The notes beneath the pieces were generated by a model. It searched no databases. It was not told the origin of the DNA and worked only from the letters and a program-made list of their open reading frames with translations. The position numbers and the translations under genes are program-made. This document shows positions 1 through 64,000 of a stretch of DNA of 64,000 bases, one piece after another; within the stretch, counting starts at the first letter, position 1, and the number at the start of each line of letters is the position of its first letter. Location: assembly GCA_004322215.1 (NCBI GenBank), contig SCSM01000011.1, positions 310,001 to 374,000 of the forward strand. Reading direction: 5' to 3'. Source of the stretch: Bacteroidota bacterium. Its GTDB lineage: Bacteria > Bacteroidota > Ignavibacteria > Kapaibacteriales > UBA2268.

Positions 1-1050
1 GGTATTACATTCATAGGGCCATCTGCCGAATCAATTAAAAAGATGGGTAACAAATCCGTTGCAAAAGAAACGATGCGCAATGCCGGAGTTCCTGTTGTAC
101 CCGGAAGCGATGGCGTTGTGGATACTGAAAAAGATGCAAAAAAAATTGCAAACGAAATCGGTTACCCGATTTTATTGAAAGCTGTTGCAGGCGGCGGTGG
201 AAAAGGCATGCGTCTCGTTAATGATGACACCGAACTTGAAAAAGCTTTCTCGATGACAAAATATGAGGCGGAATCAGCTTTTAATAATCCGGATTTATAT
301 ATTGAAAAACTTGTTGCCGGCTCAAGGCATATTGAAATTCAGTTACTCGGAGACAAGCATGGTAATATCATTCATCTCAATGAAAGAGAATGTTCGATTC
401 AGAGAAGGCACCAGAAATTAATCGAGGAGGCACCATCTACAATTGTCACTAATGATTTGAGAAGTTCCATGGGCAATGCTGCAGTTCTTGGAGCAATGGC
501 TGTCAATTATTTTGGCCCGGGAACAATAGAATTTCTCGTTGATAACAATCGCAACTTTTACTTTATGGAAATGAACACAAGAATACAGGTCGAGCATCCT
601 GTAACAGAAGAATCCCTCGATATTGACTTAATTAAAGAACAAATAAAAATAGCGTCAGGAGAGAAACTTTCAATCCAGCCAAGTGAACCGAAGATGCATG
701 CAATAGAGTGCAGAATTAATGCAGAAGACCCCTATAATGATTTCAGGCCTAATCCAGGAACAATCGAAAGTCTGCATTTTCCCGGAGGACATGGAGTAAG
801 AGTGGATTCACATATTTATACAGGATATACGATACCTCCATATTATGATTCACTCGTTGCAAAATTGATTACTTTTGCACCTACGAGAGAAGGAGCAATT
901 GCAAAAATGCAGCTTGCTCTCGATGAATTTGTGATTGAAGGAATAAAAACAACAATTCCTTTCCATCAGAAAATGATGCAGAATCCTGATTTTATAGCTG
1001 GTAATATTGACACAAAATATCTTGAAAGAATTGATTGGAAAACATTATAA
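1..1050 (+). CDS. accC: Biotin carboxylase (acetyl-/acyl-CoA carboxylase subunit), 5' truncated by window edge
   Basis: Frame is open from base 1 (GITFIGPSAESIKKMGNK...); ATP-grasp motifs GGGGKGMR, EMNTRIQVEHPVTE, biotin carboxylase C-terminal domain. Confidence 0.93.
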   Translation, partial: GITFIGPSAESIKKMGNKSVAKETMRNAGVPVVPGSDGVVDTEKDAKKIANEIGYPILLKAVAGGGGKGMRLVNDDTELEKAFSMTKYEAESAFNNPDLYIEKLVAGSRHIEIQLLGDKHGNIIHLNERECSIQRRHQKLIEEAPSTIVTNDLRSSMGNAAVLGAMAVNYFGPGTIEFLVDNNRNFYFMEMNTRIQVEHPVTEESLDIDLIKEQIKIASGEKLSIQPSEPKMHAIECRINAEDPYNDFRPNPGTIESLHFPGGHGVRVDSHIYTGYTIPPYYDSLVAKLITFAPTREGAIAKMQLALDEFVIEGIKTTIPFHQKMMQNPDFIAGNIDTKYLERIDWKTL

Positions 1051-1069
1051 ATTTATTTAGGAGTTTTTT

Positions 1070-1450
1070 ATGAATTTCCCGGAAAATTTAAAGTACACAA
1101 CAGACCATGAATGGTTAAAAGTAGAAGGCAGCAAAGCAATAGTCGGGATTACCGACCATGCACAAGGCGAGCTTGGCGATGTCGTCTATATTGACATTGC
1201 CGAAGATATAACATTTGTTAAAGCAGGAGAATCGTTCGGCACGATTGAAGCTGTTAAAACGGTTGCCGATATGTTAGCACCGGTATCAGGAAAAGTTCTC
1301 GATGTAAACAGGAGCTTAAACGACCATCCCGAAGTAGTTAATAAGGACCCTTATGGTGAGGGATGGATGATTGAAATAGAAATGGCTAATCCGTCTGAAG
1401 TTAATGAACTGCTGGATGTTAAGCAATATAAAGACCTTATTGGTCATTAA
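1070..1450 (+). CDS. gcvH: Glycine cleavage system H protein
   Basis: YTTDHEWLKVEG..., lipoyl-lysine motif GTIEAVKTVADMLAPVSG. Confidence 0.97.
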   Translation: MNFPENLKYTTDHEWLKVEGSKAIVGITDHAQGELGDVVYIDIAEDITFVKAGESFGTIEAVKTVADMLAPVSGKVLDVNRSLNDHPEVVNKDPYGEGWMIEIEMANPSEVNELLDVKQYKDLIGH

Positions 1451-1535
1451 TATCATTACAAGTCATTCTGAATGTAGTGATACTTAATAAATAAATCAAC
1501 CTAATATATACTAAAAGATTCTTTAAGGAGTTTAT

Positions 1536-1574
1536 CCTGAACTTTATTCGGGTTCAGAGTGTCTTTTTTTTTTC
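1536..1574 (+). terminator. Putative rho-independent terminator
   Basis: CTGAAC...GTTCAG stem followed by a run of T. Confidence 0.45.
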
Positions 1575-1706
1575 TAAATTTATCTATCCCAAATTTTCCT
1601 TTTAATCCTAAGTTTTTTTAATTTGCAGACAATAATTGATGTGTGTTTACACTCTATTATTTTAGTTTATTGAAAAGTATTTTATTGAATATATTTTGGT
1701 GAGAAA

Positions 1707-3554
1707 ATGAAAACAAAAGATTACTATTTTATTAAATCGCTGTTAATTTCGATTGTAATTATATTTGTTATTTTACCTCAGAATAAGTTGTTTTCGCAGG
1801 AATGGAATATTTACTATGACAGTCCTCCAAATGTTGCAACTTGCACACCCGGTGTATTGAAACAATCAGAAAAAGATGCTGTATTGGCTAAAGTTAATAA
1901 AATAAGAAGCATCCATGGCTTAAAACCTGTAACTTATGACCCTGCCGGTGATGCAGAGTCACAAGCAGCAACATTAATTATGGTGGCTAACAGCGCCTTA
2001 TCTCATACTCCATCTCCATCCTGGCAATGTTATACACAACTTGGATATAATGGAGCTAGTGCCAGTAATCTTCATCTTTCATGGTATTCAAATACCAGTC
2101 AAATTCCCCAAACCCTGGAAAGCATTTATGGTTGGATGATTGATAAAATAATTATCAATAATAAAGATGATTCAACACTCGGACATCGACGTGCTATTAT
2201 TAATCCTTTTTTAAGTCAAATATCTTTTGGCAGATGCGATGGCCAACCTAAGGTTTCATCACAGTATCCTTATGGGACTTCAATGTCATTGAAATGGATT
2301 GGAAATCTCCAGCAAAATATTACTGATTGGTCGAAGGATTTTGTTGCTGTTCCTTACGAAAATTATCCACCTGAGTTTTTTGATAGAGAATGGTATCTAT
2401 CATTTTCTGCTTTTTATGATAAAGTTAATTGGAGTAATAACGTAAATGTAGAGTATATAAATGCCACTATTGAGATGAAAGATGAAAACCAACAGAATGT
2501 TAGTGTAACGAATATTAAATTTGATGATAACCTAGGTTGGGGTGGAATACAAAATCAATTATGCTGGAAAGCAACTGGTTTACAAGACCATAAAACATAT
2601 AATGTAACAATAAAAAATGTTAATGTTAATGGGACAATGAAATCATATTCGTACTGGTTCAATTTAAACAATAGTACAATGGATAAACCCGATGACCCAG
2701 TATTATTTATGCCGCCTGATGCCGCAACAGATGTGACTACCAATCCTCAGTTACAATGGAATCCATCTCAGAGAGCATATAAATATAGAGTAAGTGTTTC
2801 AAAGGTTCCTACTTTTACAACAACAATCGTTGATGACCCTGATGTAACAGATTATCATTACAGTTTAGCAGGACTGGAGCCATTTACAAAATATTACTGG
2901 AAAGTGGCAGCAAGCAATGAAGGAGGAGAAAGCGGCTGGTCGCCGGTATGGAACTTTACAACATCTGGTGTTGCACCTGATGCTCCGGAACAGGTATTCC
3001 CGGATGCCGGAGAAGTTGTTAAAAACCTCACACCTACATTAATATGGAAATCCTCAGAATATGCTAATTCATATAATCTTCAAATATCTACCCAAAATGA
3101 TTATACTGACAGTATTGTTAATGAACAGGGACTTACAGATACTACTTATACAGTTAAATCCGGTGTGTTTTCTTTTAAGAAAAATTATTATTGGAGGGTA
3201 CAAGCCGTAAATAATATTGGAGCAAGTTCTTGGTCAAGGCGTAGATTAAGAACTGATAGTGCTACAAGTGTTGTTGAAGCTCTGTCTGGTAGTTCAAATT
3301 CTAAAATCAGCAATTATCCAAATCCATTTAATGGCAAAACGAATATTTCATTCAATGTAAAGTCATCGGGTAATGTATTGTTAAAAGTATATAATTCGCT
3401 TGGTATGGAAATTTCAACTCTTGTAGCTCAAAGATTGGATGCAGGAACATATTCAACTGAATTTGACGGTACGATTGTTCCGGAAGGAACATATTTTATT
3501 AAACTCATAAGTGTTTCCGGCATTGAAACCGGAAAGATGACTCTAATAAGATGA
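1707..3554 (+). CDS. CAP/SCP-domain secreted protein with fibronectin-III-like domains and T9SS type A C-terminal sorting signal
   Basis: N-terminal signal, CAP-like region (KVNKIRSIHGLKPVTYDP...GHRRAIINP), two Fn3-like segments, C-terminal NYPNPFNGKTNISF...GTYFIKL. Confidence 0.85.
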   Translation: MKTKDYYFIKSLLISIVIIFVILPQNKLFSQEWNIYYDSPPNVATCTPGVLKQSEKDAVLAKVNKIRSIHGLKPVTYDPAGDAESQAATLIMVANSALSHTPSPSWQCYTQLGYNGASASNLHLSWYSNTSQIPQTLESIYGWMIDKIIINNKDDSTLGHRRAIINPFLSQISFGRCDGQPKVSSQYPYGTSMSLKWIGNLQQNITDWSKDFVAVPYENYPPEFFDREWYLSFSAFYDKVNWSNNVNVEYINATIEMKDENQQNVSVTNIKFDDNLGWGGIQNQLCWKATGLQDHKTYNVTIKNVNVNGTMKSYSYWFNLNNSTMDKPDDPVLFMPPDAATDVTTNPQLQWNPSQRAYKYRVSVSKVPTFTTTIVDDPDVTDYHYSLAGLEPFTKYYWKVAASNEGGESGWSPVWNFTTSGVAPDAPEQVFPDAGEVVKNLTPTLIWKSSEYANSYNLQISTQNDYTDSIVNEQGLTDTTYTVKSGVFSFKKNYYWRVQAVNNIGASSWSRRRLRTDSATSVVEALSGSSNSKISNYPNPFNGKTNISFNVKSSGNVLLKVYNSLGMEISTLVAQRLDAGTYSTEFDGTIVPEGTYFIKLISVSGIETGKMTLIR

Positions 3555-3564
3555 TTCAAAGTTC

Positions 3565-3593
3565 AATCCCCTCTTTTTAGAGGGGATTTTTTT
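3565..3593 (+). terminator. Rho-independent terminator
   Basis: 10-bp perfect stem AATCCCCTCT-TTTT-AGAGGGGATT plus T tract. Confidence 0.85.
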
Positions 3594-3610
3594 AATAAAC
3601 AAATAAATTC

Positions 3611-4258
3611 ATGGATATTTTTAATAGTATATCTGACATTAGAAGGGATTATACAAAAGGGAGCTTCAGCGAAAAAACAGCTAAAGAAAATCCTTTTGAA
3701 CAATTCAAATTGTGGTTCGATGAAATGTTAAAAATAGATATGCTCGAACCGACTGCTTTTATTTTATCTACTTCAACAAAAGGCGGAAAGCCGTCTTCCA
3801 GGGTATTGCTTTTGAAACAATACGATGATACAGGTTTTGTTTTCTATACAAATTATGACAGCAGGAAGGGAAAAGAAATAGATGAAAATCCTTATGGAGC
3901 AATGCTCTTTTTCTGGGATAAATTAGAACGGCAAGTCAGAATAGAAGGCAGGATTGAAAAAATTTCTTCTGAAGATTCGGATAAATACTTTCAAACAAGA
4001 CCGTACACAAGCCGCTTAGGCACATGGGCTTCTGAACAAAGCTCACCATTATCAAGTAGATTCAAGTTAATTAGAAAAGTTGCCCAATTTATGGCTAAAT
4101 ATCCGTTGAATGTACCTTTGCCTCCCAACTGGGGCGGTTACAAATTATTACCTGATGTATTTGAATTCTGGCAAGGACGTGAAAACCGGCTACATGACAG
4201 ACTTCAATATAATAAAAATGAAGAAGGTAAATGGGGGATATCGAGGTTGTATCCCTGA
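3611..4258 (+). CDS. pdxH: Pyridoxamine 5'-phosphate oxidase
   Basis: 215 aa; DYTKGSFSE, PSSRVLLLKQYDDTGFVFYTNYDSRKGKE, FWQGRENRLHDRLQY. Confidence 0.97.
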   Translation: MDIFNSISDIRRDYTKGSFSEKTAKENPFEQFKLWFDEMLKIDMLEPTAFILSTSTKGGKPSSRVLLLKQYDDTGFVFYTNYDSRKGKEIDENPYGAMLFFWDKLERQVRIEGRIEKISSEDSDKYFQTRPYTSRLGTWASEQSSPLSSRFKLIRKVAQFMAKYPLNVPLPPNWGGYKLLPDVFEFWQGRENRLHDRLQYNKNEEGKWGISRLYP

Positions 4259-4267
4259 GTAAAGAAA

Positions 4268-4304
4268 CTCAATTTTCCCTTTTTTAAAAAAGAGGGAATT
4301 TTCA
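4268..4304. terminator. Putative bidirectional terminator between convergent genes
   Basis: AATTTTCCCTTTTTTAAAAAAGAGGGAATTTT imperfect hairpin between convergent CDSs. Confidence 0.55.
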
Positions 4305-6527
4305 GATAAACGGTTCTTCAAGACGTAACTTTATAGATTCGATTTCACTTTCAAGCAGTTTCTTCCTAAGCAGGATTTCAGATAATTTACTTTCTGAATC
4401 ACTCCTTATATCCTTGTTAGCTCTCATTTTTACCTGCCTCTGATTATTTTCTTCCTCAAGAATTGCAATGTCATCTTTTAATTGCATGAATTCATCCTTT
4501 CTTGTCATTATATTAATTTCCTTAATAAAATATACTAATGTCAGTATCCCGAACAATATTGAAAATGTATATGAAGATATATACAAAACATTGTACAGGT
4601 CCTTGTTCCCTGTATTCAGGTCTTTGAAAAAATCAGGAAAAAAATTAGTTATCAAACCAAGGGCTACAGTCAATCCCAGACAGATTAATCCTGCTGAAAT
4701 GTTGTTTTTCTTTGTGAATACGAGTGTTTCACGCCTCATTTCTATCAATGTATTTTCTGTCTCGAGGAATTCGGTCTGGTCTTTTTCATATTCCTGGCGT
4801 AATAATTTAACACCACTTTCAAGTTCAGTTGATTCATTTTTAATTAATTCGAGTTCGGAAGAAAATTCAGATTTTTTCTTATTTAATTCTTCGGATAATT
4901 TATTCCATGAATCCCTGATAAGCTTTTTCTTCATTTCATACTTTTGCCCGTCAACCACTTTGTTGTATTTATCGAGCTTTTCTGCAATCTCAGGTTTTAA
5001 TGAACTGGTAGTTCTATTTTTAATGAAACAATCCTTGTTATTGAGCAAAAATTCCTTTGCAAGATGAATATCAGATTTAAATGTATCATCGAGTGCAGTT
5101 TCTGTGTCGAATGATTTGAAATATGCAAAACTCCTTATTACATTTAAATCATCGGCAGCAATTTTGTCGAGGATTTCCCCGGTTGATTCATATACATCAG
5201 CTATAACCCTGCATTCATTATAATATTCCGGTTGAAATTCTTTGATATATTCTGTTATAAATTCCCTGATAATCGGAAGAACCATTATCTTGTTTCTTTT
5301 ATTTTCAGATTCAATAGTTAGTGAATTTTTATTTTTAAGAAAATCATAAGCTTTACTAAAATCAGTATCAATGACCTTAAAACATCTCAAACCCTTTTCA
5401 TCAAATTCATTTAAGAAAGAAGCTGCAACAATCCAATCTTTCTGATTTTCAGTCATGCCTTTCATAATAATTGACAGAATCACTTCCAAAATCTTAATTT
5501 TGATTTGTTCTATATCCATATTGTCAAAATATTCGATATAAGATACAATAAGTATAGGGAGTCCTTTAGACAGTTTAATTAATTCATCGGGCTGTTTGAT
5601 TTCTACCATCAGTTCATCCGATAATTCCTGTAAATCGTTATCATTTAAAAGCCCAAGTTCAACTTTATCAATGATTGATTCATATTTATTCCAAATGTTC
5701 GAATACTCTTCTTTTTTAAGATAATCCTCACGTGAAGAAATAATGAATCTTAAATCTATATATTTGGAAATATTTGTGTTTTCTTTTATATATGAAATGT
5801 TATATGAAATAAAATCTGAAAATTTCTTATTGCAGCAATAATCGAGAAGTTCATCAGAAAGCCATTTGATTAATGAATAATCAAATTTCTCGATATTGTC
5901 AAAAGCTATTAATACTTTCTTCGGTTCAGTATCAGAATAATATCTTTCAAAATCATCGCCAATATTTTCACACGGAAAATAATGATTCATAATATCAACA
6001 AGAATTGCCTCCGCTGAAACTTTATACATTTCTGTAATCAGCCGCCTGTCTCCTTTATTCTCCAACAGATTTTCGAGTAAATTTGCATCAATTTTGTTAT
6101 TATCAGGGCGATAAATATCTAAAAGATAATCTGATTCTGATAATAGCGAAGAATTTCTGATTACTTTATCGCATAAATCTTCGTCTCTTGTTTTTAGTAA
6201 CTCAAGAATTTCATTGTATCTTGTAATATTATAATCACATTCTGTGTGTACGAAGGTATTTGCTGGTTCATCTGATGAGATAAAGTTAATAGTTAAAAGT
6301 TGTAGAAATTCAAAAATATTTTTCGGTTTGTCTTCACTGTCGAAGAATAAAATCGAATCGACAACTTTTTTTTCGATTGCCTCATCTAAGAAACGCTTTA
6401 CAAATCTGCTTTTGCCGACTCCAAAAATCCCATTAATAAAATAAATTCGTTTGGATTCCGGGATACCCATTGGTAAAAAAAAACTTTTCCTGATTTTTTC
6501 CTGTTCGATTAAGCGATTAGCAGACAT
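4302..6527 (-). CDS. STAND/AAA-like P-loop NTPase with C-terminal coiled coil and two transmembrane helices
   Basis: Walker A GIFGVGKS, Walker B VLIAFDNIEKFD, sensor-like LRFIISSRED; long Lys/Glu coiled coil; ISAGLICLGLTVALGLI and VLYISSYTFSILFGILTLVYF helices. Confidence 0.7.
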   Translation of the reverse strand: MSANRLIEQEKIRKSFFLPMGIPESKRIYFINGIFGVGKSRFVKRFLDEAIEKKVVDSILFFDSEDKPKNIFEFLQLLTINFISSDEPANTFVHTECDYNITRYNEILELLKTRDEDLCDKVIRNSSLLSESDYLLDIYRPDNNKIDANLLENLLENKGDRRLITEMYKVSAEAILVDIMNHYFPCENIGDDFERYYSDTEPKKVLIAFDNIEKFDYSLIKWLSDELLDYCCNKKFSDFISYNISYIKENTNISKYIDLRFIISSREDYLKKEEYSNIWNKYESIIDKVELGLLNDNDLQELSDELMVEIKQPDELIKLSKGLPILIVSYIEYFDNMDIEQIKIKILEVILSIIMKGMTENQKDWIVAASFLNEFDEKGLRCFKVIDTDFSKAYDFLKNKNSLTIESENKRNKIMVLPIIREFITEYIKEFQPEYYNECRVIADVYESTGEILDKIAADDLNVIRSFAYFKSFDTETALDDTFKSDIHLAKEFLLNNKDCFIKNRTTSSLKPEIAEKLDKYNKVVDGQKYEMKKKLIRDSWNKLSEELNKKKSEFSSELELIKNESTELESGVKLLRQEYEKDQTEFLETENTLIEMRRETLVFTKKNNISAGLICLGLTVALGLITNFFPDFFKDLNTGNKDLYNVLYISSYTFSILFGILTLVYFIKEINIMTRKDEFMQLKDDIAILEEENNQRQVKMRANKDIRSDSESKLSEILLRKKLLESEIESIKLRLEEPFI

Positions 6528-6630
6528 AATACAAATAATTATTTATTTACTGATTAAGCCATACATTGCAAAGATATAATTTATTCACAAGCGATAAAAG
6601 AAATTAACAAATAATCGGTAAAATTTGCAT

Positions 6631-7065
6631 CTATTCGTTTAATTTGAAATAAAGTATCAATTCGGTACCTTCATCAGTGAATTTAAACTCTACCTTATCA
6701 GATATTTTTCTAATTATAAAAATTCCCCTGCCACTCTCTTTTAATAAGTTTTCAGGAAGTAGCGGACTCTCGAGTTTCCCCAAATCAAAACCGCTACCTT
6801 CATCCTTCACGGTAACAATCAGCAGTTTACCATTACATTCAACATGAATGTTTACAAATTTTTTTTCATCAAATTTATTTCCGTGAATTATTGCATTATT
6901 GACAGCTTCCGTAACAGTAATAACGAGATTGTAGTAAAGTTCTTCATTTAAACTAAACATCTCTTTTATTTCCTTTAGCATAGGTTCGACATTCCTAAGC
7001 GATTTCCTGTCGCTCGAAAGTTTTCTTGAAAATGAAATACTTCTACAATCTTTATTATTTGTCAT
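6631..7065 (-). CDS. RsbW-like serine kinase/anti-sigma regulatory ATPase (HATPase_c_2)
   Basis: TEAVNNAIIHGNKFDEKK N-box, DEGSGFDLGKL, GRGIFIIRKISDKVEF. Confidence 0.9.
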   Translation of the reverse strand: MTNNKDCRSISFSRKLSSDRKSLRNVEPMLKEIKEMFSLNEELYYNLVITVTEAVNNAIIHGNKFDEKKFVNIHVECNGKLLIVTVKDEGSGFDLGKLESPLLPENLLKESGRGIFIIRKISDKVEFKFTDEGTELILYFKLNE

Positions 7066-8957
7066 AAAGCTATTTTAGTATTTAAAAAGAAATTCGGGAA
7101 TTTTCTAATTATTGTTTTACCGATAAATTGAAATTCATACCAGCCCTGTAAACTGATAAAAGAATTACCTAATAAATACATTTTAATATCAACCTCAGGT
7201 GCTATCGAATATTGAGCATAACTATAATACCGGCATCCAAACCCTGCATAATAATAATCTGTTATTTTACTTGTCAGCATTATTTTAACAAATTTTTCAA
7301 AATTAATATTTGTTGGCAATTCGGAGAAATTTTTCCTGAATAAAATGCCATATTCTAAAACTTTTAAATTTATATATGATTGCAAACTTAACAATTTAGT
7401 CAGAAATACGGTTATTGAGTCCCTATAACTTACCTGCCTGTTAATATTGCTTCCAATCGAATATGTTGAATCTTCAAAATCATATAAAGTGTAATTCGCA
7501 CTTAAATCAAGTTCAGGATACATTGAAAACAAAGAAGTTTTCCAGCTGAATTTTGGATTAATTCTAATAAATTTGTTCCAGTTATTATTGGCACTTCTTT
7601 TTGCTTTTATGTAAACCATGTGATATAAATAATAATCTGCCTCAATTGAAAAATAAAATGAGTTATCAAACTTATGGAAATATTCACCGCTGATTAATGA
7701 AGTAAATTTATCTCCGTCTGAATTTTCCTTATCACTTGGACTATCAAATTGAAATAATGAAACTGAATATTTTAGCAGGAATCTATCTTTCTTCGTTGGG
7801 TTCCATTCAGTATTAAAATATAAATTTGTTGAGTTGTTATAGAAATCCTTTAGCTTTTCAGACTCCTGCCATTCCAAAAAACCGGCATCACTAATATTAT
7901 AACTTTTCGTTACCAAATTTTTAAAATAACCGGAAAAAAATGAAATACCCATCCCCTGAATAAATTTTTCTGAGACATATTTCATTTCACTTATGAAGTT
8001 AATATTAAATAAATCCGAATTTCGGTTTATACCTGTAATATCATTATTTGAAACATAACCTTTGTAATACTTGTTTATCCAATTTTTAAGCATATTAAAT
8101 TCAAATTTACCTACTAAAAAATCAGTTAAAGAAAAATCGAATTTTATATCGGAATTAAACTTATTATCGAACCATGTCTCTATCGGAATTGTGTTATCAG
8201 ATTTAATACTAAATAATGAAATATAATCTCTTAACAAAAATCCATAATCAATATCAATTTGAATTTTATCGTAATCGCTGAAATTCCTGTAAAGTGAAGT
8301 TTTAAATCCCAGGTCGGCATTTCTTTTATTATTTGACATTCCTACATACTCACTTGTTAATGAAGACTGAATTTTATAATCTTCAACTGATATGTCTCCA
8401 AGATTCCCGTCAAATTTAAATATTGGACCGGATACATTAAATCCCAACTGATTATTTTGCTCGATGCCTGCTTTTAATTCAAAAAATGATTGTGATGATT
8501 CATTATATTTGAATCCTGATGCTAAGTTTATCCTTCCCAATTTATTTAATGAACCATAATTTAAATTATTTTCAACGACTAAACTTATGTTATCAAAAAT
8601 TGGTAATGAGTAATTCATTTTCAATAATTCTACATCTGTTGAGATAAGGTAAGGCATAGTAATATAAATAACAGTGTCTTTTTTTTGTATTGCATCATAA
8701 ACAGTATCTTTTTCAATTTTGAATGTATTGAGCGTGTAACCGTTAAAATTATGAAAAATTGAAAGTTTACCGCCGAATAATCCAAAATCCAAATTAGCAT
8801 TGCTGCTCAAAATAAATGTATTTGCTAGTTTCGATGAATTGAAATTAATTGTATTTATCGGTATTGAATCGCTTACGATTGCAGTACTATCCTGAGATTT
8901 TACCTGCATTAATAATAAAAAAAATATCGATATAAATTTAAATACTATCCTGAACAT
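7062..8957 (-). CDS. Predicted outer-membrane beta-barrel protein of unknown function
   Basis: Signal peptide MFRIVFKFISIFFLLLMQVKSQ followed by alternating amphipathic strands with aromatic ends; 4-nt overlap with the downstream rsbW-like gene. Confidence 0.6.
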   Translation of the reverse strand: MFRIVFKFISIFFLLLMQVKSQDSTAIVSDSIPINTINFNSSKLANTFILSSNANLDFGLFGGKLSIFHNFNGYTLNTFKIEKDTVYDAIQKKDTVIYITMPYLISTDVELLKMNYSLPIFDNISLVVENNLNYGSLNKLGRINLASGFKYNESSQSFFELKAGIEQNNQLGFNVSGPIFKFDGNLGDISVEDYKIQSSLTSEYVGMSNNKRNADLGFKTSLYRNFSDYDKIQIDIDYGFLLRDYISLFSIKSDNTIPIETWFDNKFNSDIKFDFSLTDFLVGKFEFNMLKNWINKYYKGYVSNNDITGINRNSDLFNINFISEMKYVSEKFIQGMGISFFSGYFKNLVTKSYNISDAGFLEWQESEKLKDFYNNSTNLYFNTEWNPTKKDRFLLKYSVSLFQFDSPSDKENSDGDKFTSLISGEYFHKFDNSFYFSIEADYYLYHMVYIKAKRSANNNWNKFIRINPKFSWKTSLFSMYPELDLSANYTLYDFEDSTYSIGSNINRQVSYRDSITVFLTKLLSLQSYINLKVLEYGILFRKNFSELPTNINFEKFVKIMLTSKITDYYYAGFGCRYYSYAQYSIAPEVDIKMYLLGNSFISLQGWYEFQFIGKTIIRKFPNFFLNTKIAL

Positions 8958-8996
8958 GTCTTACCTATAACCGAATTACAGGATAATATAGAAATC

Positions 8997-9227
8997 TTAC
9001 TGACTGTTAACCGATTTTAAATCAGGACTGTCAAAATAATTGGAAAAACAAAGCTGGCGATAAAAAATCACTTTAGCAATTATATCATCTGCCGATTCCT
9101 GGACAATTAATTTTTTACCACTTTTTAAGCTGACGGTAGTATCGTGGAAGGTTTCAACAATCTCAATTTCATCTGCATTAACAGTAATCGGACTGTTATC
9201 AATTTTTGTAAGAGTTATCATGTTCAC
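8997..9227 (-). CDS. flbD: FlbD-family (flagellar-associated) small protein
   Basis: MITLTKIDNSPITVNADEIEIVETFHDTTVSLKSGKKLIVQESADDIIAKVIFYRQ matches the FlbD pattern. Confidence 0.75.
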   Translation of the reverse strand: MNMITLTKIDNSPITVNADEIEIVETFHDTTVSLKSGKKLIVQESADDIIAKVIFYRQLCFSNYFDSPDLKSVNSQ

Positions 9228-9311
9228 CTTGATTTATTATCATTAAAAAAAGCAAATATAATCATTCATATTGCATTATACGTTATACATTTTGTCATTT
9301 TGAGAATAATT

Positions 9312-10619
9312 CTACTTGCTCCCTATTTCTCTCAAAAGTGCTTGTTTCTCGATTTCAAGCTGACGAATTTTTCTTTCGATTGAATCCAGTTCTGCCGGCA
9401 TCGAGTCTATTTCCATTCTGAGTTTGCTTGCAGCTTCATCAATCAGGTCAATTGCCTTATCAGGCAAATACCTGTCAGTAATATATCTTGTTGACAATTC
9501 AGAAGCAGCAACAATTGCCGAATCGGTTATTCTCACACCGTGATGAACTTCATATCTTTCCTTTAGTCCACGTAAGATGGAAATCGTATCATCAACAGTC
9601 GGTTCTTCGACTAAAACCTTCTGAAACCGTCGTTCAAGTGCAGCATCTTTTTCAATATACTTCTGGTATTCATCAATTGTTGTAGCTCCAATACATCTTA
9701 AATCACCTCTGGCAAGTGCCGGTTTCAGTATATTAGCTGCGTCCATACTGCCTGTCGTCGCACCTGCGCCAATCAGGTTATGAATTTCATCAATGAATAG
9801 TATGATTTGCCCATTGGAATCTGTAACTTCCTTTATAACAGCTTTCAAACGTTCCTCGAATTGCCCCCTGAAGCTTGTTCCGGCAACCAAAGCCCCTAGG
9901 TCAAGTGTTATCACTTTTTTGGACTTTAAAGTCTCAGGAACGTCACCGGATACGATTCTATGAGCAATTCCTTCTACTATTGCTGTTTTGCCAACACCAG
10001 GTTCACCTATCAAAATCGGATTATTCTTTGTTCTCCTCGAAAGTACCTGCAATACCCTTCTGATTTCATCTCCTCTCCCGATAACAGGGTCAAGTTTTCC
10101 CTGTTTTGCCTCTTCATTCAATTGTCTTCCATATCGTTTAAGTGCCTGGTATTTATCTTCGGGATTCTGGTCAACAACCCGTTGACCTCCTCTAATGTTT
10201 TGTAACACTTTGTAAATATCTTCTTTCGTTACACCATAATCTTTCAAAAGTTGAGATATTCTTGAATTAATTGTAGAAAGGGCAATCAATATATGCTCCA
10301 CACTTACATATTCATCCTTTAAATTTTTTGCTTCTTTTTCAGATACATCGAGAATTCTCAATAATGACTGAGATATATATTGCTGTGAGCTTCCTGAAAT
10401 TTTTGGTGTTTTCTCGAGTTCCTCATGAACTTTCACTTTCAAATAACCCATATTTACCCCAAGTTTCATCAGGATTTCTGGAACAACACCCGCATCATCC
10501 TGAATCATGGCAGCAAATAAATGTGTTTCATCTATTGACTGGTTGTTGTAACTTGAAGCAATTTCACCAGCAGTCTGGATAGCTTCCTGCGACTTTAATG
10601 TTAATTTTTGAAAGTTCAT
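9312..10619 (-). CDS. clpB: ClpB-like chaperone, N domain plus first AAA domain only (C-terminally truncated)
   Basis: Clp-N repeats, Walker A GEPGVGKT, Walker [12 protein letters not shown], ends at [24 protein letters not shown] near the M-domain start. Confidence 0.85.
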
Positions 10620-10823
10620 ATACTTTTTCGATTATGAATTTATATAAAACTAATAAACTATAAAATCAGAGAAAAATTGTAACGAATAAATCCAAAAACA
10701 ATATTTTTATGCAAACTTCTTCTACACATTAAAATTTATTAAAATAATGGGTGTATCTGCTTATTGCTTCTGTTTACTTTTTTTTAAACAGTAAAATTTA
10801 TTAACAAAATAAATAGGAAATAT

Positions 10824-12395
10824 ATGGAAAATCCAAAAGGGAAAATTCTTTGGATAGATGATGAAATAGATTTGCTTAAACCACACATTATTTTAATCGA
10901 ACAACGGGGGTATTCGGTTGACCAGGTCACAAACGGAGAAGATGCAATCGAAATTGTCAAGCAAAAGCAATTTGATTTGATTTTTCTCGACGAATCCATG
11001 GTTGGAATGAGCGGACTCGACACTCTGCCTATTCTAAAGGAATCCAATCCGTACACTCCAATCGTTATGGTAACTAAAAACGAAGCGGAAAGTGTAATGG
11101 AGGAAGCAATTGGTAAAAAAATTGATGATTATCTCACCAAACCGGTAAATCCTACACAAATTCTTGCGGCAATAAAAAAACATCTCGAATCAAGGAAAAT
11201 TAGGTCGGAAAAGCTTTCACAAGATTACCTAATAGGGTTTCATCAATTAACGACACGTTTATTTGATAATCTTTCCTGGAACGATTGGCTCGATATATAT
11301 ATTAAATTGGTAGGATGGTCTATGGAACTCGATAAAAGTCCTGAACTTGGATTTGAACAAACTCTCAGAGACCAATGGCGTGAAGCTAATGCCGCTTATT
11401 CAAAATTTGTAGAAGATAACTATCATGACTGGGTAAATAAAATTTATGATGAAGGAACCCCTAATTTATCACCTGATATTGTTGAGAAATTTTTAATACC
11501 CCATCTTAAGAATCAAAAGCCAACGGTATTTTTCGTTGTGGATTGTATGCGTCTTGACCAATGGCTCGTCATGGAAGAACTCTTAGAACCATATTATACA
11601 TTTCAAAAGGATTATTATAACTCGATAATCCCAACTGCTACACCTTATGCAAGAAATGCTATTTTTGCGGGCTTAATGCCGATTGACATTCAGAAGCATT
11701 ATCCTCAATGGTGGGTTGGTGAAACCAATTCTGAAGACCATAAGGCAAATGCTTATGAAAAAGAATTGCTCGAAGAGCATTTAAAAAGGAAAAAAATCAA
11801 GTTGGACAATCCTATTAATTACATTAAGATTCATGAAACCGAATTCGGTAAGAAAATCGAAAGCAATATTCTAACCTATGCCCAAAGCCATTTAACTGCA
11901 ATTGTGATTAATTCAGTCGATATGATTGCTCATTCCCGTTCCGATTTCGCTATATTAAAAGAAATTGCACCCGATGAAGCAGCATACAGGTCATTGACTA
12001 AATCCTGGTTCCAACATTCAAGCTTTTTCGGTATGCTTAAATCTTTAGCGGGTCAGGATATCAATATTATAATCACAACCGACCACGGTTCAATAAGATG
12101 TATGCGGGGAGTTAAAGTTCTTGGTGACAGGGATACTTCAACCTGCCTTCGTTATAAATTCGGGAAGAATGTTAAGGCAGAACAGAGGCATGCTATGCAA
12201 ATAAGAAATCCAAACAATTATAAATTGCCAAATACAGGTATAACTGTTAACAATATAATAGCTAAAGAAGATTATTATTTTGTATATCCCACAGATTTCC
12301 ATCACTTTTTGCAAAGATATAAAGATAGTTTTCAGCATGGCGGTATTTCCATGGAGGAAATGATTATTCCGGTTATTACTTTGAGAACAAAATAA
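10824..12395 (+). CDS. porX: PorX-type T9SS response regulator (receiver plus PglZ/alkaline-phosphatase-like domain)
   Basis: Receiver ILWIDDEIDLLKPHIILIEQRGYSV...FLDESMVGMSG; PglZ-like FFVVDCMRLDQW...ITTDHGSIRCMRGVKVLGDRDTSTCLRYKFGKN. Confidence 0.93.
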   Translation: MENPKGKILWIDDEIDLLKPHIILIEQRGYSVDQVTNGEDAIEIVKQKQFDLIFLDESMVGMSGLDTLPILKESNPYTPIVMVTKNEAESVMEEAIGKKIDDYLTKPVNPTQILAAIKKHLESRKIRSEKLSQDYLIGFHQLTTRLFDNLSWNDWLDIYIKLVGWSMELDKSPELGFEQTLRDQWREANAAYSKFVEDNYHDWVNKIYDEGTPNLSPDIVEKFLIPHLKNQKPTVFFVVDCMRLDQWLVMEELLEPYYTFQKDYYNSIIPTATPYARNAIFAGLMPIDIQKHYPQWWVGETNSEDHKANAYEKELLEEHLKRKKIKLDNPINYIKIHETEFGKKIESNILTYAQSHLTAIVINSVDMIAHSRSDFAILKEIAPDEAAYRSLTKSWFQHSSFFGMLKSLAGQDINIIITTDHGSIRCMRGVKVLGDRDTSTCLRYKFGKNVKAEQRHAMQIRNPNNYKLPNTGITVNNIIAKEDYYFVYPTDFHHFLQRYKDSFQHGGISMEEMIIPVITLRTK

Positions 12396-12429
12396 TTTTT
12401 GATAGAAATCATACCAAAAGTTTTTAAAT

Positions 12430-12876
12430 TTGGGTATGAAACTTGGGAAATTTACGACAAAGAATCAAAAAGAAACTTATGATTTAGGTTTTCGTTTCGC
12501 CGATGAATTGAAGCCGGGTAATGTTGTTGCTTTATTTGGAGACCTGGGAGCCGGCAAAACAGAATTTATTAAAGGTATATGTGCTTATTTCAAAGTTGAT
12601 GAACTGGTTAACAGTCCAACTTTTACTATAATGAATCAGTACATAGGTGAACTGGATGAAAATGAAATTCCAATACTTCATATTGATTTGTACAGAATTA
12701 AAAAATCAAGCGAATTGAAAGAAATTGGCTTTGATGAGATTATTTTCTCAAATGATTCCATAAAACTCGTCGAATGGGCAGATAAAGCATTCGGTGTTCT
12801 TCCTCCCGATACATATTCCATTAATATTAGCTTCAAAAAGAATAACGAAAACGAAAGAATAATCACAATTGATTAA
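12430..12876 (+). CDS. tsaE: tRNA threonylcarbamoyladenosine biosynthesis ATPase TsaE
   Basis: GDLGAGKTEFIKGICAYF, NSPTFTIMNQY, HIDLYRI, VEWADK. Confidence 0.95.
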   Translation: MGMKLGKFTTKNQKETYDLGFRFADELKPGNVVALFGDLGAGKTEFIKGICAYFKVDELVNSPTFTIMNQYIGELDENEIPILHIDLYRIKKSSELKEIGFDEIIFSNDSIKLVEWADKAFGVLPPDTYSINISFKKNNENERIITID

Positions 12877-12909
12877 AACTTACTTATTAGACTTTATACA
12901 ATACTTTAT

Positions 12910-12944
12910 ATAAAAAAACAGCCCGCCAAAATTGACGGGCTGTT
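12910..12944 (-). terminator. Rho-independent terminator for the large minus-strand T9SS gene
   Basis: AACAGCCCG...CGGGCTGTT stem; on the minus strand followed by TTTTTTTATA. Confidence 0.85.
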
Positions 12945-12965
12945 AAATTTAAAAGCTAACGAGCT

Positions 12966-15900
12966 TTATTTCACAACGTTAAACTGTCTCTTTATAACCA
13001 TGTCACCCGCTTTGGCAACTAATGTATAGTTACCGTTGCTAAGTGAATGAATGTCGAGCTCAAGCACATCAGCTTTAATCTGATAAGATGGTGTAACCGG
13101 CTTACCGTTAATATCGAAGATAACAAGTTCCAAATTAGCAAGGTTACCAGAATATCTAAAGCTAACCTTATTGTCTGCCGGATTTGGATATGCTTCTTCT
13201 AATGAAATACCATCTGCTGATATTTCAACTTTTCTTTCATCGCTGTACTGGGATTTACCATCGAGGTCAACAGTCTTCAAGCGATATATGTAAGTATTAC
13301 CGAATTCGACATCGGAATCAACAAATCCGTAGTTTTTAAGTTCGGAACTGTTGCCGGCTGCTTTTACATCGGCAATCCTGTTGAACAAGCTCTTACCTGT
13401 TTCAGCCAGACTTGCTTTTTCGATTTCGAATCTGTCAGTATTGTATTCACTTGCAGTTGACCACGTAATGTCAACATTCTTTGCCCTCGCTTGTGCATCA
13501 AAGCTAACAAGCTCGACAGGAATAATTGCACCGCCGTTTTTCTCGGCGAAATCAAGCATTGACCTGAGAACACGCTCGGTATTACCAAAGTGTCTCCAAT
13601 CAGCACCCAATACAATAGCATTCCTGCTTAGTGTTGTTGTGGCTACACCAAACGGAGCATGATTGTAAATTGCAGTTGGCGGTGGAGCCGGATCGTTATA
13701 TATGTATTGATATGCGGTCCTTGCTAAACCTTCGCCACTGGGATACAATGAAAGTACACCGGGCATCGGGTCCTGGTCCTGAGAGTATGACAATGATATA
13801 CCGTGAGTACTGGTAATAAATTCAACCAGGTCTCTTCCTACGTTAATACCTTTCACACCATAAACCGGTGGAATTGAATTTACATAATCGAACAAAACAT
13901 ATTCGGGTGAATTGTATGGTGCCGAATTAGTCTGTGCTCTCAAATAAGTATATACAAAGTCCTTGTCAATAGGATTATTGGGATCATTAGCAGGCGTATT
14001 TAATCCATAACCTGTTAATTCTCTCACTATATCCTGGCTGGCAATAAATAAGTTTTGTTTGGCTTCAGTATAAACAGGTTTTGTTAAGAAGTCAACAATA
14101 CTCTTTCTCTCATATCTTGCAACTGGTTTGTCGAGACCGTCTGACCAGAACAAATGCCTGTACAATGTGTAATTCACTGTCTTGGGTTCCCAACCGCTTC
14201 GGTCAAGAACATCAATCTTCCAGGTATTCGTTGTTGGGTCATCACGGTAAATATTAGTGAACCAACCAATTCCGGCAAGTCCTGTCTGACCTGTTACATT
14301 CGAACTTTCTCCGGTCAGGTACTGATAATTCATAGCACCTGCAATCTCATCGGCTGTGAATGTCGCTGACGGGTTAACGTCTGATGCAATTCTTGTGATT
14401 CCGAGATTATCCTCGAGCCACAAATCATGATAGCTGTTTTCGCCGGAGACAATCATATTCAACGTATGTGATTGTTTCAGATAGAATCTTGTTACGATTT
14501 CTTTATCGTTATTTACATTCTTTTGGTCTGCACCGACATGGACTTTCATCTTATATCTTGGCGTAATGTTGCCAAGCATGGAGGCAAATCTGTCATAATA
14601 CAAATATGTCGGAAGCTCTGAATAAGTTTGAGGAACAAATTCATTACCGAATCCATTTGCCAAACCAAATGAAAATTCCTGGGTTGTACCTGATAACATA
14701 TCAACCTTAATAGTTGTATCAATTACAACGTAGGTCGGATTTTCAATCCAAAGTCCTGAATTGGATTCAATGTAAATTTTAAGGTTAACATCGACACCGG
14801 ATTGATGGTTATTGCCATTATTGCGTAATTTGACTTTAACATCTATTGGTGCCTGGGTCATAATATGCTCTGCATCACCAAAACCGACGAGAGGCATATT
14901 GTTTGTCCTGTATGCACCCGGTGCGGAAATCATAAGAAGCTCGATATCGCTTAACCAAAGTGTACCGTCAAATTCATCGGCACCAATGTCAAACAATTGA
15001 CCTGAAGTTCTTCCAACTCCGTCTATATCAATCGGAACCTCATCAGGAAGTCTGTTACCACGATTATTAAGTACCGAACCAACAGGTACAGGAGATTTAA
15101 TTCTCAAATTACCTGTGAGAGTCGGGACAGGATAATTATAATCAGGTAACCAGTTCTCAAAGACTGAACTTACATCCTGACCTGTCCAGAAGTACCACTG
15201 TCTCAATGTCTTATATGCATCCGGTCTCATATCTTCAGGTGTATTGTCAATAACACTACCTGTATTTTTAGTCTCGATAAATCCGAAAGCATTAGAGCTC
15301 GATGTGGGTGGAACCCATATAGCATTTTTATCCGATAAGTAAACATTTTCTAATAGGTCAGGTTTAATACCTTCATAGAAAATACCTGCAGATGCCGGGC
15401 AAGTTGCATCGAGTAAATTGTCGAGAACTGCTATAGCATTATTATAAATCTTGGCATTCTTTACATGCTGAGTGGCAATACCCATTACGGCACCACGCGA
15501 ACTTACAGCATCGTCACCAATAATTATCGTATTGTTGTAAATCATATCTCCGCGTGAGAAATATGCAGGATTGGAAACATCAGATTGTGTCCTTTCGGTA
15601 AATGTGAAGTATCCGTTATCCCATGCAGGTATATTGCTGACCGGCATACGTTCTGTAAATAAATGAATACCATATCTGCTGGTTTTGTCATTACTTGATT
15701 TCAAATCCCAAATTGCGTTGTTTCTGATTAATATATGTTCATCAACATCCGGGAAATAAACAGGATTACCACTTCCGGGTACGAAAGATGTCCTGCTTTG
15801 CTGTACCTTAATACCGCTAACCTGTGGATAATTATAGATAGCATTTGATGTACCGATTACATTGTTTATTTCATTCTCGCCTATAATAAGGTTAAAGTTA

Positions 15901-18860
15901 TTATAACCCATTCTGTAATCAAACAACGATGGTTCGTTTTCTCCACCTGCTAAAATACCGCCAACATCTTCACCGCATGTACCGAGCACATTATATATTC
16001 TGTTGTGTAGAACCTTGGAATTAGATTCATAACCGAGGAATATACCTGCGCGTGATACATTATAAATAAGATTGTTAGCAATCTCATTATCCGAGTTGTA
16101 ATATTTCTTAAACTTGGCTGCACCGGCATCCCAAAGAACACCAACACCCATAGATACGATACCAACTCCATATCCACTAATTTCATTATTCAGAATTTTA
16201 TTGTTAGTACATGGTAAGGTATCCAAATTGAATGTATTTGCACCATTAATATCATAATAGGGCCTGCTTCTCAAAACGATTGCAGATGTATAAGCCCTGT
16301 TATCTGTCATATTAAAATCATCTTCATACACGTAACGTGTTCCTGTAAATCCAAATCTCGGTAATTGGCAATTGCCGGAATTAACCGGTGATGCGTTTTC
16401 GAATATACAGTTTTTAATAGTCGTGTTATTTGTTCCTTGTTTCAGATAAAATGCCGATTGGAATGCATTATTCATATTGACAACAAACCTGATACTCTTG
16501 TTAGAACCACCGTCAAAGGTAAAGTACCCTTTAGAATTTGCATATTCCTTTTTATAATTTGCAGGTACCATGTTGACTGCGGCATTTGGACTTAACGAAA
16601 AGTAGCTCTGACCTATCTGAATACCAACGCCGATTCCGGACCTTAATTCAACTGTAACACCCGAATTGATACCTCCACGCTCATTTGATTTAATCGGTGA
16701 GGGCTTAAAGGTTATAGTATTCGTTTCGTTTACACCTGTAATATCGGATGTCAGGTCAATAGCCGGCATCATTGATGCATTATCACCGACTGTATAATAT
16801 GTATCAGTGAGATAGAAAGTAACCGGACAACTTACACCCCTGTCGAACAATGAATTAATTGCTGCATCGAATGTTGAAAAGTTTCCGCCGGTTCCGATTG
16901 TAAATGTACCGCACATTCCATCTATTACATTAACATAATCTATTTTTGTATTATTGCTCGAAACAGGGTCATTCCTGTGATATACGGTAAATTCGACTTT
17001 ATATTGACCTGCTGCTAGTGGTATCCAGTCAACATTGAAAGGCACGATTGTCGTGTTATATTTACCTGATGGTGCATTTGAAATTTCTGCTTCATCATGA
17101 TAAACTTTATTATTCTGAGAATCATAAATATCCATCGTTGCAGAAGCAATAACATCGCTGACTCCGTAGTTTGTTACCAAACCTTCAGGTCTGTATGGCT
17201 TGTTGACATAAATGTTTCTTGTGTTCGGTGGTGAATAGAAATCATAATTCGAAGGCATTATGATTGTTGTCGCTTCGAGTTCTACTTCATAAGCACAATT
17301 GAATTTCCATTCATCTCCTACTCTTGGTAAAACATTGTTTGATAACAATTGGTCTGTCGGTCCAACCAAATTTACAGACACTCTTATATAATAATCCCCT
17401 GCATCTGGTGGAGTGAACCAACCCACATCTCCAAGTACTTTATATTCTAAAGTATGTAATGGTGTAGTAAATAAATATGGTTTATTTGAAATTCTTTGAT
17501 CTGTTATTTCAATCATGTTCTTATCGAAGAATTGCACTGTAACAGCAATTTCAATAACATCATTAATTCCTCTGTTCTGTATTCTGATTTGAATTGGTAG
17601 CACTTGAATCGGATAAAGCTGGTCATCCTTTTTCAAAGGAGTGATAATGTCGGTAACAGCTAAATCGTTATCATAAATGACACTGAATTCAGATGTCTTT
17701 GTCGAAAGCAGTAGATTACTCGGAGGTGGTTCATACATCCTGCCGGTTGCTTTGAATGTACCGGCAGTAACACCGGTAAAGAAGTCGCCGTTCACACCTG
17801 GACTTTGTGCCATTGGACCGGTTGCATTAACAAAGTAGTAATCCGGAATTCCGCCCGGGTCAGTATGTGCCGAAGCAGGCAAATAAATATCCGGTTGACT
17901 TCCCGCATCCCATGCCGTATAAACTACCTGGGAAGGAGTACTTTCTTTAGGTCCTGTAACTTCGTATTGAACGTAATGTGTCATACCAGCCGGTCTCGAC
18001 ACACTAACCCCAAAATTATTCAGAGCAGGAACAGTAATATTTCTTGGGTAGCCGGTATTATTAGCCGGATACACAGCCGTTAATTCAGGTCTTGCCCATT
18101 TGAACTTCAAACCGGCAACGAAAGAATTGAATTTTGCAAGAGAATTTACATATCTGCCTGGATTATTAGTTACACATGAAAAACCACCTACACCATCGGG
18201 GTTAACATTTTGGTATCTGTTGGAACCGATTTGTCCCGCCAGCCCGACGCATGCAGTGAAGTAATATGTGGTATAATAATGCTGGTCGTAATGAATTTCA
18301 ACTTTGTTTGTTGTTTCGTATATTTTGATTTGATAACCCCACTTTGGTGTTGGAGTATTCCACCAATAATATCTCGGACAAACATTATTCCATTGAAATA
18401 TACAAACTCTGTAAGGAGCGCTGCCTGAAACAACTTGCTTCATTGATACAGGTCCTTCCCAACCATTTCCGGTTTCATAGACAATACAGTTGTAGCCGCC
18501 GTAACAGTAAATTGCAGGATTTCTGTCGGTCATACTGTAAATATCGTACGGTGACAGCCAAAGTGCGTCATAAGAGTATGGTGGCCTGAAAGAAACCCAC
18601 CCTTCGTCTGATACATTACATTGTGTGTATGTAACGCCATCGAAGACAAATGGAAATCCGATGTTAGTGGATTTCAGATACTGCCCGGACCAATAATGGT
18701 TATTTAATGAGTATAAATCTGTACCGCCTCCCAACTGAGTATATGCCTCAGTTGAATAGCTAAAAATGAAGTCGGTCAGCAACTGCGCCGATGACGTTTG
18801 CGTTAACACAAATGCCATCAGGAAAATCAAGGCAAATCGCTTGAGTAGTTTGAATATCAT
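12966..18860 (-). CDS. Giant T9SS-exported cell-surface protein with parallel beta-helix-like region and type A sorting domain
   Basis: 1964 aa, signal peptide, repeated N-x-I/beta-helix-like segments (KILNNEISGYGVGIVSMG, NNLIYNVSRAGIFLG), C-terminal LEEAYPNPADNKVSF...NGNYTLVAKAGDMVIKRQFNVVK. Confidence 0.85.
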   Translation of the reverse strand: MIFKLLKRFALIFLMAFVLTQTSSAQLLTDFIFSYSTEAYTQLGGGTDLYSLNNHYWSGQYLKSTNIGFPFVFDGVTYTQCNVSDEGWVSFRPPYSYDALWLSPYDIYSMTDRNPAIYCYGGYNCIVYETGNGWEGPVSMKQVVSGSAPYRVCIFQWNNVCPRYYWWNTPTPKWGYQIKIYETTNKVEIHYDQHYYTTYYFTACVGLAGQIGSNRYQNVNPDGVGGFSCVTNNPGRYVNSLAKFNSFVAGLKFKWARPELTAVYPANNTGYPRNITVPALNNFGVSVSRPAGMTHYVQYEVTGPKESTPSQVVYTAWDAGSQPDIYLPASAHTDPGGIPDYYFVNATGPMAQSPGVNGDFFTGVTAGTFKATGRMYEPPPSNLLLSTKTSEFSVIYDNDLAVTDIITPLKKDDQLYPIQVLPIQIRIQNRGINDVIEIAVTVQFFDKNMIEITDQRISNKPYLFTTPLHTLEYKVLGDVGWFTPPDAGDYYIRVSVNLVGPTDQLLSNNVLPRVGDEWKFNCAYEVELEATTIIMPSNYDFYSPPNTRNIYVNKPYRPEGLVTNYGVSDVIASATMDIYDSQNNKVYHDEAEISNAPSGKYNTTIVPFNVDWIPLAAGQYKVEFTVYHRNDPVSSNNTKIDYVNVIDGMCGTFTIGTGGNFSTFDAAINSLFDRGVSCPVTFYLTDTYYTVGDNASMMPAIDLTSDITGVNETNTITFKPSPIKSNERGGINSGVTVELRSGIGVGIQIGQSYFSLSPNAAVNMVPANYKKEYANSKGYFTFDGGSNKSIRFVVNMNNAFQSAFYLKQGTNNTTIKNCIFENASPVNSGNCQLPRFGFTGTRYVYEDDFNMTDNRAYTSAIVLRSRPYYDINGANTFNLDTLPCTNNKILNNEISGYGVGIVSMGVGVLWDAGAAKFKKYYNSDNEIANNLIYNVSRAGIFLGYESNSKVLHNRIYNVLGTCGEDVGGILAGGENEPSLFDYRMGYNNFNLIIGENEINNVIGTSNAIYNYPQVSGIKVQQSRTSFVPGSGNPVYFPDVDEHILIRNNAIWDLKSSNDKTSRYGIHLFTERMPVSNIPAWDNGYFTFTERTQSDVSNPAYFSRGDMIYNNTIIIGDDAVSSRGAVMGIATQHVKNAKIYNNAIAVLDNLLDATCPASAGIFYEGIKPDLLENVYLSDKNAIWVPPTSSSNAFGFIETKNTGSVIDNTPEDMRPDAYKTLRQWYFWTGQDVSSVFENWLPDYNYPVPTLTGNLRIKSPVPVGSVLNNRGNRLPDEVPIDIDGVGRTSGQLFDIGADEFDGTLWLSDIELLMISAPGAYRTNNMPLVGFGDAEHIMTQAPIDVKVKLRNNGNNHQSGVDVNLKIYIESNSGLWIENPTYVVIDTTIKVDMLSGTTQEFSFGLANGFGNEFVPQTYSELPTYLYYDRFASMLGNITPRYKMKVHVGADQKNVNNDKEIVTRFYLKQSHTLNMIVSGENSYHDLWLEDNLGITRIASDVNPSATFTADEIAGAMNYQYLTGESSNVTGQTGLAGIGWFTNIYRDDPTTNTWKIDVLDRSGWEPKTVNYTLYRHLFWSDGLDKPVARYERKSIVDFLTKPVYTEAKQNLFIASQDIVRELTGYGLNTPANDPNNPIDKDFVYTYLRAQTNSAPYNSPEYVLFDYVNSIPPVYGVKGINVGRDLVEFITSTHGISLSYSQDQDPMPGVLSLYPSGEGLARTAYQYIYNDPAPPPTAIYNHAPFGVATTTLSRNAIVLGADWRHFGNTERVLRSMLDFAEKNGGAIIPVELVSFDAQARAKNVDITWSTASEYNTDRFEIEKASLAETGKSLFNRIADVKAAGNSSELKNYGFVDSDVEFGNTYIYRLKTVDLDGKSQYSDERKVEISADGISLEEAYPNPADNKVSFRYSGNLANLELVIFDINGKPVTPSYQIKADVLELDIHSLSNGNYTLVAKAGDMVIKRQFNVVK

Positions 18861-19430
18861 ACTTACCTCCTAAATGGTTAAACTTAAATTATAGAAAACA
18901 CTTTTTTATATTCTAATTTATTTCTAAGCAATCTTTAAAATTCAACTTCATTATATTATAAAGTGAATTAAACCAATTAACAAAAATAATTAAATTTATC
19001 TAACTTTAAAATATAATGAAAAATTTTTTTAAAAGAATTTCTGCACAATGTTTTAAAAGGTGTTCTTTAATTTTTGCCATAAACCTCCTTCCGAATAAAT
19101 TTAAAATAGCAAATTCCCCAAAAACGAGTGCTATCAATGTTTTTCTTAACCTTTCACCCCCAATTATTATGTATTTTTTAAATTTACACAACTATCCTTA
19201 CTCTAATGACACATGAAACCCAAAAAGGTCTCAAAAAAATTTTAACTTTTTTTTAACAAAAAACATTCCAAATTTCCTTAACTTTTTATTATCAATGACT
19301 TATAGAAAATATATTATTTTTATTTATTTTTTAACCATTTCTAAAAACCTTGTTAATAAAATTTTGTTAAATTTAGAAATTACCCGGAATCAATCAGTAA
19401 ATTTGTTTATTTTTAAAATTTTGGAATAAA

Positions 19431-20435
19431 TTGTTATCAGGAATCAGAAAATATTTTGATAAGTCATCGGCTGTTTATCCGTCAAGAGTTTCATTACTCC
19501 TGTGTACATTACTTGCTATAGGGGGAATAGTAATAGGGGTACTTGAAAATTCACTCTCGGTAACTGCAAACGGATTGATTGCAGCGACTGAGATTTTGAC
19601 TTCTGTTCTGTTTTTATCTGCCATTAAACAAAGTATTAAAGCTCCCGATTATGTCTTCAATTATGGTTATGGCAAATACGAAAGCATGGCTATTCTCGCC
19701 GGTTCAACCCTATTATCTTTATTATTGATTTATACAATTATTGAAGCATTTAAAGATTTCGGAACACCGATACCCGTGAAAAATTACCATATTTTGATAA
19801 TATATTCTCTGATTAGTTACGTGGCTTTGAGGAAAACAGCTATTTTCTTAAGAAAATCTTCGGCTAAATTTCAAATGCCGTTACTTGAATATGACGCTGA
19901 TGTATGGAAAACAGACAGCTTTATAGAACTCGGAGTCCTTGTCAATTTGGCTTTCGGTGCCGTCTTCAGTTATTTCAATTATAAAATTATCGGGAAATAC
20001 ATTGATTCTGCAACTGCTGTATTACTACTCACATATTCTCTCAGAGTTCAGCTTACTCATGGTAAAAGTGCAGTCAATCAATTACTCGACCATACACTTT
20101 CTGAAAACATTCAATTCGATATAATCTCAGTGATAGCTGAAAACATCAACAGGTTTTGCGAGTTCAAAAAAGTTCATACGAGACAATCCGGTAAAGATAT
20201 TTTCATAGAAATTGATGTGATAATGCCATGGGATTACACACTTGAAGAGGCATACCGGTTGGAGAAGGATGTACTAAATTCATTAGTAGAAAAATATCCT
20301 ACTGCCATTCCGAGATTATACGTAACACCTTGCCCCAAAGACTGTATTCACGATGGAAAATCGTCCTGCCCTGTTAAAATCGCAAGAGATGCAAATAAAA
20401 AAAAGGTTGATGCAGGTAAATTAAAAGAGAATTAA
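19431..20435 (+). CDS. Cation diffusion facilitator family transporter
   Basis: SLSVTANGLIAATEILTSVLFLSAIKQSIKAPDYVFNYGYGKYESMA; TTG start in the ORF track. Confidence 0.88.
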   Translation: MLSGIRKYFDKSSAVYPSRVSLLLCTLLAIGGIVIGVLENSLSVTANGLIAATEILTSVLFLSAIKQSIKAPDYVFNYGYGKYESMAILAGSTLLSLLLIYTIIEAFKDFGTPIPVKNYHILIIYSLISYVALRKTAIFLRKSSAKFQMPLLEYDADVWKTDSFIELGVLVNLAFGAVFSYFNYKIIGKYIDSATAVLLLTYSLRVQLTHGKSAVNQLLDHTLSENIQFDIISVIAENINRFCEFKKVHTRQSGKDIFIEIDVIMPWDYTLEEAYRLEKDVLNSLVEKYPTAIPRLYVTPCPKDCIHDGKSSCPVKIARDANKKKVDAGKLKEN

Positions 20436-20462
20436 AAGAGAATAAAATTTTAATTTGCATTT

Positions 20463-21494
20463 ATGAAAAAAGAAATAAATACTAAATCAATTACAAATCC
20501 TGAGTTCATGCCTGATGACGAAATCGAAAAGACTCTCAGGCCAAAAACATTCAGTGAATTCACAGGACAAAAAAAGATTGTTGAGAATCTTAAAATTTTC
20601 ATCGAAGCTGCAAAGCAAAGACGTGAACCGCTGGACCATATATTATTAACAGGTCCGCCGGGATTAGGCAAAACCACCCTCAGCTATATCATTTCGAAAG
20701 AAATGGATGCTAATATAAAAATTACATCGGGTCCTGTATTGGAAAAACCCGGTGACTTAGCAGGAATTCTAACTAATCTCCAGGAAGGTGATGTACTTTT
20801 CATTGATGAAATACACCGGCTTTCACCTGTGATCGAAGAGTATCTGTACTCTGCAATGGAAGAGTACAGAATTGATATTATGATTGATTCGGGTCCATCA
20901 GCAAAAACTATACAATTGACACTGCCAAAATTCACTTTAATCGGTGCGACAACACGTTCGGGTTTATTGACTGCACCATTGAGGTCGAGATTCGGAGTAT
21001 TCAACCGGCTGGATTATTATCCGACCGAAGATTTAATTCACGTCGTTGTTCGTTCTTCATATATATTAAAAGTACCTATTGATAAGGATGGTGCTTTCGA
21101 AATCGCGTCACGTTCGCGGGGAACACCGAGAATAGCAAACCGTTTATTAAGAAGAACGAGAGATTTCGCACAAGTGAAAGGCGATGGAAAAATCAATACT
21201 GAAATCGCAAAAATGGCGATTGAGGCACTCGATATTGATGAATTCGGCCTGGACGAAATGGATAAGAGAATTTTAATAACAATCATAGAAAAATTTAGTG
21301 GCGGCCCTGTTGGATTGAACACGATTTCTGCTGCAATTTCAGAGGAATCAGGTACTATTGAAGAAGTATATGAACCATTCCTGATTCAGCAGGGATTCAT
21401 TCAGCGTACACCAAAAGGCAGAGTGGCTACACCTTTGGCTTATAAGCATCTTGGTTTAGATAAATTACTCGACAAATCCGAATCACTTTTTTAA
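20463..21494 (+). CDS. ruvB: Holliday junction branch migration helicase RuvB
   Basis: [59 protein letters not shown]. Confidence 0.98.
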
Positions 21495-21824
21495 ATGATG
21501 ATGGTAGAAAAGAAAAATATTTTTGAAAATATTTTGCAATATTCGGATAAAGAAATATTTGAAAATATCATTCTCAACGGAAATCTGAAGATTGAAAGAA
21601 TAATATCTTACCCGAATTCTACTCAGGATAATATATGGTATGACCAACCCCAGGATGAGTGGGTAATTCTCCTGCAAGGCAGTGCCACACTTGAATTAGA
21701 GGATGAAAAATTATTAAATTTAAATCCGGGTGATTATTTGTTTTTACCTTCGCATACAAAACATAAAGTCAGAGAAACTAATAAGGAAGAACCAACAATT
21801 TGGCTTGCAATTCATTATAAATAA
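21495..21824 (+). CDS. Cupin-domain protein
   Basis: DEWVILLQGSATLELEDEKLLNLNPGDYLFLPSHTKHKV. Confidence 0.88.
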   Translation: MMMVEKKNIFENILQYSDKEIFENIILNGNLKIERIISYPNSTQDNIWYDQPQDEWVILLQGSATLELEDEKLLNLNPGDYLFLPSHTKHKVRETNKEEPTIWLAIHYK

Positions 21825-21826
21825 TA

Positions 21827-24163
21827 TTAATATTCTTTGATATTAACCAAAACAGTTGAACTTCTGCCTTTGTCATCGAGACAGGTTATTTTTATTCTCC
21901 CTTTCTCCGGCTTGAAGAATTGTTTTACATCCGGTTTAGATTTAATAAAAAATTTATCGTTTATGTACCAGTATAAAACTTGTACTCCTTCCCCTGATGC
22001 AGCTTGCAGAAGAATTTGCTGTTCAGAATTATTTTCTATATAATATTCAAAATTGTCTGAAGGTGAAATAATTTTTGGACCTTCACTCGAGAGCTTTTGT
22101 TGACAATTCGGATTATGAGGGGGTATTTTTTTATACCCGACATTGTTTAACGAATTCCATAAACAAATTTCAGGGTCATATACAGGATAAAGAACTTTTT
22201 TCCATCCTGTTACCGGTAAACATTCTGTACAATATTGAATTGACTCGTCGATGCTGACAAAAAATTCTTTGTATAAATCGCAAACATTATTTGACGATAC
22301 ATTTCTAATGAAATAATCCGATGTAATTTGCTGGCAATTTTTTGATGGGATTTTCCCAGTTTCAACACAAACCTCCCTGTACCCGACATCCTTGGGAATT
22401 TTAAACCACTTCTTTTTCGGACTGTAATCAATAGCGTTAAATAAATCAAACAATAAAGGAACAGCCATCTCCGAGCCGGATAAATGCGGCGAACCCTTTC
22501 CGTCGAAATTGCCCATCCAAACCGCAATTGTATAATTCGGATTATATCCTATTGCCCATGCATCTTTTTTCCCATAAGATGTCCCTGTTTTCCAGGCAAT
22601 TTTAGGCAATCTTGTTCTGTTTAACAATTCATTTGGAAAATCCGGCCTTTTTATTCCCGATAAGATTTGGGATACAACATAAACAGCGCCGGGAGAAAAA
22701 AGTGGGATATACTCTTTTCTGTTTGCCTCTTTTAAATAATTCAAAGAATACAGTTTTCCTTCATTTGCCAATGTTGAGTATAATTCTGCAAGTTGTTCCA
22801 TCCTTACGCCGCATCCACCGAGTATCATTGACAAACCGAGTTTTTCTTTTTGTTTAATTATGTCACTGAATCCTGCTTTTTCCAGCAATAATAAGAACTG
22901 GCTTAAACCAACCTGTTCGAGAAGGCGAACAGCCGGAACGTTAAGCGAATTCATCAAGGCAAATTCTGCTGTTACTTCGCCATGGAATTTTTCTGTATAG
23001 TTTTCCGGCTCATAACCACTGAAATCAGTAGGAACATCCAACAATTTCATTTTTGGTGTCAGTATTCCAAGGTCAAAAGCATAAGCATATAAGCCCGCTT
23101 TAAGTGTCGAGCCCGGGGACCTGACAGCTCTCACTCCATTTACCTGACCGGATGCTGATTGATTACTGAAATCAGCAGAGCCGCAATAGGCAACAACATT
23201 TGAATTACTGTTATCTATTATTAATACAGCTCCGTTTGAGACACCTTTTGCTTTATTTCTTTCAACATAACCCGATAACAAAGTTTCGGATTTTTTTTGT
23301 TTATCAAGTTCTAATGTTGTAATTAAATTATCACCCGTAAAATTATTCATTATATAATAACAGAAATGTGGAGCGATTGAGGGAATTTGATACCTGGCTG
23401 TTTCAATCGGCTCATTAAGTGCATCTTGCAAAGCATTCTGAGAAAATACATTATCCCTCGCAAATTGTTTAAGCCAAAAATTTCTTTTAGATTTTGCGGA
23501 TGAAATTGATTTATCGATTCTATATAAATTCGGGTCATTCGGAATAACAGTAAGTAAAACCGATTGAGCAAGACTAAGTCTGCCCGGTGGCCTGTTAAAA
23601 TAAATATATGATGCGGATTTTACACCTTCAATATTACCACCATAAGGGAGAGAATTGAGATACATTTCCAGTATCGTTTTCTTTGAGTAATGAATTTCAA
23701 TTTGAATTGCCCTTAAAATTTCAATTATTTTATTAAAATAAGTTCTGTCAGCAGGAGAAACCATTCTTGCCAATTGCATAGTAATTGTCGATGCTCCTAA
23801 AACTCTTTTCCCTTTTATTAAATTTGTTGCAAATGCCCTGATTATTGCAATAGGATTAACACCGGGATGCCAGTAGTAAAACTTATCTTCTTTTTCAATT
23901 ATTGCATTAATCAAATCGGTTGACACTTCATCGAGAGTGCATCGAAGCCGCCATTTATCATCTTTAGTAAGATATGCTGTAAGAACGGAACCATCAGAAG
24001 CCATAATCACTTTTGAAAATGGTTTAATTTCAGGCAATGGAAAGATAATTTCGATTAAGATGAAAAACAATAATAAACCTGCTATGCTGAACAAAGCAGG
24101 TTTGATTTCTTGTTTATATTTTTTTAAAAATAAAAGCACATAAAAAATTGATTTAATCCTCAT
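21827..24163 (-). CDS. pbpC: Penicillin-binding protein 1C
   Basis: Glycosyltransferase EDKFYYWHPGVNPIAIIRA and GASTITMQLARM; transpeptidase SPGSTLK and KTGTS; PBP1C C-terminal domain. Confidence 0.95.
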   Translation of the reverse strand: MRIKSIFYVLLFLKKYKQEIKPALFSIAGLLLFFILIEIIFPLPEIKPFSKVIMASDGSVLTAYLTKDDKWRLRCTLDEVSTDLINAIIEKEDKFYYWHPGVNPIAIIRAFATNLIKGKRVLGASTITMQLARMVSPADRTYFNKIIEILRAIQIEIHYSKKTILEMYLNSLPYGGNIEGVKSASYIYFNRPPGRLSLAQSVLLTVIPNDPNLYRIDKSISSAKSKRNFWLKQFARDNVFSQNALQDALNEPIETARYQIPSIAPHFCYYIMNNFTGDNLITTLELDKQKKSETLLSGYVERNKAKGVSNGAVLIIDNSNSNVVAYCGSADFSNQSASGQVNGVRAVRSPGSTLKAGLYAYAFDLGILTPKMKLLDVPTDFSGYEPENYTEKFHGEVTAEFALMNSLNVPAVRLLEQVGLSQFLLLLEKAGFSDIIKQKEKLGLSMILGGCGVRMEQLAELYSTLANEGKLYSLNYLKEANRKEYIPLFSPGAVYVVSQILSGIKRPDFPNELLNRTRLPKIAWKTGTSYGKKDAWAIGYNPNYTIAVWMGNFDGKGSPHLSGSEMAVPLLFDLFNAIDYSPKKKWFKIPKDVGYREVCVETGKIPSKNCQQITSDYFIRNVSSNNVCDLYKEFFVSIDESIQYCTECLPVTGWKKVLYPVYDPEICLWNSLNNVGYKKIPPHNPNCQQKLSSEGPKIISPSDNFEYYIENNSEQQILLQAASGEGVQVLYWYINDKFFIKSKPDVKQFFKPEKGRIKITCLDDKGRSSTVLVNIKEY

Positions 24164-24614
24164 CTTTCTTTGTTTCCCTGCCGAATGAGTTTACCAATCC
24201 CTTTACAAACTCTTTTCTTTCATTGTCTGTCAGCTTTGCATCGGGATGAAAAATGACATAACTTTGTATCGGCATAATACCATGCTCAACAACATCGGCG
24301 GCTTCTTTGGCATCTTCAGTATCAAGTTCTGAAAAATTCAATTCTTCCCTTCCTTCCTGTACATGACTAATCACAATCCATGACAAAGGTGCTATATAAG
24401 AATAAAATGGCCATTTTGTCTTATTGCTGTGACAATCATAACAAGCTCGAACAGCATATTCTTTGGTTTTTTGTGCATCCCATTTCGGTTCACTTTTTAC
24501 AGGCGGATTAGTCCTGTCAACTGGAATGAATTGAATAACAACGAAAATAAAAACCAATGAATAAACAAAAATTCTAACAATTTTTTTTGTTTTAATAGTC
24601 TTATCTACATTCAT
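24153..24614 (-). CDS. Haem-binding-domain protein (single CxxCH)
   Basis: N-terminal TM; ACYDCHSNKTKWPFYSYIAPLSWIVISHVQEGREELNFSE. Confidence 0.85.
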   Translation of the reverse strand: MNVDKTIKTKKIVRIFVYSLVFIFVVIQFIPVDRTNPPVKSEPKWDAQKTKEYAVRACYDCHSNKTKWPFYSYIAPLSWIVISHVQEGREELNFSELDTEDAKEAADVVEHGIMPIQSYVIFHPDAKLTDNERKEFVKGLVNSFGRETKKDED

Positions 24615-24656
24615 AAATACCTCTGATTTATTTCTAAATTTATTTTAATTCAGAAT

Positions 24657-27600
24657 TCAGAATTTTTTCATAACATAAATCATTCCCGCACCATTATAAG
24701 AATGATATTCGGAATTATACATTGCCTCAGCACCAATGACTGGTTTCCTGAATCTTCCCTGATTGACTACTCTTATCAGGTATGTAAATTCTTTAGTGGC
24801 ACCTGTCCATAGTTTTGTGAAAAGAATCAGCCGGTCATCGCGTACGTCCATATATTCGACATCAATCGGATTTTTGATTTGCCAGGATAAATCTGCTGAT
24901 ACATTCAATCTCGGATTTTCAATTTCAAAACCCGATGGGAGCATATCGGTAATCACAATATTATCAGCCGACCGTTCTAATCCTGTTAGTAAAATTTTAC
25001 AAACAACAAGTTGTCCCTGGTAGAACTGCCCTTTATTAATTTCTGCTTTTGTCCTGTAATCATAATAGATTCTTCTTACTCTCATATATTTATCTTCTTC
25101 CTTTACAGCTTCATTAACTCTTATTCCTTCAGTGCTCCAGTAATAAAATACTTCACCATTTCCTGTTCCTTTCAAATATACGTTTGACCCGTTCATAACA
25201 TCATCAGTAAAAGTTATATCCTTGCCGGAATAATTTCCGACATTCTTTTTACCAACAAATACATCTACTTTAACATCGTTCTTTGCTTTTGAAGATGCGG
25301 CTTTACCCAAAGCCATAAAAACAAATGCATTCTCCTGAGTGGAATATACATTATCAATTTTCTGAACAAGATATTTAACAATGTAAGGAATCTGAGGATT
25401 ATTTGGCTCGACCTCGAGAAGAATTTCAAGCATCAACGCATTTGCTCTTACCTCGGAATCAAAGCATCCGCCGGTTTCTGTATAAGTAATCTCAGGCATG
25501 TAGCTCTTTGGAAGAAGTTCATTATAACTGCTCCACTTTCCCATCATTGCATAAGACGCAGCCAGAAGATATTTTGAATCTGAAGAAACAAGATTCAGTC
25601 TCGATTTGTAATAATTCATTGTTGAAATATCACCCTTGCCTGCCAATGCCAATACATATAATGAATATAATATTTCTTTATTGGCAATTCTTAATACTGT
25701 AGTCTTGTTACCTACATAAGTATAATATTCATAAGTGCTTCTTTCTCTTGCTTTCTTTTGCAGATAATATAAAAGATTTTTCAGAACATCCTCCCGCACA
25801 TCAAACCCAGCTTTCCTTGCTTCAAGTAGAAAATGGGCGGCGTATACACTTCCCCACCAGTTTGGATAAGTACCTCCGGGCCAATATGCCATGGACCCGT
25901 CATACCTCTGCATTGATTCGATTTTTCTGATTCCTTCTTTTACATAATAAACAGGGTTATAGGTTTTATAATACTCAGGAGCAACAAGTTGTGCAAGTTC
26001 AGCAAAATAAATTTGAGGGAATAATTTTGATACGGTTTGTTCTATACATCCGTGTGGATAGCCGACAAGTTCTTTCAATTGCTTAGCAAATTTAATTGCA
26101 GGAAATTTACTAATCGTCAAAGCTGAATGTTGTGTCCCGTATAAGAATCCACCCGGGACATTGAAACTCTGTGAAGAACCTGCTCTTATTGTTCCGGCAC
26201 CTGTATAGGTTAGGTATGGAGATACCGGTCTGACTGCAATATCAACTTCTTCTTTGACTCTTGCCATTCCTGAAGTTTCCAAAATAATTTTTGCTGAGCC
26301 GACTTCAGAAAATGATTTCAATGAGAAGACAACCTGCTTTGTAGAATTTGGCTCTATTTCAGCATATTGAGATGCTTTTGATAAAATTTTCAAAGGTCCG
26401 TTGACCTTTAAATTAATATTTGCTTTACCTTTCGATGATGTTGTATTAATTAATGTGACAGGCATTACAAGCGAATCATCCTGGGCAAGAAATCTCGGTA
26501 TTTCCGGCTCTATTATCAAATCATCGGCTACTTTCATAGCTTTATCTGCAGAGCCGAACTTTGCACCTGTATATGCAATAGCCATCAACCTGACTTCACC
26601 ATTGAACTGTGGAAAATTAATTGGTACTTTCACTTCCCCGCTTCCGTTTGTTTTCAGAATACCGCTCCAAAAGGCGAAGAGCTTGAATCTCTTAGTTGTA
26701 ATTGGATTGGTTCTCTTCTTAAGCATCTCTGCAAACATTTCCTCATCGCCGCCGCCTGATGAAGAGCTTCCGATAATCTCGGGCAATAATAATTTGTACA
26801 AATCATAACTTTGGACTTTCAATCCGCGTTTAGCATACATAAATCCATAAGCGTCCGGTGTTTTGAAATTCTTTACCTGCAATATTCCCTCATCAACTGC
26901 GGCGAGAGTAACAAATATATTTCTTTCAGGTGCAGTCTTCACAGTAATTGTCTGGCTTGTGTTCGGTTTGATTTTCTCAGGTGCGATTATTTTCACAGGT
27001 AATTTATTAGAACTTTTCTCAACTTTCATCGAGCCATATCCGTGTCCAACAAGGAATGGAGTGCTGTTGTCAACAGTATGTTTTTTAAATAAGGTTGCCG
27101 AAACATACACATTAGGCATAAACTCATCTTTGACAGGAACAGCAATTTCAACTGATTTACTGTTTTCCATATCAACATATCTATACTCATATACTCCATT
27201 TCTCTCGAAGCTTATCAGAAGCTTTCCTGCAAATGGACACATAAATAGTATTTTTGCTTTATCTCCGGGTTCATATTTATCTTTATCGAAAACTATATCA
27301 ACTCTTCCTTCTTTGTCCACCTGGAATGATGAGGCGGTGGTACTCACCCACCCATAAGCATAGAAAGATTTCTTTTGATATTCTTCATCACCTTCTTTCG
27401 ATATTCGTAATTCATATTTTCCTGACCTTGATACACTAAATGAAATGTCTTTCGTTCCTCCGTTCAAATTCATATTCTTCTGCCACTCAATTATTTCCTT
27501 TTCTTCTGATGCGTAGAAATACCTGTCATTGCCATCTTTCTTCAAAATAGTCTGCCATTCATATCTCACAAGTTTTACGGTAGCATTGAAACCTTTTATT

Positions 27601-30068
27601 GGATTATCATTGTGATTAACAACTACGGCTTTTAAATTAAGCCGTTCATTTGTCCCGTAATAATAACCCGATGATTTGATACCAATAAAATAATCTTTTG
27701 GATATATATCAACCGAAGCAGCCCTGTTAACAGTTCTGCCTGTCAAATCAAACACGTTAACATAAGTATAACAGGTAACAATTCCGCTCCCCTTTACATC
27801 ATTCGGAACATTGTATTCCACCCTGCCTTTTCCGTTTGCATCTAGAAATCCATCCTTTGTTACTTCTTCAAAAATCGGGTTGGTCATCGAGGAATTATTG
27901 AAGTCATAATCAGAAAACCGCTTACTGACAAAAGGTCTGTGGCGTAGATTAATATTAGATTCATACTTCAGTCCTGCTGCTTTAGCACCGAATAAAAATT
28001 CAGCATCAATATTTACCCCAATTAAATCCCCGGGGAAAACATATTCTTTTTCGGATTTCAACATCAATCTTATTTTATCAGGTATGAAATCCTCGACACT
28101 GAATTTGTATGTACCGATTAATTGATTTGTTCCTGTGTAAACTTCTGCACTGTACTCACCTGTTTGAACATAATCTGGAGTTCTGAAGGATGCTTCAAAA
28201 CTTCCTTCTTCGTTCAAAATCTTTTTCATTTCTGTGAATGTTCTTCCGGTCGGAGTTATTATTTTCAAAAATACCGGAACATCTTTGACTGCTTCCATAC
28301 TCTCATTCCTGACAATCGCCGAAAGATATACAGTTTCACCCGGACGGTAAATATTTCTGTCGCTGTAAATAAATGTATTAACATCCTCAAGATATTCATA
28401 AACACCACCGACATCGTATCTTGATGTTTCTATAAATGTTTCCTGAAGGTCAATGTAATTGAAATCGTTTGTTGTTTCTGCAACCACTAATCTTGGTGCA
28501 AATCCTTCGATTCTCTTTTTAACATCAGTAAACCTGACAACCCCCTCCTTATCAGTCTTACCGGTTAATAATGTTTGATTATTTGTAGAAATGATACTAA
28601 TCTCGACTCCTTCTATCGGTTCTGCTTTAGCGATTGAATTGACGAAAATTAAAATTTCATTACCTGATTTTTTTGCAATTATTCCAAGGTCTGTCAGAGC
28701 AAGCATTTTTGCATCTGCAATCCATCTGTCCTGAGAAGACCTTACGTTTACAACATATATCCCTTTATATTTCTCTCCTATTAATTTATTCAGATTAATA
28801 TATTTTTTCTCAAGCCAGTTTTTGTTGTTTTGTAGATTAATTTTTTCTTCATAAAGTGTTTTTCCATAATCTCCGGTCCAGATTTCTGAATTATAACCAT
28901 AGTCCTCTTCATATTCATAAGAATAAGAATTCTGATTTAAAAACCAAAGTAAATTATTTTTGAAAACCTGGGAAACTTCAATGTCTGCTTCATCAATATT
29001 AACAAAATTCACCTGCAAATTCTTGTTCCCGCCGAGCATTAGATACTTGCCTTTTTTATCGGCAAAATTGATTGACGGTTCGAGGTTAACAAACGACACC
29101 TGCTGCTCGTAATCGAATTCCAATTCTCCTCCGTAAAGCCCGGGCATACCTTTTTTAATTTTCAGCAATACATCCTGAACATTCTCTAGATTGGCTTCTA
29201 CTCTGAATGAATTGTCATTCACAAAAAATGATAAATCCTTCCATGGTTCCAATCTCACATAATCTTTAATTCTTTTTTCATCTACCATCTGGGTTGTAGC
29301 TACTTCAATCCATCCTGTAGTTCCGTCAAATCCCGATGCAACACCTGTTATTGCAAGTTTTGTAATCGGTTCCAGTTTGTTACTGAATGTTCTGTCGTCT
29401 TCGAGTCCTTTCTTACCGAAAACAGACATCAAACCTTTCTTAACTGTAATTGAGAAGTCCTGTTCTTTATCAGTCTGCTGTATTTCGCCGAAATTCACTG
29501 CAATTAATTCTGATTTTTCCTTTGTTACAATCTGGTAATTGGTTAATGGCTTGCCATCATGTTGAATCTGCAAATGATTTTTCAGCATTTCGGGGTTGAT
29601 AGGATAATTGAATTGCAGGTTTGCCTGAACACTTACTTTGTAATATTGATTCGGAATATGTGTCCAAAACAAATCAACTTTATTAATATCAAAATCGTGA
29701 GTTTTGAATTCAATCGTTTCGGTTGAAAGAGATAAATCCTTATTGAATAATACTTTCTTAGTTATTTCTGCAGAGTAATTCTGAATAGGTTCGAGTTGAA
29801 CATCAGGCGAGAAAATCAATGTGCTGGCTGATGTCCATTTGAATTTCCCGGGAATTTTCGGTTCGAACTTCACAAATTCATCTGTGAGCCATTTATCCTG
29901 GCTGTCTGCAGGAGCTAATTCTTTGGAAAATTCGATTGTAAAAGTTGTCAATGTTCCAACACTTCCGGATGGATTAAAACTCACAACCTCTACTGCGTTT
30001 CTTAAACTACAGCTTACAAATATTAACATTGCAACCATAGTGTATGTCAATGCCGGCAACCTTTTCAT
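24657..30068 (-). CDS. Bacterial alpha-2-macroglobulin-like lipoprotein
   Basis: Lipobox-like IFVSC; MG2-type domains (YSDRNIYRPGETVYLSAIVRN); thioester motif GYPHGCIEQTVSKLFPQIYF. Confidence 0.95.
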   Translation of the reverse strand: MKRLPALTYTMVAMLIFVSCSLRNAVEVVSFNPSGSVGTLTTFTIEFSKELAPADSQDKWLTDEFVKFEPKIPGKFKWTSASTLIFSPDVQLEPIQNYSAEITKKVLFNKDLSLSTETIEFKTHDFDINKVDLFWTHIPNQYYKVSVQANLQFNYPINPEMLKNHLQIQHDGKPLTNYQIVTKEKSELIAVNFGEIQQTDKEQDFSITVKKGLMSVFGKKGLEDDRTFSNKLEPITKLAITGVASGFDGTTGWIEVATTQMVDEKRIKDYVRLEPWKDLSFFVNDNSFRVEANLENVQDVLLKIKKGMPGLYGGELEFDYEQQVSFVNLEPSINFADKKGKYLMLGGNKNLQVNFVNIDEADIEVSQVFKNNLLWFLNQNSYSYEYEEDYGYNSEIWTGDYGKTLYEEKINLQNNKNWLEKKYINLNKLIGEKYKGIYVVNVRSSQDRWIADAKMLALTDLGIIAKKSGNEILIFVNSIAKAEPIEGVEISIISTNNQTLLTGKTDKEGVVRFTDVKKRIEGFAPRLVVAETTNDFNYIDLQETFIETSRYDVGGVYEYLEDVNTFIYSDRNIYRPGETVYLSAIVRNESMEAVKDVPVFLKIITPTGRTFTEMKKILNEEGSFEASFRTPDYVQTGEYSAEVYTGTNQLIGTYKFSVEDFIPDKIRLMLKSEKEYVFPGDLIGVNIDAEFLFGAKAAGLKYESNINLRHRPFVSKRFSDYDFNNSSMTNPIFEEVTKDGFLDANGKGRVEYNVPNDVKGSGIVTCYTYVNVFDLTGRTVNRAASVDIYPKDYFIGIKSSGYYYGTNERLNLKAVVVNHNDNPIKGFNATVKLVRYEWQTILKKDGNDRYFYASEEKEIIEWQKNMNLNGGTKDISFSVSRSGKYELRISKEGDEEYQKKSFYAYGWVSTTASSFQVDKEGRVDIVFDKDKYEPGDKAKILFMCPFAGKLLISFERNGVYEYRYVDMENSKSVEIAVPVKDEFMPNVYVSATLFKKHTVDNSTPFLVGHGYGSMKVEKSSNKLPVKIIAPEKIKPNTSQTITVKTAPERNIFVTLAAVDEGILQVKNFKTPDAYGFMYAKRGLKVQSYDLYKLLLPEIIGSSSSGGGDEEMFAEMLKKRTNPITTKRFKLFAFWSGILKTNGSGEVKVPINFPQFNGEVRLMAIAYTGAKFGSADKAMKVADDLIIEPEIPRFLAQDDSLVMPVTLINTTSSKGKANINLKVNGPLKILSKASQYAEIEPNSTKQVVFSLKSFSEVGSAKIILETSGMARVKEEVDIAVRPVSPYLTYTGAGTIRAGSSQSFNVPGGFLYGTQHSALTISKFPAIKFAKQLKELVGYPHGCIEQTVSKLFPQIYFAELAQLVAPEYYKTYNPVYYVKEGIRKIESMQRYDGSMAYWPGGTYPNWWGSVYAAHFLLEARKAGFDVREDVLKNLLYYLQKKARERSTYEYYTYVGNKTTVLRIANKEILYSLYVLALAGKGDISTMNYYKSRLNLVSSDSKYLLAASYAMMGKWSSYNELLPKSYMPEITYTETGGCFDSEVRANALMLEILLEVEPNNPQIPYIVKYLVQKIDNVYSTQENAFVFMALGKAASSKAKNDVKVDVFVGKKNVGNYSGKDITFTDDVMNGSNVYLKGTGNGEVFYYWSTEGIRVNEAVKEEDKYMRVRRIYYDYRTKAEINKGQFYQGQLVVCKILLTGLERSADNIVITDMLPSGFEIENPRLNVSADLSWQIKNPIDVEYMDVRDDRLILFTKLWTGATKEFTYLIRVVNQGRFRKPVIGAEAMYNSEYHSYNGAGMIYVMKKF

Positions 30069-30112
30069 AATAACCCCAATAATATAATTAAAAATTGATT
30101 TCTATTTTATGC

Positions 30113-30490
30113 TCAAATAATAATTTTCAATTGAACAGAATTTTCATTTAGCATATCAGAAGATAAAATTCCAAAACAAAGAAATAAAATACTGGCAATC
30201 GGATATAAAATAATTATCCAAAACGGATTGCTTAATAATATGAGAATGACAGATAAGAACAATCCGAAAGCACCGCCAAGTCTCTCATTAAAGAATGAAA
30301 TAAAATAACTAATAACAAGTAAAGCCAGTACAATTATTATCAGTAGAAATAAAGTGGAATCTTTTGTTTGAGATAAATGTTCAAGAAAGCTTATAATCAA
30401 TACAATTGATAATAAAGACAGAATTATCGCCATAAATCTGGCAATCCATCTCATTATTACTAATAACAGGTGTAATCTTGCCTGTACCAT
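30113..30490 (-). CDS. Small multi-pass membrane protein (paralogue of the next gene)
   Basis: MRWIARFMAIILSLLSIVLI...YFISFFNERLGGAFGLFLSVILI; similar to ORF 30510-30854. Confidence 0.6.
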   Translation of the reverse strand: MVQARLHLLLVIMRWIARFMAIILSLLSIVLIISFLEHLSQTKDSTLFLLIIIVLALLVISYFISFFNERLGGAFGLFLSVILILLSNPFWIIILYPIASILFLCFGILSSDMLNENSVQLKIII

Positions 30491-30509
30491 ATTTATATAG
30501 GTTTATAGC

Positions 30510-30854
30510 TTAATTCTTTTTTTCTTTTGACAACAGCCACGAAACCAAAAATAAAATCCCTGAAAATGGGATGAACAAGAAATAAAAATTGAATTGCCGG
30601 GCAACAATAATAAATAATATTCCGAAAACCAATGTACCCAATCCACCGAATTTCTCATTAAAAAATGAATACACTATACCGGCTAATGAAAGCAGCAGTA
30701 AAATGAATATTATAATATCGAATGTTCCCATTGGACCCGGACCAAATCCCTCGCCGATTGCAAACATTGCGAATATCAGTATTATAAGCACACTCAGTGC
30801 CCTTGCAAGCCACCGAACAACAATGCCTGCAGGATTTTTTGGTGGTTCTATCAT
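30510..30854 (-). CDS. Small multi-pass membrane protein
   Basis: VVRWLARALSVLIILIFAMFAIGEGFGPG...YSFFNEKFGGLGTLVFGILFI. Confidence 0.65.
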   Translation of the reverse strand: MIEPPKNPAGIVVRWLARALSVLIILIFAMFAIGEGFGPGPMGTFDIIIFILLLLSLAGIVYSFFNEKFGGLGTLVFGILFIIVARQFNFYFLFIPFSGILFLVSWLLSKEKKN

Positions 30855-30975
30855 ATTACCCTTTTATTTTTATTAAATGATTTCTTATTAATTATATAAA
30901 ATTAAAAAATTTTAAGCACATTTCTTTATTTGGTGAGACACATAGTTGTCCACCATCATTTTACATTCTACATTT

Positions 30976-31530
30976 TTAATGTATCTTCTTATATTTTCCT
31001 ACTAACTGCCCCTGTCCGAGAATATGTCCTTCCATTGCGCTCAACAATTGACCTTTGGTAGCTCCAGCTTCGAGTTCAAGCATTTTATCCAATGCATATA
31101 ACTTGAAAAAATATCTGTGTGTCCCACTTGGAGGACAAGGACCTCCGTAACCGACCCTCCTGAAATCATTTGTCCCCTGTCTTGTTCCATTTTGCAAAAC
31201 TTTTTCGGTAGGAACAGCTTCCTTTAGACCTGTTTCGGAATCCGGTATGTCATAAACAATCCAATGTACCCAAGTACCCATAGGGGCATCCGGGTCATCA
31301 TGGATTAGTGCTATACTTTTGGTCCCCTCGGGCAGATTGCTCCAGGACAAAGGCGGAGATATATCCCTTCCTTCACAGGTATATACTTTAGGAATCATCC
31401 CACCCTCAGTAAATGCTGCGCTTGTTATTTGAATACTCATTTTCTTGTCTCCTTTCTGATTGTTTTTGGAAATTGAAAATGATAATAAAATCAGTAAAAA
31501 TATTACAGAAAAAATAAATGTATTTTTCAT
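30976..31530 (-). CDS. YbhB/YbcL (Raf kinase inhibitor-like, PEBP) family protein with signal peptide
   Basis: YTCEGRDISPPLSWSNLPEGTKSIALIHDDPDAPMGTWVHWIVYDIP, GPCPPSGTHRYFFKLYALD. Confidence 0.95.
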   Translation of the reverse strand: MKNTFIFSVIFLLILLSFSISKNNQKGDKKMSIQITSAAFTEGGMIPKVYTCEGRDISPPLSWSNLPEGTKSIALIHDDPDAPMGTWVHWIVYDIPDSETGLKEAVPTEKVLQNGTRQGTNDFRRVGYGGPCPPSGTHRYFFKLYALDKMLELEAGATKGQLLSAMEGHILGQGQLVGKYKKIH

Positions 31531-31589
31531 AGTTAATCCTCCTCAGAATATAATTATAAATATTAATTCTTGAATTAGATTTTCATTAC

Positions 31590-32606
31590 TCATAGTTCAT
31601 TAATCATTTTTATAACAACTTTACCGGTTTGTCCACCCATTAAAATTAACTCGATTTCTTTGTCAAGTTCAATTAGAGTACATTCCTTAATTAACTTTTC
31701 CGGATTTTCGAGTCGCCATTCATCAAAAATCTTGTTCCAGATTTTCAATCTGTAATCCATATGACTCTCCGCAGAATCAACACCAATGAGTCTCACTCCT
31801 CTCAATATAAATGGATAAACTGTCGTTTCAAATTTATCTGATTGAACCAAACCGATACTTGCCACTAATCCTCTGTGACCGATTGACCTTATTATCGTCG
31901 ATAAAGTACTCCCTCCAACATTATCAATTGCTCCTATCCATTGTTTCTTCAGTAATGGCTTTCCACTTGTGTCATTCACATCTTCCCTGCTTATGACCTC
32001 CTTTGCTCCAAGATTAAAAAGAAAATCCTTTTTATCCGTTTTACCTGTTGATGCCACAACATCGTATCCCGCTTTCGATAGCATTGCAACCGCAATAGAA
32101 CCGACAGCCCCAGTTGCACCGGTAACAAGAATTTTACCTTTGCCGGGAGTAATCTCATTTCTCTGCAATTCATACATTGCAATTCCGGCTGTAAAACCTG
32201 CAGTGCCATAAATCATAATTTCTTTCGTACTAAAATTTTCCGGAACTTTTATCACCCATCCCGATGGGACTCTGATATATTGTCCAAAACCTCCGTCTGT
32301 ATTCATTCCAAGGTCGTAACCCGTAACGAACACTTTCTCACCGGTCACAAATAAATTAGAAGAGCTTTCTTTGATAATACCTGCGGCATCGACACCGGGA
32401 GTATGTGGATATATTCTGGTAATGCCCTTGTGTCCCCTTGCCGAGAGTGCATCTTTAAAGTTTAGAGCTGAATATTCTACTTTGATTATAACATCTCCCT
32501 GCGATAGTTCCTCGATGCTTTTCTCTTTAATACTTCTTTGAAAAACATTTTCCCGAACTTCATCTACAACGAGTGCTTTGAATTTTTCCATTGACATAAT
32601 TTTCAA
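31590..32606 (-). CDS. YhdH/YhfP-family quinone oxidoreductase / acrylyl-CoA reductase
   Basis: NFKDALSARGHKGITRIYPHTPGVDAAGIIKES, VTGATGAVGSIAVAMLSKAGYDVVASTGK. Confidence 0.92.
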   Translation of the reverse strand: MKIMSMEKFKALVVDEVRENVFQRSIKEKSIEELSQGDVIIKVEYSALNFKDALSARGHKGITRIYPHTPGVDAAGIIKESSSNLFVTGEKVFVTGYDLGMNTDGGFGQYIRVPSGWVIKVPENFSTKEIMIYGTAGFTAGIAMYELQRNEITPGKGKILVTGATGAVGSIAVAMLSKAGYDVVASTGKTDKKDFLFNLGAKEVISREDVNDTSGKPLLKKQWIGAIDNVGGSTLSTIIRSIGHRGLVASIGLVQSDKFETTVYPFILRGVRLIGVDSAESHMDYRLKIWNKIFDEWRLENPEKLIKECTLIELDKEIELILMGGQTGKVVIKMINEL

Positions 32607-32730
32607 TAAAAAATATTTGACTGTGAAAACAAGGAAAATTAATGAAATTTCAGATTATTTATTAATAATTTTTAAATTGAAAATAATTTTATTAATAATA
32701 TTTTGGAAGTAATCAAGTTAATTGAGATAT

Positions 32731-35412
32731 CTATTTCTTTTCAAGATTATAAAATCTTTTTACGGGAGCAGGGTCACCTTCCAGAAAGCCCTGAACGAAA
32801 ACATCAACATGTTCATCGGTCAGCATTGTTACATCTGTATTTCTTACAGCTCCCATTAGCTTGCCAATTTCCTGCAAAAGCCGGTGTATATCATCTTCGT
32901 GTATTTTCCTGATTTGGCTTATAACAGTATCACCTCTGTGAATAACATTGAAATGGAGGGATTCCAAAATTTGTGTTATGGCTTTAGCTCTTCTTTCTTT
33001 CCTGACCTGGTCTGCGGCTCCCCCCCGAAAATGGAAATTAATATAGTTGTTATTAACTTCATTACTTGCCAAAGCATCGAGCCGGGAAAAATGATAGCCA
33101 AGACGTGAAAAGAAATTCAAATAATTGTCGGAAATAAGTGCATAACTTCTCGAGCCAATATCCCTTTCAGCTTTGTGCGGGTCTGATAAGTTTGTCATCA
33201 TAATATTTAAGAATCCTTTTGCATCAATCGAGAGCGGACCTCCCCACTCGATACCCGGTGTTGTCATTCCCTTTATTAAAGAGAGAAATGGAGTTGAAAT
33301 AATTTCATCAACATTCATTGTATTTCCTGTAATATCATTCTTAATTCCACATCCAAGGTCGATTACATATATATTCAACGGCACTTCAAATTTCAATTTA
33401 TAAGTTTTACCGCTGTCCACCCTCGCTGTTTCATAAAATGCAAACATCTCTTTCATGGAGACTTCGTGTGCAAATCTGATTACATCATGATAAGTCATAC
33501 AGTGCTCGGGTGAAAACTTTTCAGAGTTTGGATTTGTAAGATTTAATTTGAAAACAAATTTTGAAACACCATGCCACAGTCTGTAAAGCGGGCTTTTCAT
33601 AAACAGATTATCTTTTTCCATCATTTTATCAGATACTTCAATAAGCTCGTCAACTCTCCCATCATACACCTTATTCGCATCTGCAAACAAAGTTACATAC
33701 ATCCCGTTTTTCAGGATTTCTGTCCCGCTTATTGTATTTGTAATTACCGGTATATTCTGTTCCCTTGCTATGATTGACAGGTGACCGGTTGTGCTTCCGA
33801 CATCTGTAATAAATCCTGATGCCTTGTGAATCAAGCTAGTAAATTCAGGTAGATTTTTTTTGGAAACAACAATACCCCCTTTTGGAAAATCATTAATATC
33901 TTTTATGCTATTTACCATATAAACCTTACCTGAAGCAATACCGGTGCTTGCACAATCTCCATGGTTTAATAAAATCTTATAATTCTTATCAATAATATTG
34001 ATAATTTCTTTATTAATTAAAATATCCTCTTTCTTTCTTGTTGACTGAAGTTGTCTTGTCTGTAAAATAAAAATTTTGTCATTATCATCTATTACCCATT
34101 CAATATCCTGGGGACATCCATAATGTTCTTCAATTTTTTTAGAATATTCAGCAAGTTTCAATAACTGATTTTCGTTAAGCATCGGAATTGATGATTTAAC
34201 ATCAAATTTTATTTTTTCTATTCCATCCGTTGATTTGGGTGTTTCCATATAATCCTGAACACCCGGTGAGAATCCGATAAGTTTGTATTTGTTTTTTTTA
34301 TCAAGTAAAAATTCCTGTGGCGAAACCCGACCTGATACCGCAACAGTACCAAGTCCTTTAACTGCATTGATTATTAAAACATCCTTTTTATGAACCGGAT
34401 CAGTTGTAAAAATAACACCGGCAGCTTTAGCATTAACCATTTTCAGGCATCCGACACTCATCGGCATATCTTCGTCTCTTAACCCGGAGATGTACCTGTA
34501 AACAACAGATTGGGGTGAATACTTTGATATCAAAACTTCGTACACTGCATCAACAAGATTTTCCCTGCTTACATTTAATGCTGAAAAATGAAGTCCTGCA
34601 AATGAATAATTGGCACTGTCTTCACCTATGGCACTCGAACGAACCGACACTAATACATTATTCTTTATCCCGAAATACTTATCATAAGCATCGAGAATAA
34701 TACCTTTGATATGTTCGTGAATCGGTGTAGAAATAAATAGTTCCTGGGCTTCCTCGCAGGCTTTCTTAACCTGCATAATATCATCAAAATCTATATTATA
34801 GAAAATTTCATCTTTTCTTTTACGCAAATCCCTGTCAATCATAATATCCTCGAACAACCGCACTGTAAGACAAAATCCTTCAGCCACAGGGATATTGAGC
34901 TTCCTGCTTATTTCTCCGAGATGACTCATCTTTGTTCCGATTTCAAGAGAAAGAACATCGTCAACATCTTTTATAGGATAGTAATAAGGAATGTTTTCAT
35001 CAATTTTTTTAACTTTATTGCATACCTGGCAATTATAATCAGGGCAATCCCAGCCCTCCGGACAAAGTATTCTGGGGGAAAGAATTTGCTGGCATTTTTC
35101 TTCAATCTCTTCGGTCCTATTTATTATTTGCTGATATTTGCCACTGCTAAGGATTACAAGGTGTCTCGCAATATCATAAGCAGAATCAAGTAAATTACCG
35201 TAAATATTATTAGCAAATGCCTTTGAAAATATTTTCCCGGATGTAAGCATTTCAGCCATTTCACTCATATATTTGTGTGCCTCGTCATTCGATGCAAGTA
35301 GTCCCTGGAAATGCTGGAACTTCTTCTTGAAGGTCAGCTTACTTTTGCTCCTCGAGGTAAACAATATTTTCAGAAATTTCCACATAATGACAAATATATA
35401 CAATCGAATCAT
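32731..35412 (-). CDS. PEP-synthase-like protein: ATP-binding domain plus phosphohistidine domain, C-terminal domain not the usual PEP-binding TIM barrel
   Basis: VSVRSSAIGEDSANYSFAGLHFSAL, CPQDIEWVIDDNDKIFILQTRQLQ, TGHLSIIAREQNIPVITNT; unfamiliar C-terminal ~300 aa; Cys cluster CPEGWDCPDYNCQVC near N-terminus. Confidence 0.8.
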   Translation of the reverse strand: MIRLYIFVIMWKFLKILFTSRSKSKLTFKKKFQHFQGLLASNDEAHKYMSEMAEMLTSGKIFSKAFANNIYGNLLDSAYDIARHLVILSSGKYQQIINRTEEIEEKCQQILSPRILCPEGWDCPDYNCQVCNKVKKIDENIPYYYPIKDVDDVLSLEIGTKMSHLGEISRKLNIPVAEGFCLTVRLFEDIMIDRDLRKRKDEIFYNIDFDDIMQVKKACEEAQELFISTPIHEHIKGIILDAYDKYFGIKNNVLVSVRSSAIGEDSANYSFAGLHFSALNVSRENLVDAVYEVLISKYSPQSVVYRYISGLRDEDMPMSVGCLKMVNAKAAGVIFTTDPVHKKDVLIINAVKGLGTVAVSGRVSPQEFLLDKKNKYKLIGFSPGVQDYMETPKSTDGIEKIKFDVKSSIPMLNENQLLKLAEYSKKIEEHYGCPQDIEWVIDDNDKIFILQTRQLQSTRKKEDILINKEIINIIDKNYKILLNHGDCASTGIASGKVYMVNSIKDINDFPKGGIVVSKKNLPEFTSLIHKASGFITDVGSTTGHLSIIAREQNIPVITNTISGTEILKNGMYVTLFADANKVYDGRVDELIEVSDKMMEKDNLFMKSPLYRLWHGVSKFVFKLNLTNPNSEKFSPEHCMTYHDVIRFAHEVSMKEMFAFYETARVDSGKTYKLKFEVPLNIYVIDLGCGIKNDITGNTMNVDEIISTPFLSLIKGMTTPGIEWGGPLSIDAKGFLNIMMTNLSDPHKAERDIGSRSYALISDNYLNFFSRLGYHFSRLDALASNEVNNNYINFHFRGGAADQVRKERRAKAITQILESLHFNVIHRGDTVISQIRKIHEDDIHRLLQEIGKLMGAVRNTDVTMLTDEHVDVFVQGFLEGDPAPVKRFYNLEKK

Positions 35413-35419
35413 TCAAACA

Positions 35420-35449
35420 AAAAAGCCGACCTGTATCAGCCGGCTTTCA
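35420..35449 (-). terminator. Putative rho-independent terminator downstream of the tauE-like gene
   Basis: AAAGCCG...CGGCTTT stem; minus strand continues TTTTTTGTTTG. Confidence 0.6.
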
Positions 35450-35501
35450 ATTAAATTTTATACATCTAACAATTCAATATAAATTTAGTTTTTTTAATTT
35501 T

Positions 35502-36605
35502 TTAGTGTCTTCCGATTGATTCGGGGTCAAAACCAATCTCGGATTTTTTTAATTGATAATAACTCGTAATTAATTTCCATAATACCATAGATGTCATTAA
35601 AATAGCAGAACCGACGACTAAATATCCTGAAATATCATTTAAAACCGGCATGTCCAATGGCTTTTCCATTTGCTTGATTACCACCGATGCTCCTGCTATA
35701 ACAATCATTATTGCAAATAATAACCTTATGCCATACCCTCTGACATATTTCGTTGCTGTTGAACCGAATATTGCTCCGAAGGTTCCGCCAAAGAACATAA
35801 TTACTGCAGCAATTAGTTCCACCCTCCCTTTGATAGCATAAGTAAAACCACCATAAATAGAAGTAATCAATACATTGAACAAATCCGTTCCAACTGCGAT
35901 GACAGTCGGCACTCCAAGTAAATAAATCATCGCAGGCATTTTAATAAATCCTCCGCCTACACCAAGAAATCCCTGCAATACTCCAGCAAGAAAGAAAATA
36001 ACAAATACTATCCAGAATGAAACCGATTTTATACCTGATGCTTTAAAGGAAATCATCGGGAATAATTTTAAACTCTGCAGACGAATTGGTAATGCCACTT
36101 TTTTCTTCTTTTGTATTTTCGAGATATGAGTCTGTTGTGGGTCATCTGTTCTCTTCTCCTCTTCGGAAAGTCGTTTCTGTACTACAAAATAATCATACAA
36201 CATAAAGCTTCCTAAAAATATAAGAAGCACAATATAGCTCCACCTGACTATAACGTCTAAGCCCTCTCCTCCATAGGTCCTTTTTAGGAACATGATTAAT
36301 TGTGCACCTACTTCAACTCCGATTACAGAACTGATTATAGAGTACAAACCAAGCTTCCAGTCAACATTTCCCAAACCGCTGTGAATTTTGGTTGCAACTA
36401 TTGATTTACCAAAAATATGAGTTATGTCGGTTCCTATGGCATAATCCATCGGGAATCCGAATATATTAAGTGCGGGTGTTACAATCCATCCGCCGCCAAC
36501 TCCAAAAAATCCCCCAAGTACACCAACACAAAAACCAATGACAAACAATAAAATAACATTAAACTGGATTTCTGCCACAGGCAGATAAATGTTAAAAATA
36601 TCCAT
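35502..36605 (-). CDS. TauE/SafE-family sulfite/anion exporter-like permease
   Basis: Two repeated GxFFGVGGGWIVTPALN / GFLGVGGGFIKMPAMIYLLGVPTVIAVGTDLF signatures; multi-pass membrane. Confidence 0.9.
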   Translation of the reverse strand: MDIFNIYLPVAEIQFNVILLFVIGFCVGVLGGFFGVGGGWIVTPALNIFGFPMDYAIGTDITHIFGKSIVATKIHSGLGNVDWKLGLYSIISSVIGVEVGAQLIMFLKRTYGGEGLDVIVRWSYIVLLIFLGSFMLYDYFVVQKRLSEEEKRTDDPQQTHISKIQKKKKVALPIRLQSLKLFPMISFKASGIKSVSFWIVFVIFFLAGVLQGFLGVGGGFIKMPAMIYLLGVPTVIAVGTDLFNVLITSIYGGFTYAIKGRVELIAAVIMFFGGTFGAIFGSTATKYVRGYGIRLLFAIMIVIAGASVVIKQMEKPLDMPVLNDISGYLVVGSAILMTSMVLWKLITSYYQLKKSEIGFDPESIGRH

Positions 36606-36628
36606 GTTTTCTCCGTCTATATTTTATA

Positions 36629-36910
36629 TTATTCTTTTTTCGACGTATGGCCCGACGGCTTTATAAACAAGCTCACAATATATGTTACAATCAAGCCAAG
36701 AATTACTATAGTACCTGTAGAAATTACTGCAAATAGTAAACGGTTGTTATTGTAAGTCTGTGCAAGGAATAAATTCAGTCCTGTCAGTCCTTCGACTTTT
36801 ACAGTCTTATTAATTTCAGTTGCAGGTTTGCCTTCGGCAAACAAATAACTAACATTCGTAGCTAAGAAGCATATTAACAGAAGGCAACTTTTAAAAAACT
36901 TTTTTAACAT
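36629..36910 (-). CDS. Small membrane protein with signal peptide, unknown function
   Basis: 93 aa, N-terminal signal, C-terminal TM; immediately upstream of the tauE-like gene on the same strand. Confidence 0.55.
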   Translation of the reverse strand: MLKKFFKSCLLLICFLATNVSYLFAEGKPATEINKTVKVEGLTGLNLFLAQTYNNNRLLFAVISTGTIVILGLIVTYIVSLFIKPSGHTSKKE

Positions 36911-37148
36911 TCAACACCTTCTTTTTTATAAAAAGCATTTTATTCGGAAAAAAATTAGCTAATGTATTTTGTTATTGAAAATTTAAAAAAGTGAATGTAA
37001 TTCTTGTGTTGCATTATCAAAACAAAGTGGTATTCTAAAAAAACAGGATTATTTTGAAACTGATATTTGTAATATTCAACTTCATAACACAACTCTCAAT
37101 AAATTATTGTTAAATTAGTAATGAATTTTATAATAAGTTTAAATTGTC

Positions 37149-39740
37149 ATGAAGTTTATACAAAATATATTTGGGAAAAAAGAAGAGAAAAAAGATGTTC
37201 CTTCATCTTCAGACATGACAAAATACCATAACTCAAAACTTGCAGTTCAATTCAAATCTTTTTCTTCAGTCCTTGAATCGAACAATCAGGCACTTAAAAT
37301 CATTAGTGATTTAGAAGAAAAAACATCAGGTGAATTCATTTATGACATTAATTATATTAATAATTCATTAGATAATTTAAAAAATCTTATGAATAATATT
37401 ACCGAAGAACTTATTTCTTTGGGCGGTAAAAAATATAATTCACTTAAGGTTCGTACGGATGACATAATTAATGACATATTTACAGAATTATCTCCACCGA
37501 CAAATATTCCATTCGATGATTTTACAATACCATTTTCTCAGCTCGATAAAAGCATGGTGTCAAGAGTTGGTAGTAAAAACGCACAACTTGGTGAATTGAA
37601 TAATAAATTAAATTTACCCGTTCCTGACGGATTTGCAATATCGGCTTATGGCTATAAACACTTCCTCGATTCTAATGAACTGCAATGTAAAATTACTGAA
37701 ATCCTGAAAAATATTAATATCAAAAATTTCTCAGACCTGGAAAAAGTAAGTTTTGAAATTTCCTCATTGATTTTAAATTCAAAAATTCCTGATAAGCTCT
37801 CTCAAAACATTTTAGCTTCTTATGATAATTTAATTAGGGCTATAATGTCGAGCGATACCGGAAATTCTCCAATTAATTATTTGGTTTCAGTCCGTTCATC
37901 GGCAATAGGTGAAGATACACATTTGAGTTTTGCCGGACAGTATTCAACTTACCTTGGAATCAGAAGGGAAAATCTCATTGAAACATATTTAAAAGTAATA
38001 GCAAGCAAATTCAGCCCTAAAGCAATATATTATTATCTAAGTCATGAACTTGCAGAATCAGATATGCCGATGAGTGTCGGCTGTGTATTAATGGTTAATG
38101 CTCGTTCCAGCGGTGTTATTTATACAACAAACCCAGTTAATCCGGATAATAATACTATTCTCATAAATTCAATTTTCGGACTCGGCAAATTTCTTGTTGA
38201 CGGCACAATCTCACCGGACCAAATAATTTTATCCAAATCAAATTATGAAATAGTCGAAAAAATTATTGCATATAAAGAAAATCAATTAGTATTAAATAAG
38301 GATGCAAATGTTTCTTTGGAGGTATTACCTGCTTATAAAAGCAAGGAATGTTCACTGAATAATGAAGAAATAATTCAACTGGCAAAGATTGCCTTAATTA
38401 TTGAAGAACATTATGGTTCCCCGCAGGATATAGAATGGGCTATTGACAAGAATAACTACATATACATTCTTCAAACGAGACCTTTAAGAGTGATAAAAAA
38501 GAAAAATCCAAAAATACATTTTAATACTTCAAATTATAATATATTATTGAAATCAGGAATTACTGCCTGCCCCGGTGCAGGTATTGGGGTAATTTATCAT
38601 GTAAGGAACACACATGACCTTGCTGCTATTCCCGATTCATCGGTTATTGTTACTGACAATCCATTCCCGGGATTAATAACCGCTTTGAACCGCGCATCTG
38701 CTCTCATCACAAAAGTTGCAGGCATTGCAAGTCATCTTATAACAATTGCCAGGGAATACAGAATTCCAACAATTACAGGGATAAAGGATATTGAAAAACT
38801 TGTTGATGGCAATTTGGTAACTGTTGATGCAACCAATAGCATAATTTATGATGGTTCATATCCTGAATTAGCCGAATCTCTCAAATCAGATTACGAATCG
38901 GATACTGAACATTTATCATTAAATATTCTTGAAAAAATATCCGGCAAAATAGTTCCAATGTATTTAACTGACTCGCAATCTCCTGATTTTACTATTGAAA
39001 ATTGTAAAACAATTCACGATATTTTGAGATATGCTCATCAAAGAGCAATCGAAGAAATGTTTTCAAGTGCCGGGAATCTGAAAAATGAATACGTTACTTA
39101 TCATTTAAAGAGCGAAATTCCTCTCCCGGTTGATATAATTTCAATTGATGAAGATTATCAATCTACAAAAAAAAGAAAAATCGAACCGGAACAAATACAT
39201 TCATTGCCTTTTAAATCTTTTTGGAAAGGAATTGAAGACGTTGGCTGGACTGTTCCACCTGCCGCACCTGATTTAAAGAGCTTTATGACTGTGGTCGGAA
39301 CCGATTTGACAAACCCTAAAACGCAGCGTTTAGCTGAAAAAAGTTATGTGGTTTACTCAAAAGAATATATGGTTCTTTCATTAAATATGGGTTACCATTT
39401 TTCTACTATCGAGGCAATGTGTACTGAAATCCCAAACAAAAATTTCATTAAACTGAATTTCAAAGAAGGAGGCGCTTCCTTTGAAAGAAGGTTGAGAAGA
39501 ATTCGATTGCTCGAATCAATTATGAAGTCAATCGGATTTGAATGTAATAGTAAAGGAGATACTCTAAGCTCCGAAATTTCATATATACAATTAAATGATA
39601 TACTCGAAAAACTATTTTTAATCGGAATGTTAACAATGCTGACAAAACAGCTCGATATGGCTTTAAGTAACGATGATGAAACGGAAATATATAAAAATGA
39701 AATTCTTGATAAAATAAAAATAAAATGGACAGGAAAATGA
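37149..39740 (+). CDS. Second PEP-synthase-like paralogue (ATP-binding plus phosphohistidine domain, non-canonical C-terminus)
   Basis: SVRSSAIGEDTHLSFAGQYSTYLG, GSPQDIEWAIDKNNYIYILQTRPL, ASHLITIAREYRIPTITG; collinear with ORF 32731-35412 throughout. Confidence 0.82.
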   Translation: MKFIQNIFGKKEEKKDVPSSSDMTKYHNSKLAVQFKSFSSVLESNNQALKIISDLEEKTSGEFIYDINYINNSLDNLKNLMNNITEELISLGGKKYNSLKVRTDDIINDIFTELSPPTNIPFDDFTIPFSQLDKSMVSRVGSKNAQLGELNNKLNLPVPDGFAISAYGYKHFLDSNELQCKITEILKNINIKNFSDLEKVSFEISSLILNSKIPDKLSQNILASYDNLIRAIMSSDTGNSPINYLVSVRSSAIGEDTHLSFAGQYSTYLGIRRENLIETYLKVIASKFSPKAIYYYLSHELAESDMPMSVGCVLMVNARSSGVIYTTNPVNPDNNTILINSIFGLGKFLVDGTISPDQIILSKSNYEIVEKIIAYKENQLVLNKDANVSLEVLPAYKSKECSLNNEEIIQLAKIALIIEEHYGSPQDIEWAIDKNNYIYILQTRPLRVIKKKNPKIHFNTSNYNILLKSGITACPGAGIGVIYHVRNTHDLAAIPDSSVIVTDNPFPGLITALNRASALITKVAGIASHLITIAREYRIPTITGIKDIEKLVDGNLVTVDATNSIIYDGSYPELAESLKSDYESDTEHLSLNILEKISGKIVPMYLTDSQSPDFTIENCKTIHDILRYAHQRAIEEMFSSAGNLKNEYVTYHLKSEIPLPVDIISIDEDYQSTKKRKIEPEQIHSLPFKSFWKGIEDVGWTVPPAAPDLKSFMTVVGTDLTNPKTQRLAEKSYVVYSKEYMVLSLNMGYHFSTIEAMCTEIPNKNFIKLNFKEGGASFERRLRRIRLLESIMKSIGFECNSKGDTLSSEISYIQLNDILEKLFLIGMLTMLTKQLDMALSNDDETEIYKNEILDKIKIKWTGK

Positions 39741-41893
39741 AAAAATTCCTTTTGCTTATTGACAGATTAAGTAACTTTTTTTTCAAAAAAAAATTTACTC
39801 CTTTTCTGATTTCAATTTTATTCTTCATTATTTTTGGAATAGCTTTTTATCTTATTTATCTCGATTCGGAAGCAATCAAAGAACAAATTAACGACGATTT
39901 CAACCAGCAGCAATTAATTCTTGCGAGACAGTCATCTGCACAATTTGAGCTATTCCTTGATAATCTTGAAATCCAGTTGAAAAGCTTAAAATGGTTTGCC
40001 GAAGATACCGAAGGTAAAATAAGAAGAGTTGCTATGGAAAGCGTTTTAAGACAGAATTCAGACATGGGCATTATTGACATCGGCTTAATTAATGACAGAA
40101 GGAAGTTGATCGAATATTTTAAAATTGAGGGTTTTCCAAAACTCGAACCGGAAAAAATTAAAATTGAATTAAGTGATTTTCATAAAGAAAGTATGACACT
40201 TGCCCCTCTCTCCATCAACAGGAATATTGATGGTAAGATTTTTATCATAAGTTTTATTAAGATACCATTAATATCAGATGGAAAATTAACAGGAGTGCTT
40301 TTTGTACGTCTTGATTTATCAAAACTATTCACCAAATTAATTGGAAATGTCCGCTCCGGTAAATCCGGCTATTCCTGGGTTATTGATGAAAATGCCATTG
40401 CACTCTATCACCCCGAAAAAGACTTTATCGGCAGGAATATATTCGAGGCACGCCGCGAGAAAAAGCCCTATGTGAATTTCAGCCAGATAAACATTATCAT
40501 GAAGGACAAAATGCTCAAGGGTGAGGAAGGGACAGGGATATATGAAAGCTGGTGGCACCGCGACCTGAAAGGGAAAATTACAAAGCTAATCGCATTCACT
40601 CCGATAAAAATCAATGCTCTCGATGATAAAGTGTGGTCTATTGCCGTTGTTGCTCCTATAAGTGAAGTTGCTGTTGCAATTGATAAAGCTTATATCCGGC
40701 ATCTGGGTGCAGAACTATTCATTGCTTTCGGGATGATTCTATTTGCTTTTTTCTTTGCAGCATATCAAAGAAGAATATCTGAGAGCTTAAAGGAAAGGGT
40801 TACCGAACAGCAAGAAATTATAACAAGCATACTTGAAAATTCTCTCGACGCGATAATTTTCACAGATAAAGATAATTTATGCCGGGTTTGGAATAAAGGA
40901 GCAGAAAAAATGTTCGGATATACACCCGAAGAAATGATTGGACACTCTTTCCGCAGGTTAATTCCCGGTGATATTGATGCTGATGAAGAATTAAAACAAA
41001 TCAATGATTTAGTTGTTAAAAACGGATATATATCAAATTATATATCAGAAAGAATTACAAAATCGGGGAAAAAAATTACTGTGAATATCTCCAAAACCTT
41101 AATCAGTTCTCTTAAAGGAGAAATTCTCGGATATTCGATTATCGTGAGAGATGAGACAGAGAAAATAGAGCTTGAACACATGATGTATAACACAGAGAAA
41201 CTCGCTTCAATTGGAACACTTGCCGCAGGCGTTGCTCACGAAATTAATAATCCGCTTGCAGTTATTCTGGGTTTCACAGATTTACTTGTTGATAAATTCC
41301 AACCTGATTCCCAAACCTACAAGGATTTAAAAACCATAGAATCTAATGTCAATCATGCAAAAAAAATTGTCGAAAATCTTTTGGGTTTTGCTCGTATTAC
41401 TGAAGGTTTGGAAGATAATACGGATCCAAAAGCTTGTATTGAAACTGTATCCACTATAGTAAAAAATACTCTATTCACCTCGAAAATCGAACTAAAATTA
41501 AATTTACAGGATAATCTCCCTAACATTAGAGGTGATTCGCGTGAATTTCAACAGGTAATTTTCAATCTTATTAATAACTCTGTTTCTGCAATGAAAAAAA
41601 CTGGTAAAGGAGAAATTAAAATTGATGGTTATGAATCGGGAAATAATATTATAATTGAAATTTCTGATTCCGGTATTGGAATCCCAAACAGAATTAAGCA
41701 AAAAATATTTGACCCGTTTTTTACAACAAAAAAAGTTGGAGAAGGCACTGGATTAGGATTATCTTTGTGCTATGGAATCATTGCAAAATTCGGAGGAAAG
41801 ATTGACTTCCGGAGTATTTCAGAAGAAGATAACCCTGGTTCTAAAACTGGGACTACTTTTATAGTAACGATACCCAAAGTTGATAATAATTAG
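39725..41893 (+). CDS. Sensor histidine kinase (periplasmic Cache-like sensor, PAS, HisKA, HATPase)
   Basis: Two TM segments around GYSWVIDENAIALYHPEKDFIGRNI; PAS ILENSLDAIIFTDKDN; GVAHEINNPLAVILG; GTGLGLSLCYGII. Confidence 0.93.
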   Translation: MDRKMKKFLLLIDRLSNFFFKKKFTPFLISILFFIIFGIAFYLIYLDSEAIKEQINDDFNQQQLILARQSSAQFELFLDNLEIQLKSLKWFAEDTEGKIRRVAMESVLRQNSDMGIIDIGLINDRRKLIEYFKIEGFPKLEPEKIKIELSDFHKESMTLAPLSINRNIDGKIFIISFIKIPLISDGKLTGVLFVRLDLSKLFTKLIGNVRSGKSGYSWVIDENAIALYHPEKDFIGRNIFEARREKKPYVNFSQINIIMKDKMLKGEEGTGIYESWWHRDLKGKITKLIAFTPIKINALDDKVWSIAVVAPISEVAVAIDKAYIRHLGAELFIAFGMILFAFFFAAYQRRISESLKERVTEQQEIITSILENSLDAIIFTDKDNLCRVWNKGAEKMFGYTPEEMIGHSFRRLIPGDIDADEELKQINDLVVKNGYISNYISERITKSGKKITVNISKTLISSLKGEILGYSIIVRDETEKIELEHMMYNTEKLASIGTLAAGVAHEINNPLAVILGFTDLLVDKFQPDSQTYKDLKTIESNVNHAKKIVENLLGFARITEGLEDNTDPKACIETVSTIVKNTLFTSKIELKLNLQDNLPNIRGDSREFQQVIFNLINNSVSAMKKTGKGEIKIDGYESGNNIIIEISDSGIGIPNRIKQKIFDPFFTTKKVGEGTGLGLSLCYGIIAKFGGKIDFRSISEEDNPGSKTGTTFIVTIPKVDNN

Positions 41894-41913
41894 TTAAATA
41901 CAGGATAAAAAAT

Positions 41914-42384
41914 ATGGTACAAAAGATATTAGCTGTTGACGATGAACCGGATTTACTCCTTCTACTCGAAAGAATAATCCGGGAAAAAACTCCTTATCAA
42001 ATTTCTGTAACTAATAACTCTCTCGAAGTACCGGGTATTCTCGGACAATGTGAATTCGATATTATAATCACAGACCTGAAAATGCCTGGGATGGATGGGC
42101 TTGATATTTTAAAGTATGTAAAAGACAATAAGAGATTTGAGCAGGTAATTATAATTACCGCTTTCGGTTCTTTGGAAACTGCTATGGAAGCACTATCCCA
42201 GGGTGTATTTGATTATATCACAAAACCATTCAAAAAAGAGCAAATCATTTTCACTCTCGACAGAGCCATGAGATTCCAAACAAATGCGAGAGAGGCAAAA
42301 CAAATAGCTGAGATTTTCATTAAACCACTCGATGAAGCTTTGGAGAGCTTTAAATCAGAGTATATCAGGAGAAAATCCTTATAG
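41914..42384 (+). CDS. Response regulator, receiver domain with short C-terminal extension
   Basis: ILAVDDEPDLLLLLERI, IIITDLKMPGMDGLDIL, ITAFGS, TKPF. Confidence 0.93.
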   Translation: MVQKILAVDDEPDLLLLLERIIREKTPYQISVTNNSLEVPGILGQCEFDIIITDLKMPGMDGLDILKYVKDNKRFEQVIIITAFGSLETAMEALSQGVFDYITKPFKKEQIIFTLDRAMRFQTNAREAKQIAEIFIKPLDEALESFKSEYIRRKSL

Positions 42385-42699
42385 ATTAAAATATTTCAAT
42401 TAATTTTAATATCTAAACTTTAATGTTTTCATCAATTGGATAAATATGATAAATCTGATTTCGAATTGATAACTTTAAATTCTTAATAATTATTTGATAT
42501 TCGACAATAACAACGTATTCAACCACATCCTGATAACAGAAATTCAAACGAATTATTTTGTATGTTTTCTTTTTTTATGTTAAATTCAAAATGAAGTAAC
42601 AAGGAAATCCTGAAAGTTACAAAAGACAATACCCTTTATATTTAATAACGATAAAATTAATAATTGTATATATAAATTTCAAATAATAAGGATGTCTAT

Positions 42700-44664
42700 A
42701 TGAATTTAGGAGAAAAAAAATATCCTCACGTTTTCAGCCCCGCAAGAATAGGGAAAATGGAACTCAAAAACAGAATAAAGTACGCCTCGACAGAAACAAA
42801 TTTTAATCTCAGGGATGGCTTTGTTACGGATGTAGAAGTTGCTTACATGGAAGCACAAGCAAAAAGCGGTGCAGGTCTCGTCACCACACAAGGTGCTTAT
42901 ACAGACCCGGCAGGTGAAGGCAAGGGATATGTCGGTATGATGGGTATCTGGGATGATAAATACATACCGGGATTAAAAAGGATTGCCGATGTAATCAGGA
43001 AACATGGAGCAAAAAGCATGTGTCAGCTTATGCACTGCGGACGGGTTGGTGGAATTGAATTGGATTATACGGTAGGTCCTTCGGTTGTCAAACAGGCAAT
43101 CCCGAGATTTCGCGAGCCAAAAGAAATGTCACTTGAGAAAATTCATTTAACAATACAAGAACACATTAACGGTGCAAGACGTATAATTGAAGCGGGATTT
43201 GACTCAATCGAAATTTCCGGAATTGTTGGCTATTTGATTTCAAATTTTAATTCAAAATACACGAACAAAAGAACTGATGAATATGGCGGCTCAGTTGAAA
43301 ACAGAGCCCGCTTTATGAGAGAAATAATAGAGGGAATCAGAAAAGAAGTAGGTACGGATATTCCAATTGTAATCAGACTTTGCGGCGAAGAACTCCTCGA
43401 CGACAGAGGTGGTAACACCCCTGAGGAATGTCTCCAAATTATTAAAATTGCCGAAAAAGCCGGGATTGATGCTTTGAGCGTTACAATCGGATGGCAGGAA
43501 TCTGCTGTGTCCGTTATTACACGGGATATTCCTATGGGAAACTGGCTGTTTATTGCCGAGAGAATGAAAAAGAATTTGAACATACCGGTATGTATGGCTT
43601 ATCGGCTCTTTATTCCCGAATTATCCGAAAAAGCAATTTCCGAAGGGAAACTCGATATTTGGGAAATGTGCCGTCCTATGATTGCAGACCCCGACATACC
43701 GCGTAAAATCATCGAGGATAGGCAGGAAGATATTATTCCATGCATGGCATGCAATCTCTGCCTTGCCAGATTGTTTCGCGACCAACCGATTACATGCCTG
43801 GTCAGACCTACTGTTGGTTATGAAGCACATCCGGACTGGCAGATTACTTCAGCACCCAAGAAGAAAAAAGTGTACGTAATAGGAGGAGGTCCCTCGGGTA
43901 TGCAATGTGCAATCGTAGCTGCCCGTAAAGGACATGATGTATCTTTATTCGAGAAAAGCAACCGGCTCGGTGGTCAGCTTGCAACGGCATCAAAAGGTTA
44001 TTTTGGAGATGAAGAATTTTCGCGTTTGATTAATTACTTTTCTACTCAATTAAAAAAGAATAATGTTAATGTATTTTTAAACAGAGAAATGACAGAAAAG
44101 GATTTTGCCGACCCGCTTACCGCTCCGGATACAGTTGTACTTGCAAGTGGTTCATATTTATCAAAATCGGATATTCCAGGAGCCAATAGGGATAATGTAT
44201 GCTTTGCCCATGATGTTATTGAAGGGAAAGTTAAACCCGGGAAAAGAGTGTTTATTGCCGGTGGCAGAGGTCTCGGAATAGCGGTAGCCCAGTTTTTACT
44301 CGGTTCCGGAAATCAATATGAAATTACAATGGTTGAATCCCAGAAAAAGCTTGGCAGGGATGTTAATCCCTCTTATATCTGGCGCTACGTAAAAAAACTG
44401 AAAGAAGGAAAGGTAAATGTTTACAAAGCAAGTAAAATTATCGAAATAAATGATGATGGGGTTGTCATTGACAGCCCTGAAGGAGGGAGAGTAACAATTC
44501 CGGTTGACACAATAATTCTTTCGGACCCTTTACATTCAAAAAATGAACTTGCCGAACATCTTGAATATGCTGTCGGTGAGTTGTACACAATCGGCGATGC
44601 TGTAAAACCAAGACGTGCCCATAATGCTACAATGGAAGGATACAGAACAGGACTCAAGATTTAG
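42700..44664 (+). CDS. Old-yellow-enzyme/2-enoate (2,4-dienoyl-CoA) reductase family, FMN/Fe-S/FAD oxidoreductase
   Basis: N-terminal TIM barrel with NKRTDEYGGSVENRARF; Fe-S cysteines CMACNLCLARLFRDQPITC; C-terminal VYVIGGGPSGMQCAIVAARKGHDVSLFEKS. Confidence 0.92.
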   Translation: MNLGEKKYPHVFSPARIGKMELKNRIKYASTETNFNLRDGFVTDVEVAYMEAQAKSGAGLVTTQGAYTDPAGEGKGYVGMMGIWDDKYIPGLKRIADVIRKHGAKSMCQLMHCGRVGGIELDYTVGPSVVKQAIPRFREPKEMSLEKIHLTIQEHINGARRIIEAGFDSIEISGIVGYLISNFNSKYTNKRTDEYGGSVENRARFMREIIEGIRKEVGTDIPIVIRLCGEELLDDRGGNTPEECLQIIKIAEKAGIDALSVTIGWQESAVSVITRDIPMGNWLFIAERMKKNLNIPVCMAYRLFIPELSEKAISEGKLDIWEMCRPMIADPDIPRKIIEDRQEDIIPCMACNLCLARLFRDQPITCLVRPTVGYEAHPDWQITSAPKKKKVYVIGGGPSGMQCAIVAARKGHDVSLFEKSNRLGGQLATASKGYFGDEEFSRLINYFSTQLKKNNVNVFLNREMTEKDFADPLTAPDTVVLASGSYLSKSDIPGANRDNVCFAHDVIEGKVKPGKRVFIAGGRGLGIAVAQFLLGSGNQYEITMVESQKKLGRDVNPSYIWRYVKKLKEGKVNVYKASKIIEINDDGVVIDSPEGGRVTIPVDTIILSDPLHSKNELAEHLEYAVGELYTIGDAVKPRRAHNATMEGYRTGLKI

Positions 44665-44690
44665 TTTTAAGTTTTAAGTGCTGCGTGTTA
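44665..44690 (+). repeat. Degenerate TTTTAAG heptad repeat (solo arm)
   Basis: TTTTAAG TTTTAAG TGCTGCG TGTTAA directly abutting the upstream stop codon. Confidence 0.6.
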
Positions 44691-44891
44691 ATGTAAATTT
44701 TGAATTTTGAATATAGTAATTTGAATGATGAATATTAATTTGATAAATAAATGACAAATTTATCGCTTACGATTATATATTAGTAGCAGTGAATAAACAG
44801 CCACCATTCATATCCCGAAGTGGATTATATATTTATAGATTTGATAATTGAAATTTTTTAAAAATCATTAATTATAAAATAGGTGTTAATT

Positions 44892-45389
44892 ATGTCGGTA
44901 GAAATTCCTTTGGAGAAAAAGTTTAAGATTTTATGCGGGATAGCCAGGGCACAACATTTTGCATGGCGTGAAGCATGCAGGCAGTTATGCCCGGAAATTG
45001 ATACAACAGAATTTGTCAATAAAATGTGGGAAGTCTCTGCTCACGATACCGCCAAAGCATATCTGAAAATGTTAAATAAAGATGATTCCGTACCTGCACA
45101 AATAGCTGATTCAATCGTTAAGAGCAGTATAACTATGGGTGAGGATGCAAAAATAATTAAAGGCGATGGGAATGATGAATATTATGTAAGACATGATTCT
45201 TGTCCATGGTTTGATTGGCACAAAAATCTAAATCTTCTTCCCGAAGACAGACCCGGATGCGATACCTGGTATTTTAAGACTGTGGATTTTATTAATGAAT
45301 CACTGGGCACTAATGTTAAAATTGAAACAACTAAGTCATTGCCCGATGGAGACGATTGCTGTATGAGAAGAATTTGGGTTGAGAAATGA
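44892..45389 (+). CDS. L-2-amino-thiazoline-4-carboxylic acid hydrolase-like family protein
   Basis: Overall pattern with SCPWFDWHKNLNLLPEDRPGCDTWYF and DGDDCCMRRIWVEK; ORF track starts at 44883, ATGTCGGTAGAA at 44892 preferred. Confidence 0.55.
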   Translation: MSVEIPLEKKFKILCGIARAQHFAWREACRQLCPEIDTTEFVNKMWEVSAHDTAKAYLKMLNKDDSVPAQIADSIVKSSITMGEDAKIIKGDGNDEYYVRHDSCPWFDWHKNLNLLPEDRPGCDTWYFKTVDFINESLGTNVKIETTKSLPDGDDCCMRRIWVEK

Positions 45390-45565
45390 TACCTGTAATT
45401 GATGTTGAAATATGTGATGGCTGTGAAAATTGTATCGAAGCATGTCCTCCTCAGGTAATTTCTATGGTTGACGGTAAAGCAAAAATTGATGAAGGACTTT
45501 GCGAGGAATGTGGAGAATGTGTGAACGAATGTCCTATTGATGCAATTTCATTACTTAGAGATTAA
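45386..45565 (+). CDS. Small 2[4Fe-4S] ferredoxin (59 aa, absent from the supplied ORF track)
   Basis: MIPVIDVEICDGCENCIEACPPQVISMVDGKAKIDEGLCEECGECVNECPIDAISLLRD*; ATGA overlap with preceding gene. Confidence 0.93.
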   Translation: MIPVIDVEICDGCENCIEACPPQVISMVDGKAKIDEGLCEECGECVNECPIDAISLLRD

Positions 45566-45582
45566 TTCAAATATGTAATCGA

Positions 45583-46422
45583 ATGATAGGAAAAAAAATA
45601 TATACTAATCTTGTTGATGCTCTCAATGAGCAGGATAATGTTGAATTGCTTGATTTATCTTTCAAAGAAATTGAAGACTTACCTGCCGATATTGGAAAAT
45701 TGAAAAATTTGAAAAAACTTAATCTTCAGTGTAATGAAATAGAATTATTACCTGACGCCATCTGTAAATTGAAAAAACTTGAATGGATTGATGTTCATAA
45801 AAATTATTTAAATTTTATTCCTGATTGCTTAACAAAATTAGATGAACTGGAATATCTGGACTTGAATGATAACGATTTGGTTTCTCTTCCTGAGAACATC
45901 GGGGAAATGGAATCACTTTTATGGTTATTTGTTAATAATAATAATTTAGTTTCGCTCCCTGATAGCATTATAAATTCTGAAAAAATTATTTTTCTCCTGG
46001 CAGATAATAATATGTTGACTGAAATACCGGGAAAAATCGGGAATATGTCATCAATAACCCAGATGAGTTTTTGTAATAATGAACTCACATCGCTACCGGA
46101 AAGTATCGGGTATATGGAACGTCTGACATCTTTGGATTTGCATAGTAATAAAATAATGAACCTGCCTGATAGTATGGGAAGATTAAAGAAATTGTCAAAG
46201 CTTGATTTGCACTCAAATGATTTAAACAATCTATCTGACAATTTCTTCCTGCTAGAAAATCTTGAATATCTGTTTCTAAATGATAATCATTTGACTGTAC
46301 TTCCGGAAAACATCGGGGAATTAAAAAATCTTAAGTATATAAATCTATCATCAAATAAATTTTCGGATTTGGAAAAAAAACGAATTCAGTCAATTTTGCC
46401 TTACACAGAAATTGATTGGTAA
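45583..46422 (+). CDS. Leucine-rich-repeat protein
   Basis: About ten 23-residue LRRs (LPxxIGxLxxLxxLxLxxNxLxx). Confidence 0.93.
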   Translation: MIGKKIYTNLVDALNEQDNVELLDLSFKEIEDLPADIGKLKNLKKLNLQCNEIELLPDAICKLKKLEWIDVHKNYLNFIPDCLTKLDELEYLDLNDNDLVSLPENIGEMESLLWLFVNNNNLVSLPDSIINSEKIIFLLADNNMLTEIPGKIGNMSSITQMSFCNNELTSLPESIGYMERLTSLDLHSNKIMNLPDSMGRLKKLSKLDLHSNDLNNLSDNFFLLENLEYLFLNDNHLTVLPENIGELKNLKYINLSSNKFSDLEKKRIQSILPYTEIDW

Positions 46423-46573
46423 CACTGGAAGTATTTAGAGGAGATAACTATACCAGATAACCGGTATGACAAAAGCAAAAAAATAAAAAAAGCTAAAAAA
46501 GCCATACATCTTCTGATTAGTTACCTTTTAGAAAAAAAGTTTTATTATTAAAAGTACAAGATTATCCATAACT

Positions 46574-47353
46574 TTGGGACATAATAAATTAATCTTAAAT
46601 AAGCCGGGGTTGATAATGAAGACAGGAGCAAAAATCTTTGAGGGATGTAAAAAAATCGTTTTTGAAGAAAATTATTCATTTGCAAAAAAATGGAAAAAAA
46701 GTTCTTCAAAACGAGTATTAATAGGAATTATACCTAACTATTTTCCAAGAGAAATAATTCACGCTGCTAATGGATTAGCTGTTGGAATAATCGGAGCAGA
46801 ATTAAAACACCCGGAAAATAACTTCAAGCAAAAATCTGCCAAATCTGCATGTAGTATGCTCGAAGGGATTTTTGATTTGGTTAAAAGCGGCAAATATAAA
46901 GATTTTGATGGATTTATTCTCCCCTCACAATGCCTTGCCTTGTCTGGCTTTGATGAAATTCAAAAAATTAAGCAAGAAGGAAAATTTATAAAATATATTA
47001 ACTTTCCTCAATATTTTCAAACTATAATCGGCGACATTCTCAACCATTATTTTGTTTCGGACGTTCTAAAAGAAATTTATAAAATTAATAAAGTTAAAGT
47101 TACATCTAAAACTCTGAATAACTCAATTCAACTTTTTAAAGAAAATTTGAAACTTACAGAAAGAATATTTTCCTTGCGGAAAAAGGGTAATAATAATATT
47201 TCACAGGGTGAACTTTATTACACTGTAATGGCCGGTTTAATGATACCAATCGAAAATCATAATGAAATATTAATGAAAATTATAGAATTATTGGGAGGTT
47301 CTGAAGAGAAAGATGAGAGCATATTTAAAGTATATGCAGGAGCATATTGTTAA
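46574..47353 (+). CDS. 2-hydroxyacyl-CoA dehydratase subunit (HgdB/BcrB-like), C-terminally truncated
   Basis: RVLIGIIPNYFPREIIHAANGLAVGIIG, SACSMLEGIFDLVKSGKYKDFDGFILPSQCLAL, ends ...VYAGAYC*; probable start at ATG 46616. Confidence 0.7.
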   Translation: MGHNKLILNKPGLIMKTGAKIFEGCKKIVFEENYSFAKKWKKSSSKRVLIGIIPNYFPREIIHAANGLAVGIIGAELKHPENNFKQKSAKSACSMLEGIFDLVKSGKYKDFDGFILPSQCLALSGFDEIQKIKQEGKFIKYINFPQYFQTIIGDILNHYFVSDVLKEIYKINKVKVTSKTLNNSIQLFKENLKLTERIFSLRKKGNNNISQGELYYTVMAGLMIPIENHNEILMKIIELLGGSEEKDESIFKVYAGAYC

Positions 47354-47426
47354 GTGTTAAATTTTGAAAGTTGAATCTTGAATTGGCATTATAATGCTAT
47401 ACGTAGAATGTAAGTTGAAGAATTAA

Positions 47427-47457
47427 GCGTGCAAGGGTTGACCTACGTGTCTGCCCG
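47427..47457. repeat. REP-like imperfect palindrome
   Basis: GCGTGCAAGGGTTGACCTACGTGTCTGCCCG; GGG..GAC/GTC..CCC arms. Confidence 0.4.
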
Positions 47458-47539
47458 ATAATTTCATAATTGAATATTGTTTATTTGAAAATTCTTTCCT
47501 TTGGTCTTGAATTATATATTTCATTTGAGAGATAAATAA

Positions 47540-49648
47540 ATGGAACAGAAAATAAATTATAAACTTGGTATTGATGTAGGTGGAACATTTACAGATTTTA
47601 TTCTTATTTCCGATACAGGAAATACTACAATTCACAAAACATTATCTACACCTGAAGATCCTTCAGTCGGTGTTATTACGGGAATTCAGGACCTTGCCGG
47701 TATGTTAGGAATAAGTCTTGCTCAATTGAGCAACGATATAGAAACAATCGTTCATGGTACAACGGTGGCAACAAATGCACTGCTGACTCTTAAAGGTTCT
47801 AAGACTGCACTTATAACTACTAAAGGATTCCGCGATGCTCTCGAAATGAGGAGAGGGATTAGGGAAGAACAATATAATAATCATTATAGAAACGTTCAGC
47901 CTCTCGTTCCACGTTATCTCCGGCTGACGGTTGATGAAAGAATTGATACAGAAGGAAATATACTTAAGAAAATTGATGAAACTGATTTAGATTCGGTTTA
48001 TGAAAAATTGAAAAATGAAAAAGTTGATGCAATTGCAATTTGTTTTATAAATTCATTCATTAATCATACTCACGAAGAAATTGCATTATCATATTTCAAA
48101 AATAAGTTCCCGGATTGCTTTATAACCGCTTCTGTCGAAGTACTGCCTTCAATCAGGTTCTACGAAAGAGTCAGCACAACTGTTGTTAATGCTTACATAG
48201 GACCAATAGTAGCAAATTACCTCGATAATCTCACATCGAAACTTGCTGAAATCAATTTCAAGGGAAAACTGCTGATTGTTCAATCTAACGGCGGAGTGGT
48301 TACACCTGAGATTGTAAAAAAATCACCTGCTGTTACTGTTCTGTCAGGTCCTGCGGCAGCACCGACAGCAGGAATATTTTATGCTAACCTGCTTGGCAAA
48401 AAGAATTGTATTACCGTTGACATGGGTGGTACAAGCTTCGATGCCAGTCTCGTTGTAGATAATCAGTGTCTTACAAGTACAGAGGGAGAAATTAACAGGT
48501 ATAAAATTGCATTGCCTTCACTTGATATTGTTACGATTGGTGCCGGAGGAGGAAGTATCGGATGGCTCAACAGCGGCGGACTGCTTCAGATGGGTCCACA
48601 GAGTGCGGGCGCCTCGCCGGGTCCCATTTGTTACGATAAAGGCGGTAAACTTCCCGCATGTACAGATGCTAATTTAATCTTAGGGTATTTGAATCCCGAT
48701 TATTTTGCAGGAGGTAAAATCAAATTAAATTTTGTTAAAACGCAAAAATTATTAGAAAAAGAACTTGCCTCAAAACTTGGATTATCTTTGATGGAAACTG
48801 CCGCAGGTATGTACAGAATTATCAACTCGAATATGGCACAAGGAGTCAGGCAGGTTTCAATCGAAAAAGGTCATGACCCGCGCGAGTTCTTGTTTATAGT
48901 TGCAGGCGGAGCCGGTGCTATTCACGCAGGAGAGATTTGCAAGGAACTTGAAATACCGATGTTCATGGTTCCAAATACAGCTTCGATTTTTTGTGCTGCC
49001 GGGATGCTGCTTGGTGATTTGAAGCATGATTATGTCCTTTCATTCCTTTCTTCTTTTTCTAAATTCGCTCAGAATGAATTTCTAAAACTTTACTCTCAGA
49101 TGAGAGACAAAGGCATGAACACTCTCATTTCAGAAGGAATCAAAAAAGAAAATATTGAATACGAGCCCATAATGGACCTCAGATACATAGGTCAGTACCA
49201 CGAAGTACAGCTTAATGTTGACTGGAAAGACATTGAAACCTGCAATCTTGAAAAAATATCCGATGAATTCCATAATGAACATAACCGGTTATACGGATAT
49301 TCTTTGAGAGAAGGAGCTGAAATAGAAATAATTAATATCCGGCTAAGATGTATTGGGAAAATTGAACGACCGAAATTCCTCTCCGAAAGTATTAAAAGTA
49401 TTCCTCTCGAAAAAGCATTTAAAGGAAACAGAAAAGCATTTATACCTGAAACAAATTCAATGAAGGAAGTTCCGGTATATAACGGAGATTTAGCAATCAG
49501 TAATAATAGAATCGAGGGTCCTGCAATTATCGAAAAATCGAATACCTCAATATTCATCAGCGAAAGTTACGATTGCATAGTAGATAAATATTGCTCTTTT
49601 ATTGTTTATAGTAAGAAGGATTTTCCGGAGGGGTATAAATTGTGGTAA
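47540..49648 (+). CDS. hyuA: Hydantoinase/oxoprolinase-type subunit A (HyuA; also acetone/acetophenone carboxylase family)
   Basis: GIDVGGTFTDFILISD, ETIVHGTTVATNALL, VDMGGTSFDASLVVD, GAGGGSIGWLNSGGLLQMGPQSAGASPGPICY. Confidence 0.92.
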   Translation: MEQKINYKLGIDVGGTFTDFILISDTGNTTIHKTLSTPEDPSVGVITGIQDLAGMLGISLAQLSNDIETIVHGTTVATNALLTLKGSKTALITTKGFRDALEMRRGIREEQYNNHYRNVQPLVPRYLRLTVDERIDTEGNILKKIDETDLDSVYEKLKNEKVDAIAICFINSFINHTHEEIALSYFKNKFPDCFITASVEVLPSIRFYERVSTTVVNAYIGPIVANYLDNLTSKLAEINFKGKLLIVQSNGGVVTPEIVKKSPAVTVLSGPAAAPTAGIFYANLLGKKNCITVDMGGTSFDASLVVDNQCLTSTEGEINRYKIALPSLDIVTIGAGGGSIGWLNSGGLLQMGPQSAGASPGPICYDKGGKLPACTDANLILGYLNPDYFAGGKIKLNFVKTQKLLEKELASKLGLSLMETAAGMYRIINSNMAQGVRQVSIEKGHDPREFLFIVAGGAGAIHAGEICKELEIPMFMVPNTASIFCAAGMLLGDLKHDYVLSFLSSFSKFAQNEFLKLYSQMRDKGMNTLISEGIKKENIEYEPIMDLRYIGQYHEVQLNVDWKDIETCNLEKISDEFHNEHNRLYGYSLREGAEIEIINIRLRCIGKIERPKFLSESIKSIPLEKAFKGNRKAFIPETNSMKEVPVYNGDLAISNNRIEGPAIIEKSNTSIFISESYDCIVDKYCSFIVYSKKDFPEGYKLW
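49552..49638. repeat. Direct repeat copy A (3' end of hyuA)
   Basis: 87 bp, first 42 bp identical to 52005-52046, 6 mismatches over the rest by eye. Confidence 0.9.
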
Positions 49649-49660
49649 TTTGGAGTATAT

Positions 49661-50272
49661 ATGAATGATAGACCCAAAGCTTTTTTTAGTTGTTCTTTAC
49701 TTACTGAAGATTTTGCTTTTAATGCAATTATTGAAAGTATCATTGTAAGATATGGTTTTGAAATTAGAGGAGGTATTGGAAGATATCATTTCTCTCCTGA
49801 ACCTATATCTATTCAAATGAAAAAAGAAATGGATATTTCAGAATGCTTAATTGTTGCTGGTGCAGGAAGATATTTTCAAGAAAATATACATACTCATCAG
49901 TTGTCTTTTAGTATGTCTGAAACAATTGTTGCTGAGATAGGTATGGCAATTCAAAAGACCATACCTATTGTAGCTTTTTTAGCACCAAATGTATCACCTG
50001 GGAATTTATTACCAGCAATAACTCAATATATTAATCCAAAATATAATAACAAAATTGGGAAGTATTACTATGATAATGATCAAATTGACAAAACAATTTA
50101 TAATTGTTTTAATATAATCAATGAAAAAAGAAAAGTAGCAAATAAGAAGAATTTAAAAGATGGACTATTAAAATTGGGTGCAGTGTTTGGTGTGATTGGT
50201 GTAGGTTCAATAATATTATCCTTATTTGAAGAAGATGAACCACCAAAAATGAAAAATACAAAGAAAAAATAG
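49661..50272 (+). CDS. TIR/nucleoside-deoxyribosyltransferase-like domain protein with C-terminal TM helix
   Basis: AFFSCSLLTEDFAFNAIIESIIVRYGFEIRG...MSETIVAEIGMAIQKTIPIVAFLAP; C-terminal LLKLGAVFGVIGVGSIILSLF helix. Confidence 0.5.
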   Translation: MNDRPKAFFSCSLLTEDFAFNAIIESIIVRYGFEIRGGIGRYHFSPEPISIQMKKEMDISECLIVAGAGRYFQENIHTHQLSFSMSETIVAEIGMAIQKTIPIVAFLAPNVSPGNLLPAITQYINPKYNNKIGKYYYDNDQIDKTIYNCFNIINEKRKVANKKNLKDGLLKLGAVFGVIGVGSIILSLFEEDEPPKMKNTKKK

Positions 50273-50279
50273 AAATATT

Positions 50280-51698
50280 TTGAATATAAAAAGGAGATTT
50301 CTCATGAAAAAATTCTATGTTCTATTGATGATTTTATTTATGGCAACTTCTTCCTATGTAATTTCTAATGATCTTGATAGTTTAAAGAAAGTGATTGAAA
50401 AAATCAATTTAGATCATGAAAAATTAAAAGATAAAGTTGAAAGTCAGTCAAAAAATATGGAGATACTTTTTTATGTTTTAGTTGGTGTCCTATCTATTGG
50501 TGGTTTGACTTCTTTAGTTGGCTGGTTTAGAAACGAAACTAGAACACAACGAGAGCATAATCTTTCAAAAAACACAATTGATATGGTTAATGAAATTCTT
50601 AATTTAACAGTTGGAGCAAATAAAAAAGCATTAGAATCAAAAAGCAATTGGCTTAATTTAACAAGTGAAGATTTGACAAGAAGAGCATCTGAATTAATTG
50701 ATAAATCCAAGGATAAAAATGTTTTGATTAATAATAATGAAAGTATATATGAAATTAGTAAAATATCTGAGGAAATACCAGTTTTAAAAAATAATATAAA
50801 AGTATGGGGAGAGAATATTGAAATATCACTAAAGTGTTTATTTATTAGAGCATTAGATTTACACATAAATCAAAAATTCGATGCCGCAATAGAAACATGG
50901 AAAGAAGTTTATGAAAGCAAACATTCTGATATAGATGATTTAAAAAAAGAAGCTCATTATTGGACAGGATGTGAGTATAATAATTTAGGCGAGTATGAAA
51001 AAGCTTTAGAACAATTTGATTTTGCTTTGGAAATTGTAAAAAATGCAAAAGATATAGAAAAATTTGAAATAGAAAGAATTATTTTAGAAACTAGATTTTT
51101 TAATAAAGATAACGATAACGAAGAAAATATTTTAGAAGGTTTTAGTGAATTATATGAAAAAATAAGTAAATCAAATGAACATGGTATAGATGATCTCAAA
51201 TCAAAAATTGCCAATAGTTATGCAAATATTTATTTTTCTAAAGGATTTAATTTACAAAAAAAAGCAAAAGATGATGAAGCAAGAAAATATTATGAAGAAA
51301 CAAAGAAATATTATCAAATAGGTTCTAATAATTATTTTTCTAAATTAAATTTAGCTGAAACAAATTATAGGTTAGGTAAAGAAAATATTAAAGAAGATTT
51401 TATTGATATAAAAAATAGAGCAAAAATTAGGTATCTTAATAAAAAAGAACCAAGAACTAAAGTTTCAGAATGCGCAATTAATTTTATATTCGCCCTACGT
51501 CTTCAAGAAAATATTCAAGAAATTGAAAAGAAGTATAAAGATGTAATAAGGGATATTTATTCTGTAAATGATAGATTAACAATTTATTCACCAATAAGAA
51601 AATTAAATGTTGATAGAGGAGAATTCGAAAATGATATTGATTTCCTTTTGAAAGAACATAATGATAATAAGGTAATTTTAAAAAACGTAAGAACCTAA
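50280..51698 (+). CDS. Membrane-anchored TPR-repeat protein
   Basis: N-terminal hydrophobic segments (KFYVLLMILFMATSSYVIS, LFYVLVGVLSIGGLTSLVGWF) and TPR-like repeats (AHYWTGCEYNNLGEYEKALEQFDFALEI). Confidence 0.65.
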   Translation: MNIKRRFLMKKFYVLLMILFMATSSYVISNDLDSLKKVIEKINLDHEKLKDKVESQSKNMEILFYVLVGVLSIGGLTSLVGWFRNETRTQREHNLSKNTIDMVNEILNLTVGANKKALESKSNWLNLTSEDLTRRASELIDKSKDKNVLINNNESIYEISKISEEIPVLKNNIKVWGENIEISLKCLFIRALDLHINQKFDAAIETWKEVYESKHSDIDDLKKEAHYWTGCEYNNLGEYEKALEQFDFALEIVKNAKDIEKFEIERIILETRFFNKDNDNEENILEGFSELYEKISKSNEHGIDDLKSKIANSYANIYFSKGFNLQKKAKDDEARKYYEETKKYYQIGSNNYFSKLNLAETNYRLGKENIKEDFIDIKNRAKIRYLNKKEPRTKVSECAINFIFALRLQENIQEIEKKYKDVIRDIYSVNDRLTIYSPIRKLNVDRGEFENDIDFLLKEHNDNKVILKNVRT

Positions 51699-51739
51699 TG
51701 AAAAAGAATGGATTAATTTTATGGAAAGGGAAAAATAAT

Positions 51740-51976
51740 ATGGATGAATGTCTAATCTGTGGTTCCAAACATTTTACAGAGCAGAAAGTAAATAAAGTCT
51801 ATGAAATTGACGGCAGCCCTGTCATTGTTCAAAATATTCCTGCTCATGTATGCAATAATTGCGGAGAAAAGTATTTCGAAGGCGAAACTCATGATAAAAT
51901 CATGAAAATGGTCTATAGTAATGAGATAGCAACCGAAACAGTTGAAGCGAAATCTTATGAGTTTATGGTGGAATGA
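51740..51976 (+). CDS. YgiT/MqsA-type zinc-finger (antitoxin-like) protein
   Basis: MDECLICGSKHFTEQKVNKVYEIDGSPVIVQNIPAHVCNNCGEKYF; CxxC...CxxC; ATG at 51740 preferred over 51698. Confidence 0.85.
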   Translation: MDECLICGSKHFTEQKVNKVYEIDGSPVIVQNIPAHVCNNCGEKYFEGETHDKIMKMVYSNEIATETVEAKSYEFMVE

Positions 51977-52004
51977 AAAACTTTAATCCTTCAATTTTTA
52001 CCAA

Positions 52005-52091
52005 ATTCATCAGCGAAAGTTACGATTGCATAGTAGATAAATATTGTTCTTTAATAGTTTATAATAAAAAGGCTTTTCCGGAGGGGTATAA
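52005..52091. repeat. Direct repeat copy B (orphan fragment of hyuA 3' end)
   Basis: Translates FISESYDCIVDKYCSLIVYNKKAFPEGYKV*, versus FISESYDCIVDKYCSFIVYSKKDFPEGYKLW* in hyuA. Confidence 0.9.
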
Positions 52092-52180
52092 GGTTTAGGT
52101 GTTTTGAGTTGAATGATGATTGTGAAGAGTTGGATTTTGAGGATTTTAATTGAATTTATTTAGATATATAAGAAATCAAT

Positions 52181-52819
52181 ATGAGTATTAAGAAACCACA
52201 TTTTCAAATTGATAAAGAGTATGAGACTCTTAGAACTGAATTATTTAAAGTTCGGCAGTACATTTTCGAAAGACCAATAATAATAATTACTGGAAGCATT
52301 GCATTAATTCAATTAATTGAAAAACAATATTCAATCTACTTACCAATTATAATAATTGGTTTGTTGTTGTTTAATTTATGGTTTACAGTAAATAGATGGC
52401 GAAGCATGGCAAGAATTCTTGCCTATATTCAAATTGTACTTGAGAACGAAGATAGTAACTGGTATGGTTGGGAGACATCTCTTAGATATTTTAGAAAATG
52501 GATAAAACATAAAAATATTAATGTTAATAAAATTATTATTAATAAGGAAAAAGATATTGGTTACGCAGGTTATTTCCCGATTATTTATTTTGTACATATA
52601 TTTTTAACAATTTGTGTATCAATTGTACTTTTTATCTATACATTATTGAATGATGAGATGTTAAATTTGATAGTTTTAATAATTACTTTAATATGCTTGT
52701 TTATTTTTTTAATTTATGCATTTAACGTTAGTCCTAAAAAGATAAGACCCAACGTTGAGAGAAATAGGATAGTTTGGATAGAAGTGTTTGAACATTGGGA
52801 AGAGTTAGATACAAATTAA
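52181..52819 (+). CDS. Multi-pass membrane protein of unknown function
   Basis: Four hydrophobic segments, AT-rich ORF. Confidence 0.55.
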   Translation: MSIKKPHFQIDKEYETLRTELFKVRQYIFERPIIIITGSIALIQLIEKQYSIYLPIIIIGLLLFNLWFTVNRWRSMARILAYIQIVLENEDSNWYGWETSLRYFRKWIKHKNINVNKIIINKEKDIGYAGYFPIIYFVHIFLTICVSIVLFIYTLLNDEMLNLIVLIITLICLFIFLIYAFNVSPKKIRPNVERNRIVWIEVFEHWEELDTN

Positions 52820-52952
52820 AAAATATTTTAGAAGAAATAATGAGACATTTTTTATTATTTATTTTTGTCTTTATAAATTGTTTTTGAGTTGAATCTTTTG
52901 AAAATTCAATAATCAAAAAAACATAAAATTTAATAAATAAAATCATATAATA

Positions 52953-54623
52953 ATGAAACAAATTGATAAAATATTAGTATCCATTTTTCAGCGGTCGTTT
53001 AAATCAATTACCGATGAAATGAGTATCTCGCTAACGAAAACCACAAGGTCACCTATTTTGTGCGAAGCGAAGGATTTTGTTACGGGTTTGTATGATGCAA
53101 AAGGTCAAATGCTCGAGCAAACAGAAAACCTCCCAATCCTTTCTTTTTCGTTAGGTCCTGTGTGTAAAGTTATAATTGACTTTTTCGGTGAGGAGATTTA
53201 TCCGGGTGATGTGATTATTCATAATGATGTTTTTTCGATGGGAAATCAAAATAATGACGTTGCAATCTTCAAACCGATTTTTTATAATGATGCACTGATT
53301 GGATGGTCTGCCGCTAAGGGACATCAGGCTGATATTGGAGGTGCAGTGCAGGGAGGATACAATCCTAATGCAACTGAAGTATGGGAAGAAGCTTTGAGAA
53401 TACCTGCTGTAAAATTATTTGAAAAAGGCAAGCTAAGGAAAGATGTCTGGAATCTGATTTTTGCAAACATCAGATTGCAGATGGTTCAGGAAGATATAAT
53501 GGCACAAATCGGTGCTTGCACGCTTGGAGAAAGAAGATTGCAGGCTTTGGTGGAAAAGTATGGCATTGATGTTTTTGAATCACATAAACTGGAGCTATTC
53601 CGTTCCACTGAAAAAATGATGAAAGCTGAAATCAGGGGAATACCGAATGGTATCTATGAAGGCGACAGCAGGGTTTATTATGACGGAAAGCATCCCGGTA
53701 CAAAATTCAATATTCACTCAAAAATAACAGTCGAAGATGAATCCATTACTTTTGATTTTTCAGATTCGTCACCTCAGACAGACGGATTTGTGAACGGAAC
53801 TTATACATCAACTTGTTCGGCGATTACATTAACTTTTTTGCAAACAGTAAATCCGAACATACCGCATAATGAGGGAATGATAAAACCGCTCAAGTATATC
53901 GTACCTGTTAGTACCATTTTGAATGCAGCATATCCAAAGGCAACTACATTTGGGAATCATTTATGCCCTCAGGTTGCCGACTCGATTTTCAAAGCATTGT
54001 CTTCCGCAATTCCTGAGCGAGTAACAGCAGGATGGAATCATTTGCTTTGTTCATTGTTTACGGGATTACATCCGCGCACAGGAAGGAAATATGTAGATAT
54101 TTGCTTTATGGGACTAAAGGGAGGTTCAGGTGCTTTGGAAGGTGATGATGGATATGACCATATTGGAATGATAGACGCCTCTGGAGGTGTGCTTGACCAG
54201 GATTATGAAATGTATGAGAGGCAAACGCCTCATTTAATTTTAAAGCATGAATATATGGCAGATTCTGCAGGAGCAGGCAAATGGAGAGGAGGATTAGGTG
54301 TTGAAACTGTAATTAAAATTGGGGCTGATGATACGAAAATGGTTGTCTTCGGCGATGGTGATGTTGAGCCGTCTTACGGTTTAAACGGGGGAAAGCAGGG
54401 AACATTAAATAAAATTACAATAACCTATCCTGATGGAAAAGAAGTAACACCAATGAGCAAAGACCTTGTTAACGATATACCAAAAGGGACAATATACAGA
54501 CAAGTTGCAGGAGGCGGAGGTGGCTACGGAAATCCAAAAGAAAGAGACAGGGATAAGGTTTTGAATGATGTGAAGAATGAGGTTGTTTCTAATGACAAAG
54601 CAAAAGAAGAATATTATTATTAA
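52953..54623 (+). CDS. hyuB: Hydantoinase-type subunit B (HyuB)
   Basis: IFQRSFKSITDEMSISLTKTTRSPILCEAKDFVTGLYD, GDVIIHNDVFSMGNQNNDVAIFKP, AGGGGGYGNPKERD. Confidence 0.92.
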   Translation: MKQIDKILVSIFQRSFKSITDEMSISLTKTTRSPILCEAKDFVTGLYDAKGQMLEQTENLPILSFSLGPVCKVIIDFFGEEIYPGDVIIHNDVFSMGNQNNDVAIFKPIFYNDALIGWSAAKGHQADIGGAVQGGYNPNATEVWEEALRIPAVKLFEKGKLRKDVWNLIFANIRLQMVQEDIMAQIGACTLGERRLQALVEKYGIDVFESHKLELFRSTEKMMKAEIRGIPNGIYEGDSRVYYDGKHPGTKFNIHSKITVEDESITFDFSDSSPQTDGFVNGTYTSTCSAITLTFLQTVNPNIPHNEGMIKPLKYIVPVSTILNAAYPKATTFGNHLCPQVADSIFKALSSAIPERVTAGWNHLLCSLFTGLHPRTGRKYVDICFMGLKGGSGALEGDDGYDHIGMIDASGGVLDQDYEMYERQTPHLILKHEYMADSAGAGKWRGGLGVETVIKIGADDTKMVVFGDGDVEPSYGLNGGKQGTLNKITITYPDGKEVTPMSKDLVNDIPKGTIYRQVAGGGGGYGNPKERDRDKVLNDVKNEVVSNDKAKEEYYY

Positions 54624-54700
54624 TTTTGAGTTTTGAGAATAAAACTGAATAATAAATATGGATTATCTAATAAAATGGTACTTAAATAAGTTTAATTAAT

Positions 54701-54892
54701 ATGAAAAAAATGCAAAAAATAGAATTAATTGTTGAAGAGATAAAGCTGTTACAAGAAGAACAGATAGATATTGTTCATACTTTTATCTCTAAATTTTGTT
54801 CTTCTGATGCGGATCCTATTTATGCTGATAAAGATAAGTATGATGGGGATATCCCTGAAGATATAGCATTAAACCATGATTCATATTTATAG
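54701..54892 (+). CDS. Small acidic protein, possible antitoxin-like partner of the adjacent nucleotidyltransferase
   Basis: 63 aa ORF 12 bp upstream of the MNT gene. Confidence 0.4.
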   Translation: MKKMQKIELIVEEIKLLQEEQIDIVHTFISKFCSSDADPIYADKDKYDGDIPEDIALNHDSYL

Positions 54893-54904
54893 GGAATAGT
54901 ATAT

Positions 54905-55222
54905 ATGGCTAAGATCCCAGCTCAAATAATTGAAATTATTAAAAAATTTATAGAAAGGGCTTTGGAAGATAATATTCATATATCTCAGGCTGTTCTTTTC
55001 GGAAGTTATGCCAGAGGAACTAACAACGAATGGAGCGATATTGATGTTGCAGTTGTATCAGATGATTTTGAAGGTATCAGGATATTTGATAATAAAAAAA
55101 TCAGGAAAGCGAAATTAAAAACAAGTATTGACCTTGAAACTCATCCGTACAGGCCTGAGGATTTTACATCAGATAATCCTTTCGTACAAGAAATTTTGGA
55201 GTATGGGATAAGAATTGTTTAG
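54905..55222 (+). CDS. MNT-type nucleotidyltransferase-domain protein
   Basis: AVLFGSYARGTNNEWSDIDVAVVSDDF (GSxARGxxxxxSDIDxxV). Confidence 0.9.
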   Translation: MAKIPAQIIEIIKKFIERALEDNIHISQAVLFGSYARGTNNEWSDIDVAVVSDDFEGIRIFDNKKIRKAKLKTSIDLETHPYRPEDFTSDNPFVQEILEYGIRIV

Positions 55223-55330
55223 ATAATAATTTATCTTTCTTTTTAGTAACCCTGGAGAATTGAAAATTGTTTTTTAAAAACATAATCTCAAATCAAAATA
55301 ACAATATAAGAATGAAAATAAAATAATTTT

Positions 55331-56461
55331 ATGGATTATCAACTAAATGAAACTCAGCTCTTGATCCAGCAAACTTTTAAAAGTTTTGTTGATGCCCGTG
55401 TAAAACCGCAGGCTGAGCAAATTGATGTTAATAAAGAGTTTCCGCATGAATTGTTTAAAGCTGTGGGTGAACTTGGATTTTATGGGATGAGGTATCCGGT
55501 TGAATCAGGAGGAAGCGGGCTCGATATTCTTTCCTACTGTCTCGCTGTTACCGAACTTGCAAGAGGTTCTTTGTCGCTTGCAGCTGCTTGTTCAATGCAG
55601 TCTCTAATGGCTACATATTTCTTATACAGGTTCGGGGACGATGAGATTAAAACTAATTATTTTTCTCCTGCTTTGAAAGGAGAGAAAATCGGTACAATTT
55701 GCATGACTGAACCCAATGCTGGAAGTGATTTGAATAATATAACAACCACAGCCAAAGTAATTGATGATGGATTTATTTTAAACGGTCAGAAGATTTGGAT
55801 AACATCGGCTACTGTTGCAGATTTTATGACAGTGCTGTCAAGAACAGACAACCACGAAAAACTCTCTATCTTTTTTGTACCGTCTAACTTTGAAGGAGTG
55901 CATATAGGTAAAAGCATTGATAAGCTCGGAGTGCGAGGTTCTGTTACAAGTGAAGTCTCATTCGATAATGTCAAAATTCCAATAAATTATTTGCTTGGTA
56001 AAATTGGTGAAGGTACTAATTGCCTATTTGAAATACTTGCTGAAATAAGAATAATGACTGCTGCACTGGCTTATGGAGTATCTATCGCTGCTTATGAAGA
56101 TTCCCTGGAATATGCGAAAACACGAGTACAGTTCGGAAAGCCAATCGGTAAATTTCAGTTGATACAGGAAAAATTTGCAGATATGGCTGTCAAACTTGAA
56201 ACTACTAAGCAAATGCTTTACCATGCAGCAAGGCTTTGCGACCTTAACTTGCCCCGGCAAAAGGAAGCCGCAATCGTGAAATTATATGCATCGGAATGTG
56301 CAAATTCAATCTGCGATGAAGCATCGAGAGTTATGGCATCTTACGGCTATGCAATGGAATATCCCATGCAGAGATACCTTCGAGATGCAAGGTTCACTCT
56401 TATTGGGGGCGGCACAAACGAAATTCTGAAAATAAATATTGCCAAAGAACTCGGACTCTAA
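55331..56461 (+). CDS. Acyl-CoA dehydrogenase
   Basis: ICMTEPNAGSDLNNITTTAK, GQKIWITSATVADF, YLRDARFTLIGGGTNEILKINIAKELG. Confidence 0.96.
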   Translation: MDYQLNETQLLIQQTFKSFVDARVKPQAEQIDVNKEFPHELFKAVGELGFYGMRYPVESGGSGLDILSYCLAVTELARGSLSLAAACSMQSLMATYFLYRFGDDEIKTNYFSPALKGEKIGTICMTEPNAGSDLNNITTTAKVIDDGFILNGQKIWITSATVADFMTVLSRTDNHEKLSIFFVPSNFEGVHIGKSIDKLGVRGSVTSEVSFDNVKIPINYLLGKIGEGTNCLFEILAEIRIMTAALAYGVSIAAYEDSLEYAKTRVQFGKPIGKFQLIQEKFADMAVKLETTKQMLYHAARLCDLNLPRQKEAAIVKLYASECANSICDEASRVMASYGYAMEYPMQRYLRDARFTLIGGGTNEILKINIAKELGL

Positions 56462-56466
56462 GAAAG

Positions 56467-56494
56467 TTTTAAGTTTTAAGTTTTAAGTGTTAAG
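56467..56494 (+). repeat. Heptad array (TTTTAAG)3-TGTTAAG, left inverted arm
   Basis: TTTTAAG TTTTAAG TTTTAAG TGTTAAG. Confidence 0.9.
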
Positions 56495-56525
56495 TTGAAT
56501 TTATGAAATAACTTAAATTTTGAAA

Positions 56526-56909
56526 ATGGATAACAATGAGAAAATAGGAATTGAAGAAAGAAGTTTCAAGTTTGCACTCGAAATTGTTAATTTATATAAG
56601 GAATTAAAAAATCTTAATGAATTTGTTATATCAAAACAACTATTAAGAGCCGGAACAAGCATAGGAGCTAATGTCTCTGAAGCTCAAGCTGCTCAAACTA
56701 AGAAAGATTTTATCACAAAAATGACTATTGCCTCAAAAGAGGCAAGAGAAACAAGATATTGGCTGCAATTATTACAGCAAAGTAAATTAGTTGGGATAAA
56801 TTTTAATAATTATTTGATTGAAATCAAAAATATAATCAATATTCTAACTAAAATTGTAAAAACTTCAGTCCATAATTTAAACGTTGAAATAAAATCACTT
56901 AAAACTTAA
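56526..56909 (+). CDS. Four-helix-bundle protein (S23 rRNA-intervening-sequence/Avd-like)
   Basis: RSFKFALEIVNLYKELKN...SKQLLRAGTSIGANVSEAQAAQTKKDFITKMTIASKEARETRYWLQLL; ORF track starts at 56520, second ATG at 56526 also possible. Confidence 0.92.
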   Translation: MDNNEKIGIEERSFKFALEIVNLYKELKNLNEFVISKQLLRAGTSIGANVSEAQAAQTKKDFITKMTIASKEARETRYWLQLLQQSKLVGINFNNYLIEIKNIINILTKIVKTSVHNLNVEIKSLKT

Positions 56910-56925
56910 CACTCAACACTTAACA
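56898..56925 (-). repeat. Heptad array, right inverted arm
   Basis: CTTAAAA CTTAACA CTCAACA CTTAACA; reverse complement of TGTTAAG/TTTTAAG heptads; overlaps the stop codon of the bundle ORF. Confidence 0.9.
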
Positions 56926-56964
56926 CTTTAATCTTAATTAATGAATGAATATTGAGGAGAAAAA

Positions 56965-57336
56965 ATGAAGATATTGTTAGGGAAACCCGGATTGGATGGG
57001 CATGATGTCGGAGTTAAGGTACTTGCCCATGCCCTGGTTGATGAAGGATTTGATGTAGTTTATACAGGATTGCGAAAAACAATAGAGCAGATTGTAGATA
57101 TAGCAATTAATGTCAAAGCTGATGTTATTGGTCTGTCAATTTTATCGGGAACACACATAGTTCTGTGTCAGCAATTGAAGGATGAGTTAAATAAAAGAGA
57201 TATGACAATTCCATGGATTGTCGGAGGCAACATACCCGATGAGGATGTTGAGAATATCAAAGCAATTGGAGCTGATGCGGCTTTTCCTACAGGAACAAGT
57301 ATTGAGTCAGTCATAAATTATTTTAAGAAATTATAA
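56965..57336 (+). CDS. B12-binding small subunit of acyl-CoA (methylmalonyl-CoA-type) mutase
   Basis: GKPGLDGHDVGVKVLAHALVDEGFDVVYTGLRKT (DxHxxG). Confidence 0.96.
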   Translation: MKILLGKPGLDGHDVGVKVLAHALVDEGFDVVYTGLRKTIEQIVDIAINVKADVIGLSILSGTHIVLCQQLKDELNKRDMTIPWIVGGNIPDEDVENIKAIGADAAFPTGTSIESVINYFKKL

Positions 57337-57405
57337 TTTAATTTTCGTTCTGCTGTTAAGAATGTTCAATAATTGTTTTTATAATTTCAAAAATAATTTG
57401 CAATT

Positions 57406-57432
57406 GACCTAAATTATGACTAAATTTAGGTC
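57406..57432. promoter_or_regulatory. Perfect 10-bp inverted repeat upstream of the toxin-antitoxin pair (candidate operator)
   Basis: GACCTAAATT-atgacta-AATTTAGGTC, 30 bp before the antitoxin ATG. Confidence 0.55.
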
Positions 57433-57462
57433 GTTATTATTATATATTGTAAGGATAATAAA

Positions 57463-57747
57463 ATGATACCTAGCGAAGCAATAAAACCTATTAGCTATTT
57501 CAAAACACATGCTTCTGAAATTATTCGTGATGTTTCGAATAGCCGGAAAACGATGATAATTACTCAGAACGGGGAAGCAAAAGCTATTCTCCAGGATATT
57601 AAATTATATGAACAAACCCAGGATAGTCTTGCTTTACTTAAAATTTTGGCTTTAAGCAGTAAAAGTTTAAATGATGGCAAGGTAAAACCAATTAAAGATG
57701 CTTTTCACGATATAAAAGAAAAAATCAAGCGACTCAATGGCAAATGA
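57463..57747 (+). CDS. Phd/YefM-family antitoxin
   Basis: MIPSEAIKPISYFKTHASEIIRDVSNSRKTMIITQNGEAKAILQDIKLYEQ. Confidence 0.92.
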   Translation: MIPSEAIKPISYFKTHASEIIRDVSNSRKTMIITQNGEAKAILQDIKLYEQTQDSLALLKILALSSKSLNDGKVKPIKDAFHDIKEKIKRLNGK

Positions 57748-58067
57748 CTTACAAGATTTTCATAATAAACGATGCTGAAGAAGATATCCTTGAGATTTAT
57801 AATTATGTAGCTAATAGTGACTCCCATGCAAAAGCATTAAGACTTTTATCTGAAATCGAAAAAAAATGTAAAAGTCTTAGTGATGTACCTGAACGAGGTA
57901 ATTACCCACCTGAACTTGAGAGAATTGGAATTCATGATTTCAGGGAAATTCATTATAAACCTTATAGAATCATTTACCGGGTAATTAAATCTTCAGTATA
58001 TATTCATTGCATATTAGACGGTCGTCGCAATCTAAATGAATTATTAGAAAACAGATTATTGAGATAA
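57744..58067 (+). CDS. RelE/ParE-family toxin
   Basis: IFIINDAEEDILEIYNYVANSDSHAKALRLL...IGIHDFREIHYKPYRIIYRVIKSSVYIHCILDGRRNL; overlaps antitoxin by 4 nt. Confidence 0.93.
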   Translation: MTYKIFIINDAEEDILEIYNYVANSDSHAKALRLLSEIEKKCKSLSDVPERGNYPPELERIGIHDFREIHYKPYRIIYRVIKSSVYIHCILDGRRNLNELLENRLLR

Positions 58068-58195
58068 AAGTATTATTTCTAAAGAGCTATCTGATATTAT
58101 TTTAAAAGTAAAATATTTAGACAAATTTCTAAATTTATATAAAAATGAATTTGATTAATTTTGTTATAATTTTTTATTAACGTATCTTCAATTAA

Positions 58196-59791
58196 ATGAT
58201 GAATGACAAAGATGTTTATTGGGAATCTGGTTTAAAAATTAATCCTCTATATACAAAAGAGGATTTAGAAAAAAATGTTCCGGAAACTGATATTGGATTA
58301 CCGGGTGAATATCCTTTTACGAGAGGTATTCACAAATTAATGTACAGGAAACAGCCATTTACAATCAGGCAGTATGCAGGATTCGGCACACCGGAGGAGA
58401 CCCACGAAAGATTTCTATACTTAATTAAAAACGGACAGACTGGCTTAAATGTTGCTTTTGATCTACCCACACAAACGGGATTTGATTCTGATGACAGCTG
58501 TGCAATCGGAGAAGTCGGACGTGTAGGAATGGCAGTTGACACACTTGCCGATTTCGAAACAGTATTCAAAGATATTGATTTGGATAAAATCACAGTTTCT
58601 TTAACTATCAACGGCTCTGCTATTGTTCTTGTTGCAATGTATCTGGCAATGGCACAGAAATATGGATTTGATATTAAAAATCTGAGAGGAACAGCACAGA
58701 ATGATATATTGAAGGAATTTATCGGACGAGGAACCTGGATTTTTCCCGTTCCTGAGTCGGTGAAATTAGTTGTAGATGTTATTGAATATTGTGCGAAGGA
58801 AGTTCCTAAATACAGTCCGGTCAGTGTTTGCGGCTATCATATTCGGGAATCGGGTGCCAATCCGGTACAGGAGATGGCTTATGCTTTCTGCATTGCTAAA
58901 GCATACATCAATGAAACACTAAAGCGTGGAATAACTATTGATGAATTTGCACCGCGATTATCCTTCAACTTCGATATACACGGAAATTTCTTCGAACAAA
59001 TAGCAAAATTCAGGGGCAGCCGCCGGCTCTGGGCAAAAATAATTAAAGAAGAATACAAGGCAAAAGATGATTCATCCTGCTGGATGAGAATGATTGCAGG
59101 TGGCGGCGGCGGTGGCTTAACAAAAGAGCAACCTGAAAACAATATTATAAGAAGTGCATATTATGCTCTCATCAGTGCATTGTCAGGAACACAAACAATG
59201 GCTTTATGCTCTTATGACGAAGCATATACTATACCTACTGAAAAAGCAGCCGAGATTTCTCTAAGAACAATGCAGATACTTCTTTATGAAATGGGAATCT
59301 GTGATACTGTTGACCCATTGGGCGGCTCTTATTATATTGAGACAATGTCAACAGAGATGGAGAAAGCAATTAAGGAAAAAATGTCTGAAGTTGAAGCACA
59401 GGGTGATATAATCGAAGCAATTGCTTCAGGTAAAGTACAGGAAGCGATTTCAAAACAGGCTTATCAAAGAGAAAAGGATATACAGGAAGGCAGAGTAAAA
59501 AAAGTAGGTGTTAATATTTTCAAAAAAGAAGAAAAAGTCAGAACAGTCGAGTTCCATCCTTATCACGAAGAGAATGCTAAAAAGCAAGTTGCAAACCTTA
59601 ACAAAATAAAACAAGAAAGAGACAATCAAAAAGTTATTGAATATCTCGCTCAAATTAAGAAGGATGCTCAGAATAATCTAAATCTAATGCCTTCGGTTAT
59701 TGAAGCTGTCAAGGTTTATGCTACTGTAGGCGAAATAACGAATGCCATAAAAGAAGTTTACGGGGAATATGAGGAGAAGATTTATTTTTAA
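58196..59791 (+). CDS. Acyl-CoA mutase large subunit (methylmalonyl-CoA mutase type)
   Basis: YPFTRGIHKLMYRKQPFTIRQYAGFGTPEETHERF, VAFDLPTQTGFDSD, QNDILKEFIGRGTWIFP. Confidence 0.95.
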   Translation: MMNDKDVYWESGLKINPLYTKEDLEKNVPETDIGLPGEYPFTRGIHKLMYRKQPFTIRQYAGFGTPEETHERFLYLIKNGQTGLNVAFDLPTQTGFDSDDSCAIGEVGRVGMAVDTLADFETVFKDIDLDKITVSLTINGSAIVLVAMYLAMAQKYGFDIKNLRGTAQNDILKEFIGRGTWIFPVPESVKLVVDVIEYCAKEVPKYSPVSVCGYHIRESGANPVQEMAYAFCIAKAYINETLKRGITIDEFAPRLSFNFDIHGNFFEQIAKFRGSRRLWAKIIKEEYKAKDDSSCWMRMIAGGGGGGLTKEQPENNIIRSAYYALISALSGTQTMALCSYDEAYTIPTEKAAEISLRTMQILLYEMGICDTVDPLGGSYYIETMSTEMEKAIKEKMSEVEAQGDIIEAIASGKVQEAISKQAYQREKDIQEGRVKKVGVNIFKKEEKVRTVEFHPYHEENAKKQVANLNKIKQERDNQKVIEYLAQIKKDAQNNLNLMPSVIEAVKVYATVGEITNAIKEVYGEYEEKIYF

Positions 59792-59803
59792 ATAAAAATT
59801 GAA

Positions 59804-60136
59804 TTATTGTATTTCTTCTTGATGTATTTCAATTCCTGTCCTTTTTATTTCTTCTATAAATGGGTCACTTTCTATAAAATAATCGGTAGGAAAAGGATGA
59901 GTTTCAATATCTGGATAGTTTATATTTATTCTTGAATATTGCTTTATATTATCGAATGTATTAAGTGTAAAATTATCGGATACAAGCATAATATCTATAT
60001 CCGACCACTCATTCATCTCATCTCTGGCAGCCGAACCGAACATTATCGTCTTTTTTATATATAAGCCGATAGATTTGCAATCTCTCAAAAAGCTTTTTAC
60101 TTGTTCTATAGCTTGTTCTCTTGTTGTCACAACCAT
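59804..60136 (-). CDS. MNT-type nucleotidyltransferase-domain protein
   Basis: IMFGSAARDEMNEWSDIDIMLVSDNF; similar to ORF 54905-55222. Confidence 0.88.
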   Translation of the reverse strand: MVVTTREQAIEQVKSFLRDCKSIGLYIKKTIMFGSAARDEMNEWSDIDIMLVSDNFTLNTFDNIKQYSRININYPDIETHPFPTDYFIESDPFIEEIKRTGIEIHQEEIQ

Positions 60137-60282
60137 ATTTCATATTAATTAATTATCATTACAAAAATATAAAATTTGATAATTATTATATTCAGTTAAT
60201 TCTCTTATTTTATTTACTTTCCTTATATTTGTTAACTTATGCTTTGTTGGTTGTTAGGTAATATTTAATATAAAATAAACAG

Positions 60283-61470
60283 ATGGAAGCAAAAACTGTT
60301 TTATCATTAGAACAAGCACTGGCATTGCCATACACAACACAGAGGTTTGTTCATCTCGGATGGCGGGTAATTCGGCTCGAATCAACAGCGGGCGGTGGTG
60401 ACCCTAACAGGTATATTGGCTCTGACACTGGCATCAAAGACCTTCACTCATATTTTATTGCTCCGAATATCGGGAAAGAAGCGATTACTATCAACCTCAA
60501 ATTGAAAGAAGGGCAGGAACTTCTTAAAAAAGTAATTAAAGAATTGAAAGTTGATATTTTTCTATGCAATACACTTCCAATCCGTTATAAACAGCTTGGA
60601 ATTGACTTTGAAAATTTGAAGGAAGCAAATCCGAATCTAATATGGTGCGGCATTTCGGCATTAGGACCTGATAATCCGGATGTTGCAGGTTATGACCCTG
60701 CTTTGCAGGCGATGCTCGGCTGTATGCATCTTACAGGTGAACCTGACAGAGACCCCATGCTATGTGGAATTCCATTGATTGACCTGAAAGCAGGTGATGA
60801 AGCATTTACCCAAGTTTTATTAGCATTATTAGAACAAAAGGAAAAATCAGGGGGAAGGGAAATCTTTATTTCAATGGCTCAATGTTTTACATCATGGCTA
60901 ATCACAGCATTGCCTGAACTTGTGTTCAATCCTGAAGAGACATTCAGGTTTACACGAAGCGGAAATGAACATAGGAGCTTTATCCCATGCAATTGTTATC
61001 AAACAAAGGATGGTTATGTTTATCTTGCAATTGGGAATGACATTCAATGGGAAAAACTGACAAAAATTAAAGGATTCGAACATATTACAAAACTCGAAAG
61101 GATAACAAATGCAGGGCGAATGGTAGATAAAAATAATATTTATGATGACATCCGTAAAGGGACGAAATTGTACACCACTATTGAATTTATTAAAATCTGT
61201 ATTGAGAACGGGCTTGCTGTCGCTCCAGTAAATACTATACCTGATGTTGCTAACCTTGAATTTGTCAGGAAAAATATGCTCAAAACAAATCTACCTTCGG
61301 GAGAAACTGTAGAATTATTTCCTGCATCAATGAATACCGATTTCCTAAATCAAAGAGAAATGAATCTCGATATTGCACCAAGACTTGGTGAACATAATGA
61401 AAGAATCTTCAAGGAAATAGGATTGAGTAGTGAAGATATAGAGAAATTGAAGAAAGAAAATATTATATAA
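60283..61470 (+). CDS. CaiB/BaiF (class III) CoA-transferase family protein
   Basis: LPYTTQRFVHLGWRVIRLESTAGGGDPNR, YDPALQAMLGCMHLTGEPDRDPMLCGIPLIDLKAGDEAFTQVL. Confidence 0.92.
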   Translation: MEAKTVLSLEQALALPYTTQRFVHLGWRVIRLESTAGGGDPNRYIGSDTGIKDLHSYFIAPNIGKEAITINLKLKEGQELLKKVIKELKVDIFLCNTLPIRYKQLGIDFENLKEANPNLIWCGISALGPDNPDVAGYDPALQAMLGCMHLTGEPDRDPMLCGIPLIDLKAGDEAFTQVLLALLEQKEKSGGREIFISMAQCFTSWLITALPELVFNPEETFRFTRSGNEHRSFIPCNCYQTKDGYVYLAIGNDIQWEKLTKIKGFEHITKLERITNAGRMVDKNNIYDDIRKGTKLYTTIEFIKICIENGLAVAPVNTIPDVANLEFVRKNMLKTNLPSGETVELFPASMNTDFLNQREMNLDIAPRLGEHNERIFKEIGLSSEDIEKLKKENII

Positions 61471-61525
61471 ATTTTGAATGATGAATTGATTAGATTTTAG
61501 ATCACAGATAGGAATAAATATTGTG

Positions 61526-61692
61526 GAATCACGTAGTGATTCAATGTTTGTAATTGCAAGAATAACGACTAACATGAATCTCGTAGAGATTTAACGTTAA
61601 TTGGCTGATTTATCGTATATACTTTCAATTCTTACGGAATTGTAAGAGGTTTCAGTTTGATAGTAGTTACAAACATATAATTTCTACGAATT
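61526..61692. repeat. Array of four CGTAG/TACG-centred palindromes at ~50-bp spacing
   Basis: GAATCACGTAGTGATTC (61526), AATCTCGTAGAGATT (61577), AATTCTTACGGAATT (61627), AATTTCTACGAATT (61679); centres about 61534, 61584, 61634, 61685. Confidence 0.8.
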
Positions 61693-61744
61693 TAATTTTT
61701 CACTAATTGAAAATTGTAAAATTGAAAATTTCTTAATATGATAT

Positions 61745-64000
61745 ATGAGTAAATTCAGGGAAGTAGTTGAGTCACAGCCGGGAACCAAATTCATACTTCA
61801 AGGAAATGCCGCTTTTGCACTCGGAGTGCTTCATGCAGGTTATCATGCTGCTGACGGTTATCCCGGTACACCAAGCACTGAAGTAATTGACAAGTCCTTA
61901 GCTTATGTTCAGGATAAAATCAAAGTCGGGTGGTCAGTAAGCGAGGCGGTAGCGGTTGCGGTCGGATTGGGGCATGCTATTGCAGGTTACGACGTTGTAG
62001 TAACTATGAAAATTCCGGGAGTATTCCAGGCAGCCGATGCCATTTCCTCCGCAGCATTTTTCTCCGGTGATGCAGGAGCATTGGTGATTTTTGTAGCATC
62101 AGATTATGTGCCTTCAAGCACACAGCACGTAATTGACCCGAGATATTTCTTCTCTTCGATATGCGTTCCTGTATTAGAGCCGCGTGACCATCAGGAAATG
62201 TATGAAATCGCTGCAACTGCTGCTGATATTAGTAAAAATTTCAGGACACCTGTCGTTGTTCTTGCTTCGGGAATGTTAACTCACTCAGAAGGATTAGTTA
62301 CATTGAAGGAACCCAGGATAATAGAACCAAAGGGATTACCTAAGAACATGACCGACTGGATGTGCCTGCCTTTTATAGCCAGAAACAATTATGACAAGGT
62401 AATTCAGACGAGGTTACCCGCAATTGCCGCATGGGCTGAGGATTCAAATCTTGTTAACATAACAAAAGGCACTACTGATTGGGGAATAATTACATGCGGT
62501 ATAAATGATATTGTCGTCAGGGAAGCTCTTCAGTTGGTGAATCTAAAGGTACCGATTCTATCATTAGGCAAAACGAATCCATTGCCGATTAAAATAATTA
62601 AAAAATTCAGGGATAGTGTCAAAGGAAAAGTATTTGTCATTGAGGATGGGTACAGGTTTTTGTGGGAGAAAATTACATTTAATGGTATTGATGTAATTGG
62701 AAAAGAGGAGACAAGCACAATCACAGAATGGACCCCCGATAGAATTTTGGACTTTCTGTCTTCTCATTTGAAAGATTTTGAATTTAAGCCCAAGAGAACA
62801 AAAATTGACATCAAGCCGGTCGCAAGACCTCCTTCAATCTGTCCGGGATGTCCCTACAGAGCTTTGGCTGTGACAATTAATAAATTAAAGCGTAAGAAAT
62901 TATTATTTGCTTCGTTTGGTGATATTGGATGTTCGACATTGCTCTATTTCTTCAATGCTCTCGATACAGTACTTTGCATGGGTGCTTCCGATTCTATGAG
63001 GCAAGGTTTCGTAATGTCTCGTCCCGATATGGCTGATAAGGTTATAAGTATTATTGGTGATTCAACCGAGTGCCATAGCGGCTTGGATTCGACAAGAAAC
63101 GCAATTTTCAGAAATGTCCCCGGTGTAAAAATAATTTTAGATAACAGAATCACCGCAATGACAGGAGGGCAGCCGGCACCTAGTACACCTATGAATCTGG
63201 CAGGTGTAAGACATAATTTTAATTTGAGAAAAGCAGTTGAGGCTGAAGGATGCAGAACAGTAGTTTTAGATGGATTTAATCTTAAGCAAGTCGAAGATGA
63301 ATTGAGAAATTCGCTTGCACTTGCAAAAGATGGAATATTTACTGCATTAATTATAGAAGGCGATTGCATAAATGAAGTTCCAAAAGAGCGAACTATTCCA
63401 AATCTCGATATTGATTATAATATATGCGTGAATTGCGGTATATGCAATATATGTACGGGAATCGAACTCGATGAAAATAAAAAGCCATCATTTACCGTGT
63501 TCTGCACCGATTGCGGTTCGTATGAACAGGTGTGCAAGCAAATATGCCCGATTGACGGAGCTATTGTACCGAAACAGGATAAAAAAAGAGTTACTAAAAC
63601 ATCGATACCAACAATTCCTGAGCATAAATATGAGAAGGTTTCAATCACCAAAGAATCATTACCCGATTCAATTAGAGTGGCTATAAGAGGAATCGGTGGT
63701 CAGGGAAATTTATTTTTCGGAAAAGTACTTTCTGAATTAGCATTAAGAACACCTTTTTCCGATATGCATATAGTTAAAGGAGACACTCACGGGATGGCAC
63801 AACTTGGCGGACCTGTAATTTCGGTATTCTGTTGTGGAGATGTTTTTTCTCCCGTACTGGCACCAAATTCTGTGGATATTTTGGTTGCTATGGAAATCAA
63901 TGAGGTATTGAGACCAGGATTTATTGATTTACTGAAACCGGACGGGACATTGATTTTTAATGATTTCTCTGCTCTTCCTGTCAATACAAAAAAAGGTGAT
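61745..64000 (+). CDS. Fused indolepyruvate:ferredoxin oxidoreductase (IorA-IorB-like), 3' truncated by window edge
   Basis: FILQGNAAFALGVLHAGYHAADGYPGTPSTEVID, CPGCPYRAL, IIGDSTECHSGLDSTRNAI, ferredoxin-like Cys segment, then gamma-domain VAIRGIGGQGNLFFGKVLSELAL; open to the window end so missing from ORF track. Confidence 0.92.
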   Translation, partial: MSKFREVVESQPGTKFILQGNAAFALGVLHAGYHAADGYPGTPSTEVIDKSLAYVQDKIKVGWSVSEAVAVAVGLGHAIAGYDVVVTMKIPGVFQAADAISSAAFFSGDAGALVIFVASDYVPSSTQHVIDPRYFFSSICVPVLEPRDHQEMYEIAATAADISKNFRTPVVVLASGMLTHSEGLVTLKEPRIIEPKGLPKNMTDWMCLPFIARNNYDKVIQTRLPAIAAWAEDSNLVNITKGTTDWGIITCGINDIVVREALQLVNLKVPILSLGKTNPLPIKIIKKFRDSVKGKVFVIEDGYRFLWEKITFNGIDVIGKEETSTITEWTPDRILDFLSSHLKDFEFKPKRTKIDIKPVARPPSICPGCPYRALAVTINKLKRKKLLFASFGDIGCSTLLYFFNALDTVLCMGASDSMRQGFVMSRPDMADKVISIIGDSTECHSGLDSTRNAIFRNVPGVKIILDNRITAMTGGQPAPSTPMNLAGVRHNFNLRKAVEAEGCRTVVLDGFNLKQVEDELRNSLALAKDGIFTALIIEGDCINEVPKERTIPNLDIDYNICVNCGICNICTGIELDENKKPSFTVFCTDCGSYEQVCKQICPIDGAIVPKQDKKRVTKTSIPTIPEHKYEKVSITKESLPDSIRVAIRGIGGQGNLFFGKVLSELALRTPFSDMHIVKGDTHGMAQLGGPVISVFCCGDVFSPVLAPNSVDILVAMEINEVLRPGFIDLLKPDGTLIFNDFSALPVNTKKGD

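Follow-up and report, generated by a model that had tools for sequence, protein, structure and literature searches.

The 64,000-nt stretch of DNA analysed here (the window) contains no tRNA gene. It carries an intact gene of the hydantoinase/oxoprolinase A type, hyuA, whose 3' end occurs a second time downstream, with three open reading frames between the copies (Table 1). The gene is 92-93% identical to its counterparts in G001 and G003, two genomes of the same genus. An 87-bp direct repeat of the hyuA 3' end had been claimed in a preliminary description of this DNA, and the comparison bears this out: the two copies agree at 81 of 87 positions (93%), contain no indel, lie at an offset of 2453 and are identical over their first 42 bp. 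They are the only copies in the 4.2-Mb genome (G000; 47 contigs; E = 1.5e-31). Under looser alignment the repeat reaches about 105-118 bp, the added part being mostly AT-rich similarity beyond the stop codon. Copy 2 has an abrupt edge, begins 28 bp past the stop codon of the preceding zinc finger gene and translates as FISESYDCIVDKYCSLIVYNKKAFPEGYKV followed by its own stop codon, so that its earlier reading as an orphan HyuA C terminus is visible in the translation. The cargo between the copies is entered from an intact hyuA through that gene's own 3' end.

Table 1. Features of the hyuA-hyuB region (positions in the window)
Feature	Position	Strand	Evidence or remark
hyuA, hydantoinase/oxoprolinase A type, intact anchor gene	47540..49648	+	Pfam Hydantoinase_A E 8e-91, Hydant_A_N, Hydant_A_C
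Repeat copy 1, hyuA 3' end	49552..49638	+	sequence comparison
203-aa TIR/deoxyribosyltransferase-like protein, C-terminal TM segment, putative fold	49661..50272	+	ORF; homologue in G018
Membrane TPR protein, 464 aa	50304..51698	+	TPR_1 E 1e-4 (weak)
Solitary YgiT/MqsA-type zinc finger, antitoxin-like	51698..51976	+	TIGR03831 E 1e-11, Pfam MqsA_antitoxin E 2e-7
Repeat copy 2, orphan hyuA tail, own stop	52005..52091	+	sequence comparison
212-aa membrane protein, separate fourth ORF between copy 2 and hyuB	52181..52819	+	ORF; unrelated to known families
hyuB	52953..54623	+	Hydantoinase_B E 2e-142
Possible 10-bp remnant of duplicated acyl-CoA dehydrogenase start, ATGGATTATC	54658..54667	+	otherwise only at 55331; suggestive only
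63-aa ORF and nucleotidyltransferase (MNT-like), cargo of next gap	54701..55222	+	NTP_transf_2 E 3e-13

Cargo genes and their possible role

The three cargo ORFs are present as first described. The 203-aa protein matched no Pfam, NCBIfam or PADLOC family and nothing in viral, phage or plasmid collections. A profile search matches its residues 88-114 weakly to a nucleoside 2-deoxyribosyltransferase (PDB profile, E 1.2), which agrees with the fold first suggested from the sequence and is no proof of a TIR domain; E92 would be a candidate catalytic residue. An AlphaFold2 model built from a two-sequence input (pLDDT 39) was unusable. Its sole homologue (65-66% identity) among related genomes, sampled in draws of 60 and 396, lies in G018, a genome of another genus, where it adjoins a Schlafen/AlbA-HATPase protein, a GmrSD-type protein and a tyrosine recombinase; together these form an island at G018:C59 (L021) 2551-7470.

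The membrane TPR protein keeps its earlier assignment through a weak domain match, and neither it nor the 212-aa membrane protein has a full-length homologue among 119 genomes of relatives. The product of the third ORF has the CxxC zinc-finger domain of the YgiT/MqsA type, recognized by both the NCBIfam and the Pfam model, and its true start is probably at 51740. No toxin ORF lies between the TPR gene and the zinc finger or after the latter, in line with the lack of an obvious partner noted before, and the solitary protein may be a leftover antitoxin.

A defence function for the cargo appears plausible. The neighbourhood of the G018 homologue, and a parallel SIR2-TPR-HicB set in G003, suggest that the TIR-like/TPR pair may serve in defence as a NADase-type system. 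A PADLOC search gave no meaningful match for the cargo itself, and defence models were matched solely by the genes adjoining its homologue in G018.

Gene ends duplicated around inserts

The old gene order is hyuA-hyuB-acyl-CoA dehydrogenase. At most outgroup loci with both genes, the gap between hyuA and hyuB measures roughly 15-170 bp (215 bp in G009 and about 500 bp in a few), so that the supposed usual adjacency of the two genes holds and the outgroups supply empty sites. Each of the three hyuA-bearing genomes in the genus holds a different cargo in this gap, namely a PemK module in G001, FmdE/DUF364/membrane genes in G003 and the present set in G000, and the gap is a hotspot within this genus. 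Among the relatives examined, none has these genes at hyuA with the repeat absent. With hyuA intact, a second 3' end displaced and the outgroup sites empty, the claim of a cassette acquired at the hyuA 3' end is supported. A scar at this gene is also present in G018, where a 57-bp duplicate of the genome's own hyuA tail (55/57 identical) encloses an 89-aa ORF, which has no Pfam match and is presumably antitoxin-like.

Scars of the same kind occur at the ends of other genes. A glycosyltransferase tail in G002 is followed by a solitary YgiT gene and then by an 85-bp duplicate of the tail, and in G001 an intact NlpC/P60 gene is separated by HicBA from a 330-bp duplicate of its end. In G001 and G003 it is the 5' end of the acyl-CoA dehydrogenase gene that is duplicated upstream, with a PIN toxin between the copies, which in G001 are identical at 59 of 60 positions. 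The window has a second cargo slot at 54658-55222, between hyuB and the acyl-CoA dehydrogenase gene and occupied by the MNT-like gene; the 10-bp sequence listed in Table 1 sits where G001 and G003 have the dehydrogenase-start duplicate. Overall, the duplicated ends measure 57 to 330 bp, belong to a different host gene at each locus, may be 3' or 5', have no recombinase close by, and in each case match the gene of their own genome. The hyuA locus is one instance of a recurrent, testable scar.

Within its own genome the scar is infrequent. A survey of 1.53 Mb revealed few cases, namely hyuA, HicAB at G000:C20:178448-179256 and a pair read from its translation as PIN/RHH at G000:C20:549397-550419, the latter two each lying between intergenic direct repeats of about 100 bp. 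Most other repeats in the survey proved to be paralogous C-terminal domains, CRISPR-like repeats or tandem repeats. Two small contigs, C8 (L087 150-1753) and C10 (L108 12920-19649), carry CRISPR-like 30-bp repeats, CTTTTAATCGAACTATGGTAGAATTGAAAT. A candidate at G013:C515 (L173 1385-4132) was rejected as a scar of this kind, since it consists of Rhs-type core ends that recur ahead of alternative, orphan tips, with toxin-antitoxin (TA) genes between.

An association with TA genes is suggested by counts of bracketing direct repeats, which were found at 9/30 HicA loci and 0/30 loci of a metabolic control family (Fisher p = 0.002), and at 6/21 YgiT loci compared with 0/275 control positions on the same contigs; these counts include some repeats of other kinds (Rhs tips and intergenic arrays), as does the pooled YgiT figure (arrays). 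A second HicA sample, drawn mostly from congeners, gave 2/17 bracketed, and because of this, and because some brackets are of other repeat kinds, repeat-bracketed TA genes must be regarded as a minority pattern. Searches of the open-access literature yielded no account of TA modules flanked by duplicates of host gene ends.

The relatives are largely metagenome assemblies, and an assembly might have joined the tails of two strains. This we consider very improbable: a misjoin at shared sequence collapses repeats and would not make copies 2.4 kb apart, and a scar of the same kind is present in other assemblies.

How the inserts may have arisen

The preliminary description likened the repeat to the att sites of integrative elements. 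On such an account the insert would be a satellite or degenerate element with the hyuA 3' end as its att site, and the recombinase would act in trans or have since been lost. Phages do insert at the 3' ends of protein genes, as at icd in E. coli, and the geometry is alike in that the gene tail is restored intact and the native tail, here with its own stop codon, is displaced downstream; the tyrosine recombinase next to the G018 homologue of the 203-aa protein also favours it. Unlike the icd case, however, no phage genes accompany the insert, and the apparent lack of an integrase is confirmed by the ten proteins encoded between 45.6 and 55.2 kb, none of which has an integrase or transposase domain. 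No constant att core is common to the insertions, the repeats being ends of different genes with different lengths, 5' ends included; the same site holds different cargo in G018 and G000; and the cargo is not found in phage, plasmid or viral collections. The likeness to att sites is therefore not supported, and an integrative element is an unlikely explanation, weaker than the long target duplication considered below.

The NlpC locus is the most informative. In G000 the order NlpC-126-aa gene-purB is free of any insert, and in G003 (C23, L251, 3900-8100) NlpC is followed directly by an orphan HicB and then by SIR2-like and TPR genes before the 126-aa gene. This SIR2-like/TPR/orphan HicB set parallels the TIR-like/TPR/YgiT set of the window. 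G001 has both arrangements joined, NlpC-HicB as in G003 and the insert-free form as in G000, such that NlpC is followed by HicBA and by a second NlpC tail that leads into the native genes downstream. Identity between the two tails in G001 is 84%, and that of either one to the congeners' single tails is 75-81%. Between the coding parts of the two there are 15 synonymous codon changes and 0 nonsynonymous ones. An unselected orphan fragment is not expected to gain synonymous changes only, and the two tails are therefore best read, from their sequences, as species-level alleles of two lineages that have been united, and not as att sites or a decayed target duplication.

The most economical account covering all these scars is additive, homology-anchored illegitimate recombination with DNA of relatives (HFIR-like, after homology-facilitated illegitimate recombination). 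By analogy with these loci, the hyuA insert may have arisen by the same route, a reading in which our confidence is about even. In essence, a fragment of a related strain's DNA, containing that strain's hyuA 3' end and the cargo, would pair with the resident hyuA. Its first end would be resolved by homologous recombination within hyuA and its second by illegitimate joining inside the resident hyuA tail. The product would be an intact hybrid hyuA followed by the cargo and by the resident tail, which, as copy 2, would be orphaned yet remain joined to the native DNA downstream. The process would require no recombinase, and insertions at gene ends would survive because the gene remains whole. The DNA was presumably taken up by transformation, and ComEC is present in the genome. 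At hyuA one boundary of the insert lies in sequence homologous to the recipient, as orthologues demonstrate for NlpC, and the two copies at the NlpC locus of G001 read as donor and recipient alleles. Counting against this route, no mosaic breakpoint is visible within hyuA in 100-bp bins compared with G001 and G003, the right junctions have no clear pattern of microhomology, and none of the related genomes in the draws of 60 and 396 has hyuA leading into the same cargo, as a donor would.

A different origin is conceivable for the repeat itself, in which the cargo was captured at a staggered break, or through template switching in the course of repair, with 50-120 bp of the host gene end copied to either side of it and drift in copy 2 thereafter. 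Such a long target duplication is a serious rival at hyuA because the two copies (93%) are closer to each other than either is to any congener, with no donor lineage visible, and because the synonymous bias of their differences, four of six at third codon positions, is not significant (p = 0.10). The agreement of duplicates with their own genome's gene also speaks for it, as do the near-identical copies and abrupt edges of G018 hyuA and the G001 acyl-CoA dehydrogenase gene; for these two loci and for the hyuA of the window it is possible. All six hyuA differences, however, fall inside 27 bp (clustering p about 0.009), unlike even drift, and the mechanism does not predict the purely synonymous divergence of the two NlpC alleles. 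Ku is absent from G000, which also led us to reject Ku-based end joining. Taken together, we regard long target duplication as fairly unlikely to account for the hyuA insert.

Homology-anchored recombination has known relatives. An HFIR-type process has been proposed to account for effector 3' ends displaced at T6SS loci of Vibrio, for the orphan immunity arrays found there and for orphan Rhs ends (PMC5361080). There, too, a conserved gene provides the anchor for incoming DNA, its resident 3' end is orphaned downstream and repeats of the process build arrays, but the anchors are polymorphic effectors, whereas here they are housekeeping genes (hyuA, NlpC/P60, glycosyltransferase and acyl-CoA dehydrogenase) and the cargo consists of TA or defence-like genes. 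Integrase-free hotspots (PMC5635113) resemble the present one in lying between core genes, with fast cargo turnover and no mobile element, but the double homologous recombination invoked for them leaves no duplicated gene end. TA cassettes of superintegrons, to which a stabilising role is ascribed, likewise place TA genes between repeats and may prevent loss (PMC2654758), although those repeats are attC sites and not host gene ends. TA genes in the cargo may similarly fix an otherwise unstable repeat-bounded insert by addiction.

Where TA and defence genes enter chromosomes in the absence of a mobile element, recombination at the core genes on either side is usually a statistical inference, whereas displaced gene tails mark individual, datable events and also indicate the donor lineage. 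If true, the TA bias among bracketed loci would allow a direct test of the idea that addiction protects inserts from deletion through their flanking repeats. More speculatively, and with considerable doubt on our part, recombinase-free additive recombination at core-gene ends could be a standing route for TA and defence genes in this family, with inserts held by addiction and orphan tails forming a log of events that includes arrays. An array of this type occupies G018:C51 (L175) 1-3400. There a peptidase-like gene at 3375 has its 5' region repeated in four to five copies of 58-137 bp, with TA cassettes in between (DUF4258-like with YgiT, DUF2283-like and HEPN-MNT-like), an arrangement apparently built up through repeated insertion at one site.

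Follow-up and report, generated by a model that had tools for sequence, protein, structure and literature searches.

Between an acyl-CoA dehydrogenase gene and the gene of a B12-binding protein in a Kapaibacteriales genome lies a small S23 gene framed by inverted arrays of a 7-bp repeat, and the question that this locus raises is whether gene and arrays together form a mobile element. The first-pass annotation of the window (the whole 64-kb stretch of contig SCSM01000011.1 that was analyzed) had called it a candidate minimal mobile cassette of ~460 bp at 56467-56925, next to acyl-CoA dehydrogenase and the B12 subunit of the mutase. Annotation of the flanks confirmed these neighbors. The place was right, but the limits had to be corrected to about 56459-56940 (no strand assigned), giving ~480 bp for the S23 ORF with both inverted repeat arms; related elements have a median length of 504 bp.

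The left arm (56464-56496, forward strand) consists of three copies of AAGTTTT followed by AAGTGTT, in all 4.7 copies of a 7-bp unit with 92% matches at period 7. The right arm (56896-56937, reverse strand) is the inverse of the left array, running CTTAAAA-CTTAACA-CTCAACA-CTTAACA and onward, with 84% matches across its first 4.7 copies. Compared over 38 nt (56459-56496 against 56903-56940), the two arms are 82% complementary. We searched the window for AAGTKTTAAGTKTTAAG with at most two mismatches and obtained 8 matches, 7 of them within the two arrays, against a shuffled expectation of 0.15 and a shuffled maximum of 2. Under a strict criterion for arrays (18 of 21 matches), the only period-7 arrays left in the window are the two that belong to the S23 element, and no arrays of equal strength were found within the 64 kb at periods 5, 6, 8, 9, or 10.

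Between the arms is a four-helix-bundle ORF of 127 amino acids (56526-56909, forward strand), with an ATG start and an in-frame TTG at 56520. Its stop codon and final residues (SLKT*) are encoded by the right array; the coordinates thus bear out the earlier description of inverse heptad arrays around an S23 ORF with the stop codon inside the right one. The ORF matched PF05635 at 85.1 bits (cut-off 33.8, 4.5e-24) and TIGR02436 at 99.9 bits (cut-off 24, 8.9e-29), and PF05635 was the only family returned by the Pfam scan. An AF2 model showed a confident four-helix fold (mean pLDDT 95.3), and Foldseek matched this model to 2rld (E 1.1e-7) and also to 2gsc, which we take to be the two solved S23 structures. 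Avd (4dwl, 8ub7, 8ub8) was matched more weakly, and the previously suggested link to Avd comes down to this weak resemblance in fold. No recombinase, nuclease, transposase, or reverse transcriptase family in Pfam or NCBIfam was matched by the element's own ORF. An Rfam scan of 55000-58500 returned no family, which places the element outside a 23S rRNA gene.

Several other small features of the window deserve mention. A Phd/YefM antitoxin (PF02604) and ParE toxin (PF05016) pair at 57463-58067 splits the gene for the B12-binding subunit from that for the methylmalonyl-CoA mutase large subunit, and small nucleotidyltransferase genes (PF01909) flank the mutase cluster on both sides (54905-55222 and 59804-60136); the mutase operon region is dotted with several small cassettes of mobile appearance. 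At 44662-44715, just 3' of a gene, there is a degenerate ORF-less array (AGTTTTAAGTTTTAAG ... AATTTTGAATTTTGAA) with a unit cognate to that of the S23 element at 56459.

The layout around the S23 gene is not peculiar to this locus. For genomes of the same order, we collected 93 distinct S23 ORFs and examined 250 bp on each side. Self-similarity in these flanks was elevated only at lag 7 and its multiples (0.369/0.352 versus 0.277 far away). Period-7 arrays were present in 41 of 93 upstream and 38 of 93 downstream flanks, compared with 15 of 485 segments located more than 900 bp away. Complementary inverted flanks were found at 67 of the 93 ORFs and in 7 of 277 combinations with partners swapped between loci; direct similarity between the two flanks was seen at 16 of 93. 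An alignment of 20 diverse S23s varied too much to scan the collection with, and a second alignment was used for a cross-phylum set, resulting in 80 named loci from more than 10 phyla, with a leaning toward one S23 branch. These loci, which come from Planctomycetota, Chloroflexota, Clostridia, Proteobacteria, Acidobacteriota, and Gemmatimonadota as well as a cyanobacterium, Elusimicrobia, and a Patescibacterium, had inverted flanks in 56 of 80 cases versus 2 of 316 when shuffled, and arrays in 22 and 24 of 80 flanks versus 23 of 1130 in the control. Other, non-S23 ORFs at the same loci had inverted flanks in 6 of 163 cases. The signal was weaker at 29 more Bacteroidota loci (14 inverted, versus 46/812 shuffled), and inverted flanks were undetectable at ~28% of S23 loci in both the order and cross-phylum sets. 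The expectation that heptads would recur in inverted orientation around S23-like ORFs therefore held across many phyla, and the outcome named as contrary to it, homologous ORFs with heptad-free flanks, failed to materialize.

The arms have a median length of 33 nt, and the distribution of array lengths has a sharp peak at 4-5 units, with 4.x units in 84 of the 200 arms. S23 genes themselves were found in 157 of 198 sampled Bacteroidota genomes, with up to 16 or 17 divergent copies in one genome. Plasmid copies carried inverted arms in 4 of 6 cases, and no empty-site pair was obtained among them; phage records gave no S23 match for the query used.

What recurs is the design and not the sequence of the repeat. 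Among 172 array-bearing flanks the period was 7 in 140, 8 in 18, 9 in 7, and longer in 7, and the unit length was common to both arms wherever both carried an array. A strict 7-nt rule was rejected in view of these 8- and 9-mers and of 11-mers such as the 11-base units in both flanks of L120. (Loci L053, L097, L115, and L120 have long inverted repeats around the S23 ORF and no detected heptad arrays.) The motif TTTTAAG/TGTTAAG, taken at first as general, proved to be specific to a subfamily; conserved are the period and the inverted symmetry, with 8-, 9-, or 11-base units in some subfamilies. For S23 pairs from different genomes, the unit was identical in 94% of pairs with at least 75% amino acid identity (17 pairs), in 28% at 60-75% identity, and in ~0% below 40%, and a Mantel test of protein identity against unit gave a rho of -0.327, with none of 2000 permutations as strong. 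The two octad S23s L113 and L116 share both unit sequence and unit length. Differing S23s within one genome have differing units too, so the unit is not explained by host composition. Part of the correlation between protein and repeat reflects vertically inherited copies at the same site, but other pairs sharing a unit have unrelated flanks (L073/L075, L081/L082, and L078/L079 within one genome; L074/L091 between genomes). Judged by sequence comparison, then, the unit goes with the S23 subfamily and not with the host genome.

We next consider whether the element comes and goes as a whole. Within single genomes there are S23 pairs at 86-94% identity on unrelated flanks, with homology that stops at the arms. 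In comparisons of L084 with L089 (from two genomes), L073 with L075, and L078 with L079, homology both starts and ends at the arms or adjoining them. The clearest empty site is at window position 45382, where two genes lie 2 bp apart (TTGAGAAATG); at locus L070 of G064, the genes that adjoin there are separated by an S23 element with AAGTTTT/AGTGTTG arms. Congeners supplied further filled and empty pairs (L064 versus L320, L092 versus L298, L087 versus L318, L090 versus L309), in which the arms are missing at the empty sites. Some otherwise empty sites retain residual heptads without the ORF (L306, L312). A tRNA-Arg site in another genus is occupied in four species by S23 with GGGTTTT arms and is fully empty in three; a further three have ORF-less arrays only, and G001 lacks both S23 and arrays at a diverged site. 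These comparisons indicate that the unit present or absent at a site is the S23 ORF together with its two inverted tandem-array arms. We also considered copying of the arms from target sequence as a general rule, which was rejected given empty sites without the repeat.

The window's own site is filled in both congeners with the same gene order, where the S23 gene is accompanied by TTTTGAA-type repeats. There the S23s are only 60-64% identical while the neighboring genes are 86-93% identical, so the occupant of this site has been replaced or is diverging fast. No target-site duplication was recognizable in the filled and empty pairs, which come from different species, such that a short duplication could have been lost. 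The evidence for mobility likewise consists of species-level differences only, with no transposition event itself seen. Even so, the recurrent layout, the empty sites, and the occurrence of related S23s with the same repeats at unrelated sites lend good support to the earlier idea of a minimal mobile cassette.

L084 (G072) and L089 (G097) were considered as two unrelated insertions, and this was rejected: both occupy the same chromosomal position and differ in the orientation of the element, as though recombination between its arms had inverted it. The S23 gene of L084 has an internal stop. At L038 (G094), two near-identical S23 genes lie within very long ATCACCA-type period-7 arrays, in direct orientation on both sides.

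Heptads at intergenic sites across the genome without the ORF had been named in advance as an outcome against the cassette. Such arrays do literally exist, but they do not refute it: in sampled S23-bearing genomes 39 of 46 ORF-less arrays carry the unit of an S23 of the same genome, and such arrays are absent from the sampled S23-null genomes. Matching to the S23 sets of other genomes ranged from 9 to 73%, close relatives having subfamilies in common. On contigs picked for convenience and thus non-random, and with S23-null status defined by HMM search of draft genomes, S23-null genomes yielded 0 arrays in 276 kb versus 32 in 389 kb within the same family, and a second genus gave 0 in 138 kb versus 9 in 190 kb (2 of the 9 being arms of an S23 element). 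G063, which has no detected S23, nonetheless carries arrays at the tRNA-Arg site (L280). Alongside the octad S23s L113 and L116 there are ORF-less arrays with their octad as the unit. As a rule, ORF-less arrays stand alone, with an inverted partner within 600 bp in 7 of 32 and a direct partner in 5 of 32, and the notion that they are normally hairpins was mostly rejected on that count.

ORF-less arrays adjacent to tRNA-Arg were found at L276 (G078), L275 (G082), and L280 (G063). The GTGCTAGT octads of G078 match the octad S23 of that genome (L113), and the CCGTAACC octads of G082 seem to have originated in the native flank. At this site the G082 octads and the G078 heptads resemble the native flank CCGTAACTT, and some arrays may therefore arise locally. 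Such sites, and the very existence of ORF-less arrays, are what one would expect if heptad arrays spread by slippage and recombination independently of S23, with S23 genes landing in them or riding between them as passive cargo. We regard this as distinctly unlikely, since repeat sequence and unit length track the S23 subfamily from genome to genome and at unrelated sites, the arms are absent at empty sites, the sampled S23-null genomes lack arrays, and the S23 gene is under purifying selection.

That selection is visible in dN/dS values of 0.03-0.21 between S23 copies (ten pairs), which imply that the protein is selected, whether because it promotes its own spread or because it serves the host. 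Selection for the host would suit a domesticated regulator, in which a host S23 binds arrays at many intergenic sites as a regulon and regulates itself through its own arms, the apparent mobility being ordinary gene gain and loss; arrays near gene ends and retention at the same site across species also fit. We find this very improbable given up to 17 divergent S23s per genome with patchy presence, clean insertion at empty sites, near-duplicates at unrelated sites of one genome, and array positions that differ between congeners.

It has also to be asked whether the arms act as DNA or as RNA. The element's strand folds arm to arm in either form, as proposed for a long hairpin, with z scores against shuffles of -3.5 for RNA and -4.1 for DNA. 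An RNA-level selfish element akin to the intervening sequences (IVS) of rRNA genes could use such a fold: S23 would bind the RNA stem formed by the arms, RNase III or S23 would process the transcript, and an RNA intermediate would be copied by a borrowed reverse transcriptase. In its favor are the stability of the RNA fold, the weak resemblance to Avd of the ribonucleoprotein of diversity-generating retroelements (DGRs), and the precedent of the IVS themselves, in which S23 ORFs with 28-bp complementary termini lie inside 23S rRNA (428 nt, PMC4990558). DNA folding is equally favored, though, and arm mismatches of the G.U type did not exceed those of the A.C type (196 versus 171, p = 0.21), an excess being expected under RNA selection. 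RNA-level selection on arm pairing is thus unsupported, and the earlier proposal of an RNA-binding protein with its cognate structured RNA gains no positive support. A need for reverse transcriptase is similarly unsupported: RVT_1 (PF00078) had no match in the window's genome (G000, assembly 96.7% complete) or in six S23-rich genomes (G045, G076, G090, G086, G027, and G097). We therefore consider the RNA-level route unlikely.

The account we favor, as the probable one, is a mobile element of ~0.5 kb whose S23 protein would act as its specificity factor by recognizing its own repeats, and from whose units the ORF-less arrays would derive. In X. campestris, S23 forms a ring of five subunits (PMC4990558). 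As a homopentamer of four-helix bundles, S23 would bind the repeat unit of its own subfamily, probably contacting several units simultaneously on a single arm of ~32 nt; if each subunit of the ring reads one unit, an arm length of 4-5 units would be fitting. Recognition could allow the element and its ORF-less derivatives to be inserted or amplified, by analogy with what RAYT does for REP. Since families of recombinases, nucleases, and reverse transcriptases gave no match to the ORF, the breaking and joining of strands would be either a hidden activity of S23 or the work of host replication and repair enzymes at the arm hairpin. More tentatively, S23s may confer specificity, and perhaps catalysis as well, on a new class of mobile elements with tandem-unit ends chosen by subfamily, each ring subunit perhaps reading one unit, and much of the unexplained heptamer-repeat content of bacterial genomes may be the debris or non-autonomous fraction of this class.

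The element resembles several known systems. One of them is RAYT (TnpA_REP), a transposase of the Y1 HUH type, with its palindromic REP sequences. As in REP/RAYT, a protein-coding element is flanked by inverted repeats and has many ORF-less cognate copies (39/46 here), whereas the S23 ORF has no Y1 (HUH) transposase match and its repeats are tandem arrays. Small, dispersed intergenic insertions with terminal inverted repeats are also typical of MITEs and IS elements, from which this one differs in that its own ORF has no transposase match and the family as a whole shares no terminal sequence; a target-site duplication was not recognizable in the inter-species pairs, where a short one could have been lost. 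Avd of DGRs is likewise a small four-helix bundle forming a pentamer, with the weak Foldseek match, but here there is no DGR reverse transcriptase, template, or variable repeat, and no RVT_1 in the window's genome. To our knowledge, no described kind of element is bounded by tandem units that track a protein subfamily in sequence and length; on a conservative view, the S23 element with its cognate tandem arms could be regarded as the IVS in its general form. IVS with S23 ORFs occur sporadically in 23S rRNA genes of Coxiella and Leptospira and have been described as selfish (PMC4990558). They share with the present element an S23 family protein, a size of ~0.43-0.5 kb, inverted complementary termini, and sporadic distribution. 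The window's element is intergenic and outside rRNA, each of its arms repeats a short subfamily-linked unit in tandem, and relatives of it that lack the ORF are scattered over the genome.

Heptameric repeats have been reported separately, as GGGNATC in Xanthomonas and Nostoc (PMC4692102) and as TAACTGA in Beggiatoaceae, Cyanobacteria, and Bacteroidetes (PMC4679880). Like the arrays described here, they are intergenic 7-bp arrays with a preference for ~4 units and occur in inverted pairs (70 cases in X. campestris), and their lineages are in part S23 carriers (XCC0516 is from X. campestris). With its intergenic 7-bp arrays of few units, the window's element itself qualifies as a short tandem heptamer repeat (STRR-like). 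Neither report names S23 or another protein partner, and one of the two states that the repeats are generally not tied to mobile elements. We found no paper linking S23 with heptamer repeats in the open-access full-text literature, and a prior description may exist.

We know of no function assigned to S23 genes since their discovery in rRNA intervening sequences. Tying them to heptamer arrays would explain both the genes and the separately reported repeats. If true, these would be among the smallest protein-coding mobile elements and would also scatter short tandem repeats through bacterial genomes. If S23 has a strand-transfer activity of its own, it would represent a novel recombination chemistry in a helical bundle of 120 residues.
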